Below, piece after piece: positions 1 to 64,000 of a stretch of DNA of 64,000 nucleotides (position 1 is its first letter; the number at the start of each line of letters is the position of its first letter). The stretch is from Tremella fuciformis. Taxonomy: Eukaryota; Basidiomycota; Tremellomycetes; Tremellales; Tremellaceae. A program made the position numbers and the translations under genes. The stretch spans positions 6,882,001-6,946,000 of the forward strand of contig CP136490.1 of the NCBI GenBank assembly GCA_032768795.1, read 5' to 3'. The notes under the pieces were generated by a model that saw only the letters and a list, made by a program, of their open reading frames with translations, was not told the origin of the DNA and did no database searches.

Positions 1-691
1 GGTTGTGGTGCACTGGGACGACCGTGTCAGTGGTTAGCCGCAGGTCGAGTGTAGCTGACAACCAAGTTTCTCCCTCGGACGAAAACGGCTCGGCGTATGG
101 GTAAGTATGAGGACGGGGTCGTCAGTGACCACTGATTGCCAGCCTGGCATTACCTCACGGTCCCCCTCAAAGCTCAGCAATGCGAGACTTATCACACCCA
201 TGCCCGCTCTAGTGACGAACAGATGGTGTCGATGTGAGCTATAGTCAGACTTCATCGCTCGTGAGTGACATGACAGCACGTTCAATATGAACCGGTTGCA
301 AGGCATCCCGGAGAGCAAGTGCGGCAGGGTGATCATGACCTTGAATCCGCCCTTCGAGGTCGATCCGGCCAAAGTTTTGTCAAGATGGCCATTCCGCCAT
401 CCCGCCATGACCCAGAGGCTGCTCGATGCCCAGACAGAGCTCCCAATCATACAGCGCAAACGCGGTTTGACCTTTGTTGGCGGCTGGACAGGTAACGGCT
501 TTCACGAAGATGCCTTCACGAGCGGCCTCGTCGCTGCACGCGACCTAGGGGCCTCTCTTCCTTGGCCGATTGAGGCGAGCGAGTTGACGCACATCATTTC
601 AGACTCCGACACGATCTCTAAGCGGCTTGCAAGGTGGATTGGGCGCAGGCGTGTGGGATCTAATGAGCGCGCCGCGCATATGCGTCAGTAA
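1..691 (+). CDS. FAD/NAD(P)-binding amine-oxidase-like protein (COG2907 type), 3' part
   Basis: This is the C-terminal end of a flavin-dependent amine oxidase-like protein of the COG2907 kind, often found with cyclopropane-fatty-acid synthase in bacteria and common in fungi. I read an exon ending at 100, an exon at 143-233 and a last exon at 277-691; introns 101-142 and 234-276 have GT..AG ends and keep the frame. Family landmarks are the AWHYLT segment (usually WNYLT), MNRLQGIP, LNPPFEVDP, and the flavin-site tail FVGGWTGNGFHEDAFTSG near the C-terminus. The stop is at 689-691. The N-terminal Rossmann half lies before the window, and exon structure before about position 50 is unclear, with a possible further intron there. 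Substrate is unknown; membership of the family is well supported. Confidence 0.8.
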
Positions 692-929
692 AAGAAAGTC
701 TCATACTCTGCTAGGATTGAATCGTCTTGTGCACCGTGGGAAATCAGCCGTCCATTCCCGAGCCATGACCCGGTGGCTTGTGCGACGCGATGGGCGTTCA
801 CGACCACGACCAGCTCAACTTCGTTTCTTTCTCTTGCTCCTTGACGTGTCGCTTGTCGGTAGCGGCGCCTGAAAGCTGTCTGCTATCCAGTGAATCCAGC
901 GGACCGCCCAAAAGCGCGACTCCGTCAAA

Positions 930-3569
930 ATGTCTCGCTTCGTCCGGGCGGTGAGCGCCTGCCTTTACAGTCTTCAGCTTGACGACCTTGACGATGAATG
1001 GGAAACGCCTGAGCTGATCACGTACAGTCAAAGTACCGCCATGTGTATGGCGAAAAGTCCAAGGTGCACTATGAGAACGCCAAGATCTCGGGCAGCGCCT
1101 GGGACACGGATCTCATCACAGCTGGAGGAAAGTACATGGCGGTGAACTGGCAGGTGGCCGGTGGGGGTGTGAGCAGATTGTCTGGGTGATATTGCCAAGC
1201 TGAAGATCCTTAGGCTTTCGCCATTCTACCTCTCTTCTCGCCTTACACCCCTCCCACACCGGAAGGCTTCCCGCAGAAGCTGCCTGACATCCTTCCTCTG
1301 GCAAGAGGGCACACTGCACCGGTGCTTGACACGGCCTGGTCCCCCTTTGATGACAACCTAGTCGCTTCAGGGGGTGAAGATGGAAAGAGTGAGGACGCTG
1401 TCTACATTTGTTCCTTTCGCAGTGCTCATTAAACAGTCTGCATCTGGAAGATCGACGACAACATGTTCGATAGCTGGGGAGAAGACCACTGGGCGCCTGA
1501 GGACCTATCTCCTGCCGCTCGACTCAGCGCAGGCGGAAGGTGAGTATCTCAGCACGCCTATGCATGTGCTGCTTAGCCTGTAGGAAGGTCGGCCAGGTCA
1601 TCTTTCACCCTACCTCGTCCAACCTCCTGACGGCGACGTCTGGCGACCACATCGTCAGGCTGTTCGATGTGTCGAAGGCCGAAGCAGATGCGACAATCCT
1701 CCTCTCTGGGCACGGAGATTCGATTCAGAGCATAGCATGGAACTCCGTTGGGACTACTCTCGCTACTGTCAGCCTAACTGCGGGAAGTGTGTTTTGAAAT
1801 TGACGGGTCCAGACCTGCCGTGACAAGAAGTTGCGACTCTTCGATCCTCGAGCTGGCAAGGATGCTGTCAGGGTGACCGAGGGTCACTCTGGCGTGAAAG
1901 GCTCCAGAGTTGTTTGGCTTGGTGACCGAGACAGGATCGCGACTACTGGTGTACGCTCCAGACCTGCCGAATCGGCTGAGCTCACAATCAGTTCAGCAGA
2001 ATGTCTGACCGGCAACTGGGGCTTTGGGACACATCAGGCCTAAAGAACCTGGAGATGAACTCGCTTGACTCGAGCGCGTAAGCTTTTGCCTAGCCAATCA
2101 AGTCCACGCTCACTGGCAGTGGGGTCCTCATGCCTTTCTTCGCGGAGGGCAACGACGTTCTTTTCATTGCTGGCAAAGGGTGATACACGGGTCTGCTAGC
2201 CAGCGGTAATGCTGACTCTCAGTGATGGCAACATTCGATACTACGAGTACGAGGGCGATGCTCTTCACTTCTTGTCAGAGTATAAGTCGGCCGACCCGCG
2301 TGAGTATCGAGCTCTCTTTATCGACACAGCCGCTGACGAGCAGAGCGAGGCATGTGCATGCTGCCACGCCGAGCGCTGGACGTCGGGCAAAATGAGATTG
2401 CGCGGACGTACAAGCTGTACGGTAGCTCGATCGAGCCTCTTTCCTGGATCGTACCACGAAAAGCCGAGTCTTTCCAGTCGGAGTGAGTCTGCTGAGTCTC
2501 TCATATGCCCGGTCTAATGTCTAGCATCTTCCCGCCCGCCGCGTCCATTCAGCCCGCCCAGACAGCCGCAGACTTCTTCAGTGGAAAGAACGCGCGTCCG
2601 AAGCTTGTGGATCTGGAGACGCAAGCCGTATCCTCATCTTCGGAGCCCATCCCTGTTACGCCTTCCGCCCCAAAAAAGTCGCAAACCGCGCCTGCCACTT
2701 TCGCCTCGCCTACGCCCACGCCCAAAGAGGAGCCGAAGCCGAAAGAGCCCGAACCCGCACCTGCGGCTTCTGCCGCTGCTCCGGCACCAGAGCCGGATTT
2801 GACGGCGAAGGAGCTGGAGATTGCTCAGCCTGATGAGCCGGATAGCGATGAAGAGCCGTCGCCTGCACCGGTCAGATCTTCTCCGCCCTCAGCTGTAGCA
2901 GCATCGCCTGCTTCAACACCTGCGGTCAAAGAGGTGCCTTCACCTGCGCCAAATGATGTTCCTACGGTAGGTTGCTATCTGGGAAGATCTGTTGCTGACT
3001 CGGGTAGCCCAAAGACACTCTGCTTGTCAAGAAGCTGTCTTTGAAAGCCACAACGCCTACACGTGGATCACCACTCTCGGCGGGCTACGACCTGTATGCA
3101 GCCGAGGACAAGGTGGTGCCCGCGCGAGGCAAGGCGTTGGTCGACCTGCAACTGTCCATAGCAGTGCCCGAGGGAACATATGGCCGAGTAGCTCCCAGAA
3201 GTGGTCTCGGTGAGTTGCTTGTTCGCGTGCCGAGGCGAAGCTGAATGACAGCCTCGAAGCACTCTATACACACAGGGGCAGGTGTGATTGACGCGGACTA
3301 TCGGGGACCAGTCATGGTGCTGCTATTCAACTTGGGAGCCGAGGACTTTTCAGGTAAGCTGTCCTACCGACCGTACCCAGCTAAGCTCTAGTCAAATCTG
3401 GTGACCGTATCGCTCAGCTCGTGTTGGAAAAGATCGTCATGGCCCCGATCTTGGAGGTCGAGGTGCGCTGTTGTTGCGGAGCTGCATTGCATCGACTGAC
3501 GATTAGGACCTAGATGCAACTGCCAGGGGTATGGGAGGGTTTGGCTCCACCGGCGGCTTTGGCGTTTGA
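930..3569 (+). CDS. CRN1-DUT1: Coronin-dUTPase fusion protein
   Basis: One spliced frame encodes coronin followed by dUTPase. I count 15 exons totalling 2004 nt (667 codons plus stop), all joining in phase. Residues 1 to about 400 are the coronin beta-propeller: MSRFVRA start, [77 protein letters not shown]. The coronin extension [21 protein letters not shown] follows, then a Pro/Ala/Glu/Ser linker in place of the usual coiled coil. From residue 523 (exon 3008-3209) comes dUTPase with all five motifs: [34 protein letters not shown] and GFGSTG. No in-frame ATG lies between the extension and the dUTPase. Coronin binds actin and Arp2/3; dUTPase hydrolyses dUTP to dUMP. Two overlapping transcripts cannot be excluded, but the sequence shows one frame. 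Confidence 0.88.
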
Positions 3570-3673
3570 GGCGAGATTGTATCAAAGAGAATGTGCCAAT
3601 ATCACGAGACGAGAGATGCAATCCTAGCTATGCTGTTTCCTTCACCATCTATGTACGATCCGAGCACGTCAGA

Positions 3674-4817
3674 CTAGAGATTTCCGTTGAAGAATGCCGT
3701 CAGGGTAGCGAATACGTCTGCGTAGGCTGCGCGAGTCTTAGGGTCGTTGAGCTACGAATCAGCTTTCGACATGATGAGCAGGATGGCACAGCGCACGTCT
3801 CCCCTTGCGGCGGTAAAGCCGTGCAGTTGGTCCCTGTACCACTTCAACACGCATCTGTCGCCGAATGGCTTGGCCTTGATGACCGCCTGGAAGCCGTTGA
3901 CCTGGTAGTGAGCTGAAGACTGGATCTGGATCATGGACGAGACTGACGAGATCCTCGTCTTCGTTCATCGAAGGCAGCAGGCAGGTGGGGACATTGATCT
4001 TCTCTGCGGCCGCGGCGTTGACTTGCTTGCTATCGCTCAGAAGAATCTTCAAGGAGCTCTCGAGGTGACCCACCCGAAGTGTATCATAGCGAGTGCGTCG
4101 AATTGCGGTACAAGCGCCACGACATTGCCTCCCCTGCACCGTCAGCCTCGACGCGCACCCGGCATCTGCTCCTCGTTGCGCGACGCACCAGCAGAATCCA
4201 CAGCCGGCTACGCGCTCGTAGCCTTTGCGCCTGAGCTCGTCGATGAGCTGCGGCATGCGCTCGGCATTCTTGGGGATCCCGCCCCAGCCAGCATCAAACT
4301 TGGCCCGGATCGGCGCCCTGCGCTCAGCACTCGTCTATGCTGGGACGGAGACGCACTTCTCCTCTGCGGGCAGCTTGACAAACGTCGCAAAGTCGAGCGA
4401 CTCGCCCTGGTGCACATCGGGAATGAACACGTCGTACCCCACACTGGCAAGGATATCGGCGCCTCACAGATTTCAGCAGGACCACGAAGGGGCTCGGTCG
4501 CCGAGGCGCCTGTGCTGACGGACGTACCTTGGAAGTTCTGCGAGCAGAAGCCGCCAATATCGTAGAGATATACGATGGCCTTCTTGGACGGCTTGGTGCT
4601 GCTAAAGTAAGTCTTGAGACCGCCCAGGCCCTACTTGTCAGCTGCCCCCAACGAGTGAGAGATGTGGGACCGACCTCGGCGCCTTCGAGCCACCGCCCTT
4701 TGGCCTGGTAGTCGATCTCGACCGCAGGCAGCGAGTGGCACACTGCCTCGTCAGCCACTCATGTTGAAGTGCAGTAGAGGGGAAGGACTGACGCTCTTCG
4801 CCGGTGGGAATGGCCAT
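3674..4817 (-). CDS. Dienelactone hydrolase family protein
   Basis: An alpha/beta-hydrolase of the dienelactone hydrolase family, usually a small soluble Cys-Asp-His hydrolase. Exons on the minus strand give ADEAVCHSLPAVEIDYQAKG, a GLKTYFSS..AIVYLYDIGGF block, GADILASVGYDVFIPDVHQGE, the nucleophile elbow GCGFCW|GG split by an intron, INVPTCLLPSMNEDED, and a C-terminal block with the catalytic-His motif QLHGF, ending NGNL-stop. The open frame at the N-terminus begins with GTG at 4758. An upstream ATG at 4817 joins it in phase through a 35-nt GT..AG intron and lies about 45 nt below a TATATATAT box, so I prefer 4817; this is the least certain part. It converges on the coronin-dUTPase gene with about 105 nt between stops. 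Substrate unknown. Confidence 0.8.
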
Positions 4818-4858
4818 CTTGCTGTTGGGCAGCGGAAGGGAAGTGCCAGAGTACGATC

Positions 4859-4867
4859 TATATATAT
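4859..4867 (-). promoter_or_regulatory. TATA-like box upstream of the dienelactone hydrolase gene
   Basis: TATATATAT on the minus strand sits about 45 nt upstream of the proposed ATG at 4817. The spacing fits a TATA element with a short leader. Inference only. Confidence 0.35.
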
Positions 4868-5142
4868 GCAGAGGGGTGACTGCGGGCCGAGGGCGCCGGT
4901 GGGGCTCCACGATCTTCGCCGAGGTTTCGGCGCCCGAGAGTCGCCAAGCTCACAACTCCACAGGACACTTCCAGGCCAATACTCAAGCATCGCTCACAAG
5001 TATCATTACGCTATCTGTCGTATGGCTTCTGACTACTTGTACATCTCGACGTCTGCCATCCACCACCTACGTCCTCACCTCCGTCTCCTGCCTCCTCCTC
5101 GCTTCTCTTACTATTCTCTTGCCTTTCGGGCATTTGAAGAGC

Positions 5143-7239
5143 TTAGACCATCTCGTGGCCCTTGCGCTTCTCGCCGTTGAGCCCGGTGGACTCGTTGTGG
5201 TCGACCGCAGTGGCGGTCTCGGCGTGCTGGACATCTTGGGCGATCTTGTCGAGTCCAATCTGCTTGGCGACTCGCTCCCTTCGCTCCCTGTCCTCCGCGC
5301 CTGATGCGTCGTGGAAGATGGCGTCGACCTCTTCCAGGCTGAGACCCTTGAGCTCTGGGACAATCTGCGGAATGAGCTTTCTTCTCACGTCACGCTTCAA
5401 AGACGGCCAGATGGCCCGACAAAAGATTCTTCCAGAGAGGGAGGGCAGGCTTAAGGGCTCAGTCTTTAACACTCACGAAGATGGAGAAGAGGAAACCGGC
5501 GATGCAGAAGCACATGAAAGTGATGTATGTCTTGTAGCCAATGTTGGTGATCATGACGGGGGTGACCATGGCCACGGTGAAGTTCATGATCCAGCTGAGT
5601 AGATCAGTCATGTCCCAAAATCAAACGGTAGACTGCTCACTTGACAGCTGACGAGATGGACATGCCCTTGGCGCGCATGTCAAGGGGGAAGACCTCGGCC
5701 GAGACGACCCAGGCGAGAGGACCCCAGGTAACGGCAAAGTTGGCAATGTACCAATAGACTGCGAGTTAACGTAAATCTGAATGTGGCAAGATTTATTCAC
5801 TCATGAAGACGGCACCGTTACCGGCCTTCTTGTGGTTGCCAAAGTCGTTACCGTAGACAGCGACGATCGCAGCGATAGTAGCGTGCGAAATGGCCATGTT
5901 CGCCTCACCCCAGGCAAGCATGGGCCTTCGACCAAAGTTGTCAACGAAGAGAACGGCAGGAATTGTCATGATAAAGTTGACGATACCGACCACACCGGTC
6001 GCCAGCAAGCTGATGGTGCCGGTCGCGCTCGAGCTGGAGCCAGAGAGGCCGATCTGCGTGAAGATCGTAGGGGCGTAGTAGATAATTGCGTTGATGCCTG
6101 TCCACTGCTGGAGGCCCTGTGTTGTAGCACCGATGAAGAGACGGTGAAGCAGGGGCTTGGTGGTCAAGAGACGCTTGTATTCGAGAAGGGTGACGCGGCC
6201 GTTGACCTCATCAATGCCGTAGCGCTCCTTGGCGGCCTCGCGCTCGACGAGGCGCTCAGCCTGAAGGGCACGGAACTCGTATTGGACTTCGGGGGACTCG
6301 GCGGGCATGGACCGGAGGTAGGCGAGGTTGTGCAGGCACTCCTCCTCACGTCCTGGGAGTCAGGAACGGTCATATCACTGGGTGTCAATCAAGACGTACC
6401 CTTAAGCATAAGCCATCGAGGCGAGAAGGGCAGGAAGCAAGCGCCGACACAGAGAATGACCGCGGGAATGAGCTGCAGGGCGAGAGGAAGTCGCCACGCG
6501 GCATTGCTCTGGCCGGGAACATGGGTGCCGCCGATGTCTGTTTTTCAGCTGAAGCACTTTCATCTCGTCGATGAGCTCACAGTTGGTCCCGTATCCGATC
6601 CAGTAGCTGATGAGGATACCGACTGACCTGTCAGTATCTGTCCAGCCTCGCGTGATTCTGAACTCACAGGTGATGGCCAACTGCTGCAGGGCAACCAGGG
6701 ATCCTCGGATACCCGGAGGAGCGAGCTCGGCGTTGAACATGGGCACGAGCATGGACAGTGCGCCGACGCCGAGACCGGCAACGAACCGGCCGGCGTAGAT
6801 GCAACCGACGTCCGAGTTGGCAGCAGCCTGAGTGATGGTGCCAATCATGAAGATGACACACCAGCCCGAGATCGAGTACTTTCGCGAGTATTTGTCGGCA
6901 GTCCAGCCGGCAACGAGGGACCCGAAGAACGCGCCGAGCTCAAGGATGGAGGTGAGAAGACCTTTGGTGTTGGAGTTTGTAAGCTGTTGGTCAGCGCGAC
7001 CACCCTGTGCCGATGCACAGGAGACAAACGGTTTTGGTGTATCGGTCGACGAAGATTTCCATGACCTGAACCTGACCAAAGACACCCTGGTTGTAGCCGT
7101 AGAGGACACCGCCGAGGGACGCAAAGAGGGTCAAGGCGAGACATTTGCCGTTGTTGAAGAGACCTCGCCATCCCGCCTGCTGGGCGTTGTGGACGAGGAG
7201 CGCGTCAAAGTCGCCCCCGCCAGCTGCGCCGCCCGCCAT
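5143..7239 (-). CDS. MFS sugar porter (hexose-transporter-like)
   Basis: A twelve-helix sugar porter of the major facilitator superfamily in the plasma membrane. The start is ATG at 7237-7239 (MAGGAAGGGDF). Recognisable blocks in order are FASLGGVLYGYNQGVFGQVQ (TM1), GLLTSILELGAFFGSLVAGW with ADKYSRKYS, GRFVAGLGVGALSMLVPMFN, LAPPGIRGSLVALQQLAIT, a central cytosolic loop with RSMPAESPEVQYEFRALQ, TTQGLQQWTGINAIIYYAPT, FVDNFGRRPML, and the PELKGLSLEEVDAIF tail. At least six short introns interrupt it. The hydrophilic C-terminus ends HEMV-stop. The QQWTGIN and PELKGLSLEE signatures are typical of fungal hexose/polyol/quinate porters. The substrate cannot be read from the sequence. Confidence 0.9.
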
Positions 7240-9435
7240 GTTGCCGTGTGTCTTGTCGTGTGTTACTTTGGTGCCGGTAGTACTGCTCTGCTCGTGTTGG
7301 CAGCGGTGCGAGTCGCTGCACTAAAGGTGGTTGTCGTGTGAGGAATGTGTGGGGTGTAGATTGATGTGGTTCACGGGGCCGCGCGAGTCCGGGTGGATGT
7401 TATATGGCAATCTCAGACCGATGATGAGCAGCCTTCGTCACCACCGGAACACGGTCCGCGTACGAGGGGGAAGGAAGAGAAGCTGTCTGCCGGTTGGCGA
7501 CTTTCCGGCGGCGGGGAGGGTGGATCGCTAGAGGGTACAAGCAAAAGGAGGGGCCTCGGGCAGCGGACAAGAGGGAAAAAATTTGATGTAGATTGACTTC
7601 TTGCTTAGGTATGGGTGACGTAGCGAGTCACGTCTCTCTCGCCTGCGCTTCGCCTGTACAGCAGGGGAGGGTTTCCCGAATCGTCCTCTGCACCCAAAGC
7701 CACCAGGCGGCAAATAAATGCATTGGCGCCAAGCGGAGCGCCGAGTTGGCCGCCGCTTCCGCATCTCAGCTGTAGAGAGAGACGACTGCGTACGGCCGCA
7801 TGGTCTGTCATGTGCCCAAAAAACCAAATGACTACGAGTAGACCTTCGCTAGGAGCAAAAGGATGGCATGACGTCAGGGGAGTTCAGGGAGATGTCCTGA
7901 TTACGGCACCCTTTCGATTGAAAACGGTGTGGGGCCTCGGCTCCAATCCCGCCTTAGCCCGTCCGAAACCGGCTCCTCCCAGCAGGACAGTCAGATGGCT
8001 GCCGCTTTTGCCGGGAGGGAGAGAGATTGGCTCGAATGCAGCCTGCTGACACAGCAAGAGTGAGTGATGATCATGTGGATTTGGCGTGAGCAATGCATGG
8101 TCCCACCGACTGGATCGGACATCTGCGCAGCTCTCGCTTTTGTGTGTTGCCTTGTCCACGCGGCCTGGCATTCGAGTGCCAGCCCTTCCGTTCTGTCTCG
8201 TTCTGGGGTGACGCTGCCCACATCCCATGAACCCAAGGACACAATACGCCAGACACCGAGGAGGAGGAGGAGCTAAGGAGAGGAAGAGGGCCGAGTCGGC
8301 CCAGCTGCAATAGCCGCACGAAACCCTTTATTTTCCCACGGAATTTCGAGGGCTCTCGGGTCAGGTTCAGGACACGGCGTCCACTGCCGCAACCCACCCC
8401 GCAGGACATTGGCGGCAAGTGACAGGAACGAGAGGCTGAACAGTTCAAGTGGGAACCAAAGACGCTTGGCCTAGCAGGCGTCACTTGCATCCGTTTGCTC
8501 GCAAACAATTGTACGTTATTGAGGCGCTGAGATTCCGGGAGGAACCGCCCGAAGTCAGGTGTTCAGGCTACAATAAACGGCCGCCGGCCGCGACGGCTCA
8601 GTGGGCTTTCCTCGCGGTCGACTGTTTGCTCTTCGAGCTAAAGACACCTGCGGGTGCATAACATCGGTCTAGGCCGAAAGCAAGATCTAAATCGGTCGCC
8701 GAGGTCGAGCACAACCGACAGCTAGGCTGGATGCGCTGATGCCCTCAACATGGACAGAGGATGGGCAGCAAGCGGTACACACAGCGCAGCCAGTCCCCGC
8801 TTCAAAGCCTATGGAATTGCCGACGGTGATCCTAGTGGACAGGCATTCGTGTTCGGCCAACGACTCATCATGGAATGAGAACAACGTGCTCAATACGACT
8901 AAAACACAGCTCACGCGGTGCCGTCGATGGACAAATGATGGGCAGCTGAGAGCTGCGCCGCGATGCGAGTCGACATGCGTCTGTACTTCCTTTCCCATCT
9001 CGCGGATTGGCTTCACATTTGGTCCCGGGACCTCTCAGGCCAGTCAAGACGACTTGAGAGGCCATGCAAGACGAGGCGAATGAAAGACCTATGCGCCTTT
9101 GAAGGCGACGGCTGACGAAGGACGCGCTTTCAAAGTCCAATCTTCCGGGTCAAAGGATATGAAGCGGCGACCTCGGACGCCAGAAGGACTTGCTGTCACG
9201 ATCAATCTCTCCCGGTCAAAGGTGAACGGAAGAGACCCTCTGAGGACGTACGACGCTCAAGAAGGCAGTATGCTCACGACTGTAATCCGACCCATGCTCG
9301 AGCATCAATCAGCTAATCAGGCATCACTGACCTGAACTCCATCGCCTCAAACCGATCTTCTCTCAGGCAGGGGTCCGAGCGTCGCGCGAAGCGACCACAT
9401 CGTTGCCCGCTTCACTCCGCACGCGGGAAGAAAGA
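7240..9435. other. Long intergenic region between divergent genes
   Basis: About 2.2 kb separate the sugar porter (minus) from the Ser/Pro-rich orphan (plus). I see no exon chain with protein family features on either strand and no tRNA-like A/B boxes. The part next to the transporter has a GCGGGGAGGG block near 7511-7520, compatible with a Mig1/CreA-type glucose repressor site (SYGGGG), which would suit a regulated transporter; this is weak evidence. An unannotated non-coding RNA or small spliced gene cannot be excluded. Confidence 0.5.
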
Positions 9436-10764
9436 ATGCGGACCCTCTCCCAGCCGCCCGCGTCGGCACCCGCGACCACGCTCTCGCACCCCATCCGGCT
9501 GAGCGACATCCTGTCACCCCGCACGCCCCTCACGGGCATAACCACGTCCACAGCAGACGAGCACCACCCCGTCGAGGTCGAAGTGGAGATCGTCGACGAC
9601 CCGCCCATGTCAGGATGGAGCGACTCGACGCTCTCCACCCCCGCACCGACCCCGCTGTCGTCCGCCTTCCCCATCAGCCGGCTGTCCGGCCGGGCGTCCT
9701 TGGAACGGGGGCCAGAGGCCCGTGCCACCGCTCGGCGTGATGCTGATGCTGGCGCTGATGCGCTCGGCGACGCATCTCATTACGGAGATGCCCCGTCCGC
9801 TCCCGTCAAGCTGCGGCTCGAACTGCCCCCGGCGGTCAAATTTCGCACGCGGCTCTCTCGGCTCGCTTCTTCTTCCCCGCTTGACGGCGTCCTGGATATC
9901 GGCCGCACGCCCCCCAATACCGCCAGTGCCGGCGAGGGGCGCGAGCTGAGCATGCGCGAGGGGGAGACTCGCGCGTCCCGCACCAGCTTCAGCATCTCCT
10001 CGTGGGCGCGCGCGCGTTCTCGTCCCTCCGCCGACCTGCCAGACACATCGAGCAGCAGCTACCCCCCACAAGATGTATCTCCGGGTAGTGCGACCACCAA
10101 GAGCCCGCTGAAGTGGCTGCGGCGCGTCTCTGGCTCGCCTGCATCGCCCTCGCCGCCGTCCACTACCACTCGGGGTTTCTGGGGCTTGCCGTCGCCCCTG
10201 CAGCGTATCCGCACGCCTCGCACAGCCAGCAAAGATGCTGTTCAACTTAAAAGGACGTGGACGATACAGCTCGATAAGGTACATGGCCAAGTCGTCCTCT
10301 CCCCGTATGCGGGCACTGCGGCACTCAAGTCGCCTCGTCCATTACCGACACCCATCTCGGCGGACCACGACGGAGCAAATGCAGCAGGCGGTGAAGGTAC
10401 CGGCCCAGCGGACATGTCGCCCATGTCGCCTCTGCCACCCTTGCGTACGCCCAAGACGCCCTTGAGCGCATCTACTCACTCTGTGTCCCGGCCGGGCGAA
10501 GGGACATACCGTGTGAGCGTCGAGACGGCAAGCTCGGCGGGAGTTGTGCTCCTCATGCGGGACGAGAGTGGAGTCCTGCTTGCTCGCCTATCTTTGGGGC
10601 AAGACGGGGACAGGGTGGAGCTGCTGTCGCCCGAGGAAAGGCAGCAGCACTCAGACGAGCCAGAGGGCGGCACTCGGAATGAGTACGAGCACGAGTCGAG
10701 CGCAGACGCCCCGACTCAACAGATTCCCCTAGAGACGCTGAACGGCTCCGGGGTGGACTCGTAA
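9436..10764 (+). CDS. Ser/Pro/Ala-rich protein of unknown function
   Basis: A single-exon open frame of 442 codons from the first in-frame ATG at 9436 (AAGA-ATG-CGG context). The frame is open further upstream from a TTG at 9403, but that is not a eukaryotic start. The protein is mostly low-complexity, with many SP/TP sites (SPRTPLTG, SPLKWLRRVSGSPASPSPP, TPRTASK) suggesting phosphorylation by proline-directed kinases. Only the C-terminal third looks folded: RTWTIQLDKVHGQVVLSPY, then YRVSVETASSAGVVLLMRDE and LLARLSLGQDGDRVELLSPEE, which reads like short beta strands. The antisense strand also carries a 226-codon open frame, a consequence of GC-rich third positions. I do not recognise a family. 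Confidence 0.65.
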   Translation: MRTLSQPPASAPATTLSHPIRLSDILSPRTPLTGITTSTADEHHPVEVEVEIVDDPPMSGWSDSTLSTPAPTPLSSAFPISRLSGRASLERGPEARATARRDADAGADALGDASHYGDAPSAPVKLRLELPPAVKFRTRLSRLASSSPLDGVLDIGRTPPNTASAGEGRELSMREGETRASRTSFSISSWARARSRPSADLPDTSSSSYPPQDVSPGSATTKSPLKWLRRVSGSPASPSPPSTTTRGFWGLPSPLQRIRTPRTASKDAVQLKRTWTIQLDKVHGQVVLSPYAGTAALKSPRPLPTPISADHDGANAAGGEGTGPADMSPMSPLPPLRTPKTPLSASTHSVSRPGEGTYRVSVETASSAGVVLLMRDESGVLLARLSLGQDGDRVELLSPEERQQHSDEPEGGTRNEYEHESSADAPTQQIPLETLNGSGVDS

Positions 10765-11212
10765 GCTGCACCGTCTCCCCCTTGCCATGGCTCAGATAAC
10801 TGAGCAGGAGACTGAGGCTGTACGCCCCCAGGGGCACTTACACTTGGCGCACAACGCCCGGGCTGGCGCTCTGCCACTCGCCCTCGCGCACCACTACTGC
10901 CAAGATCTCATGGAGACCATTAGGCCGGACTCGGCTCACTGTGATCGGGTACGAGGACGATCAGCCCATGACACACTTACTTCTGGTCTCAGCTGCCAAG
11001 GTGGGTCTTGGCACCTCGTCTTCCTCCTTGAGGCGGTCTGCTCACGGCAGGTATGGCTGGATAGACAAGCCGACCGTGACTTTCGCCTATAATGGCCCTG
11101 TACCAAACCCTATCATGGCACCTCGAGAAATGCACCAAATGCTCATGGAATGCTATCACTACTGTACAAACACTCGACAACAGCCCAGACGTATTTCGTT
11201 CAACCCTTGTTA
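10765..11212. other. Convergent intergenic region
   Basis: About 450 nt between the stop of the Ser/Pro-rich orphan and the stop of the histone deacetylase gene. Only 3' ends should lie here; no coding or RNA features are visible. Confidence 0.5.
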
Positions 11213-13594
11213 TCAAGCCACACTGGCAGGAGTCCCGGCTCTTGACACGCGGTTGCTCAGCTCTCCTACCCAACTCTCGACCACGCCCAAGCCGAGCGCA
11301 GGACGCTTGCTGATTCCGTTGACCCCATTTACACCATTCAGAGCCCCTTTGCTCCCCAGCCCGGTGACATCCCACGGGCTCGTCATCGGAGTGTCCCCTG
11401 AAGATTTGAAAAAGGTCCGTTTCTTCTTCCCGTCCACGCCACACGGATCGTCCTCGTCATCATCGTCCTCGTCCCGACGCTGTGCTCGGACCGATATTGT
11501 TCCTCGCGATCCTCCATTCACGATACCCTGCCGCTGGCCGCGCTTTCTGGGCTGATGATACTCGTCCTCGGAATCCTCAGACTCGGAAGAGATCGAATAC
11601 GTGCCATTCAGGTCGCGTTTGCGCCGAAGTTCTTGCACATCAGCGCCACTCCTTGATCTGGCCAACAAGACGCACTTCTGACCGTAGCCTCTATTTCATC
11701 CTCTGGATCAGACAGATCGTCCTTCTTCAGACCCAAGAAGTCGGCAACACTGCGACCCGGCCTTTCCTTCATCTGCGCTGACGGGGCATGTGGAAGCTTT
11801 CGCAGACTCTCAATAACGTATTTTCTGCCATGTAAGCCAATGAGAGACCAGGTTGGAGGGGTCTCACTTTATGCCATCTAGGTATTGCGTCGGATTGTGG
11901 TCATCGGCGTTGTTGGGAAGCACCTCGAGTTTGTAGCGAGGACCATAATACTCCATACTGGATTGTCAGTGGTTTTGGCTCTTCTTGCCCGAATGGCTCA
12001 CTATTGGTTGTAGGGCAGGTCTGAAGCTAGTTCTTTCCCGCACATGATCGCAGTTTCGTTCGTCCACGCTCTGGCGACATTCTTGCTGAGGGATGTCAGC
12101 TTGCGTGTGACGCCGCAAACTTTGACTCACGTTGTGTATCCGCCGCCTCCCAGCATTATAGTGGGAACGTTGAAGCTCTTGACGAATTTGGCACATTCAC
12201 CGTGTCCTGGGTATGAGCTGATGGCTCGAGACAGATGTTGCCTCACCATCTAGTGTCAAATTGAAGCCGCCCAATTTATCTCCCGACAGCGAGTCTGCTC
12301 CCATTTGCAGGACTACTGCGCTCGGCCTGAACCACTCCATGATGTGCGTGATTACCTGACTGTTACAATCATGCAAAGGACTGCGAAAACACCCACCGGT
12401 TTGAAGATGTAATGAAAGCTTTCGTTGGTGATACCGTCTCTCATCGGGACATTCACCGCGTAATTCTTCCCTCTGCCCATGCCGACGTCCTGGCTGTCAG
12501 CGCATTTAGCTCCCAAGATTCCAGACCCACCTTGACGTCCCCTGTTCCAGGAAAGAATTCTCCAAAGCGATGGAAAGAGGCGGTCATGACTCTATCTGTG
12601 GTGTAGAAAGCCTCTTCCACTCCATCTCCGTGATGGACATCTACGTCTATGTATAGGACTCGAGCATGAATCCTGCGACGTCAGAACAAGATCATTGAAG
12701 AGCGCATGCGCACCTCAAAAGCTCTAGGATAGCCAAAACACTGTCGATCAGTCACTGAAGACCCATGACGGCAGAAGCTCACATGTCATTGACATAGCAG
12801 AACCCGCTGGCCTCGGTCTTCTTCGCGTGGTGCAATCCCCCTGCCCAGTTGATCGCGATGTCTGCATGCCCGGAGTTGATCCTCTCTGCAGCGCCGAGGG
12901 AGCCGCCTGCCGAGATTGAGCAGAACTCGAATACGCCTTCGAACGGTGGGCAATCCTCCCCGATCAGACCTGGGCATCCGTGAGCGCATGTATTATCTGG
13001 TAGTGTTGACTCACAGCGCGTACCACCTCCAGTGAGATATTCCGCATTGTCTGGATTGACCTCCTCGAGCAAGTCGATGTATTCGTCGGTGTGAAAACGA
13101 GTCATGTCCAGCTTCGTCGCCCTCTTCGGCTTGAATGACTGCATTCCTGATGCGTTCGCTCCCCGTGTCAAAGCCTTGTGATATCGCACAATGCTACCGT
13201 CGTCGTCGCCATTTACCAACTGTCCTACCTCGTCGTTCAAATTGCGTGCACCCTCGTACTCGGCCCCTTCCTCGTCGCAAAGCCCGTAAGCAACAATGAG
13301 GTTGTGCGCCATGCGGATGCGATGGGGCTTCATAGGGTGTCCCAGGTAGTAAACATAATTGCCAACATCCTGATCGTAAAAGTAAGAGACCCGTCGGGGC
13401 TTAGAAGAAGAAGGTGGGGCGGGGTCGTCGAATGGGGACGCGAGTGGCGTAGGCATCTTGAGGATGCCGCTGCTCTTCGACTTAGTCGAAGAGGGTAGCG
13501 CGAGGGACTCGATGAGAGGTCGTAGCAGAGATACCTGTGTTATGCGTCCGGAAGTGCACGGTTCAGCGACTGCAACGATGTCAGCTTGGCTCAT
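11213..13594 (-). CDS. RPD3: Class I histone deacetylase (Rpd3 type)
   Basis: Zn-dependent lysine deacetylase of class I, acting on histones in nuclear corepressor complexes. Exons on the minus strand give [20 protein letters not shown] with [14 protein letters not shown], then [52 protein letters not shown], the active-site block [33 protein letters not shown], and [13 protein letters not shown]. The order and residues match Rpd3/HDAC1. After the catalytic domain comes a hydrophilic tail with an acidic [10 protein letters not shown] run, longer than in yeast Rpd3. The ATG at 13594 gives a 46-codon extension before a second in-frame ATG at 13456 ([11 protein letters not shown]); the latter would give a more typical short N-terminus. 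The promoter is shared with the divergent clpX gene. Confidence 0.92.
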
Positions 13595-13843
13595 GCAGCT
13601 CCTCGTGGTGACGACCTGCCTTGTGGCACTGGGCCAACAGCCTGATCAAACGTGGAGCCGAGTGATTCTGGGAACGGCGGAAGACAGTGCGGTGAGGATG
13701 CGCACTGTGCGCGACTATATTGAGCTTCTTGTTCTAGACAACCAAGTGTATTCGATGGATGAGCGAGTAGAGGTAAGAGACAATGGCCAGAAGCGTCTGC
13801 GTCCGACGTTGTCCGGAGACCCGGAAGGGAGGTCGCTTATCAG

Positions 13844-13851
13844 TCACGTGA
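13844..13851. promoter_or_regulatory. Palindromic E-box TCACGTGA in a bidirectional promoter
   Basis: TCACGTGA is a perfect 8-bp palindrome carrying the CACGTG core recognised by bHLH factors such as Cbf1. It lies about 150-250 nt from both the Rpd3-type gene and the mitochondrial clpX gene, so it could serve either. Chance occurrence is possible. Confidence 0.35.
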
Positions 13852-13999
13852 TGATCAGCTTGTGGCCTGACGTGTCACTCTCAACCTCCACTCTGACCGA
13901 CTCGTCGGTGGCCAGTCGAGAAGCGACCATCCAAGCACAAAGGGTACTTCAGAGTTCAACTTATCTTCTCGACAGGCATAGACAGCTCGCGGTCAGACC

Positions 14000-16383
14000 A
14001 TGCGGATACTTATTGCAGGATCCGGATCGCGGGCGCCTCGCCTGAGCCGAATGTCGAGGCTCCTGCTCAGGCGGGCGGCTTCCACCTCGGCTTCGCACCC
14101 CACAGATCTCGACGGGTTATCTGTGCGGTCTCCCAAAGACGTGAGTTCATCGCTTGTCGCTCTTCTGGGAGCTTGTCACTCGGGAGCTCAAGTCTAGCTT
14201 TACGATCATCTTTCGCGCTATCTCATCGGGCAAGACCGCGCTAAGCGCATATTGTCTGTCGCGTCAGTCGTCTTCTGGCCATCCGCGAGATATCCTAATC
14301 ACTGACAGGGTGTTCAATCATTATCACCGTATATCGGCGAGACTTCCCAATGAGACTGTCTCCACGGCTTCCAGCTCCTCCCGACCAACGTCTCAAAGCT
14401 GGTCTGAGTGTCAAGCGGGTCCCAGTCGGCGCAAAATCGAGCCGCTGCTAGACCCTTCTAGAGCAGGCGCGGAATTGGATGATGGGATTCGTCGGGACTC
14501 GACGCGTGTTACTGGGACAGGGGATGGCTCAGATCCGACGTTGACGCATGACCTTCTGACTGCTCGGTCGAGAGAGGGGCAATGGGGTAAGCGTTTCATC
14601 GGCTCCATTGGCATACTCAGCTTACCAATAGCACGGGACGGGTATTTCAATTCTCGACCTCCACCTCCGCCCTCATTGCTAGGCAAGACAGTGAAACGCC
14701 GGAAACCGTCATCCGAGCGCGACGTTGATGTGCCACAAGAGGCCGAAACGATGGAGCGGAAGGGCAAGCGGAAAGAGACTGTGGCCGAGATATTCTCCCA
14801 AGCTCAGGTGGACGCAGATGCTGCCTCCCAAGGAGCCATGGAGCCGAAGGAGGATGTCCAGATTGAGAAGAGCAACGTGCTCATGATGTGAGATATCTGC
14901 TGCGATTCCATTTCTCTTGGCTGATGATACAGTGGCCCGACCGGCACAGGCAAGACGTTGATGGCTCGCACATTGGCGAAGATCCTCGATGTCCCATTTG
15001 CCTCGTGCGATGCCACCACATACACGCAAGCTGGATGTGGGTCAATAGTCCTGCGATGTCCTGTATCTCATGTTCAGACGTGGGCGAAGATGTGGAGCAA
15101 TGTGTGCTCCGGCTGTTACAAGCTGCCGAGTACGATGTCAACCGGACCGAGTGCGTAATTCCGAAAGGAGAGCATCGGAGCTGATATCAGAATTGGTATT
15201 ATACATATCGACGAGATCGACAAGCTCGCGAGGAGAGGAGGCACTGAGTTCGGCTCTTGGGGCGGGGGACGAGACGTAGGAGGTGAGGGCGTGCAGCAGG
15301 CCCTCTTGCGACTCCTCGAGGGGACCACCCTCACTCTGACCGCAAAAGCCCCGGCCACAGCTGCAACACCACCGCCTCCCAATCCGCCAACACCGCCACC
15401 ATCCTCGCCGCGAGACTCACCTGGTGGCGGACAGCCCAGAGCTGAGAGGGCCGACACGAGTTCCTCCAGTCTGGACCCTCCAGGATGGGACCCAAACAAC
15501 CCGATGAATCGCACATTCGGAGCAGCCACCGGCGGGAAACGTGGTGTTCGAGAAGGTCTGCCTGGTTTCTCAGGCGGTGGTGGCGGAGGATCAGGAGGAA
15601 AGGGAGACACGTATCTCGTGGACACTTCGAACATCCTCTTCATCCTCTCTGGGGCGTTCGTCGGTCTGGAGTCGATAGTCAATCACAGGATAGGCAGAGG
15701 CGTGAGTCTCGGAGAGTCAATGTAGCCCACCGACGCTTACCACCAGTCCATGGGCTTCGGAGCTCCTTTACCCTCGCGTCCCACTTCTGATATTACGGCA
15801 CCGCCTGCCTCTCCTGAACCACTCAAAGGGCTTTCCTCGATGGACCTGTCCACATACGGCCTCATACCGGAGTTCCTGGGACGGTTGCCGGTCCTCTCGA
15901 CCCTTCACCCTCTGTCAATTGACGATATGGTCCGTATCCTGGTCGAACCTCGAAACGCCCTTGTCAAGCAGTACATGGCGCTCTTCGAGAAGTACGGATC
16001 TGAGCTCAAGATCACTCAGAAAGGGGTGGAAGCCATTGCCAAGCAAGGCCTAGAGCGTGGCGGAGGGGCCCGAGGACTGAGAGGTGTGATGGAGGAGCTG
16101 CTCGTTGATGCCATGTTCGAGGTGCCAGGTTCTGTGGGCTTCATGTTTGAATCGGTTCCGTCAAGAAGCTTACGGCCAGTCGGTGCGATATTGTCTTATC
16201 ACCGAGGCCGTGGCCAATCGACAAGAACCCGCTCTGTACTTTTCGCGCGGGCAGAAGCACCTGTTTTTGCAAGCGGCCGAGGACGACGACAAGCCGTCCG
16301 GCACGATACAACCCATAGAAGACGAAACCGACAGTGCTGAATCATATGAGGACGGGGAGGAGCGCATGGTGGCCACAGGCTGA
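14000..16383 (+). CDS. MCX1: Mitochondrial ClpX AAA+ unfoldase
   Basis: Hexameric AAA+ protein unfoldase of the mitochondrial matrix, ClpX family. A presequence-like N-terminus is visible ([17 protein letters not shown] from the second ATG at 14051; the first is at 14000). Then come [31 protein letters not shown], Walker [37 protein letters not shown], Walker B HIDEIDK-type block, [49 protein letters not shown] and [21 protein letters not shown]. No zinc-binding domain is seen. There are two large insertions relative to bacterial ClpX: a Ser/Arg-rich one before Walker A and a Pro/Gly-rich one of roughly 90 residues between LLRLLEGT and DTSNILF. At least seven short introns. Ends with an acidic tail. 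Confidence 0.92.
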
Positions 16384-17329
16384 GGGCTTTCAACATTGAC
16401 TCTGTTGTATGAGTACTGTAGAATACAGGAAATTGTATGACTAGAAATGCATAACCCACTTCTCGGTAGCCAATTACCACATCTGGGTTGATTTTCAGGG
16501 TCCGCCACCCATTGAACGCGTCAAATCCAGAGAGCAAAAGAAGAAGACAGCATCTCCCGACTGCATACCTCTTGATTTCAACTCCTTTGTCCTCACAGGC
16601 TCTGCTTACAAGACACCCTTCAGAAACCTCGCGTGACTTGTCTTGATCTTGTTTCTAGGAAAAGACCCACGTCGGCAGTGACCGGCATCACTCCCATCAA
16701 GCGATATCGACCATCAAATTCAGACCCCTTCTTTGCCCCGCCCCTTGACTTTGCTCGCAGATCAGAGGGCAGCAATCTTATCATCCCTCGAGCACCTGCG
16801 GCGAGACCAGCCTGACCGCCGTTTTGAGCGGCGCGGTCAGCGAGGTGAGCTGCTCCCGAGCTCCCGCTTCTGCCCCTTCCGGTGTCCATATCTTCATTCC
16901 TCTTCCAGCCTATGATCCCGCCTTGTGCCTTCTCGTCAGACCGACGTCTTCCAGACTGCCTCCCTCTTCTCGCAGATCTTACCCCTCACCTGCAATCCCA
17001 CGTCTTCCTCGAATAGAGAACACGAAGAGTGTGCGGCCGAGATCCTGGCTCCTTTGAGTAAACAGCTCGAGCTGTGTTACCTGCGGAACTTACCTCTTGG
17101 CTTTCTTGTGACTTGCCCATCTTGACAGGAAATCACAAGCCACCGAGCGAGCTCACGGACAGTGATCATCCCGTTCCTTCGACGTCATCTTCGTCTTGTA
17201 GGCGCTGGTCCCCTTGAAACGCCGAGCACAACCCATAACCTCCGAGGGCCGCGAGGTCCCGAGGTCGCCCCCGACTGTGACTCGCTGTGAGTCCTGGATT
17301 TCTGCTTTCTGCTGATCGTCAACTGCTTA
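16384..17329. other. Gene-free region downstream of clpX
   Basis: Pyrimidine-rich DNA with short open frames on both strands. None shows family features, a credible exon chain or strong start context. It may hold the clpX 3' UTR or a non-coding transcript. Confidence 0.4.
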
Positions 17330-17661
17330 TCAGCGTAGCTCTTACGGGGCGAATTTCTGCGGGTGTCCCTGGAACGAAAACGGTAAATGGGGGAATTAAA
17401 TAAGAAAATTCCGGCCATTCTGATTTCATCAGCACAATCCTAATATGCATTGTGTCCTTGCCAAATTGCCTTTCATCAGAGAATAAAGATCTATGCATGA
17501 GGCTGATGCATGGAATGATCTCTGTAGCAGAACCAATCGCCTACATAGCTACTGCCATACCCTGCCCTATCATTGCACCAAAATGGTTACAATAGCGCAA
17601 GTCTGACAAGACTGCAATAGGCTTGCCAGGTGGCAGCTGTGACATAGCCCCTGTGACCAGC

Positions 17662-17702
17662 TTGGCATGCCTATGATCATCTGATCAGCCTAGCATGCCC
17701 AA
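17662..17702. repeat. Imperfect inverted repeat
   Basis: TTGGCATGCCTATGATCA faces TGATCAGCCTAGCATGCCCAA, an imperfect stem of about 18 bp with a very short spacer. Confidence 0.6.
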
Positions 17703-17764
17703 CAAGCACTTGCGCATCTCTTGATGAAGTGCTTTAGCTTGCAACTAATCAATGTTCTACAGTA

Positions 17765-17783
17765 CATCCGGCTTTGCCGGATG
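17765..17783. repeat. Perfect hairpin, 8-bp stem
   Basis: CATCCGGC-TTT-GCCGGATG: perfect 8-bp stem with a 3-nt loop, the first of three hairpins in a row. Confidence 0.75.
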
Positions 17784-17808
17784 CTTGACCCGTAAGGGCT
17801 GCGATGGC

Positions 17809-17824
17809 TGCGCCGCTAGGCGCA
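17809..17824. repeat. Perfect hairpin, 6-bp stem
   Basis: TGCGCC-GCTA-GGCGCA: perfect 6-bp stem with a 4-nt loop, the second of three hairpins. Confidence 0.7.
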
Positions 17825-17835
17825 AGGGGGGGTCT

Positions 17836-17858
17836 TGGGGGGGTGTCCCACCCCCCCA
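17836..17858. repeat. Perfect G/C hairpin, 10-bp stem
   Basis: A T, seven G, TG, loop TCC, CA, seven C, A: a perfect 10-bp stem with a 3-nt loop. A further G7 run sits just upstream at 17826-17832, so two G tracts are adjacent. Confidence 0.75.
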
Positions 17859-18055
17859 TGTCTAACGGAACCAAAGAACAAGGAATTGCATTAGGTTTTC
17901 CAAATTGCCTGAGAACCAATAACTTGAATACCTGATTAGAAATTCAGAGCTAAAAAAGAATTGAAATAACGAGCTACGCCCTATCGCGCACTTTCCTGCA
18001 CGATCTACCTAGTTCTGCAGACACTTGACACCATCAAGCCCGACACCCACTCAAA

Positions 18056-20375
<2,320 letters not shown>

Positions 20376-21010
20376 TGGAACCCTTCAGGCGGATCACGAA
20401 TCTTCATGACCTTTCACGCCATAGACGACCCGAATAGCCTGTTGTTACCATTCCACTTATTGTACTGCGGCCATACATGGTATATAGCGCGACGATGAAC
20501 AACAACAAAACGAGAGCCATGTCGGCCGATCAATGATAGACGATGTCGCCGGCTCGCCTGAATGACCGGAATTGCCCAAAGCAGCAATTTGCCATTGCTG
20601 ATCAGCAAGACGCAATCCCCTTTTGCCTGCTTCTGTCTCCTCACCAAACCACACGGCGTTGCTTCTCTAGTCTCAGACAGGCAGGACGGCAGGTGGGACG
20701 CAGGTGATCGGTGGACCCTCACGGATCCAGGCCGACGACACCGGTCTCTCCTCCCTCGCCCTGGCGGTCCCTGCGGTCCGGCCTCGTCTGTCTCTTGTCT
20801 GTATCTCGCTCCCGTCTGTCTCGCCTTGTAGTGTCTTGCTTTGCGTTTCTTTGTCGACTCACCCACCTCGTCCCAGACATATATCAACCTCTTCAGAGTC
20901 CAACCTCGTCCTCCGCTCTTCATTCTTCGCACATCACCCGACTGCTCTTTCTAGTCACAAGCAACACCGCTACGCTTCCTGCATCAGACACGTGGGATCG
21001 TCACAGCAAG
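20376..21010. other. Intergenic region, promoter of the F-box/WD40 gene
   Basis: About 630 nt with no convincing gene. The last 200 nt are C/T-rich, as in many basidiomycete leaders. A long open frame crosses it from a GTG, but the first credible ATG is at 21011. Confidence 0.45.
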
Positions 21011-23805
21011 ATGGACTGGCCGACACCGCCGTCACCGCCGCCGACGACCTCGCTACCTTTCGACCTGGAGCAACAGGCCCTCGGGATGCCGATCGCACCC
21101 TCGTCCGTCGCCATGCCAGTGCCGCCGGCGACGCCGCCGGGCTCTCGTATGGGCATCGCCATCCCGCCTCATCCTGGCCGAGCCGGCGCCTCGCCGCCTA
21201 CTCCTGCACCAAGCCCCACACCCGCCGACAAGTACATCGGCCGCATGTCTATGCGCAGCCTGCAGCAAGCGCTCGGGTCCGACGAAGAGCATGAACCTGC
21301 TACGATGCCTCGGGTGGACTGGCCGCTCACCAATTCGGGCGTGGATGACGGCGACTTGTCCGGGGATGTGATGCCGCAAGGTGAGTCTCGGATCCGATTT
21401 GGATCATCGCGTCTTGAGTCTCACGGCTCTCGATTGCATGTTCACACGTTGGTGATTTCCGCTGACACTCCTCTCCTACCTCGTCGCTCTTGCCCTGCCC
21501 CGTCACCTGTACCTTCTTACCTCGACATCTTCGATCACCGACCTGTCTCGCGCGCTGCTTTCTGTTCACCGCCCCTCTCCCTAGCAGGCGTCGACGAGAT
21601 GATATCGAACTTTCGTCATCTCGGCAAGGGCCAGCGTTTCGCCTTTCTCGCCCAGCTGGTGCAGGAGCTGCATCTCCCCGAAGCCCTTGTCATTTCTCGC
21701 AAGGTTGCACCGAGGCTCAAACGCGATTTCCTCAAAGAGCTGCCAATGGAATTGGCACTTCACTGTCTGTCATTCGTATGTCGCACCTCGGCTTTGCGAT
21801 CAATTGGTCGTGAACTAATTCCGTAGGTGGAAGATGCGCGCACGTTGGCCCGCGCGGCACAGGTATCACGTTACTGGTTCAACCTCTTGGAGGATGAGCA
21901 GACTTGGAAGGAGATGTGCGAGCGCAACCGATTCCTCCCGCTCCGATCGCCGCTCCTTGCGCACAGCTCCAAGTCTCGCAACAGCTTTCGGTGGCCGCAG
22001 CTGGATCACGCCTCGCGTCGCGAATTCTCGCAGGGTCAGTCTCAATCTCCCCTTCCGGGGCCAGGCTCTTGGAGGATGCCCCCTGCCGCTGCGAGCGCCA
22101 CGTTCAAGCAGAAGTTCAAGGACGCCTATCTTACCGAGTCCAACTGGTTGTCCGCTGGTCGGCAGATCGCATATCACAAACACTCGGACAACGGGGTCGT
22201 TACTTCGCTAGCCATCAACGACGCTTTCATCGTTGTCGGCATGGCGAATCACCATATCGAAGTGTACGACGCCAATACCGGAGCCTTCCGCAGGCGACTC
22301 GAAGGGCACGTAGCGGGTGTATGGGCACTTGTTCTTGTCACCCCGTCCGCGGAGAACCGAAGGCAGATGCCTTGTGACGTGACTTTTACCAGGCCGTCGC
22401 CGAATGGTCCACAATACGTCTCGTTCAATCGAACAGCAAGGTCGGGCATCTATCGCGACAATGGCCAGACCCGCCGAGCCTCATTCAACGGTCCCACTAG
22501 CCAGCATTTCACTTCGCGAGGTGCACCAACCCAAGGGAGTAGCAAACGAGGCGAATCTTCATCCACTCGGCCTAGTACAGCAATTGGCTTCGAACCCCTA
22601 TCACGTGAAGGCACTTTAGGCAACAAGATGCCCATGACCGATGCGTGTGGGTCCGCCCGTGGGGATTGGAGTAAGCGCCATTTGGTGGTGTCGGGTGGCT
22701 GCGATAGGGATGTCCGTGTCTGGGACGCTCGGACAGGGTCAGGAAAACGCTTAGATCGAACGTCCGGAGCTGACTGCCAGCCAATGCTTGCATGCAATGA
22801 GAGGACATTCTTCCACGATCCGCTGCCTCAAGGTATTTGACAATCGACCCATCGCTGTGACCGGTTCCAGGGACTGGACGTTGCGGGTCTGGGATATCGA
22901 GAAAGGCGAATGCCTCCATGTACTACAAGGGCATCAACAGAGTGTCCGATGTGTCGACGTAGCCGGGAATCTAGTTGCCAGCGGTTCTTACGACTTCTCT
23001 TGCAGGGTTAGTAGCTTGACCTCAGTCGTTGCACGGCAGCTGATATTAGGTCTGGAACGCGGACACTGGGGAATGCCTGCGCGTCTTGATGGGCCACTAT
23101 CACCAAATCTATACCGTCGCATTCGACGGTGAGCGAGTCGTGACTGGATCACTTGACTCGACTGTGCGCGTGTGGGACGCCAATACCGGTCAGTGCACTG
23201 CTATGTTGCAGGGTCACACCTGTCTTGTCGGCCAGCTACAGCTTGCTGGCGACACCCTCGTCACCGGCGGCTCGGACGGACGAGTCATCATCTTCGACCT
23301 GCCTCCCCAGTCTCGCGCGTCATCCGCCTTGTCGCCGTTCTCGCTCTCCCCGAATGCTCAGCCATACATATCCAGCATCTCCACGTTGGTCCCGACGATC
23401 ACCAACACGTCCATTCCCGCCAGCTTAATAAACTCATCTGCCTTGAACACCCAGAGGGTTCCTCGTGTAGCTGGCTCCACCGCCACCGCAGCCGTGACAT
23501 CGGCTTATCAATCTGGACCAGGCGCCATCTGCCTGCATCGTCTGTGTGCGCACGACAACTCGGTCACATGCCTGCAATTCGACGACAAGTACATTGTTTC
23601 TGGCGGGAACGATGGGCGCGTCAAGTTGTGGGACCTCCGGACAGGCAGTTTCATACGCGAACTCACCCGACCGTGTGACGCCGTGTGGCGCGTCAACTTC
23701 AAGAACGACAAATGCGTCATTTTGTGTCAGAGGAACGGCCGTACCGTTATGGAGATTTTGAGTTTCAAACCTGGCGAGTTGGGCGGCAGGCAAATCATGA
23801 CCTGA
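21011..23805 (+). CDS. CDC4: F-box/WD40 protein, Cdc4/Fbw7-like SCF substrate receptor
   Basis: Substrate receptor of an SCF ubiquitin ligase. A Pro-rich N-terminus starts at ATG 21011 (MDWPTPPSPP). A D-domain-like segment follows (FRHLGKGQRFAFLAQLVQEL), then the F-box (FLKELPMELALHCLSFVEDA..AAQVSRYW), then a propeller with about seven WD repeats: VGMANHHIEVYDANTG, SGGCDRDVRVWDARTG, TGSRDWTLRVWDIEKG, SGSYDFSCRVWNADTG, TGSLDSTVRVWDANTG, TGGSDGRVIIFDL, SGGNDGRVKLWDLRTG. A low-complexity insertion of about 120 residues lies between blades 1 and 2, and another between blades 6 and 7. The blade order after a D domain and F-box matches Cdc4/Fbw7 (phosphodegron-binding). The final exon ends GGRQIMT-stop. 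Confidence 0.87.
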
Positions 23806-24166
23806 CCTTCCTGTACACTCGTTACTTTTGTCGTAGTTTCGTTACTGGCTTTCAGCCCACTCTTTAGGTGTCCGTGTTGTTCCTCATTAGCTGTATCTAT
23901 CCCGAGCACACATAGGCATAATGCATGGTTTGTCGTATGGTCGCCGCTTGTTTATGACTATGGATGTGTTTTCACCACAGTACAGACCGTACATAGAATA
24001 GCTCATGGTGTGTCTTGGTTCCGTTGACGCCTTCGTGTAGGATAGTTGATAGAGTCGGAAACAGTCGGTCACATAGATGCCACGAATTGAGTCGTGTTAC
24101 TGGATGAAAAGTGGAAAGCCCAGTCGGGACACATCTCGAGTAGAGCTTCGAGCGTCGTCCCTGCAA
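23806..24166. other. Convergent intergenic region
   Basis: About 360 nt between two converging genes; relatively AT-rich, consistent with 3' UTRs. No gene seen. Confidence 0.5.
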
Positions 24167-27100
24167 TCAAGTCCTCTTGCGCCCGCGCGGCCGTTGAGTT
24201 GATCGTGGCATCCGCATGGCTTTCTGGGTTGGTGGCGGTAGAGGCACCTCGGACTCGGCGGCGTCAGGATCCACGTCGACGTCGAGAATCATTGAGCTCT
24301 CGATATCGGTGTCCGTCGCTTTGGGTGCGGCGACGCCACCGGTCTTTGGCGCCGACTCTGGGTCGAAACGGACTTTCTTGCTCTGGCTTTGCGAAGTCGA
24401 CGATTTGTCGGTAGTCGCGAGAGCCGACGGTGGCTCGCGCTTCATGCTAGATCGATGGCTTGCGGGTTGCGAGACCGACGCTCTTTCGTGTCTGGCCCTG
24501 ACGGTAGTCTTGAGAGGCAAATCGTCGCTTGAAGTGTCGACGTCGGTCTGAGGGTCAGACAGATTGGATGTACCGAGAGAAACGAACGTCGGGGCCTGTA
24601 ACGCCTTCTTCCTCTTTGTCCGTATCAGACAAGGCTGCACTCCCTTTTCGAACCTGTCTTGCCTGCTCACTGGTGTGCTGAATGTCAGCACAGAAATCTG
24701 CCAGCAGAGGGTATGTGCCTTGAGCTCTGCCAATTGGCGCTTGAGCTGACCAATTTCTTTCCTCTCTTTGGCGGCTTCCCGTTGTATCTAACGATGAGTC
24801 GTACTCCTTTCGCTCACGCAGTGAGGTTTGCCTTCTTGTAGTCCGACTCTATCTCTGTTCAGCAAGGAGTGATAGGCAGTCTTAACTCACCCATGCTACG
24901 ATATTTCGCATGACCTGCCTCTGCGGCATTCAGTGACTGTGCTCGCCAACTGGAAAGACCTACGCTCCGCCTTGGCCTCTGCTGTCTCCCGCAGCTCCTC
25001 GGTTAGATACTTCACGAAGGCTGTCGTTGCGTCAGCATGTTGAGCAGTTGGGGAAACTGTAGTTATTGACCACGTTCGCACTCTCTCTAAGGCATAAGCC
25101 CCACCTGCCTGTCCAAGCCTCTTATTGCTCACCAGCTGTTTACTCTCGTAGCGTTCTATCATCTTTGCACCGCTGTCCATCTCCGCTTGCTAAACGATTA
25201 GCGAGTAGAGACAGTAAGTAACGAGACACTGACGATACTCTGCTGGTGTAACTGACCAAGCCGTTGCTCCAAAGACTCCTTCTCGTTCAGGGCCTGTTTG
25301 AGCTAAGCGACGGTCAGCCGTGCACTTGAGGCTGCAGATGGCCTCGGACCAGCTTGTCCTTGTCGATCATGCTTTGCATCAATTCGACATTTTGCGCTTT
25401 GATCTTGGCCACATTGCCTCTCTGTGAGCTGGTGAGAGCGTTGCCGCCTTGTAGCTGCGTGTTTTCCTGCTTGGCTCGATCGAGTTGCTGCTCCAGATTG
25501 CTTTGATTGTTCTTCCATCAGCAGCGCGGCTGCCCTCCGCAATATGCTTACCGTAAAAGTTGAAATCTGTATCTTATAGTCCTCAATCTGCTTCGCAACG
25601 TGTTTCTCGTGTTCAGTTGCGCTGTCGAGCTGAGATTGCAGGTCGATCACATGAGCCTATGATGCTAAGTGGCTGCCTTCAACGATAAAAGCAGATATAC
25701 TTGGGCGTTCTTATAGCCAGTACGAGCTTCTTGAGCAACTTTCCGGAGCTGCTGCGAGGAACTTGAGCTCAACCAAAACGCTTTACTGATGTGAACTCAC
25801 CTCGACTTCTTCCGCGGCATTCCGCAACGCCGTCTCACTGATTTCTCGTTTGTCTTTCTCTGACGAGACTGCCAGACACTGGACATTGCTAGTCTGAACT
25901 GCCTCCTGCAGCTGCGACAGCGAAGTCTGTATCCTATCGTAGTGACTAGATGCAAGAACAGACTCCTGCCTTGCACTTGAAAGCTCGTCACGACAACTAA
26001 TCTCGATCAGCTCTCCCTTGTCTGTGATCGCTTCTCCCACATTTCAAGTTCCTTCTCGCACCGGGCTTTGGCGGCTTGGAGTGAGCTTAAGTTGGTCTCA
26101 TGAAGCTTGAGCTCGGTCTCCCAGCGTTCCCTCAGAAATTGTAATGCCTCTTGAGGTCGTTCCGCAATCAGCGAATCGGGGACACCGATTGCGGCCAATA
26201 GTTCGACAAGCTGTTGAATATGTCTTTGGATGGCCCCCTCCTTAGCCTTCACCAGTTCTTCCGTTTCGGCCAGACTGTAGTCAGCCGAGATTCTTGTCGA
26301 ACTCTCATGTCGAGCAGGCTCACTGAGCTATCTTTTGAGCCAACTCTTCTCCGAGTTTGTGTATCTTTGCGTCGTAATTTTCCTTTTGGCCGAAGAGGCT
26401 ATCTTCAGGGGGCGACAGGGTCCGCCACTAGACTCACTCTTTGACCTCCGTCAAATGGCTTGTGTGTTCTTGATGCCCCTCCTGTATCAGGACCGAGAGC
26501 TGGTCGCTACGAATGAGTACGGTCTTGTCGAAATCAGGCTCACAACTGATCGGCACGAGCAAACCCAGCGGATTGTAATGCGTCCGCAAGCGATTGGGAC
26601 ATGTCTGCTTGGCTCTGGACTGGATCTAGATCAACATCGGATCCTCACTGGTGCAGTGAACGCTTACCTTGACCACGTTGTTGGGCATGAAGTGAAACCA
26701 CGGTCCTGCAAGCATCCGTAAAAACGTCCGTCAATTGTCGTATGCTCAAGGTGTTGAGGTCTTCCTTCAGCCCGAGCTCTCAGAGCGTTCGGAGACTGTT
26801 ACCTACTGTCTCGAGCTAGACTGATGGTTTGCAAGCTCTCATCCAACATGCCTTCCCTATCGAAATCTACCAGAGCTTCAACAAAGCTGAGATCTTAGCC
26901 TGGACCCGGCCGTACGTCTGCGGCTTACAGTTTGTGCATGCCGCGGACATGTTCCGTGCTCTTCTCCAAAGTCTGTCGGAGTTTTTCTTCTGTGTCGGAC
27001 AAACGAGCTTTCGCTCCAGACAGCTCAGATTGTAGTTTTTCGAGCTTGGTCGAATCCGCCACTGCGCTTGCTCGCATCTCTTGACACTGAGCATCATACT

Positions 27101-28569
27101 GTGATGAGTCCAGGAGCACGTCTTCGAGACTTACAGTCGTTGCAAATTGCTCAGCGAGGCCCATCAGCTTTTGCCAGGCAAGGGTACCACTGAACGTCGG
27201 TGGCCGGTCTGACAAGAACGAATTTGCATCTTGACCTGGGCGGTGGTCAATCGCTTCGACAGTATCGCCAGTGGTCGCTTTGTTTACGTCTGGAGAAAAA
27301 TGCTTGTCTCGACGAATAACTGACGGTTTCCGAATGCTTCCCGCTTCCACGGTGAGAGTCTGTGAAGGATCTTGGTGCTGCTTGAAGGGAATCTGGCTTA
27401 ACGAGCCGATATTGGGAGGATTGATATGGGGTAAGGCCGCGGCCTGAGGATACTGGATGGCCGAATGACCTTGGTCATCACCGGTAAGCCATTCCTTACG
27501 ACCAATAGAGGCTGATCGGTCGTCCTGATGACCCTTCGGATCCTCCATGAGCCACTTCGTTTTGGCATCATATCGCCTCTCGCCTTGAGGGTACCCATCT
27601 TCGAACCAGGTCGTTTGGCGTAGGCTGGCGTTGAGAACAGGAACATCGCCCTTTCTGCCGACATAGATCTCTGGGTCGGCCTGAGTTTGCTCGGAGAGAG
27701 GCTCTTGCGAGTCCGTTGGGGGATCGTCGATGGTTCCCTCATGCTGAGCCCTCCCAGCGGATGTATGGGGCAGCGTGCTTCCACTTTGTGGCTGAACGGT
27801 GTAGAAAACAGGTTCGTTGTGGATATCTTCCAAACCCTGGACTGCCGGAGGGGGCTTGACGATGTTGAGCGCCTCGTCAGCTTGACTGAATACACGATTC
27901 ATGAAGGTCGAAGGTGGCGCTTGCCACGAGCGCTGTCGCGGGGGCTGTTGCGTATCGGCTTGGGTCACCGGCGTCGGAGCCTCACTAGGTTGGCTTCGAG
28001 ACTTGCTTATCTGCGACCGCTGCGAGGCGAATGTTGGGGGTAACACTGTCCGCTGCTGAGGCCGTGAGCGTGGCTCCGAAGCTATCCGAGAGCGCTCTTC
28101 CGGGTAACGAAGGTTGTGGTCGTCTGACGGGTATGCCACAAGATTCCTAGCAGAGGCGAAGTCACCCCTGACCTGACCTCTTTTCTGACCGAACGATGCT
28201 ATGCCGTCTCGGTGGCGACTGTGGTACTGTGCATGAGTGTATGGTGAAGTCGGTGCGTCCTGAGCTTGGAACCGGCCCAGTTGTACACCATACTTCTGCA
28301 AGTACGGACTGCGGCGTGGGGTCTGAGGGTATGGACAATTCGGATCGTCGCCGTAATCACCATGATCGTCTGCGCTCTCCGGACCTGGGGCAGGAAAGAG
28401 GGGCGCCTGCGACATGAGTCATGACCGTCGATATCCTAGGGCCTGGTAGGTGTGACCGCGAGTACGAGTACAGCAGCGGAAGTGGGCGTTTCAAACTTAC
28501 CCGGGCCGCAGTTGGTAGATTCTTGCTTCTTCCGCCGAACCCGAAGTGCGCTCGCGAAGGCGCAGACAT
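24167..28569 (-). CDS. Large coiled-coil protein of unknown function
   Basis: A multi-exon gene whose central part is coiled coil. I place the start at ATG 28569 (MSAPSRAHFGFGGRSKNLPT), because a GTAAGT donor and a TCGCAG acceptor join it in phase to APLFPAPGPESADDHGDYG; the open frame alone would start at 28415 inside that intron. The N-terminal 450 residues are disordered and Pro/Gln/Ser-rich. From about 27100 downward, a series of small exons encodes heptad-like helices (STKLEKLQSELSGAKARLSD, LQAAKARCEKELEMWEKR, IDLQSQLDSATEHEKHVAKQ). The C-terminus is Ser/Pro-rich and ends basic (RPRGRKRT). The architecture resembles spindle, kinetochore or cortical scaffold proteins, but I recognise no specific family. 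The middle exons (24750-26900) are hard to join by eye, and two adjacent genes remain possible. Confidence 0.6.
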
Positions 28570-29050
28570 CGCTGACGATCAGTACTGCTCGCCCGGCGGT
28601 GAGCACTGACATGGCATCTTAGTTCTGCCAAAGCTTGCTTCGGCAAAGGATCCACGATGACGGCCTGATGGTGATTCGCCACCCACTTCCTCGGCGATGA
28701 TAAAGAGCTGGATCGAGTTGGCAGGGGGTTTAAGAGACTCGAGGTCGGGCTGTGGCTCCCTTGACTGTTGAGGAGGAGAGAGATTGAGACGAGTGTGGAC
28801 AAAACAGAAAGACAAGATGGAGGGAAAAAGCAGTCGCGTCCAGCTTACCTGTAATTGACGCACGGCCCTCTGTGGGAATCGGTCCAGTCAACTGATCAAG
28901 AATTTGCCACCCAGCCGAAGTCAATCATTAGTAACGACATCAGTACGGTTCAAGAGTCACCATCATGCATAAGATGTACCGCTGTGATGTGCAAGCATTT
29001 GCCCATGTTGCCGACCGTAAGGCGCTCCAAACAGCTCCAACATGCACGAA
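28570..29050. other. Intergenic region between two minus-strand genes
   Basis: About 480 nt carrying the promoter of the coiled-coil gene and the 3' end of the Yta7-like gene. A minus-strand open frame at 28579-28863 begins with GTG and shows no family features. Confidence 0.45.
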
Positions 29051-32000
29051 TCATTGATAAGGTGCTTTGCCGGAGCTCGAGGTGTCGGCAAGATCTTCCG
29101 TCGAGTCGGCAACATCCTCTCTGAAGTTTCGTAAGACGTCGCGACAGGTCTTCACCAAGTCCGTGCGATCCCATTCGGCTCGATGTCTCCATACACGATC
29201 GAAAAGCATCGCGCGAATCTGATCCAGCTGTTCTACGTTTAAAGACGCGGTCAATTCGCCCGTAAGCTCGCTTTCAAGCAAGTCCAGCTCCTTTACCGGC
29301 ACCCGGAATGGAGGATAAACGGTCTTGGGCGACTGAGGCGGCGGGACTGTCACTTCTGAGACAGGAGGCCGCGCCTCGGGAGGCGATGGTTCCCTCGCTT
29401 CCGCGACGTCTTCTCGGGCCCGTTTCTCGGAAGGCTGGTCGGTAGAATCTTCCGACTCCCTCGGACGCTTGAGGCTCGCGCTCAATTCCTCAGGGGTCAT
29501 CGTCATCGTGACATCGCCGTCGAGAGACCGGGCAGTCGGTTCCGAAACGAGTTGCTCAGCAGATGTCGCCGGCGCTGTGTCTCCCACCCCGATGTCTACG
29601 CCGGTGGTGGCAGCAGCAGCTCGAGCTCGCTGTTTCTCGGCTTTGCGATGCTTCATTCGTTCTGAATACCGCGCAAACTCCGGGATCCACCTTTGGTCGA
29701 AGTTTGCAACGTGCATACGCACATTCGCAGCGAAGTCGGCAACCTTGGCCTGCCGGTCGCCGTCCAATCGCTCGGCGTTGAGCTCAATCTTGTGGACGTC
29801 CGCCAACACATCATCGGGTGTGTAGTATTTGTGTTTGAGCAGCTTTCGCTGTATCGTATCCAGGTCGACATCGTGAGCCTGCCACGTTTTAGGAGCTTCT
29901 GCGGAAGTCGAGTTGGGCTCCAGAGTTGGCTCGGCTGTCGCGAGGGGTGCAGGAGCGCCATCGCCGAGCTCAGAGAGGCTGTCAAGCTCTTGCGTATTCG
30001 GCAGAGAGAATGCTGGCTGTATGCTTTCGGGCTCCAGTTCATTCAAAATGTCCATTGGGGCTGGGAGCGAACCAGAGCCGTTGCCAACTACCGCTTCTTC
30101 CGGGACGACCGAGAGGGCGTCGCCTGCATCGGGGAGCACTGCCGATGCCGCTTCCTGAGCCAGAAATTCGGCCAGCTGCATAGCGTCCTCCTTCGGTCGT
30201 CAGTGGTACTCCTGATTGCGAAAATGGACACTGACTCGAACGCTCGCCACAACTCTTCTATGACGCTTCGCCACATCTTGCATGTAGGCAACAAAGCTCA
30301 AGGTCATCATCTGTCGGGCTTGGTGGTCCCGGTCGATCTCGCGCTGCAATTCAACCTCGGTTGGCTTGCGCGGCGGCAAAGGGGCCGCAAGTGGCAACTC
30401 CTCCAAAACCCTTTTACGTCGGGGCAAGGCATCGGGGAAGTCATTTGGTGGCGTACGCATCATTTTGATGAGTTCAGCGAAGAATGCGCGGCGATGGGCA
30501 TCACTTGGTGGGAGAATATTTACACGGTTTTCGCCAGAGTGACCGAACCATTCTCGGACATCTCGGGGAAGCAGATCCAGACTTCCTTCCAGGACAGCGA
30601 GAATCACAATTGGGTCCGAGGATGACATGGAATCCAACATGGCCTTGACGGTGGAACGAGCAACGTCGGACAGCGCCGAGATCCACTGAATGAATGCCGG
30701 TATGTAGATTATGCTGGGTTGGTGACGCTTGGCCTCGACAAACGTTTGCACGATCGCAGCCTCGACGCTCTGTTTGTGAGCAAAAAATTGCGGGGGAGAC
30801 AGGAACTGACGCGGGTGGCATCGCCCATCAGAGACCCGAGGTCAAATGACTGTACAAAGAATCCCTCCAGATGATGCAAGATGGCCGGTCCGAGCGCATT
30901 TTGGCCCATCCCGTGCTCGCCGTACAGAAGAATCCGAGGGCGATACGTTCGCAGCTTGTCCAGTGCTGACGATAAGCTCTCATCCGCAGCGCCTTTCGTT
31001 AGGACGAACCTTGCAACATGGCATGCTTCTCGAAAGAGTCGTCGTCGTCCTCATATTCTGCCTCTTCGAGAGCCGTTGTGCTCTTCTTCGGGGGCAGAGC
31101 CAAGTCGACCACGGTTTTCAATTGTTCAAGCGGTCCTGCGAGCAAAGGCAACAGGTGTTTTGGCAATTGGACGGCGGCTGATGACGAAGATCGGGCGGAA
31201 GACGGCACGATCCCTGTATATCTGTCAGACGCTTCAAGGATTTAGACTTGAAGACTGACTCTTGATGGATAGCATGAAGTCTTTTGGCTTAACGCTGACA
31301 GACGCAGTGTCGAGTTGCAAACGGTCAGGTGTCTTATAGATCTGGGGGTACCTTCTCTGAATAGCGTTCAATGCTGCTTCGGTGCATAGTGCCTAAATGT
31401 CAGTAAAGGATCAGTGAGCTGATGAAAGGTATTAACGCGTAAGTCTGCACCGCCGTATCCCTTCGTCATGGCAGCCAGGTGGTCCAGTAATTCGTCTGAT
31501 AGAGGCGGCTCCCATTTGCGAGTGTTGATGCCAATGATCTTTTTCCGAGCATCTTTATTTGGCAGTGGGAAGTAGAACTCTCGATCGAAACGACCTGGAC
31601 GGCGAAGAGCAGAGTCGACTGCATCAGGACGATTGGTCGCCCCGATCACGATGACTTGGCCTGCGACATCAGCTTCCCGCTCCAACAACCAAGATTCGGG
31701 ATGCACCTCTTCCATCCATTCCGTCCATCAACGCTAACAGGGTGGAAACCAAGGAAGCATGAATTTGATCCTGCTTGGAGCTACGTACAGGAGCCAGGCC
31801 TGGCAATCAGCGCTGACGAGTCGAGTCCAACTTGACTGGCCATCAATCTCGTCGAAGAAGATGATGCTTGGCTGGGCAGCTCGAGCCTCCTCAAAGAGCA
31901 TGCGCAATTGCCGCTCAGCCTCGCCGACCCATTTGGAAAGGACATCGGCGCCTTTCCTCATGAAGAAGGCTTTACGTGAGCGATAACTTCGGTGCGTATT

Positions 32001-34258
32001 AAGGGAGGAGATGGCTCACCAATCTTCGTGTTGCCGGTACTACAGGACGCCGCAAGAGCTCTTGCCAATAACGTTTTACCTGATTGTTATACCGTGCGAT
32101 CATGATCTATTCTGCGCTCACCTGTGCCCGGTGGCCCATGAAAGAGCACACCCCGGGGTGGCGTGATCCCAAAATGCTGAAACATCTCAGGGTAAAGAAG
32201 CGGAAGAGCAACCATCTCTTTGAGCTGATTGATATCTTTCCCATCAACCGATGGACTCTGTGGCACCATGACGAAACGTACGATCATCAAGGCCTCCGAC
32301 GTTATCAAATGTTACATTCATGTCGACTCCGAGAGGGTCAGCGTCGGCGAGAGCTGTACAATCAGCGCGTGCATATGTCGGGGGATTCGCCTCACTAGAT
32401 TTCGGATTTATCCTTCCAAAATTGGGAACATCGGTTGGAGCCCCGATAGGTGCACCCACCTTCCCCGCTCCTGTGTTGGCGATGCCAGTCCCGCCTGAAG
32501 GGTTCTTCATCGGTGACAGAAAGTCATCCTGTGAATCAGCCGCATTCGATCGCGTGCGGAGCAAGGACCGACAGAGTCACTTGTATCTGGATCTCCCATT
32601 GCACGAGCCAGATCCCGGCCTTGCATCGCCCATGGTATGCCTTTGCTGGAAAAGCCTCCAAAGCGACTGCCAACTCCGAAGCGCCCTGCAGTACCTGCAC
32701 GACCGCTGGGCTGGGCGGATGAAGTAGGAATATTGTTCAGCTCGGCGCTGATATCGAGAGGTGGTATCTGGTAGTTTGGCCTAGAAGTCCGAGCCCTGAG
32801 ACGACGTGCGGGTACTACAAAGTCCTCCGAGACCCTTCGATTCGAGCTGCGCGGGTTCCGCGTGTTTCGAGTCGCCTGAGACCTCGTCCTCCGCACAGGC
32901 AGGCTCTCCTCCGGCGACTCGTCCTCGTCATGTGAATTGAGAGCGATGGGGTCGTCGCTTTCCTCCGCCTCGTCCGAGGCAGTCTCGCTGTCGTCCAGTT
33001 TGAAAGATTCCGCATCGGCAGAAGAGTGGCGCGCCTTCGACTTCAATTTCCGTTCGGCTTTGCTGGCTGGTGTTGGATGACCATTGGCGTATGGTGCAGC
33101 ACTCGCTGATCCGCCACTTTGACGCGTGGGGCGAGCGGGGAAAGCATTGCGCGGTGGCAGTGATCCCGTAGCTACCGCTTCTCCTTCTGCATCGTCGGAG
33201 TCGTGTATCATCCTGGAGTTTCTGATACGCCCACTGACCCTGCGACTGTTCTCCTCGCCAGGACTGGCTGTGGCTGCTTTGTGGTCAGAGTTGCCTTCAT
33301 CGTAAAGTCGGCTCGGTTTCCGCGTTTGCCTGCCTGACCGGGTTGTCGATTCTACGGGCACAAACTGGTCATTTTCGTCTGGATCGCGTTTGACTTTCCT
33401 CGAAGACTTTTTGGATCGCTGAAATGCCGGTCGGTCATCCTCCGAGTCTTCGGAACCGTCAAACTCGCTCGCATCGTCCTCGTGATAATCGACGGGAGCC
33501 TGGACTCGCGCGGCTCTCTGGGGCCGGCCCGAGGAGTACATGCTGTCTCTACTTCCGTTTTCTCTAACCGGACGTTCGGGAGATCTTGTCGAACTGCTCG
33601 ATCCCACGAGTGTTGCGTCCTGTCCAGCAGCGTGCTCTTCAGTTCGAGGTCCCGGTCCGCCGGAAGGTCTTTTCAAAGTGATCTTGAGATTTGATGTCTG
33701 GACGATTACGGGGAGAGCCAATGGCTGTTGAGCCTCGGGACCAGCTGTGTGGCGTTCGACCGATAAGGATGTGGTTTGCCAGCCCGCAGCCAGATTCTCG
33801 TCGGTCGGCGGCAGAGTTATCGAGTTGGAGAGATGCGAAGCAGGCGAAACCGAAAACTCTTGCCGGCCCGGCTGGATGAGATGCGCTGGCACAGGCGGCT
33901 GTAAGGTGGGTGATGGCGAATGCTGCAGCGATGCTGGCGGATAGTATCCAGCTGCTGGAGTAGCGGTGGCAAGATATGTGTAAGAGTTGAAAGGCTGCTT
34001 CTGAGGATAGGGGTAGGAATGCGCTACCGGTGGAGGCGGTCCACCGGGGTAACCGTATGTTTCCTCTGGATAAGTATGCGGCGGGGCAGCCGAGTGTAAA
34101 TTGGATGCTGCCAACCCCTGTTGGTACGATTGGAGATACAGAGGGCTGACCTGACGAGGGGGTTGTACCAAGCCGGGTTGAGGAGTCGAGTATGACCTAT
34201 AGCCTGGCTGCTGATTATAGTACGGCGGACCAGAGCCAGGCTGGCCAGGATATGACAT
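29051..34258 (-). CDS. YTA7: Yta7/ATAD2-type bromodomain AAA ATPase
   Basis: Chromatin-associated AAA ATPase that acts on histone H3-H4 in yeast (Yta7) and animals (ATAD2). The start is ATG 34258 (MSYPGQPGSGPPYYNQ); the open frame upstream begins with TTG and is ignored. The first 600 residues are disordered, with a Pro/Tyr/Gln-rich start and then acidic and basic patches. AAA1 follows: VTFDNVGGLDDHINQLKEMV, FHGPPGTGKT with an intron inside the loop, VGEAERQLRMLFEEARAAQPSIIFFDEIDG, VIVIGATNRPDAVDSALRRPGRFDREFYF. A degenerate second AAA (PSIIYIPAFIQW, LDLLPRDVREWF) comes next, then a bromodomain-like helical block (QMMTLSFVAYMQDVAKRHRR, VDLDTIQRKLLKHKYYTPDD). The C-terminal tail has PPFRVPVKELDLLE. 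At least ten introns. Length and order fit the family. Confidence 0.9.
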
Positions 34259-34747
34259 AGGGCGACTTGAGATCCAGACAAGATTAGAGCGGCGGCGGGC
34301 TCGACTCGGGAATGACAAGAATCATCAAGAATGTCTGATAGGACGTAGCGTTCTCGATGTAGTCGTGGCTTGACGAGGGATTGCAGATGGATGACGAGGA
34401 AGAGAACAACAGAAGGAAGCTCGGTCTGGTAACAGCATCGAGAGACGCGTTACTCAACGGACATTGAAATCAAGTCCGTTTCATCCCCTTGTCCCCTCAC
34501 CCCTCACTGGGTCATATATGCTTCGTCCACAGACGACTGATCTATCAACCTCATACTGATCATTTGCTTGTCGCGCGCCGCTCCAGGTTTTCGACGCCCC
34601 TACAACAAAGCCGCAGCGCGACACGATTTCGGGGAACGGCCGGTTGCTCTGCGCACCACCCCCTCAGGCACTGGCGCCCTAGCTGGATTCTTCATTGCTA
34701 CTTCCATGGGACCTACACGGCCTACACGAGCTTTATAAACCGCCAAG
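34259..34747. other. Bidirectional promoter region
   Basis: About 490 nt between the divergent Yta7-like and RanBPM-like genes. No coding feature seen. Confidence 0.5.
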
Positions 34748-37700
34748 ATGCCCGACGAATCTCCGCCATCGGTCGAAGATGCGGGAGGAACAGAGCATGT
34801 GGTGAGCAGAGGCCCTCAATCACCGATCCAGCGGTCATATGCGCATGTCGTCGCCACCGGTCGCCCGGGTGATCTCGACACCCACGAAGATGAACCAATC
34901 TGGGGGACCGACGATGTCGACCGTCAAGATCGTTTTGACGAGCTCAATCTGTTTCCGGCATTCCCTCCACTAGTCTTTGAGCGCAGGGCAGAGCCGTGGA
35001 ACAGTCGATTCGGTCATGCATCGGACCATCTGGGGGTGGCACCCCCTGACGATCCGGAAGCAAGCTCGCCGGCGGTCACAGGGCCCGCAGTAGAGCAGAT
35101 GGGCGCATCAGAAGGTGTGGATGAACCCCACGTAGAATCTTCGAGTCTTGGCAGGATATACACCCTGGATGAGCTCCTTCGAGAAGGCCGCCCCACTCGC
35201 ACCTTCGACCTACCAGTTGGAGACTCTGGTCAGACCGTACGGAGGACCGCATCATTCAGAAACCTTACTTCGGCGACGGTGGCTCCCAGCGCTATACGCC
35301 TCTCGATCAACCCTCTGACGGACAGCGGAACCGTGTGGGAAGGCGGTGCGGATTCTTCCCGACGTCTCAATCGCGCCGAGCGCCCATCGTCCAGGGCTGA
35401 AGGTTCATGGGCACAAACCGTCTTGAGTCGTAGCGGCGGCGATACAGCTTCTGATTCTGGCAGGCGAGATCACGAGCCATCTGCCGGAGTTCCACAAAGA
35501 CGCCGCCGTCGACTGGCAATGCGTCAAGGGTTGTCGTTGGGAGAATGGACAGCAAACGAGCCCGACGACATGACGCTGCCCAGTGATGGTGACCTCGAGG
35601 CAGACAACGACGAAGACGAAGATTGGCCCAACTTTTTCACCACGACCAGGCCGCCTAGCTTTTACACTCATCCCAACATCACGGGTGACATCGATATGGA
35701 TGCTTGGGGGCAGACGTCCACGACTGGAGGCAGCACTCTCAGACGCGGGGGCAATAACCGTCGACGTCCATCGTCACTGCCTCACGCGGACGCTGCAGCC
35801 GAGTTGGCGCTCATCCACGATCGTGCTCGTCGCCGGCGAGAGGACAATGAGCTACAGCTACTTCAACGATCGGCGCAGATTCGCAGCGGAACGACTCCCA
35901 CAAACATTCAATTACAAAGGACATCTGAGCCCATCATCGTTAGCGCAAATCGACGGAGAAGACGTTCCAATGATGCAAGCCCCGTAGCCGAGCGCAGTAG
36001 CACTCGCGCAAATTTGAAGAGAAAGCTTTCCGACGAGCGTGTCGTCAAACGGCCGAGGCTAGACCTTGCCCGTTCCATAGACGAGCTTCCTTTCATCTTC
36101 GAATCATCTCAGCCTTCATATCTGCGGTATTCGACCGCTTTCGACACTACCTTGGAATTACCTTCTGACTTCCCTCAACCCTCTCGGAATTCGCATCTGG
36201 TTCTGACGTACGAGACCGCTCCTCGTTCGACTCCTCGGCCCAAGCTTACCTTTACCGCACATCCTATGCCAGCTGGGGACGACTCGGATGCTTCTTCATT
36301 GCGCACCATTCACCCCATACCGGTGGAATGCGGCATCTATTACTACGAAATTGAAGTCTCGGATCGAGGCCAGTATGGCTATATGACATTCGGCCTGTCA
36401 CAGGGAAATGTGCCGCTCGGACGACTGATCGGCTGGGATCCAGGAAGCTATGGCTGGCACGCGGATGACGGCCGGAGTTTCGCTGGACAAGGCTCCGGCG
36501 AGCTCTTCTCAGATAAATGGACCAGTAAGCCCCTGATGCTTGACAGCTGGGCTCCACTGATCCGGGCTAGCGGGCGATGTTGTCGGCTGTGGGGTTGATT
36601 TCCCCAGCGGGCGGGCATTCTTCACGAAGAATGGGGAATTCATGGGTTAGTTACAGATCTCCATCCAGTATTGCTGCTCATCCACAGGCTGGCGCTTCTC
36701 CGGGCTGGGTCAAGGTCTTTTTCCTGCTATCGGTCTCCGATCTGTCAGCGAGTCCGTCATCGTCAATTTCACAGGACCTTTCACCTTCGACATTGATGAT
36801 TTTGTTCGCGGAAGGCGAAACACTGTCTTTGAGCCTCTCGTCAAGCTGGGACCCATGCCGGAGGTTGTGCCCAGACTGGTGGACCAGGTCATCGTTAGCA
36901 AGAGCGTCGCGACAGACGTCTGTGTAGAGGCGTCTTCAGAGGAGGTCGAAGGCATTGATTCCGCCTCCAAAGTTGAGCTGCCGACCGCATCCGTCAGGTC
37001 AGCAGGGGATCGTGCCACAGCTGCCTTTGTCCTCGATTTCCTGGATCACAATGGGTACACCGACACCCTCGCTTCAGTAGTCGACACCATGCGACAACGA
37101 AAGTGGAATTCTTCTCGTGGTGCAATCCATGGTCCCCAATTGGCTCGTCGAACGAGCTCCGCCGACGCGCGTTTCATCCGCTTCCTTCAGAAGCTCTCAA
37201 TGAATCAAGGATTTCTGGTCAAATCGGGCTTGACCATCGAGACTCTCGAGCATGACACCCGATACGAGCCTGCAGAGGTTGCTATGATTCGCGGCGGCCA
37301 ATTTCACCGTGTCTTGGTCCACGATCTCGTGCGCCGACTGATATGGCATCCGTCGGCCGTGGATGCGGGCTCAAGTTCTGCAGAAGCTAGCACAGCGGAT
37401 GCAGACGCCGAGGAAGAGGCTGTCATATTCGGCCGATCCCTCCTAGCTGCGAGCAAGAGTACACGCTGGTCGGACGAGGACACCGCTCTGCTCAAAGAAG
37501 CCTTTGGTTTGCTAGGTCTCGACTTATTCCCCCAAAAGTTGCGGGATCTCTGGTCGGAACGAAGACTGCGGGACTACGAGAGATTGCTAATCCATCTTCG
37601 AGGTGAGTCATATACGCGATCAACGTGCCTCTGATCTGACGGATAGCCTCCGCCGGGCTCCGAAGCAAGAGTCAGCTCGAGCATGCCTTTGGGCAGATGA

Positions 37701-37819
37701 TGGTCGTCAGCAAGGCCCTCGCCGCGCGCGGAGAGGGCGAGGCGGCATTCGTCGACATACGCCGCATCCTGCCGAGTGTTGTTGAGGCCGAGGCAAAGTC
37801 GCAGGACAACAAGACATAG
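34748..37819 (+). CDS. GID1: RanBPM/Gid1-like SPRY-LisH-CTLH protein
   Basis: Likely scaffold/substrate-receptor-binding subunit of the GID/CTLH ubiquitin ligase (yeast Vid30/Gid1, animal RanBP9/10). The start ATG is at 34748 (GCCAAG-ATG). About 450 residues of disordered Ser/Arg/Asp-rich sequence come first, with a basic run (KRKLSDERVVKRPRLD) that may be a nuclear signal. Then the SPRY domain: PIPVECGIYYYEIEVSD, GYMTFGLSQGNVPLGRLIGW, SYGWHADDGRSF, GDVVGCGVDFPSGRAFFTK, then FPAIGLRSVSESVIVNF. LisH is at RATAAFVLDFLDHNGYTDTL, followed by CTLH/CRA-like helices (DARFIRFLQKLSMNQGFLVK, AEVAMIRGGQFHRVLVHD). Introns are short. It ends AKSQDNKT-stop at 37817-37819. The disordered N-terminus is long relative to yeast Vid30's order but not unusual in basidiomycetes. 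Confidence 0.88.
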
Positions 37820-38135
37820 ACCATTTTGTTTGATACAGCTATTCATTGTACCGTACCGCATATTCAGCGCATATTCCGCAGTTGTATTATCATCTTCCTG
37901 CGCCGTTGCATGTAGGCATACTTCAATAATTGCCGGGGATGCTGGGGCATTAAGACTGTCCATTCGACATGGTACTTTACGACACGGGAAATATGTATAG
38001 CAATGTGATCTAAGCTGCGCGAGCCTGCTGCTCGTCGGTGCTCTGCGCACGCATCATCTCAGCCTCCTCTATCCTCTTCCACTCTGCTCTCGCCTCATCT
38101 ACACGTCCTCGTGGGTCTTGGGCCATACTGAGCGC
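37820..38135. other. Convergent intergenic region
   Basis: About 315 nt between converging stops, AT-richer, consistent with 3' UTRs. No gene seen. Confidence 0.45.
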
Positions 38136-40997
38136 TCAAAGGCCAGCGACGTTTCCGAGGCCTAGCAAGCCGTGCTCGGGACCTTTGTAAGTCTGCGTCT
38201 GACCTCCGAGTCCACCAAGCACCTTGCCCAATCGGAGCTTCGTTGTCAGCTGGCCCAAGCTCAGATCGCGCTTCTTCAGGCCCAGCAGACCGTCTGTCAC
38301 ACCGGCAGTGGCGAGCACGTCGGTCTCGCCGAGAAGCCTGTCGGTGAGGCCGTCCACACCCAGGAGATTGTCGCCATCCAGCAGACCGTCCGTCAGGCCT
38401 CCGAGGTCCAGCAGGTCGTCGTCTCCCAGACCCAGCAGCGAGCGTTTGACGCGTAAGAGCTGGCCGAGAATGCTGCCATTGTCGAGCAAGCCGCCGAGGC
38501 CGAGGAGGTCGTCGTTGCTTGAGGGCGAGCCGAGCATGACGTTGGTGGTCGAGCCGACGTTGAGCAAGTCACCGTCACCGTTGCCGAGCAGACCATCTGT
38601 GAGCCCGTCCAGGCTCAACAAGTCGCCCGTCGTGTCGTCCAGACCAAGCAAGTCTGAGCGGGCCTCGAGTCCCTGCACAGATTCGCTGCGAAGACCGAGA
38701 GAGGAGGTCAAGCCGTCGAGCCCGAGAGACTTGGTCACTCCGTCCAGTCCGAGGTCCTTAGTGAGGCCGCCGACGCCAAGGGCGGATGTGAGGTGGTCCA
38801 CCCCGAGCGACTTGACGAGGTCGTTCACGCCCAGAGACTGAGTCAGGTCGGAGACGTTCAGGCCCACACTCTGGGAGCCGGTGAGGCCGAGCAGGCCACT
38901 ACCCAGCTCTTGGCCGTTGATGCTCAGTCCACCGTTGCCAACGTTGGCATCGAGGTCGACGCAGACATTCTGCATGCCTAGTGCATCGAGGCAGGTCTTG
39001 ACGCAGAGCGAGAGGATCGAGTCGAGGCTAGAGTCAGCACCACGTCCCTCTTTGCTGGTTCCCGAAAGGCTCACGTCTGGCCGGATGGACACTGGCATTC
39101 GCCGTCGACCTCGACCTGGTCGGTCCTGCAGCAACGGGTCGTCATCCATTGCTGTCCGCTTGGGCACTGGCTGAGCAGCACAGGCGGCGAGGCACCAAAG
39201 ACTCCGTCGTCGTCGCCGTCGTCGTCTGAAGCAGCCGAAGCACTTGGCGCCGGGGCGCTAGACGCAGCAGATGCGGGGGTCGGGCTGGCGGAAGCGGAGC
39301 CGACCGACTGGACGAGCACGACAGGACTGGTGGATGGGGCGCCGTACGTGGGACTGGCGGTCGAAGCAGGCGCCACGGTGTACCCTGCGTAAGACGAGGG
39401 CTGGACCGCAGAGGGGCTGGAGCTGGGGGCGGCGGCAGGAGTGTACGGCGAGTGAGAGGCTTGCTGGACGGGGACAGAGGCGACGCCGATAGACTGGTCA
39501 CATGCGCCAGCATTATCAGTGCTCTGGGCTGTCACGGTGGTAGTCGCCCAGGCGGTCTGCGTCGAGGTCACCGTGGCCGTCTGAGTCTGAGTCTGGGTCT
39601 GGGTCTGAGTCTGGGTGACAGTTCGGGTCTCGGTGACGGTCACGACTTGGATCTGCCCCGTCAGGTGTGATCCGTGCGCAGTGGTGGCGGCACTCACGAA
39701 GGCAGTGGCGGGGATGGTGACAGTGGAGGTGGTGGTTGCGGTAGCTTCTGCGGCATTGTATACGGTCGGGGAGGAGCCGCCGTTGTAGTTGTTGTTGCCG
39801 TTGCCGTTGTCATTGCCATTGCCGCCGCCGCCACCGTTACCCGTAGGCTGGAAGCCCTGGGCGGTGAGAGCGCCAGTCGGGCCAGCAGGGGCAGGAGCAG
39901 CCGACGAGGTTGTCGGAACCGAGTTGATCAAGACGACCGACGTCGGTGTGGCGACATCGTAGTCATCGCCGCCCTCCTGGTCTTCGTCACACTCGGGGTC
40001 ACCATCTTCAGTAGTGCTCACCGCAGTGGCAGACGCCGAGGGGGTAGCAGGTGAAGATGTGAGACCGGAAGAAGTAGATGGGGCGGAGGGCACGCTGTTG
40101 TCGACGACACTCGGTGGGACGCTAGGAGTGGGCGTCGAGCTGGCCGACGGACTCTGCGAGGGGAATCCGATGAGGATGGGGCACGTCTATCCTTCAGCCA
40201 TGTCTGACGAGAGGCTGAGGACCGCTCACGCCGTCCGCCTTGCGCTGCTGCCCACCGGGACAGTTGAAGCCACCGTCTCCATCCCCATACTGGCCATTCC
40301 CGTCCCCATCGCCATCGCCACCACTGTCACTGCCGTCACCACAAGTGGGCACCGAGCCAGCGGCATAGGACTTGGGCTTGCCAAGCGCTTGGACCTGTCG
40401 TCAGACTAGATCACCCAAAATTTCGTCAGACGGCAGACTCACTTGTGCCTCGACCCAAGCGCTGAGCCCAGCGACATCGTTGAGAGCGGCAGCGTCGTCC
40501 ACCCACAGGCCTTGTTTGCCCAGACAGACACATCCAAAGTCGAGCACCTTGTCCAACACGTTGGTGGAGACCTTGGTGCAGAGTAGATTATCGGCGCTGA
40601 GGAGCTCGACATCTGAGGCGATGAAGGCGAGGGGCGTGCCGTCCAGGACAGCGTGCAGGGTTGTGTTGAGCCCAAGGGCAGATCCGAGGTCGTGGCCGAG
40701 ATCGGTCAGGGTGCTGAGGAGGCTGTTGCCAGAGAGGAGGTCCAGCCCTTGACCTTGACCACCATCGCTCCCACCGTCGCCGTCGGGGGACGAAGGGTTG
40801 GAGAGCAGGTCCTGGACACCGCCAAGGGCGCCCACGGTCGAGCCGAGGAGGTCCGACGTGGTGGACGAGAGGTCGTCCAGACCAAGAGCGGCAGTGAGGG
40901 GATTCGAGCCGGTGGACATGCGGCGCAGGGGCATGGGCATGGCCGCTGCCCGCAGCGCGAGGAGGGGGAGGAGGGCCAAAAGAGCGTGAGGAGTCAT
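38136..40997 (-). CDS. Large secreted Leu/Gly-repeat protein with Cys-rich segment
   Basis: Four exons join in phase from ATG 40997. The N-terminus is a clear signal peptide (MTPHALLALLPLLALRAAA). Regions in order: Leu/Gly/Asp/Ser-rich with a Cys-containing helix (TKVSTNVLDKVLDFGCVCL); Gly/Asp-rich CGDGSDSGGDGDGDG; Ser/Thr/Pro-rich, heavily O-glycosylatable, with a TQTQTQ run and an Asn/Gly run; a Cys block with CPSGQQWMTTRCC and ECQCPSGQT that recalls Cpl1-like secreted proteins; SLCVKTCLDALGMQNVCVDL; and then about 260 residues of Leu/Gly/Asp repeats to the C-terminus. No GPI signal or membrane helix is seen at the end. It is probably a cell-wall or extracellular matrix protein. An in-frame 9-residue repeat array is listed separately. 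I recognise no named family for the whole protein. Confidence 0.72.
38691..38837 (-). repeat. Nonapeptide repeat array in the secreted protein
   Basis: Five consecutive 9-residue units read SLGVNDLVK, SLGVDHLTS, ALGVGGLTK, DLGLDGVTK, SLGLDGLTS and then SLGL. The consensus is x-L-G-[VL]-x-x-[LV]-T-[KS]. The pattern continues more loosely before and after the array (GLNVSDLTQ; LLSLDGLTDGLLG). A strict short period with alternating Leu suggests a beta-solenoid or amyloid-like stack. Confidence 0.7.
39575..39625 (-). repeat. Thr-Gln dipeptide repeat (hexanucleotide microsatellite)
   Basis: A run of CAGACT/CAGACC-type hexamers on the coding strand encodes about six TQ dipeptides inside the Ser/Thr-rich part of the secreted protein. 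It is likely to vary in length between strains. Confidence 0.6.
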
Positions 40998-41655
40998 CTT
41001 GACTGCTTGTATTTGAAACTGTCTTCTTCGACTTCTAGCGCATGTCAGCAAGCTCGTCCTGTCGGCCCGTGCACTGCAGCAGACGGACCTAGTGCTTGTA
41101 GAGGGAAAGCCGCAGGCTCAATGGCCGCGCAAGAGGGACGAGCCTGAACAAAGGCTGGAGAAAGCGCACCAAGGCGGGAGAGACGAAGGGGACGAAGGGA
41201 AAGGGCGCGAAGAGGACGAAGAGCAAGTAATGATGCCTGTCGTCACGATCCATCCTGGCCATATATGCATTCCAGCTCTGCCTTCGTTGTTGACGCCGCT
41301 ATTGGCGCCTAGGTATGTCGAGCAACGTCAAGTCAAACATGTTTCAGGAATCGTCAGTGTGATGTCAGGTGTCAATCGATGTGAATCGCGCTTGATACAT
41401 GCCGAAAACGACAATTCCAGCTGTTTGGGCGTCGGCTCGGCTCGGGGCTCGCTTGCTCAGTGTGAGTACACCAAGGCAATACGTGTATGTATGACGACCG
41501 CGATTATACTTCCATCTTACATTTTTTGCCAAACAACGGGAATTGAAATCGATTCTCGGGTATCGTCTAGCACGCCTGGTGTATGGGTTCGATATTTCTG
41601 ATCTCTTGCCAACAAAGTCCGTCTCGTCTCGCCCTGGGTATATCTGCGGGCATCA
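40998..41655. other. Intergenic region upstream of the secreted-protein gene
   Basis: About 660 nt that should contain the promoter of the secreted repeat protein and the 3' end of the next minus-strand gene. No gene seen. Confidence 0.45.
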
Positions 41656-43104
41656 TCACGTAACGTGAATCACCTCGCCCTTCTCGTTCTTCAAGACCAC
41701 CAGATCGCATGCGACCGCTTCCCCCGTGTCCATGTAGTGCAGTAGAGTCTTGTCGATCGGGTCGACCCTTTTGTCGTCAGCATCCCTTCTGGCTGCTCAA
41801 AAAGGAAGAGCGCACTTGATCCCCATCTTCTCGACCCATTCCCTACCGAGTATCACCTCGAAATGTTGCTCTTCGTTGATAAAGACGCGGTGAGTAGCGG
41901 TGCGAGATCCAACAGTGATGGGGACATTGCCGAGGATCTTCAAACCAGTATAGCCGGCGGCGCCCATACCGTACTGCCGGTCAGATCGCTCCCGGGGTTC
42001 AGTACCGTGAGGCCTACCTTCTTGTCTACCAGTCCAGCCTTGTAGGCAAAGTTGCGGGAAACATAGACGTGTGTGTAGCCAGATTTGAGTAGCATTCGGA
42101 CTGCAGGTAAGCGAAAGGCCAGCCTCGTTATCCGGTCTAGCTCACCGTTCTTGACTTTCCCGACCGAGCCGACGACCGTGCGCACACCATTGTTGGCATG
42201 GAACTAAGGTTAGTCGGTGGTCATTACAGACGGTCCTGTCGACTCACCTCTTCCCAGGCGCGTCGTTTGACAACCCCCAATGGTTCTGCGTCCGGATCTC
42301 CGCCATACTTGCTCCGTCTACTCCTGGTGCTCGTCACGCTCATCGCCTTTGGTGCAGCCTTGACTTCCTTCTCCTTGGTGGGTACACTGAGAGATACAGC
42401 GCGGCCGGCAGTCTTTCCACCTCCAGGAAGGGGCTTTTTGCCATCTGTACCACCCAGCTCTCGTCCCGGCTTGCCAGCGGCGTCCTTTGATGATCCGGAG
42501 TCACCGTTGGGTAGTGTCGCGACAGATTTCTCGATAGGGTCCTTGGACGTAGGGCCTGAGGGGACAGACGCAGTCGAGGAGGACGACTTCAGTGCCGATT
42601 TCTTCTGCGAATTCTGGGCTTTTGACTTGATGACGCTCGAGGGCGTCGAGTAGGACGGTGGAGGAGGCGCAAAGTGCGTATGCCGAGTGGAGCTGGGCGG
42701 GGTCAGTTGCAGTGTAACGGACGGTGTCGATGATGGAGGAAAGCGGCTGAGTAGAATGGAAAGATCATCGTCTGACCCATCAGCATCGGAGCAACCCCAT
42801 CTCGAACCCCTCCCCATCCTGGAGACCCGATGCGGACAATGGGTACTGACCATCGTCCAAAGACCACTTCTCCCCCTCGTATTCGTACACCAGCCCAGCC
42901 GAGTCTTTGCCCTCCTTGACTGCTGTCGAGCCGTCTCCATCGAGGCCGGCTTTCTTGCATATCCGGTCGACGAGGCTCGTCTGGCTCTCGCCGTCTTCAG
43001 GTCAGCCATGCGGTGAGACCCTCAAGAGCGACTCAAGCACCTTTGTGAACCAAGGCAAAGGTCTTGCTCGGCGTGTGTACGTTGTAGAGGAACATCTTGA
43101 CCAT
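41656..43104 (-). CDS. PB1-like N-terminus plus retropepsin-like domain lacking the catalytic Asp
   Basis: Exons join in phase from ATG 43104 (MVKMFLYNVHTPSKTFALVH) to TGA at 41656. The first 80 residues look like a PB1/ubiquitin-like fold (DRICKKAGLDGDG, LVYEYEGEKWSLDDDDDLSI). A disordered Ser/Pro/Lys-rich linker follows. The C-terminal 130 residues resemble a retropepsin: VRMLLKSGYTHVYVSRNFA corresponds to the flap-to-active-site strand that normally carries D-[ST]-G, then ITVGSRTATHRVF and FEVILGREWVEKMGIKVDP, matching the ILGxxWL/VEK signature. At the D-S-G position it reads K-S-G, so protease activity is not expected. Basidiomycetes keep related single-copy proteins, as far as I recall; the function is unknown. 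No reverse transcriptase or integrase lies nearby. Confidence 0.7.
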
Positions 43105-44315
43105 GGCTCGGTGTGGGTCGAGCTGAGATGGGGTTTGAAGGTCGGCCAGGCCAGACGGGGGGTCGCCTTATGTATGGCGCAGCGGGGACGACCGAGTGTA
43201 GGAGACGGTTCTGTCAGTGGCCCGTTACCATGCGCTGTTGGTGCGAGCTGCAAGGTGCTTTATGGGTGTTGAAGAGGAATCAGGTGGGGAGACGGGAGCG
43301 CTAAAGAGTAGGAGGGACGATGACGACACGGGGATTTACAGGACAGATTCAGGGTTTGACGGGGATCTCCCTATTCTGGTAAGTTTGATCACCACCAAAG
43401 ATCGTCGCGTCTCTTGACACTCTATGTATATCTAGACTACGACTCATTCATTGCATGTGTTGCTGGCGACTGAGCTATTCTGCTAGACCATTGCCAGGTC
43501 TACCTGAGGAGCTCTGGAACGCTTGCGCTAGCCCACCGTCGACTCGGTCTGGCAGGTCATTCCGCCAGACCACGCAGTGTGAGTGCCATGACCCCGACCT
43601 CCCTGCCCAGTGATGATCCATAATCTGGTAATCCAGACTCACCCCGCCCATCTCCCAGCTCAAGCCGGGAGTATCAGAGGACAAGCTCGCCGGTGATGGC
43701 TCAACAGTCTCACCTGCGGGCAGGGGTGAGGGAGGGGACGATAAGGCGAGGCTGAGGGCGTATCCAGGACATGGGGTGGTTCGACGTATCTGGTGCTTAT
43801 GGACAGGCAGACAGAGTTGTGCGATAGGATGAGAGGAGAAATTGGCTTGGCTCTGCTGGCGGTGGCATGCTGTACAGAGAGCATGCATCCACCCTGTCCG
43901 GAGACTTGATCTGGGAGGTCGTCATTTGTGCAGCCTCATCTTTGACTGCTCGATCCATTTTGGTGTCCACACTGGCCACTTCCAACCTGCCCATATGGCA
44001 GACCGTTGACGGGCCTTGCGACCCGCATTATGCTCGTCGCGTCTCTCTTCTCGCTCTTGTCATCCCAGTATCTCTGCTTCAATCGCTCTCGAGCCCCAGT
44101 TATAAAGCAAGTGGGCTGGGATTAAACAAATTAAACGCGCGAGAAATATTGGCGCCCGGTGCGCTGGCTCCAGCGGGCGCGTTCCAGGTGACCACATCAC
44201 CAATAGCCTTCTCACCTCGATACTTCTCTCGTAGACTGCTGGGCAGTGTCCCGCGACTCGCCGCGTCCCTCGGCCCCTTGACGATTGATCGCGCGTAACC
44301 ATCAGCATACCCAGC
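43105..44315. other. 1.2-kb gap between divergent genes
   Basis: No gene that I can support. A small minus-strand open frame starting at ATG 43994 (MGRLEVASVDTKMDRAVKDE) and one at 43475-43888 could be exons of a small gene, but no in-phase splice chain or family feature was found. The part nearest 44316 serves as the Glo3 promoter. Confidence 0.4.
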
Positions 44316-46108
44316 ATGGACCCGACGAAGGCGCAGACGACGGCGACCTTTGCCCACCTCAAATCCCAAAAGGCCAACAAAGTGGGTGGGACTGCTCTTT
44401 CCTTGTCGGAGGAGCGCGATGGCGCTCGCTGCCAAGTACAGAGACCTACTCTGGGGCAGAATGCTGACAAGCAGCAATGCTTCGATTGCGGTGCAAAGAA
44501 CCCTACTTGGACTAGTGTGACATTTGGCATCTACCTCTGTCTCGATTGCTCCAGTGTGCACCGCAACCTCGGCGTGCACATCAGTTTTGTTCGGTGAGTC
44601 CAGCGATGTTTGATGGATTGCGCTCACCACGTCTCCTCTCTTGGCTGAATTTTCACTCGTGCTCGCCCATCTCCGCTTCTTCACAACAGCTCAACCAACC
44701 TGGACAGCTGGTCTTTGCAACAACTGCGAACCCTCAAAGTTGGTGGCAACGCATCTCTCACGGAATTCTTCAGCAAGCACGGAGGTCAGAGCTTATTGCC
44801 GCCTGCAAACTCGGATGCTAGAGGTCGTTACACCAGTCGGCAGGCAGGATTATACAAGGAGGAGCTCGCTCGAAGAGTAGAGGACGATGCCCGAAGGCAC
44901 GTGGTTTTTCCATCTTCTCTCGCCACATCTACCCGACCGCATATCTCAGATGTCTCAAGCTGAGGACTGACTTGCAGAAACCCCCATGGTATCCACATCG
45001 ACGGTCTCGAGCTCACACCCCTCGCTTCGCCTTCGAAAGCCGCGGCGGCCGAAGACGACTTCTTCTCCTCGTGGGACAAGGAAAAGACTCCCTCTTCCAA
45101 ACCCGCCACCCCCACTTCCAGCGCGCGACCTTCACCGCCTCCATCCATTGGCGGTGGTGCCAAGCCCGGACCCCGCACGGTGACCTCGTCGGCGATCCGA
45201 GCGCAACCTTCTTCGCGACCTGCTGTATCTTCTCGTCTTTCCTCCTCCACCACACCATCCACCGGCAACGGTCCCAAGGTTTCCAAACTGGGCGCTAAGA
45301 AGGCCACAACTGCTATCAACTTCGAGGAGGCGCAGAAGAAGGCTCAGGAAGAAGAGGAGAGAATCAAGCGGCTGGGATATGACAAGCAGCGTGAAGAGGA
45401 GGAGGCTCGAGCGTTGAAGGAGCGGGAAGCAGAGGAGAAGCGGAAGAAGGCTGCTGCTGGCGAGTCGGTCAGCCGCACAGCGACTCCCGTCAATGGCAGC
45501 GCCAGCCGAGCTGCGGAAAAGGTTGTGCCGGCGAGATTGGGCTTTGGCCAGACCGCCGGCGCTGCTGCACCGCAGGTCGTGAAGACGTAAGTTTAGGATT
45601 TAGACGATACGAAATTGCTGATTATCTAGACGGCAAGCGGAAGTGGACGATGTGAGAGTGGCTCGGGACAAGTTTGGAGGGCAGAAGGGTGTGTCTGCTA
45701 CAATTCCCATCAGAATCCGTGCTGATCTTAGCCATCTCGTCGGACATGTACTTTGGGCGAGGTACATACGACCCTGCAGCTTCTTCAGAGGCACAGCAAC
45801 GATTGCAGCAGTTCTCAGGCGCAACAGCCATCTCCTCCAATGCCTACTTTGGACGACCTGAAGAGGATGAGGAAGCCGAGCGGGACATGTCTGGTGATGG
45901 CATGTTGGGCCTGGGGGAGAATGAGACTCTGCAGGGCATCGAGCGGGGCATCCGTGATATGGCCTCGAGGGTCATGGCCAACCCGGACGTGCAGAACTTG
46001 GGCGATCAGATCCGCACGGGCGCTTTGAAGGTGTGCAAAGTTGTTGGGACCAAGGATGTGACTGACGTGCAGCTGAGCGACTTTTTGGCTTCGCTTGAGG
46101 GTCGCTAG
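44316..46108 (+). CDS. GLO3: ArfGAP2/3-type Arf GTPase-activating protein (Glo3)
   Basis: Arf GTPase activator of the COPI coat (Glo3, ArfGAP2/3), acting in Golgi-to-ER transport. The start ATG at 44316 gives [22 protein letters not shown]. The next 80-nt segment is open but is better read as an intron (GTGGGT..GGGCAG), because removing it restores the family order into the zinc finger [34 protein letters not shown] with the Arg finger in VHRN. Then comes [20 protein letters not shown] and TEFFSKHGG, a Pro/Ser-rich linker, a charged coiled coil ([20 protein letters not shown]), and the two Glo3 motifs [14 protein letters not shown] and [14 protein letters not shown]. The C-terminus ends SLEGR-stop. 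The Glo3 motifs separate it from Gcs1. Confidence 0.92.
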
Positions 46109-46444
46109 ATATGCATGTGTGATTGTGCGGGGAGGTGCAAGAGATGCTAGAGTTGTGGATTATCCGTTTCTTTGCTCGTGGATGATATGATATGCCTGCA
46201 TGCATGTGTATTGCGATAAGTCGGAGGATGTCCGGCCGAAATGCACGGAATGCTCAGTGATCAGAGATCAGAAAGGAATGACGTCAAGTGATTTTGGTGG
46301 GCAGTCACCGATCCGACCAGAGAATGATCGCGGCTAGTCGACGGGCAGCTGACCATGGAAGTATATGAGCTAGCAGCGTGGTGATAGAAGTATCTGACCG
46401 ATCTACTTCTGCTCCGTACGTTCGTTCCCCAGCTACCTCTCCAG
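46109..46444. other. Intergenic region
   Basis: About 335 nt between Glo3 and the cupin gene, both on the plus strand. No feature beyond a probable promoter. Confidence 0.4.
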
Positions 46445-47062
46445 ATGGCCGCGGTCGCAGCGATCCGCACACCGTCCAGGCTGACGCACCTCCAGCGCAT
46501 CTCCCGTGCCCTCCACCGACCAGTCTCAACTGTTCCAAGCGTCGCTGTCGCCGTCACCGCCGCCCGGTCCTACGCCTCCAGCTCAACCACGCCCAGCATG
46601 GCCCCGCCGCCCAAGAAGATGCTCCACCTATCCGCGATCAACGCGCTGCCTTCGCAGTACCCCGACTTCCGCACGGTCATATGGACGGGCGAGTCGTCCC
46701 AGGTGGTCGTGATGACCGTGCCCGTCGGGGGGGATATCGGCGAGGAGGTGCACCACGTGGACCAGCATTTGATCTTTACGAGCGGGGTGTGCAAGGCGAT
46801 TGTGGCGGGCGAGGAGAGCGAGGTCAAGGCGGGGGATATGGTCGTGGTTCCGCAAGGGACCAAGCACAACTGTGAGTGCTTCGGGCACACCCCTGTGGCG
46901 CTGACCCCAGTCATCAATACCGGCCCGACGCCCCTGTGCCTCTTCACGATCTACGCGCCCGCCGAGCACGCCGAGACGACCGTGCACAAGACGAAAGAGG
47001 AGGGCGACGAGCTCGAAGATGCAGGCAAGGACGAGGCGCCAGAATGGGCGACCAAGCACTAG
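46445..47062 (+). CDS. Cupin-domain protein with mitochondrial presequence
   Basis: Single-exon gene of 205 codons. The first 45 residues are Arg/Ser/Ala-rich without acids (MAAVAAIRTPSRLTHLQRIS), a typical mitochondrial presequence; a later in-frame ATG (MAPPPKKM) could give a cytosolic form. The rest is one double-stranded beta-helix cupin: RTVIWTGESSQVVVMTVPVG, the first metal-site block GEEVHHVDQHLIF, GDMVVVPQGTKHNCE as the second, and LCLFTIYAPAEHAE with TVHKTKEE near the end. The whole domain is very close in layout to small bacterial cupins that share the YAPPEH..TVH ending; that resemblance is from memory. Enzyme activity unknown. Ends 55 nt before the converging Ars2 gene. Confidence 0.85.
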   Translation: MAAVAAIRTPSRLTHLQRISRALHRPVSTVPSVAVAVTAARSYASSSTTPSMAPPPKKMLHLSAINALPSQYPDFRTVIWTGESSQVVVMTVPVGGDIGEEVHHVDQHLIFTSGVCKAIVAGEESEVKAGDMVVVPQGTKHNCECFGHTPVALTPVINTGPTPLCLFTIYAPAEHAETTVHKTKEEGDELEDAGKDEAPEWATKH

Positions 47063-47117
47063 GCATCAACGATATGTAGAACAGAAGGATGCAGTTGACC
47101 ATGCTATACACTACCAA

Positions 47118-49971
47118 CTAGTACGGCAAACCACCATCTGCACCTCCCGCATCTGCCTCGTCCAGATCCCGGTAGCTCACTCTTCCTCTTCTTGCCCTGG
47201 GATCTTCTCCGCCTCCTATTGGCACTGCGATTCCCGTTCCCCCTCCTCCTTGTCTCGGATCATCTGCGAACCCTCCGATCCTTCCGCCCAATCCTCGCCC
47301 GCCACCATTGCCTTGTCCCATGGCACCACTGCCACCGCCACCGTTCATCCCAAACCCGCCTTGTTGCGCCGCCATCATCATCTGCTGCATCTGCAACATC
47401 ATCATCATTTGCTGCTGCATCGCGTTCCCGCCAAATCCGTTTTGCATTCCTTGACCTCCTCCACTGCCACCGTTACTGATGCCGTTTCCATTCATGGGCC
47501 CGCTCATGTTGGCCATGATGTTCGGTAGAGGCATCATAGGGTTGAACGCCGCGCCCGTCATATTGACCGCAGCTTGTGGTAGGCGATCATCGATCGCTGC
47601 CGGGGTCTGAGCGGAAGGCTGCAGTCTCTGAGGGTCGAGGACGAAATTGTTGAATACCGCATATTCGTCTAGTTTCGGCTTGATCGTCTCGGGGTGCTTG
47701 GTAGTGACGTGCTTGACGACGAATTCGGGCGCCTTGAATAGCTTGGAGCATTCTTTGCAGCGGTACTTGCTCTCCTCCTCTTGCCGGATGAGAGGTGCAG
47801 CCAAACGCTTCGTTGCCCTGCGCATAAGTCCGCGTGAGAGTTTGGAGCGTAATACGCACTCTTCGATATCCCGGCCTCCGTAATCCTTGACATCCACCTC
47901 GCCTAGCAGGGGTCGTAGCTTCATGTCCAGCACTTCTGACCACTTCTCGTCTCCGGTCTTGCGAGGGGCAAGGCGGTCTTTCAGCGGCTTGGGCTTCTCA
48001 ACATCCGGCTCTCGCGAGTCTGGGTCCTCACGACCCTCACGATCATCCGCCACAGCTTCTACGACTTCGTGCTTGACGGTCTCGTCGATCTCAGGCTTGT
48101 CTTCCGCCTCAGCCTCTGCTTCGGGTTTGGCTTCTTGTACCGGCTCCAGGTCCTCTTTGATAGCTGTGGAGGGGTCGGGTCGCACATGAGCTATACACTT
48201 GCGTTGCAATTCTTCGGGATACGCCATCGGTGCCACGCAGTAGTAGCACGTAGAAAGACCATTGCGCAGATAGGAGATCCAGTGATCGGCAGTGATCCTT
48301 GCCTGTATGATCAGCACTCAATATGTCAACGATAACCCGAGGAGACCTTTTGCACTTTTTGCTCCTCGCTGAGCTCCTCGCCTACAAGCCCTTCTCGTTC
48401 GACAAGTCTGTCGATGGTTTCTTGGACAACGTCGCTGACCCGCTCCTGAAGTCCGTCCGCTGCATTGTCGCCAGTGCCTTCGGCGTCCCCGCCTCCCCTG
48501 ACACTGTCGGCTAGTGCTTCTTCCTCAAGCTTCAGTGAGAGAACCTTGGCGTTCTCGGCATCCACCAGCAAGCGCTCAAGGGTGTTGGCGACCGGAGCAG
48601 TGACTCGCACCCGCCCAACAACAGGTGCAGCATTTACGCCCATGTGGAAGGTAAAGCTATCGATCTGCGAAGGTCAGCTGAATCCGCTTCGAGGCAGTCG
48701 GATGCACTTTTGAGCCGTCCAGTTCCTGCACGACTTCCTTGACATCGACGTTGTCATCGAACTGAGCCCATGCCACCCGATGAAAGGATTTCTTTATTTG
48801 CGGCTCAGTGATGGCGAGGTATTGGAATCCTTTGACTTTGGCAAAGAGCTGGGCGCGTCAGCTAAATGGGAAAGCAGCTGAAGCCAAGGGTACTGACATC
48901 TTCAAGGCTTTTACGGCTGGCTGAAGGGGGGACCGTTTTGACGAAGACCTGATGGCCCTTTGGCGGTACTTCTACCCTCTGCGCCTCATCGTGCGGTTGT
49001 TCTTCAAGGGCGCGATCGAGGCCTTCAGGCTCGTCATGGTCGGAATAGCGCCTGGAGAGGGAGGGCTTCTCAGACTCGTCTGCAAATGAGTGGGGTTTCG
49101 TCCATTGGATCGGCACTGACCTGACTGCTCGTAGCTGACATTGTCCATCTCCCCTGCACGCAGCTTCCGGGCATAATCTGTCGCAGTCTGACTCCGTCCG
49201 TGGCGATGGATACGCTGTCTCAAGGCCACCGACTCTTCATCATTCGAGTATCGCTCGCCGAACCATGGCGCGGTCCGATGTGTGAGGTAGAGGGCATACA
49301 GCTTATCGGTCAGCTCACGCCGGGCAGTGACTACTGAACTGACCTGGCGCGAGTAGTACTCTTTCCTGTATCTCTCGTATCTCTTGGCCATTCCGACCTT
49401 CTCCCGCGACACAAGACCTCCCCGCTCAAATTCCTCTTTCTGGCGGTGAACTTCTTCGAGGTCCTCCTGCGCAGTTTTTGGGTGCGTGACCCGGAACCAT
49501 TCTGAGAACTGGCGGAAGTTGAGCTGATAATCAAGAGAAGCTGGGTCTGGCAGATTGTGCTGAGGCCCGCCATGACGAGGAGGTGAAGGGGAATATTGGC
49601 GCGGCCGGTGAGAGGGTCCGCCAGGCGAAGGGGACCTGCGCCTTTTTTGACGACCTACGGGCTGTCAGCACGCATCTTTGCGAAAGGTTCATGGCATGGC
49701 AAGACTCACCGTATGGATCGTCGGGCGGATAGCCACGGCCTCGCTCGAAATCATCTCTATCCAGTCTTCGCTCCCATCTTTCGACCTCGGGATCGGGGTC
49801 TAACTCTCTTCGCGGGAACTCGCGCTCCCTGATCGGCTCGCGGCGGTCAAAGTCTTCCCTATCGCGCTCAAAGCGGGCGGGAGGAGGCGGTAGAGGCGGC
49901 AGGTCCTCATGCCTTCTCGGAATTGGCGCAAAGCCACCTCTGGAGAATCCTCGAAGCTCCTCGCCTGACAT
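47118..49971 (-). CDS. ARS2: Ars2/Serrate-like RNA-processing factor
   Basis: Nuclear cap-binding-complex partner of the Ars2/Serrate family, which links capped RNAs to export, decay or processing. The start ATG is at 49971 (MSGEELRGFSRGGF). The N-terminus is rich in Arg/Asp/Glu with RxxRE-type patches. Then FRQFSEWFRVTHPKTAQEDL and EKVGMAKRYERYRKEYYSRQ, LYALYLTHRTAPWFGERY, an RRM-like middle part, GLSTCYYCVAPMAYPEELQRKC, KWSEVLDMKLRPLLG, DYGGRDIEE, and the C2H2 finger YRCKECSKLFKAPEFVVKHV..KH, followed by FNNFVLDPQRL. The C-terminal tail is Gly/Asn/Met/Gln-rich (QQQMMMMLQMQQMMM) with RGG-like ends. At least six introns. Family order is complete. Confidence 0.9.
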
Positions 49972-50554
49972 GACTCTGAGATCAGCTCGTGCTCACGAGT
50001 GACGGAACTGTGGCGCACTTGTCAAGTCGGCTGGGAGAGGGGTTGCAGTTGAGCACAGGCAGGCAACCTAGGGCAGGCAGCAATCTGCTATGTCAAGTCA
50101 AGGGGGGTATAAGAACAAAGCAAAGCCCAAGTGAGATTCGGTTTGTGTCGAGAGTCGGTGACGGTCGCAATGGCAGGCATGACGGGAAAAGATAGTATAA
50201 GCCCAAGTTACGATCAACGTTGAGGTCGAGATATACCTGTAGCTCCTGTACTCGCAGTCCTCTCTACTCTGCAGAGTTCACCTCTATGCAAGAGGTTGGA
50301 AGGAGAAGCACCTCGAATCACTCGGACAGGGTAAGCTGAGGCGGAATCAAATCTCGAGGTAACTCGGTCAACGCGTGGCAAGCCTATCAGGATGATGTTT
50401 GACCCTGAGATTTGGATTGCAGATTACCCCGGTGATAGCCGGCAAAGGAGATCCATGATCCATGAATCCCATTCCCCCCTCTCCAACCTCAACCTCGGGG
50501 CGCCCCTCTTTCTTGGTCACTCTTCGACCACATCGACAAGTACATAGGCGCAAC
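49972..50554. other. Bidirectional promoter region
   Basis: About 580 nt between the divergent Ars2-like and NIPSNAP genes. No gene seen. The open frame from 50462 runs into the NIPSNAP frame, but the ATG at 50555 begins the mitochondrial presequence. Confidence 0.45.
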
Positions 50555-51727
50555 ATGTCAGCTCCTCGTCTTCTTGCAAGCTCCCGTCACGTGCTCAGCC
50601 GCACACCGCGCGCGGCCGCGACTCGCTTTTATCACCAAGGCGCAGTCCTCCGAGCTCCTGCAGACCGACCCGTTCCCGGTGTGACCCCCACCGCCAGTCA
50701 GGAAGATGATCCAAAGCAAGGCGGTACAGGCTTCTTTGGAGTGAGTCTCCCCTTTTCATAACCTGCGTAGGCAGTCATATTGACACGACCAGGCTCTCAT
50801 GTACGGTTCCAAGCAAGCCAAGGAAGAAGGCATGGTTGCCTCGCCCTCTGGCCAGCACTCCAAGCTAGTCGGGAGGGGCAAGTATGTGCACGAGAAGATC
50901 ACGCATAGCACTATCCCTTCGAAGCGAGCAGAGTATCTCCAGGCAGCAGAAGCCTACTTCTCGGCACTTCGGGACAAGACCGCCGAGCTGGGTGGAGTCA
51001 AATTGACTGGGAGCTGGGAGACCACAATCGGCTCGGTGGGAGACTTTACCCACATTCTGGAGTACGAAGGATACAAGGGCCTCGATTCTACCAACCGAGC
51101 GCTCAGAGACGATCCCGTGAGCTTTACCTCTCAAGATAAGGGCTGCAAGCTGACATGTGTAGGAGATGCAACAACTACTCAATAACCTCCTCCCATACAT
51201 CGTGAGCCGAGAGCATCAGATCGTCTCCGAGTTCTCGTTCTGGCCCTCTTCTCCGCCTCGGGACTCGGGTTTCCCCAACGGAGGGGTGTTCGAGATGAGG
51301 TCCTACCAGCTTCAGCCTGGCAAGTTGCTAGAGTGGGAGGGCGCTTGGCGACGAGGTCTGGAGGCACGGCGGCGATTCGTGGTAAGCAAGCTGTGAATCG
51401 TTGCGTGGAAGAGCTAAGTCTCCAGCAACCCGTCGGTGCTTTCTTCGCCCAAGTGGGACAGCTTCACGAAGTTCACCACATCTGGCAATACCCGTGAGCA
51501 GTCCAAAGGTCGCGTCAATATGTTATCGCTCACTGCAGTGATATGGAGACTCGGAAGGCGACGCGGGAGCAGGCCTGGTCTGTAGGCACGTGGAGTGACA
51601 CAGTCCAAGAGGTTGGCATTGGTTCCGCTGATCAGGCCTCATAGCTAAACATACAGACTGTCAAGCTCACCAAGGAGATGCGCTCCACCATCATGGTACC
51701 GTGCTCGTGGAGTCCGCTTCGCTGAGG
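50555..51727 (+). CDS. NIPSNAP-family mitochondrial protein
   Basis: Mitochondrial protein of the NIPSNAP family (two dimeric alpha/beta-barrel repeats; animal members sense mitochondrial damage). The start at ATG 50555 gives MSAPRLLASSRHVLSRTPRA, an Arg/Ser-rich presequence; an upstream in-frame ATG at 50462 would hide it. Landmarks: GGTGFFGALMYGSKQAKEEG, HSKLVGRGKYVHEKITHSTI, KAELGGVKLTGSWETTIG-type strand, FTHILEYEGYKGLDST, then the second domain GVFEMRSYQLQPGKLLEWEG with GLEARRRFV, PVGAFFAQVGQLHEVHHIWQ, DMETRKATREQAW, and VKLTKEMRSTIMVPCSWSPL before the stop at 51725-51727. Six short introns, all in phase. The length is typical. Confidence 0.88.
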
Positions 51728-52298
51728 GGGCTGTGTTCGAATCGGATCAATGTGCTCCCAACATCGCAGAGACCTGACCTACGTCGCGGGACCTCCGACG
51801 AAGACCGCACCATCATCACGCATTTATCGGTGAACTTTCCTGGAACGGGTCACGCTAGACATCAAGCATGCATGCTATCGCCTCGTCTTCGGCCACTTCG
51901 ACCATCCGGCGATGGCTGACTACTGACTGGAAGGACTTGAAGAGTATGGTAGCAGCCTCGTTAAGGTCGTGTTGATGCAAGGGGTAGCAACACCGCGTTT
52001 TGCCTGTGTCAACAGTGATGCTGAACACGAGGCAAGAAAATATCCCAAACACACGAATCGTGCCGATCACAACCTTGCCGGCGGTAGTAGGTGAGGCATC
52101 GCGACCATCTCGTTTGGAGCCTCATGTTGTCACCGCTGTCAAAGACGCGTACGGGGCATCGTCAGCGCCGCCGTCACCTCGCTATCGGCTATAAGAACCT
52201 CAAGCTCCAATCACTCGAGCACTCGCCACTCGCGCTTGCACTCGCATTTGCACTTCCACTTCCACTTACAGAGATACACTCGCATCACTCTGCACGAC
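51728..52298. other. Intergenic region, promoter of the first BTB gene
   Basis: About 570 nt. A TATAAG element at 52190-52195 lies about 105 nt before the BTB start. Between them the leader repeats CACTCG/CACTT-type words. A minus-strand open frame at 51855-52070 has no family feature or ATG at its start. Confidence 0.45.
52190..52195 (+). promoter_or_regulatory. TATA-like box of the first BTB gene
   Basis: TATAAG sits about 105 nt upstream of ATG 52299 and precedes a pyrimidine-rich leader. Inference from position only. Confidence 0.3.
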
Positions 52299-53313
52299 AT
52301 GGCCGACGAGCCTCCCAAGCCACCCGTCTCGACCAGACCACCGACTCCTATCCCAGGGCGGCTCAACACTCCTATTCCACCTCGGCCGCCCACTCCATAT
52401 CCCGACCAGGGCGTCACATCTCTTGTCCACCCGATTCCGACGCCTCTTACCCGACACAGTCGCGCTCCAAGCCCGCCGCGTCCAAGCACCCCGGCAAGCT
52501 CTGACAGCGACGAATCCTCGCGACAACAACGAGTGATGTGTCTTTTAAGGCGTTCTGATTCCTTGGAAGAGGAACCTTCCTCGGAGTCTACCGGCGGGGA
52601 GGGCTCGCGCAACAAGGACAAAGATATCACTGCCGGCTACAGTGACCCGACGGCAGATGTGGTCCTCAAGAGCGGTGATGGAAAGAACTTCCGCGTGCAC
52701 TCATACATGCTCAAGGCAAACAGGTATGAGATGATCCCTACAAAGAAAGGGCTCATGGGCCAGCGACGTCTTCCACGACATGCTTGTTGCCGACCACGTC
52801 GGCACTCCCGGCCAGGCGATCGAGCTCGATACCTCTTCAGAGCTCTTACGGCGCTTCCTCGACCTCATGCATGAGACGACATGGAGGCCGACCGGCACAT
52901 ACGAAGAGTGCAAAGAGCTGCTTGAGGTCACTGCAAAATATGGCGCCCCTCGTTTGGCCGAACGAATCCTGTGTCGGATCGCAGAATGCGACGACGTCGA
53001 CGCGTGGGACATGTTTGCGCTCGCTTCGCAGTACGACCATATCGGGCTGGCCAAACTCGCCATCCAGTCTATGGGCGGCTACGGGCATTACATGTACATC
53101 GAGGAAATCGACACTCGCGCGGCTGAAAAGGTGCGGGCGCCCTACCTCGTGGCGCTGTTCAAGACTTTGTCTCGAGCCTCGAGGGGCGACTCGTCGACCC
53201 CTACCTGGTATGAAATCTCAGCCAAGTTCACTCTGCGCGACCGAGACCCCCTCATGACCCTACCCGTAGGTCTCATGCCTCGCGGTCCCCGACCGATCCC
53301 GATGCTGGCTTGA
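52299..53313 (+). CDS. BTB/POZ-domain protein, paralogue 1 of a tandem array
   Basis: The start ATG at 52299 gives MADEPPKPPVSTRPPTPIPG, a long Pro/Ser-rich N-terminus. The BTB core follows: DPTADVVLKSGDGKNFRVHS, YMLKANR, then an intron ending before SDVFHDMLVAD, ELDTSSELLRRFLDLMHET, YEECKELLEVTAKYGAPRLAE, and DAWDMFALASQYDHIGLAKLA. A C-terminal extension runs through RAPYLVALFKTLSRASRGD to the stop at 53313. BTB domains usually dimerise and adapt substrates to Cul3, but no Kelch, MATH or zinc-finger partner domain is present. Many Tremellomycetes carry expanded BTB families of this stand-alone type, from memory. Its intron is placed as in the next two genes. Confidence 0.85.
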
Positions 53314-53470
53314 TCCCTTTGCGAGGTCAACTTGCCTTCGTTTGGCACGAACCCCTTGTAGACTGACACACACCAACGCATGTACCTGATGGAGCCCGAT
53401 TGGGAAGTGTGTGCGCACTGATGCCGATCGCAAGAAGAGTTGATAGGATTACCACTTTGTCAAGTGGACA

Positions 53471-54176
53471 ATGACCGTCCCGGCTCACTCAGCCCCGTCG
53501 CTTAACACTGCAGAAGTCCTGCTTCAATGCAACAATGGCAAGGTGTTTGCGGTACTCGCGAGCGTAATAACGGCGCAGAGGTGAGCACAATGGTGCACAG
53601 CAATGTGGCTGACGAGAAAGTGCAATGTTTCGCGACATGCTCGAAGGCTCGACAGCGGAACAACTCACAGTACCCATACAGCTCGATATCGAGTCCGAAG
53701 CGGTCCAGCACTTCGTCAACGTGTTGATCAATGACGATTGGGCGCCCGGCATGGACTGTAAATGGTAGGCTTGCAAATCTCTTCTCGTCATTCTTGAAAG
53801 ATTCGGCTGCTCCCAACTATGCGAGCGGGTAGTTGGGTGCCTGGGAATCTTGGCCAAGGAATCGCCTTGGGATATATTCGTTGTCGCCAGCCAATATGAC
53901 AACGTCGAGATCGCCCGAACAGCCGTTCGCTCATTCGCGTGCGACCCACAGCTACAAGGGGCGGCTTTCTCATTGCTTGCAAGTCGTGATACGATGGTCG
54001 TCCGGGCATCTTATGCCCTTGCGCTAGGGGCGGCGGTTCTTCGACATACGAAGACCGACCACGAAGTGCTCGATTGGTGCGCTATAGCTCAGTCTTTCGA
54101 CCCGGCTCGGCCATACGATTTTCGCCCCGCGCGTAAAGTAAGATTCGCGCTGATCCTCATGACGCCCGAACACTGA
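53471..54176 (+). pseudogene. BTB/POZ paralogue 2, interrupted by an in-frame TAG
   Basis: A shorter paralogue from ATG 53471 (MTVPAHSAPSLNTAEVLLQC). The BTB core reads NTAEVLLQCNNGKVFAVLAS, VITAQ, an intron at the array's shared position, SAMFRDMLEGST, DIESEAVQHFVNVLINDDW. Then GMDCKW is followed by TAG at 53766-53768, and the same frame continues ACKSLLVILERFGCSQLCER, ESPWDIFVVASQYDNVEIAR, up to the stop at 54174-54176. The sequence after the TAG aligns well with both neighbours (compare WDVCKALFGLLDRYDC in paralogue 3), so the TAG falls inside a conserved helix. I found no GT..AG intron that removes the TAG and keeps the frame. A recent nonsense mutation, readthrough or a sequence error are the options. 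Confidence 0.7.
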
Positions 54177-54441
54177 TGATCAGGTGTGCAAAGCGGGATA
54201 TACCGGTAGGAATTAGGATTGCGAATAGTTTGGGAGCTAAGCTTATCAACTACCGTCGTTGCATCTTTGGCGCAGATGAAACAGGACCACAACCTTAAAA
54301 AGCTGAAACGAAACGAGCGAGCTGAAACGCGCACAACCTTAGCGCGTGCACTGACCTTCCACGTCGGCCACCCGGCCAGACTTGCTGTCCGTGTTGATGT
54401 CGAGCTGCACGTTTCGTTTTTGAAGAGGCAAGAGGTTCACA

Positions 54442-55136
54442 ATGCTCAGAAGACCTCCCAGAAAGCCGTCCAAGCCGCCATACGTCGTGCCCCAGCAATA
54501 CGTCGACGCCAATGCCGAGATCGTCCTCGTCTCCGAGGACGGGCACCGCTTCGCCGTCCGCTGGTACATTCTCAAAACGCACAGGTCCTTCGCCTCTTTT
54601 GGCGCAGAGCTCTGCTGACGCCCAGCAAGGTATTCCAGGACATGTTCGATGCCTGCTCGCCTCGATCCTCTGAACAGCAAGCCGTGACCAGCTCGGAGAT
54701 ACCTATCGACGCCAAGGCCGTGGACTTACAAGCGCTCCTGGACCTGATGCACACGGGCGACTCTGCCCTGCTGGACCGGTGGGATGTGTGTAAAGCTCTA
54801 TTCGGCCTGCTTGACCGATACGACTGCGAGGGCCTCGCGCCGATTGTTCTTCTACGCCTGGAGGGGCTGGTGGACAAGGCTCCATGGGAGATCTTCGCCT
54901 TTGCCAGTCACATGGACCGTCTCTTCCTCGCGCGCAAAGCGATCTGCGCCTTTGATCACTTGCCGGGGTACCCGAGGCAGCGACGGGATTTTGTCAAGAC
55001 GCTGCCGATGTGTGAGGCACGGCAGGTTCGCTTGGACTATCTCTTGGGCTTGATACAGCGTATAGGAGATGCGGGCAGAGATGGCCGGGCCATCAATTGG
55101 GAGCGCATAGCCAGAGGCTACAGACCGGCCGTGTGA
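54442..55136 (+). CDS. BTB/POZ-domain protein, paralogue 3 of the array
   Basis: The start ATG 54442 gives MLRRPPRKPSKPPYVVPQQY. The BTB core reads NAEIVLVSEDGHRFAVRWYI, LKTH, a 41-nt intron (GTCCTT..CCCAG) at the same place as in paralogue 1, SKVFQDMFDACSPRSSEQQ, DAKAVDLQALLDLMHTGDSA, RWDVCKALFGLLDRYDCEGL, APWEIFAFASHMDRLFLARK. It ends ARGYRPAV-stop at 55136. The longer open frame from 54219 is another reading of the first exon and is not used. The protein is compact, with only a short tail after the BTB/BACK-like helices. It probably arose with its two neighbours by tandem duplication. Confidence 0.83.
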
Positions 55137-55232
55137 GATTTAGAACTGGGTGTATGACATATGTGACAAAGTACGTGTTGCATACAGCCAGCATGCAGAA
55201 GCAAAGTCCCGGTAGATCCCGCATGTTAGCCC

Positions 55233-57361
55233 TCATGCACGCCGTCCTCGCTTCATCTCCTCCTCGAACTTGATCCTCGGCTTGTGGTCGATGACCTGGA
55301 CAGAATACGTGCCGGAGTCCCCCTTCCACGACACCCAGTCCCGGGCATAGGTATGCGTCGTTGACCTGAGAATGGCGGCAAAAGAGTCGCACTGCCGTCA
55401 GCATCTTGTCTCGCGCTTCGAAAGAATGCTCACATTTGCCTCGGTCATACGGAATGAGTCGGGAACGAACGGCTTCAGGCTGACTATAGTCGCACCCTCC
55501 TTCAGGTCAAGGAACATGTGCTCGAGATCCTGATTGAGAACCGAAGGGAAGACCTCATTGTTAACGAGCTGCTGATCAGTATATGCTCAGGTTGTTAGGG
55601 CGTTGACACCCACAACAACATCGGCCCTATGGAGACGTTTCGTGACCTCTGGGTTGAAGCGAAAGTCGCATTCGTGCACTTCCAGCTCGGGATTGCCCAA
55701 GAGGGCCCACATGGCCCAGCGCCTCTTGATCTCTTCCACCTGCAATCGAGCGCAGTGAGACGGCACGGGTAGGAGCTCGAAGCCATAGCTTTTGCATCCG
55801 GCTTGAAGGGCCGCCTGGACCACGCAGTTGCCGACGCCGCTACCGAGGTCGACGAAGAGGGAGTCCGGACCGAGGTTGGTCTGGTCGATGATCTTGCTCA
55901 TGAAAGCGTGTCGTAGCTCGCCATACGAGTCCTCCTTCGCAGAGATGGCTCGCGCGACCTCATCGGAGTGCTTAGGGTGGTGCTGCCTGTTAGTAAGGGC
56001 TGGGCTACTGATCGTCAAATTCACGGCCAGCTCGTTCGAGTACGGCCCGACAACCCTCGCATAGGCCTGCTCATTGACCACCTCGACCAGTCTTCCCCAT
56101 TCCCTCTTCCGCAAGTCCCTCTCTTCCATCCACGTCCCCAAGGTTCCATCCGCCTGAATCTCCCTGAGGGCGTTATTGAAACGCTCAACAGCTTTCACGA
56201 AGCCCGGCCCATCTCTGCGATTGCGTGAGAGGGCTCGTCTAATGGCATCGGCGATCGTCCCATCTGTACCGTTAAAAGCTGGACCAGGCGTTCCTTCAGG
56301 CGTAGGCGACGGTAGGTGCGGCGCCGGGGAGTGTAAGCGCGAAGGGTGGTCCTCGAAATTATCTGACAATGATCCAAATATATGCCTGTGTGAAGGAGGA
56401 ATATACACTGAGTATCAGCTACGACCCGTGCGCCAAGCGGGAAGAGTTCACAGTCCAGTATTATTCTGATACAATCTCGTAGTTCCGAAATGGGCTGGAA
56501 CTCTCCCGCAACAGTCGGATTAAGCAAGCTGAACCTGGCGTATCAGTCTCTGTAACTCCCAGCGATGGTGACTAGACCTACCGCTCTGTACAACCAGGTG
56601 CAGGATACTGCAACTCCACCGAGGGCAGAGCCTCCTTCTCAAAACCCGCTTGAGGGAAAACTGGCCTCAGCCGCCCATACGTCTGCGAGTCATAAGAACT
56701 CACATGCAACATATTTGTCCAAGCTCTTCCCTTCCACAACCACTGGCAAAGCTGCAGCACCCATCAAAGGCTGCTTGATCCCTCGCAACGCCGTGTCCGA
56801 AGTGACAAACCCCTCCCAGGCTTGCCGTCCCTCTTCTTCGCTGAACAAGCGCATAGGCTTCCTGCCCAAAATCTCCTCGCCTCGATCCATAGGCGCCGTA
56901 GTTGTGTGTTTCCGCTTGAGTCTGCGTCGAAGTGCCTCCTTCCCGATATCAGAGGACGATCCAGCGTCTGAGCCCGAATCCGAATCGGACTCCGACATGA
57001 CCCTGGTGGGCTCTTCCGTCCTAGTCCTAACGGGGGCCTTGCCCTTCGCCCCACGATCCGAGGCGGGTGTAGCAGACTTTGACCCATCGCGTATCTTCAC
57101 CCGTGACGATGGGCCCGCAGACGGGCTGTCAAGCTTGCGCTTGAGGCCATTCGGGGTAGCCGAGGAGGAATGCGGGCTGGGCTTCGGTGGTCTCGAACCG
57201 ATGAGCGCCGCAGATGACGCATGGACAATCAGGGGTTTGCGAGGGGCTGAAGAGGCGAGCTTTGCGGCAGAGTTAGGGGGCGGGACTTTCTTTGAGGCCA
57301 CTCGGGCGACCGTGACGGTGGATTTGGATGGCGTCGGTCCATCGCCGAAGAAGGAAAGCAT
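55233..57361 (-). CDS. DOT1: Dot1-like histone H3-K79 methyltransferase
   Basis: Non-SET lysine methyltransferase acting on H3K79 in nucleosomes. The start ATG at 57361 gives MLSFFGDGPTPSKSTVTVAR, followed by a disordered Lys/Ser-rich N-terminus with an acidic Ser/Asp run. Then MYIPPSHRHIFGSL, YSNELAVNLTISSPAL, SYGELRHAFMSKIIDQTNLG, the SAM motif LFVDLGSGVGNCVVQAAL, KSYGFELLPVPSHCARLQVEE, DFRFNPEVTKRLHRADVVLV, NNEVFPSVLNQDLEHMFLDL, EGATIVSLKPFVPD, and the C-terminal DWVSWKGDSGTYSVQVIDHK. I place two late introns so that ADVV joins LVNNEVF and TEAN joins CDSFAAIL; both have GT..AG ends. It ends KRGRRA-stop at 55233. The catalytic core is complete. Confidence 0.92.
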
Positions 57362-57641
57362 CGGCTCGTGGGCGGCGTGCGATCCAAGCAGGCAGGCTGT
57401 CGGCAACTGCGGCGACAAGCAGGGTATCTGCACCAAGAGGTATCCGGCAGCGACCACGACACTACAACGCAGTGCGAGCCAAGACGCGAACAAGCGATGA
57501 ACGGAAATGTAGAAAGGAGACGTAAGGTAAGAGGTGGCGATGTAAAAACAGGCAGTCGCAAAAATCCCCGGATTGCGCGGCGACGAGGTCAGTCTGACAG
57601 GCGACATGCATGCTGTATGTATGTTTGGATGCTGCCACTGC

Positions 57642-60528
<2,887 letters not shown>

Positions 60529-60878
60529 CTTGCCGGCAGGCGACCAGGAGTTTGGCTGCGTACCGTGTGACTGTCCGCTATATCAACGAAGTAGGCTTCG
60601 AGCCTCACGGATCCTCCTCGCCGCCGTGCTCGTCACGAAATATAGATGAATAGAGAGGTGGGCTTGCAGAAGGGCCCATTCGAACACTGGTCACACTCAA
60701 GTGGGGGGGCTGAATTAAAGAAGTCCGATGGTCCGTGGCGGGTGGCGAAACCTCGCAGCACGAAAGAGAATGAAATCCGCATTACTGCCCAAGATCATGC
60801 ATAGATCCCTCGTCGCCGCGTCGTGGTCGTCCAGTCATCATGACGGTCGTCAGATTGTCGCGTCTACTAGCAGCCTCG
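60529..60878. other. Intergenic region between CDC5 and BEM1
   Basis: About 350 nt: CDC5 promoter side and BEM1 3' end. No gene seen. Confidence 0.4.
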
Positions 60879-63058
60879 TCAACCCTGCTCCGCATATAAA
60901 ACCAGCTTCTGATCTTCGCTTCTCAACCATTCCTTCAGATCTCGATCGTCCCTGATCTCCTTGTAAGCCTGAGATGCACCGATGCCCACTCTATACCGCA
61001 GGGCGCCGACATTGGTCCCAAGTCTGCCTCTGACCTTCTCGAACAGTTCCCCGAGGCTGACATTGGGATGAACACGTATAGCGATCAAGTCATCCGTCGC
61101 CCGGTCGTAGACCTTGATCTTTAGATAGGGCGGCTGACCAACTGTGCCCGCTGTGCCTGTTGACGCACCCGCAGATGGCGGAGGCGGCGCAGCGTACGAA
61201 GAAGCAGAAGGCGGTTGCGGCGTCATGCCCCACGAGGAACCGGTCGACGGGCCCCCTGACAGGTAGTGACCCCCAGATGAGCGGGCGTAATTGGCCGAAT
61301 CTGGGCGTACGGATGCATCGACCGCAGGCATAGGCGAGGGACCACGAAGGGACGGCCCGCGAGATGCTTGAGTCGATGCGCTCCATTGCTGAGGTGATGC
61401 TCGCCCGTGCGCGGAATGTCGCGACATGCTGGATTGAGCGCGATCGTTAGCCGAGAACGATCCTGATGCTTGGGATGGTCCCCGCATGTCGGCTAGCCGT
61501 TCTTCCAGCTCTTCCATCACATCCGGTCGAGATTGCTCCTCAACGTAGTCCCCTTCGCGGGCAGCAAAGAATTCACGTAGGTGTCGATGCCGCAAGATGT
61601 GGCCTGCACCTCGATCGCGCAACTCCAACAACGCTTTGACGTACGCATCAAGATCTTCTCGTCGGAGATCGGTAATCTCATCGTTCTCCTCGTCGACCGG
61701 TCCAGGCATATATGGTAGTATGCGCTCCTGAGGTACGCTTTCGCCTGGTGCAGTTTCGCGACCTGCTTCGACTGGGAAATAGTTGAGAAGATTGATTTGG
61801 AAGGTGTAAAAATCGTCGTACTCCCTGTAGAGGGACAAGGTGTACGCGGGCGAAGTGGGCTCGTCGGGGACAAAGAATACGTGGAGGCGATACCAATATT
61901 TGCCCTGCTCGTTGTGGAAAGATGGGATTGCGAGATCGATGAACTCGCCCGGAGGAAGCTCGTTGTCCTCGATGGGACGATACAGCGGGGCAGGGGGTAT
62001 GCCGTTAGGCTGCGGCTGAGTAAATGATGACTGCGAGCCAGATCTGGGAAGGGAGCTTGTGGATCCTTGTTGAATGGACGGAGCACCCCCGGATCCTGCT
62101 GAGGGCGGAGCATATGGTGAGTTTGTTACCGGAGCTGCACCTTCCAAATCCAGCCGACCTAAGGGGATTGCCGCTGCTTTGTATTCCGCCGTTGCTTTCT
62201 TCCACTCCTCGACCATTGGTATCGAGTCAGGAAGAACATCGATCGGCTTCCCGGTCGCAGGATCTCTTATTTCCACAAAGGCGACAGGGATAAGGCCTGG
62301 TCCACCCAGTCGACCGATTGGCTTTGCGACGAACCTGTCCTCTCAGCCAGGGGAGGGGTAAGGGCAGCACGCTACGCTCACCATTCATGATTGCTTTGAG
62401 CGATGACCACTATCGGCTCGCCCTTGCGGGCGTCCAGCTCATCAGGTCTTTCTGCTTGAAAGTCATATTGCACGATAGCGTACACCCTGGCCAGTGAGCA
62501 CTCGACCGATTGCGCAGCAGCAGATCGCTCACGGTTGCTTCGGCTTCTTGGCGGCATTTGAGGAAGATGAGGAGGTATGACTGGGCAAGGGCCGCATGTC
62601 GATGCTTGCGCCCGGATACTGGTCTTGAGGCGACATCGGCCTGGCTAACGTCAGCCTCGTCAACGGAGTGTAGGTCCGACCGACCGGCTGTCGGACCCTT
62701 CCTTCGGACCCGATGCCTGGCGTCCACCTCGACCAAACTCCTCAAAGTCAGATTTGGGCACCAGTCCTCTCGAGCCCGTCAAGGGGTCTTGTCGTCAGTT
62801 CCGCTCTGTAAAATGGGTGATGAACGCACTGAGCGCTTCGTACCACGCTTCCCGCTCCCCCGTGACATACCAGAAATCTCCTTTGGTGTAGCTCAGCTCT
62901 TGCGGATTCGTACTCCGATGCGAGTTCAGAGCTTTGATGACCTTTTGCGGAGGCGCAACTCGTTCGGAAGGTCGTCCGAGAGCCGACTGACTGGGAGCCA
63001 CCACTTGTCCCGGGCCAGGCTGGCCGTTGTTATTCAACGACCGCCGAAGGGATTTCAT
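60879..63058 (-). CDS. BEM1: Bem1/Scd2-like polarity scaffold (SH3-SH3-PX-PB1)
   Basis: Scaffold that brings Cdc42, its GEF and PAK kinases together at polarity sites. The start ATG at 63058 gives MKSLRRSLNNNGQPGPGQVV. SH3-1 is at KVIKALNSHRSTNPQELSYT with KGDFWYVTGEREAWYEA. SH3-2 is split over exons near 62300-62500 and ends VEIRDPATGKPIDVLPDSIP. The PX domain is at GEFIDLAIPSFHNEQGKYWY to YREYDDFYTFQINLLNYFPV, and DDLDAYVKALLEL-type helices follow. After a Ser/Pro-rich linker, the C-terminal PB1 domain is at YLKIKVYDRATDDLIAIRVH to VGIGASQAYKEIRDDRDLKE, ending LVLYAEQG-stop. PB1 carries the Lys in LKIKVYD expected of a Cdc24-binding partner. All four domains are in the family order. Confidence 0.92.
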
Positions 63059-63846
63059 GTTGACGCTGAGGCGAAAATCCTTCTATGCAAGTCTGCGAAG
63101 TGCCGTGAATCGTCCAAGTCCGTCTTGAAAAGTGTTCGACCACCAGCCTCGATACGTTCTTCGTGCAGCGGAGCCGTCAAAGCGGCAGGTACAATGACGA
63201 TATGTATCGCGGATACCCGACCGGATCTCGTGGTCGTCCGACGGGAGCTGGTGTCGTGTGGCGGCGCGAAGCGGTCCAGTGAGACGTCCAAAAGCTCGGT
63301 GGCCGTTTGTATGTCGCCGCCGGGTATTCTATCTGGCTAAGCTGAGCGGTCAAAGCTGCTGAACAAGGGAACGCGCTGCAATGTAAGAAAAAGCGAAGTC
63401 GTCAATGAGCGGCATCGTCGATGAAAGCGCAAGTTGAGGGATAGCGGGATCAATTTCACGCGACGCGCTCAGACCCCCGAACGGTCAACGGTTCCTGAAG
63501 ATGAGAGATAGCGTCTGATCAACCCGAACTGGCCTGTACGTCCTCCATCTCATCACGAAGATCACAGAGTCCGTGCCGAGGATAGTTGACTCGACGATAG
63601 ACGAGATGATTGCGAGCTCAAGCCCGAGCGTTCATCTGGGCAAGCGACTTGACATGATCGCCTCTCTCAGATCAATTAATCAGCAGCTCTGTTGGAGACA
63701 GCCGCCAGCCTAACATGTCTCACAAACGAGCGTATGGCTTGCCTTGATGTTTCAAGCGCGCAGCCTCTCATCCATAAGAAGAGGACTGACAACTGCTCAG
63801 CATGTGTCTGCAACGTCTCCTATCGCTCGCGCAACAAGCCGGCAAG
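63059..63846. other. Intergenic region upstream of BEM1 and a putative secreted protein
   Basis: About 790 nt, divergent on both sides. No gene supported; short open frames near 63055-63291 (minus) and 63692-63898 (plus) lack features. Confidence 0.4.
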
Positions 63847-64000
63847 ATGCGCGCCGAGCCATGGTTTACACTGGCTTTGCTGTCGACCCTCAACATGATC
63901 ACTGCCCAGGTTTCCATCTCTCTACTCTCCGATCAAGCTTTTCATCTCGACGGGGCAGAGGCTATCCTCAGCCGCCAACGCACCTCTTGGGGTATACCCC
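63847..64000 (+). CDS. Putative secreted protein, 5' part only
   Basis: From ATG 63847 (GCAAG-ATG) a frame stays open to the window end for 51 codons. It starts MRAEPWFTLALLSTLNMITA, with a hydrophobic stretch and an Ala-Gln step that fit a signal peptide and cleavage site, and continues QVSISLLSDQAFHLDGAEAI. Too short for family recognition, and a downstream intron could change the frame. Confidence 0.4.
   Translation, partial: MRAEPWFTLALLSTLNMITAQVSISLLSDQAFHLDGAEAILSRQRTSWGIP

What the first reader, a model, noticed from the sequence alone, without database searches (positions are those of the whole stretch)
930..3569. Coronin and dUTPase fused in one spliced frame
All 15 exons I can define from the coronin start to the dUTPase stop total 2004 nt and join in phase. 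There is no in-frame ATG between the coronin extension (MSSIFPP region is intronic) and the first dUTPase motif. The coiled coil normally ending coronin is replaced by a Pro/Ala/Glu linker leading into a dUTPase with all five motifs. An actin regulator joined to a nucleotide-pool sanitiser is unexpected: trimeric dUTPase could substitute for the coronin coiled coil as the oligomerisation module, or actin patches could position dUTPase.
Basis: partly seen in the sequence, partly recalled or inferred. Interest (0 to 1): 0.88.

Follow-up and report, generated by a model that had tools for sequence, protein, structure and literature searches.

The report
Coronin fused to a dUTPase
A fungal gene really does encode one protein joining an actin regulator (coronin) to an enzyme that removes uracil nucleotides (dUTPase), but this fusion was already described in this class of fungi in 2011, so it is a known oddity whose function is still untested.

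Summary
Fifteen exons (930-3569) join in phase to 2004 nt / 667 aa: a short coronin, a Pro/Ala/Glu-rich linker, and a dUTPase with all five motifs. A database protein is identical over 667 aa, and 28 further listed proteins join the two domains, in Tremellales and Trichosporonales. Two homologues sit on contigs too short for such introns, so they are probably transcripts.

It is not new. Eckert et al. 2011 (PMC3203266; section read) report dUTPase in place of the coiled coil in Tremellomycete coronins, with EST/cDNA support, a second free dUTPase, intact motifs and the trimerisation idea.

Added here: this genome has one short coronin and a second, free dUTPase. Phaffia, another Tremellomycete, keeps a coiled-coil-like tail behind the same linker motif. 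Free Tremellales dUTPases examined carry a C-terminal KKxK tail that fused ones lack. The two copies here share three intron positions and phases. Most likely the dUTPase is active and trimerises the coronin; neither is tested.

The parts
930..2482 (+). exons 1-10 of 15: coronin beta-propeller and most of the C-terminal extension (residues 1-374)
   Evidence: exon borders; Pfam DUF1899, WD40, WD40_4; the seven best Foldseek rows are coronin structures
2525..2966 (+). exon 11: end of the coronin extension and Pro/Ala/Glu-rich linker (to residue 522)
   Evidence: residues 415-520 have pLDDT under 50
2808..2858 (+). conserved acidic linker motif [17 protein letters not shown]
   Evidence: a motif of this form is in 29 of 29 fused proteins and 1 of 94 listed coronins without dUTPase (Phaffia)
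2967..3007 (+). junction intron (41 nt, phase 0) between linker and dUTPase exons
3008..3569 (+). exons 12-15: dUTPase domain (residues 523-667), motifs I-V intact, stop at 3567-3569
   Evidence: Pfam PF00692 145 bits; motifs; solved dUTPases matched
2483..2524 (+). intron 10, holding two ATGs (2505, 2517) in frame with exon 11: possible internal starts, no evidence of use
   Evidence: read

Best explanation
A genuine single-gene coronin-dUTPase fusion, probably inherited from an ancestor of Tremellales and Trichosporonales. A duplicated, intron-bearing dUTPase gene was joined behind the coronin linker in the place of the coiled coil (the replacement is seen by comparison; the order of events is inferred). 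The protein most likely works as a trimeric coronin: three dUTPase domains assemble the shared-active-site trimer and hold three actin-binding propellers on flexible linkers, as the coiled coil did before. The dUTPase is probably still catalytic and supplies a cytoplasmic, actin-associated pool of enzyme, while the separate free dUTPase, whose basic tail looks like a nuclear signal, serves the nucleus (inferred). Rough odds: one fused protein 0.97; dUTPase catalytically active 0.8; trimer replaces coiled coil 0.65; compartment split 0.4.
For: One open spliced frame of 667 aa identical to a database protein. 29 listed proteins join coronin WD40/WD40_4 to dUTPase, 26 of them with DUF1899 as well, linkers 155-225 aa. 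Two homologues on contigs with 118 and 232 nt to spare beyond the CDS, where this gene's 14 introns take 636 nt: probably cDNA, if those species have similar introns. Published EST/cDNA support in Filobasidiella. By my patterns, motifs I, II, III and V in 29 of 29 and IV in 27 of 29; the misses are two C. deuterogattii models, of which the one printed shows a gap there. Phaffia (Cystofilobasidiales) has the linker motif followed by a coiled-coil-like tail where fused proteins have dUTPase. A crude heptad score has median 1.25 in 94 coronins without dUTPase and 0 in 29 fused linkers. Tree of 71 domains: fused 90/86, free Tremellales 100/98, both together 97/79. Three introns at the same positions and phases in both copies of this genome. 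KKxK-type tail after motif V in 14 of 14 free Tremellales dUTPases printed (read by eye) and in 0 of 29 fused.
Against: No biochemical or localisation data. Fused and fused+free groups are not starred in the tree; the AU test does not reject fused+Agaricomycete (p 0.257) and only borders on rejecting free+Agaricomycete (0.0508). In the first, larger tree the fused rows were not resolved as one group; rows were dropped after seeing it. The coronin trimer-motif pattern did not discriminate (52 of 94 without dUTPase, 16 of 29 fused, the latter inside the coronin extension). The heptad score is 0 by construction for any window with a proline, and 5 of 29 fused linkers score above 0 (0.48-1.04). 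A 157-aa dUTPase-only model of the fused type is annotated in Cryptococcus bacillisporus (P0263). The evidence that the fused copy is under stronger constraint is weak (see full report). AlphaFold mean pLDDT is 63.5 for the best of five models (worst 34.9) and no trimer could be modelled.
Confidence: 0.65

Rival explanations
1. The dUTPase part is only an oligomerisation module: its catalytic activity is no longer needed because a free dUTPase exists.
For: A free dUTPase is present in this genome and in other Tremellales; the trimer alone would suffice to replace a coiled coil. The Trichosporonales-type fused domains sit on a long stem (0.62).
Against: All five motifs, including active-site motifs, are kept in 27 of 29 fused proteins; a mere scaffold would be free to lose motif V. 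Diagnostic columns lean to the fused copy being the less changed one, but only 6 against 2 once two gap columns are set aside.
Confidence: 0.17
2. Two products from one locus: the full fusion plus a linker-dUTPase or dUTPase-only protein from an internal start.
For: Two ATGs in intron 10 in frame with exon 11 (2505, 2517); a 157-aa dUTPase-only model beginning near the junction exon is annotated in C. bacillisporus (P0263).
Against: No Met between residues 334 and 611 in the spliced protein. The annotated split model may be an error, since other Cryptococcus species have the full fusion (P0079, P0083). I could not inspect transcripts of this organism.
Confidence: 0.15
3. Two adjacent genes wrongly joined (gene-model artefact).
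For: Each half alone is a known family, and the linker is compositionally simple. Public models of this gene are sometimes split or gapped (P0263, P0121).
Against: Identical 667-aa protein, 28 other listed fusions, contigs too short for introns, published EST/cDNA, coding linker with a motif kept in 29 of 29.
Confidence: 0.03

Closest known systems
Tremellomycete coronin-dUTPase (Eckert et al. 2011, PMC3203266)
   Same: Same domain order, coiled coil absent, all dUTPase motifs, second free dUTPase in the genome, trimerisation proposed.
   Different: Only another species; no difference in kind.
Conventional short coronin (e.g. Phaffia P0131)
   Same: Propeller and WD40_4 extension; in Phaffia also the acidic linker motif.
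   Different: That ends in a coiled-coil-like tail; this ends in dUTPase.
Trimeric dUTPase (PF00692)
   Same: Motifs I-V; best PDB matches 4oop and 2pc5 at 199 bits.
   Different: Attached behind a coronin; no basic tail.
Tandem (class-3) coronin with inserted D-glycerate 3-kinase (Eckert et al. 2011, passage)
   Same: Another coronin-metabolic enzyme fusion, apparently present in this genome too.
   Different: Different coronin class, different enzyme, inserted in the middle.

Membership tests
short coronin | N-terminal coronin domain (DUF1899, WD40, WD40_4) | tested here: met
   Pfam; Foldseek to coronin structures
short coronin | C-terminal coiled coil | tested here: not met
   linker Pro fraction 0.24 and no proline-free 28-residue window in P0058; dUTPase stands in its place
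trimeric dUTPase | five conserved motifs | tested here: met
   and alignment to solved dUTPases
trimeric dUTPase | homotrimer with shared active sites; dUTP hydrolysis | not testable with these tools
   needs protein
Tremellomycete coronin-dUTPase | coronin and dUTPase in one transcript | tested here: inconclusive
   open spliced frame and identical database protein; transcript support only in relatives
Tremellomycete coronin-dUTPase | additional free dUTPase in the genome | tested here: met
   G000:C1:5200781-5201558

The most novel reading that the evidence does not exclude
Tremellales split their dUTPase by compartment: a free, basic-tailed nuclear enzyme and a coronin-anchored cytoplasmic enzyme at cortical actin. 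Because the active site forms only in the trimer and its C-terminal motif closes over bound nucleotide (recalled), dUTP level could feed back on coronin oligomer geometry, coupling nucleotide state to actin remodelling.
Probability: 0.12. Interest if true: 0.65.

Novelty: already known. Interest (0 to 1): 0.3.

Why it matters
It shows an enzyme that is itself an obligate trimer standing in the place of a structural trimerisation helix, a natural test of whether coronin needs trimerisation as such. The 2011 paper left the actin-dUTP link as an open experimental question; five paper searches (listings only, the last showing 20 of 123) listed no later paper on it. The comparison here adds a candidate division of labour (basic-tailed free enzyme, tail-less fused enzyme) that can be tested by simple tagging.

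Tried and rejected
Gene-model artefact: rejected (see rivals). Horizontal origin of the fused dUTPase, suggested by plant dUTPases (plant identity recalled) as best PDB hits: not favoured; the best tree groups it with free Tremellales dUTPases (97/79) and it shares three introns with the free copy. Coronin trimerisation motif as a discriminator: uninformative. Whether Filobasidiales carry the fusion: not settled; a free dUTPase of Filobasidium (P0249) was listed, but none of its coronins was. Vanrija P0122 is a coronin without dUTPase, but its tail resembles a truncated model; Saitozyma P0121 lacks the dUTPase Pfam hit yet ends in the dUTPase C-terminus. Both were left out of the 29. Whether Trichosporonales have a free dUTPase: none by name in the best 120; unknown. 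Pfam scan of three neighbouring frames (269-688 +, 4208-4627 -, 3759-4331 -) gave no family.

Limits: homologue lists show the best 120 only (of 537, 2694 and 7776 hits), and proteins are clustered at 90%, so counts are of listed clusters. Three of the 29 (P0087, P0088, P0092) lack DUF1899 and look cut at the N-terminus. Rows left out of both trees: P0091, P0093 (not entered), P0245 and P0248 (domain too short). Seven more were removed after seeing the first tree (script, used): C. elegans, Drosophila, Cyclostephanos, a 'bird' sequence, the C. bacillisporus split model, Cinnamomum, P0087 (identical to P0088). Tails were printed for 14 of the listed free Tremellales dUTPases, not for each of them. 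The strict motif patterns missed some free dUTPases too (I in 12, II in 13, V in 12 of 14). The class-3 coronin was recognised frame by frame, not modelled.

The single-transcript row of the membership test was lowered to inconclusive.

Full report
What is there. The window lies at G000:C1:6882001-6946000 of a 28.1 Mb, 11-contig genome, unnamed; the coronin's 78-80% identity to Tremella and Kwoniella places it in or near Tremellales. Between 930 and 3569 on the + strand, 15 exons join into 2004 nt, 667 residues plus stop. All introns are GT..AG. The protein equals database protein P0058 letter for letter. Domains by Pfam: DUF1899 (3-61), WD40, WD40_4 (358-400), dUTPase (536-663). AlphaFold with 26 sequences gives two folded parts and a linker at 415-520 with pLDDT under 50; confidence is modest (mean 63.5 for the best of five models, 34.9 for the worst). 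In Foldseek the seven best rows are coronins; the 50 rows shown, of 1986, hold WD40 proteins and no dUTPase.

Is the join real. Of the 120 proteins listed (of 537) for the dUTPase region among proteins of fusion-like length, 29 have coronin WD40/WD40_4 and dUTPase domains, P0058 included; 26 of them also have DUF1899. Names given cover Cryptococcus, Kwoniella, Dioszegia, Naematelia, Papiliotrema, Tremella, Kockovaella and Cutaneotrichosporon; the last is Trichosporonales, Dioszegia is Tremellales. Linkers from the FQxDIFP site to motif I are 155-225 residues. P0074 (678 aa) comes from a 2155-nt contig and P0076 (718 aa) from a 2389-nt contig, leaving 118 and 232 nt; the 14 introns here take 636 nt. 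If those species have similar introns, these contigs are transcripts; the source code 'lgn' I take, from recall, to be read assemblies. P0058's own contig (3188 nt) could be either. Six of 29 fused proteins have an in-frame Met in the linker, so its absence here is not a general rule.

Already in print. Eckert et al. 2011 (PMC3203266; [quoted passage not shown] A passage reports tandem coronins of Filobasidiella with an inserted D-glycerate 3-kinase. Searches with coronin, dUTPase, dUTP, actin, Cryptococcus, Crn1 and related terms (listings and abstract openings only) listed no later treatment.

Second copies in this genome. dUTPase (PF00692) hits two places: the window and G000:C1:5200868-5201201. 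The second reads as five exons, 183 aa (L008:3781-4558), free-standing, ending in a basic tail. DUF1899 hits only the window; the other strong coronin-like place is on C6, where two coronin-like parts lie in tandem, and three further hits are weak WD40-like ones. Between the two C6 parts lies a frame matching solved D-glycerate 3-kinase 6ckg at 7.9e-63; a second kinase-like place is on C2. So this organism appears to have both coronin-enzyme fusions.

How the fusion arose. Phaffia (Cystofilobasidiales) has a coronin with the same linker motif (LDIKQEEEDSENEDEQP) followed by what reads as a coiled coil. The motif is in 29 of 29 fused linkers, in 1 of 94 listed coronins without dUTPase (Phaffia itself), and in the Saitozyma and Vanrija models. 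Hence the linker is old coronin sequence and dUTPase stands where the coiled coil was. Introns at SGL^A (phase 1), F-S/E^V (phase 1) and E/D^ (phase 0) coincide in both dUTPase copies; the junction intron (phase 0) sits two codons off the free gene's first intron by my reading, which fits, but does not prove, capture of that intron. Tree of 71 domains: fused 90/86, free 100/98, together 97/79, only the free group starred; alternatives are not firmly excluded (p-AU 0.257 for fused+Agaricomycete, 0.0508 for free+Agaricomycete). In the first set of 78 the fused rows were unresolved.

Which copy changed more. Diagnostic columns: fused equals Agaricomycete against free in 8 (in two of which the free copy is a gap), free equals Agaricomycete against fused in 2, fused equals free in 4. 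In the larger tree the free clade has a stem of 0.27, but the fused Trichosporonales-type clade has one of 0.62. For this genome's own pair, identity to 12 Agaricomycete dUTPases is higher for the fused copy in 5 and for the free copy in 7. So the fused copy is at least not the decayed one; a claim that it is the better conserved would be too strong.

How it probably works. Shown: propeller and dUTPase in one frame, motifs intact, coiled coil absent. Predicted: linker flexible. Inferred: homotrimer through dUTPase, since every active site of such enzymes is built from three chains (stated). Inferred: catalysis. Suggested: compartment split. After motif V, 14 of 14 free Tremellales dUTPases printed carry a KKxK-type tail (by eye); 0 of 29 fused do. 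In 8 of 13 Agaricomycete dUTPases printed a KKRK/KKRR stretch is at the N-terminus instead (class of these genera recalled). That such stretches act as nuclear signals is recalled, not tested.

Verdict. Low novelty; the biological question is open and testable.

Noticed in passing
L010:2748-6171 (G000:C6:1687748-1691171): Tandem coronin-like gene with a D-glycerate 3-kinase-like domain between its two coronin parts, as reported for Filobasidiella in 2011; a second kinase-like place lies at G000:C2:2261434-2262054.
   Followed up: partly
database protein P0254: A 'bird' DUT protein (Spelaeornis/Elachura, 2175-nt contig) groups at 100/97 with the Papiliotrema laurentii fusion dUTPase: probably yeast contamination in a bird assembly.
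   Followed up: partly
database proteins P0121, P0091, P0263: Some public gene models of the fusion look damaged: Saitozyma skips most of the dUTPase, a C. deuterogattii model lacks motif IV (P0093 as well, by pattern), and C. bacillisporus has a dUTPase-only model.
   Followed up: partly
window 2808-2858: Acidic linker motif (L-E-I-x-Q then Asp/Glu/Ser-rich) kept in 29 of 29 fused proteins and in Phaffia; it might be an Arp2/3-type acidic or kinase-site motif, not tested.
   Followed up: partly
window 5793-7127, - strand: Sugar transporter (PF00083) downstream of the fusion gene.
   Followed up: no
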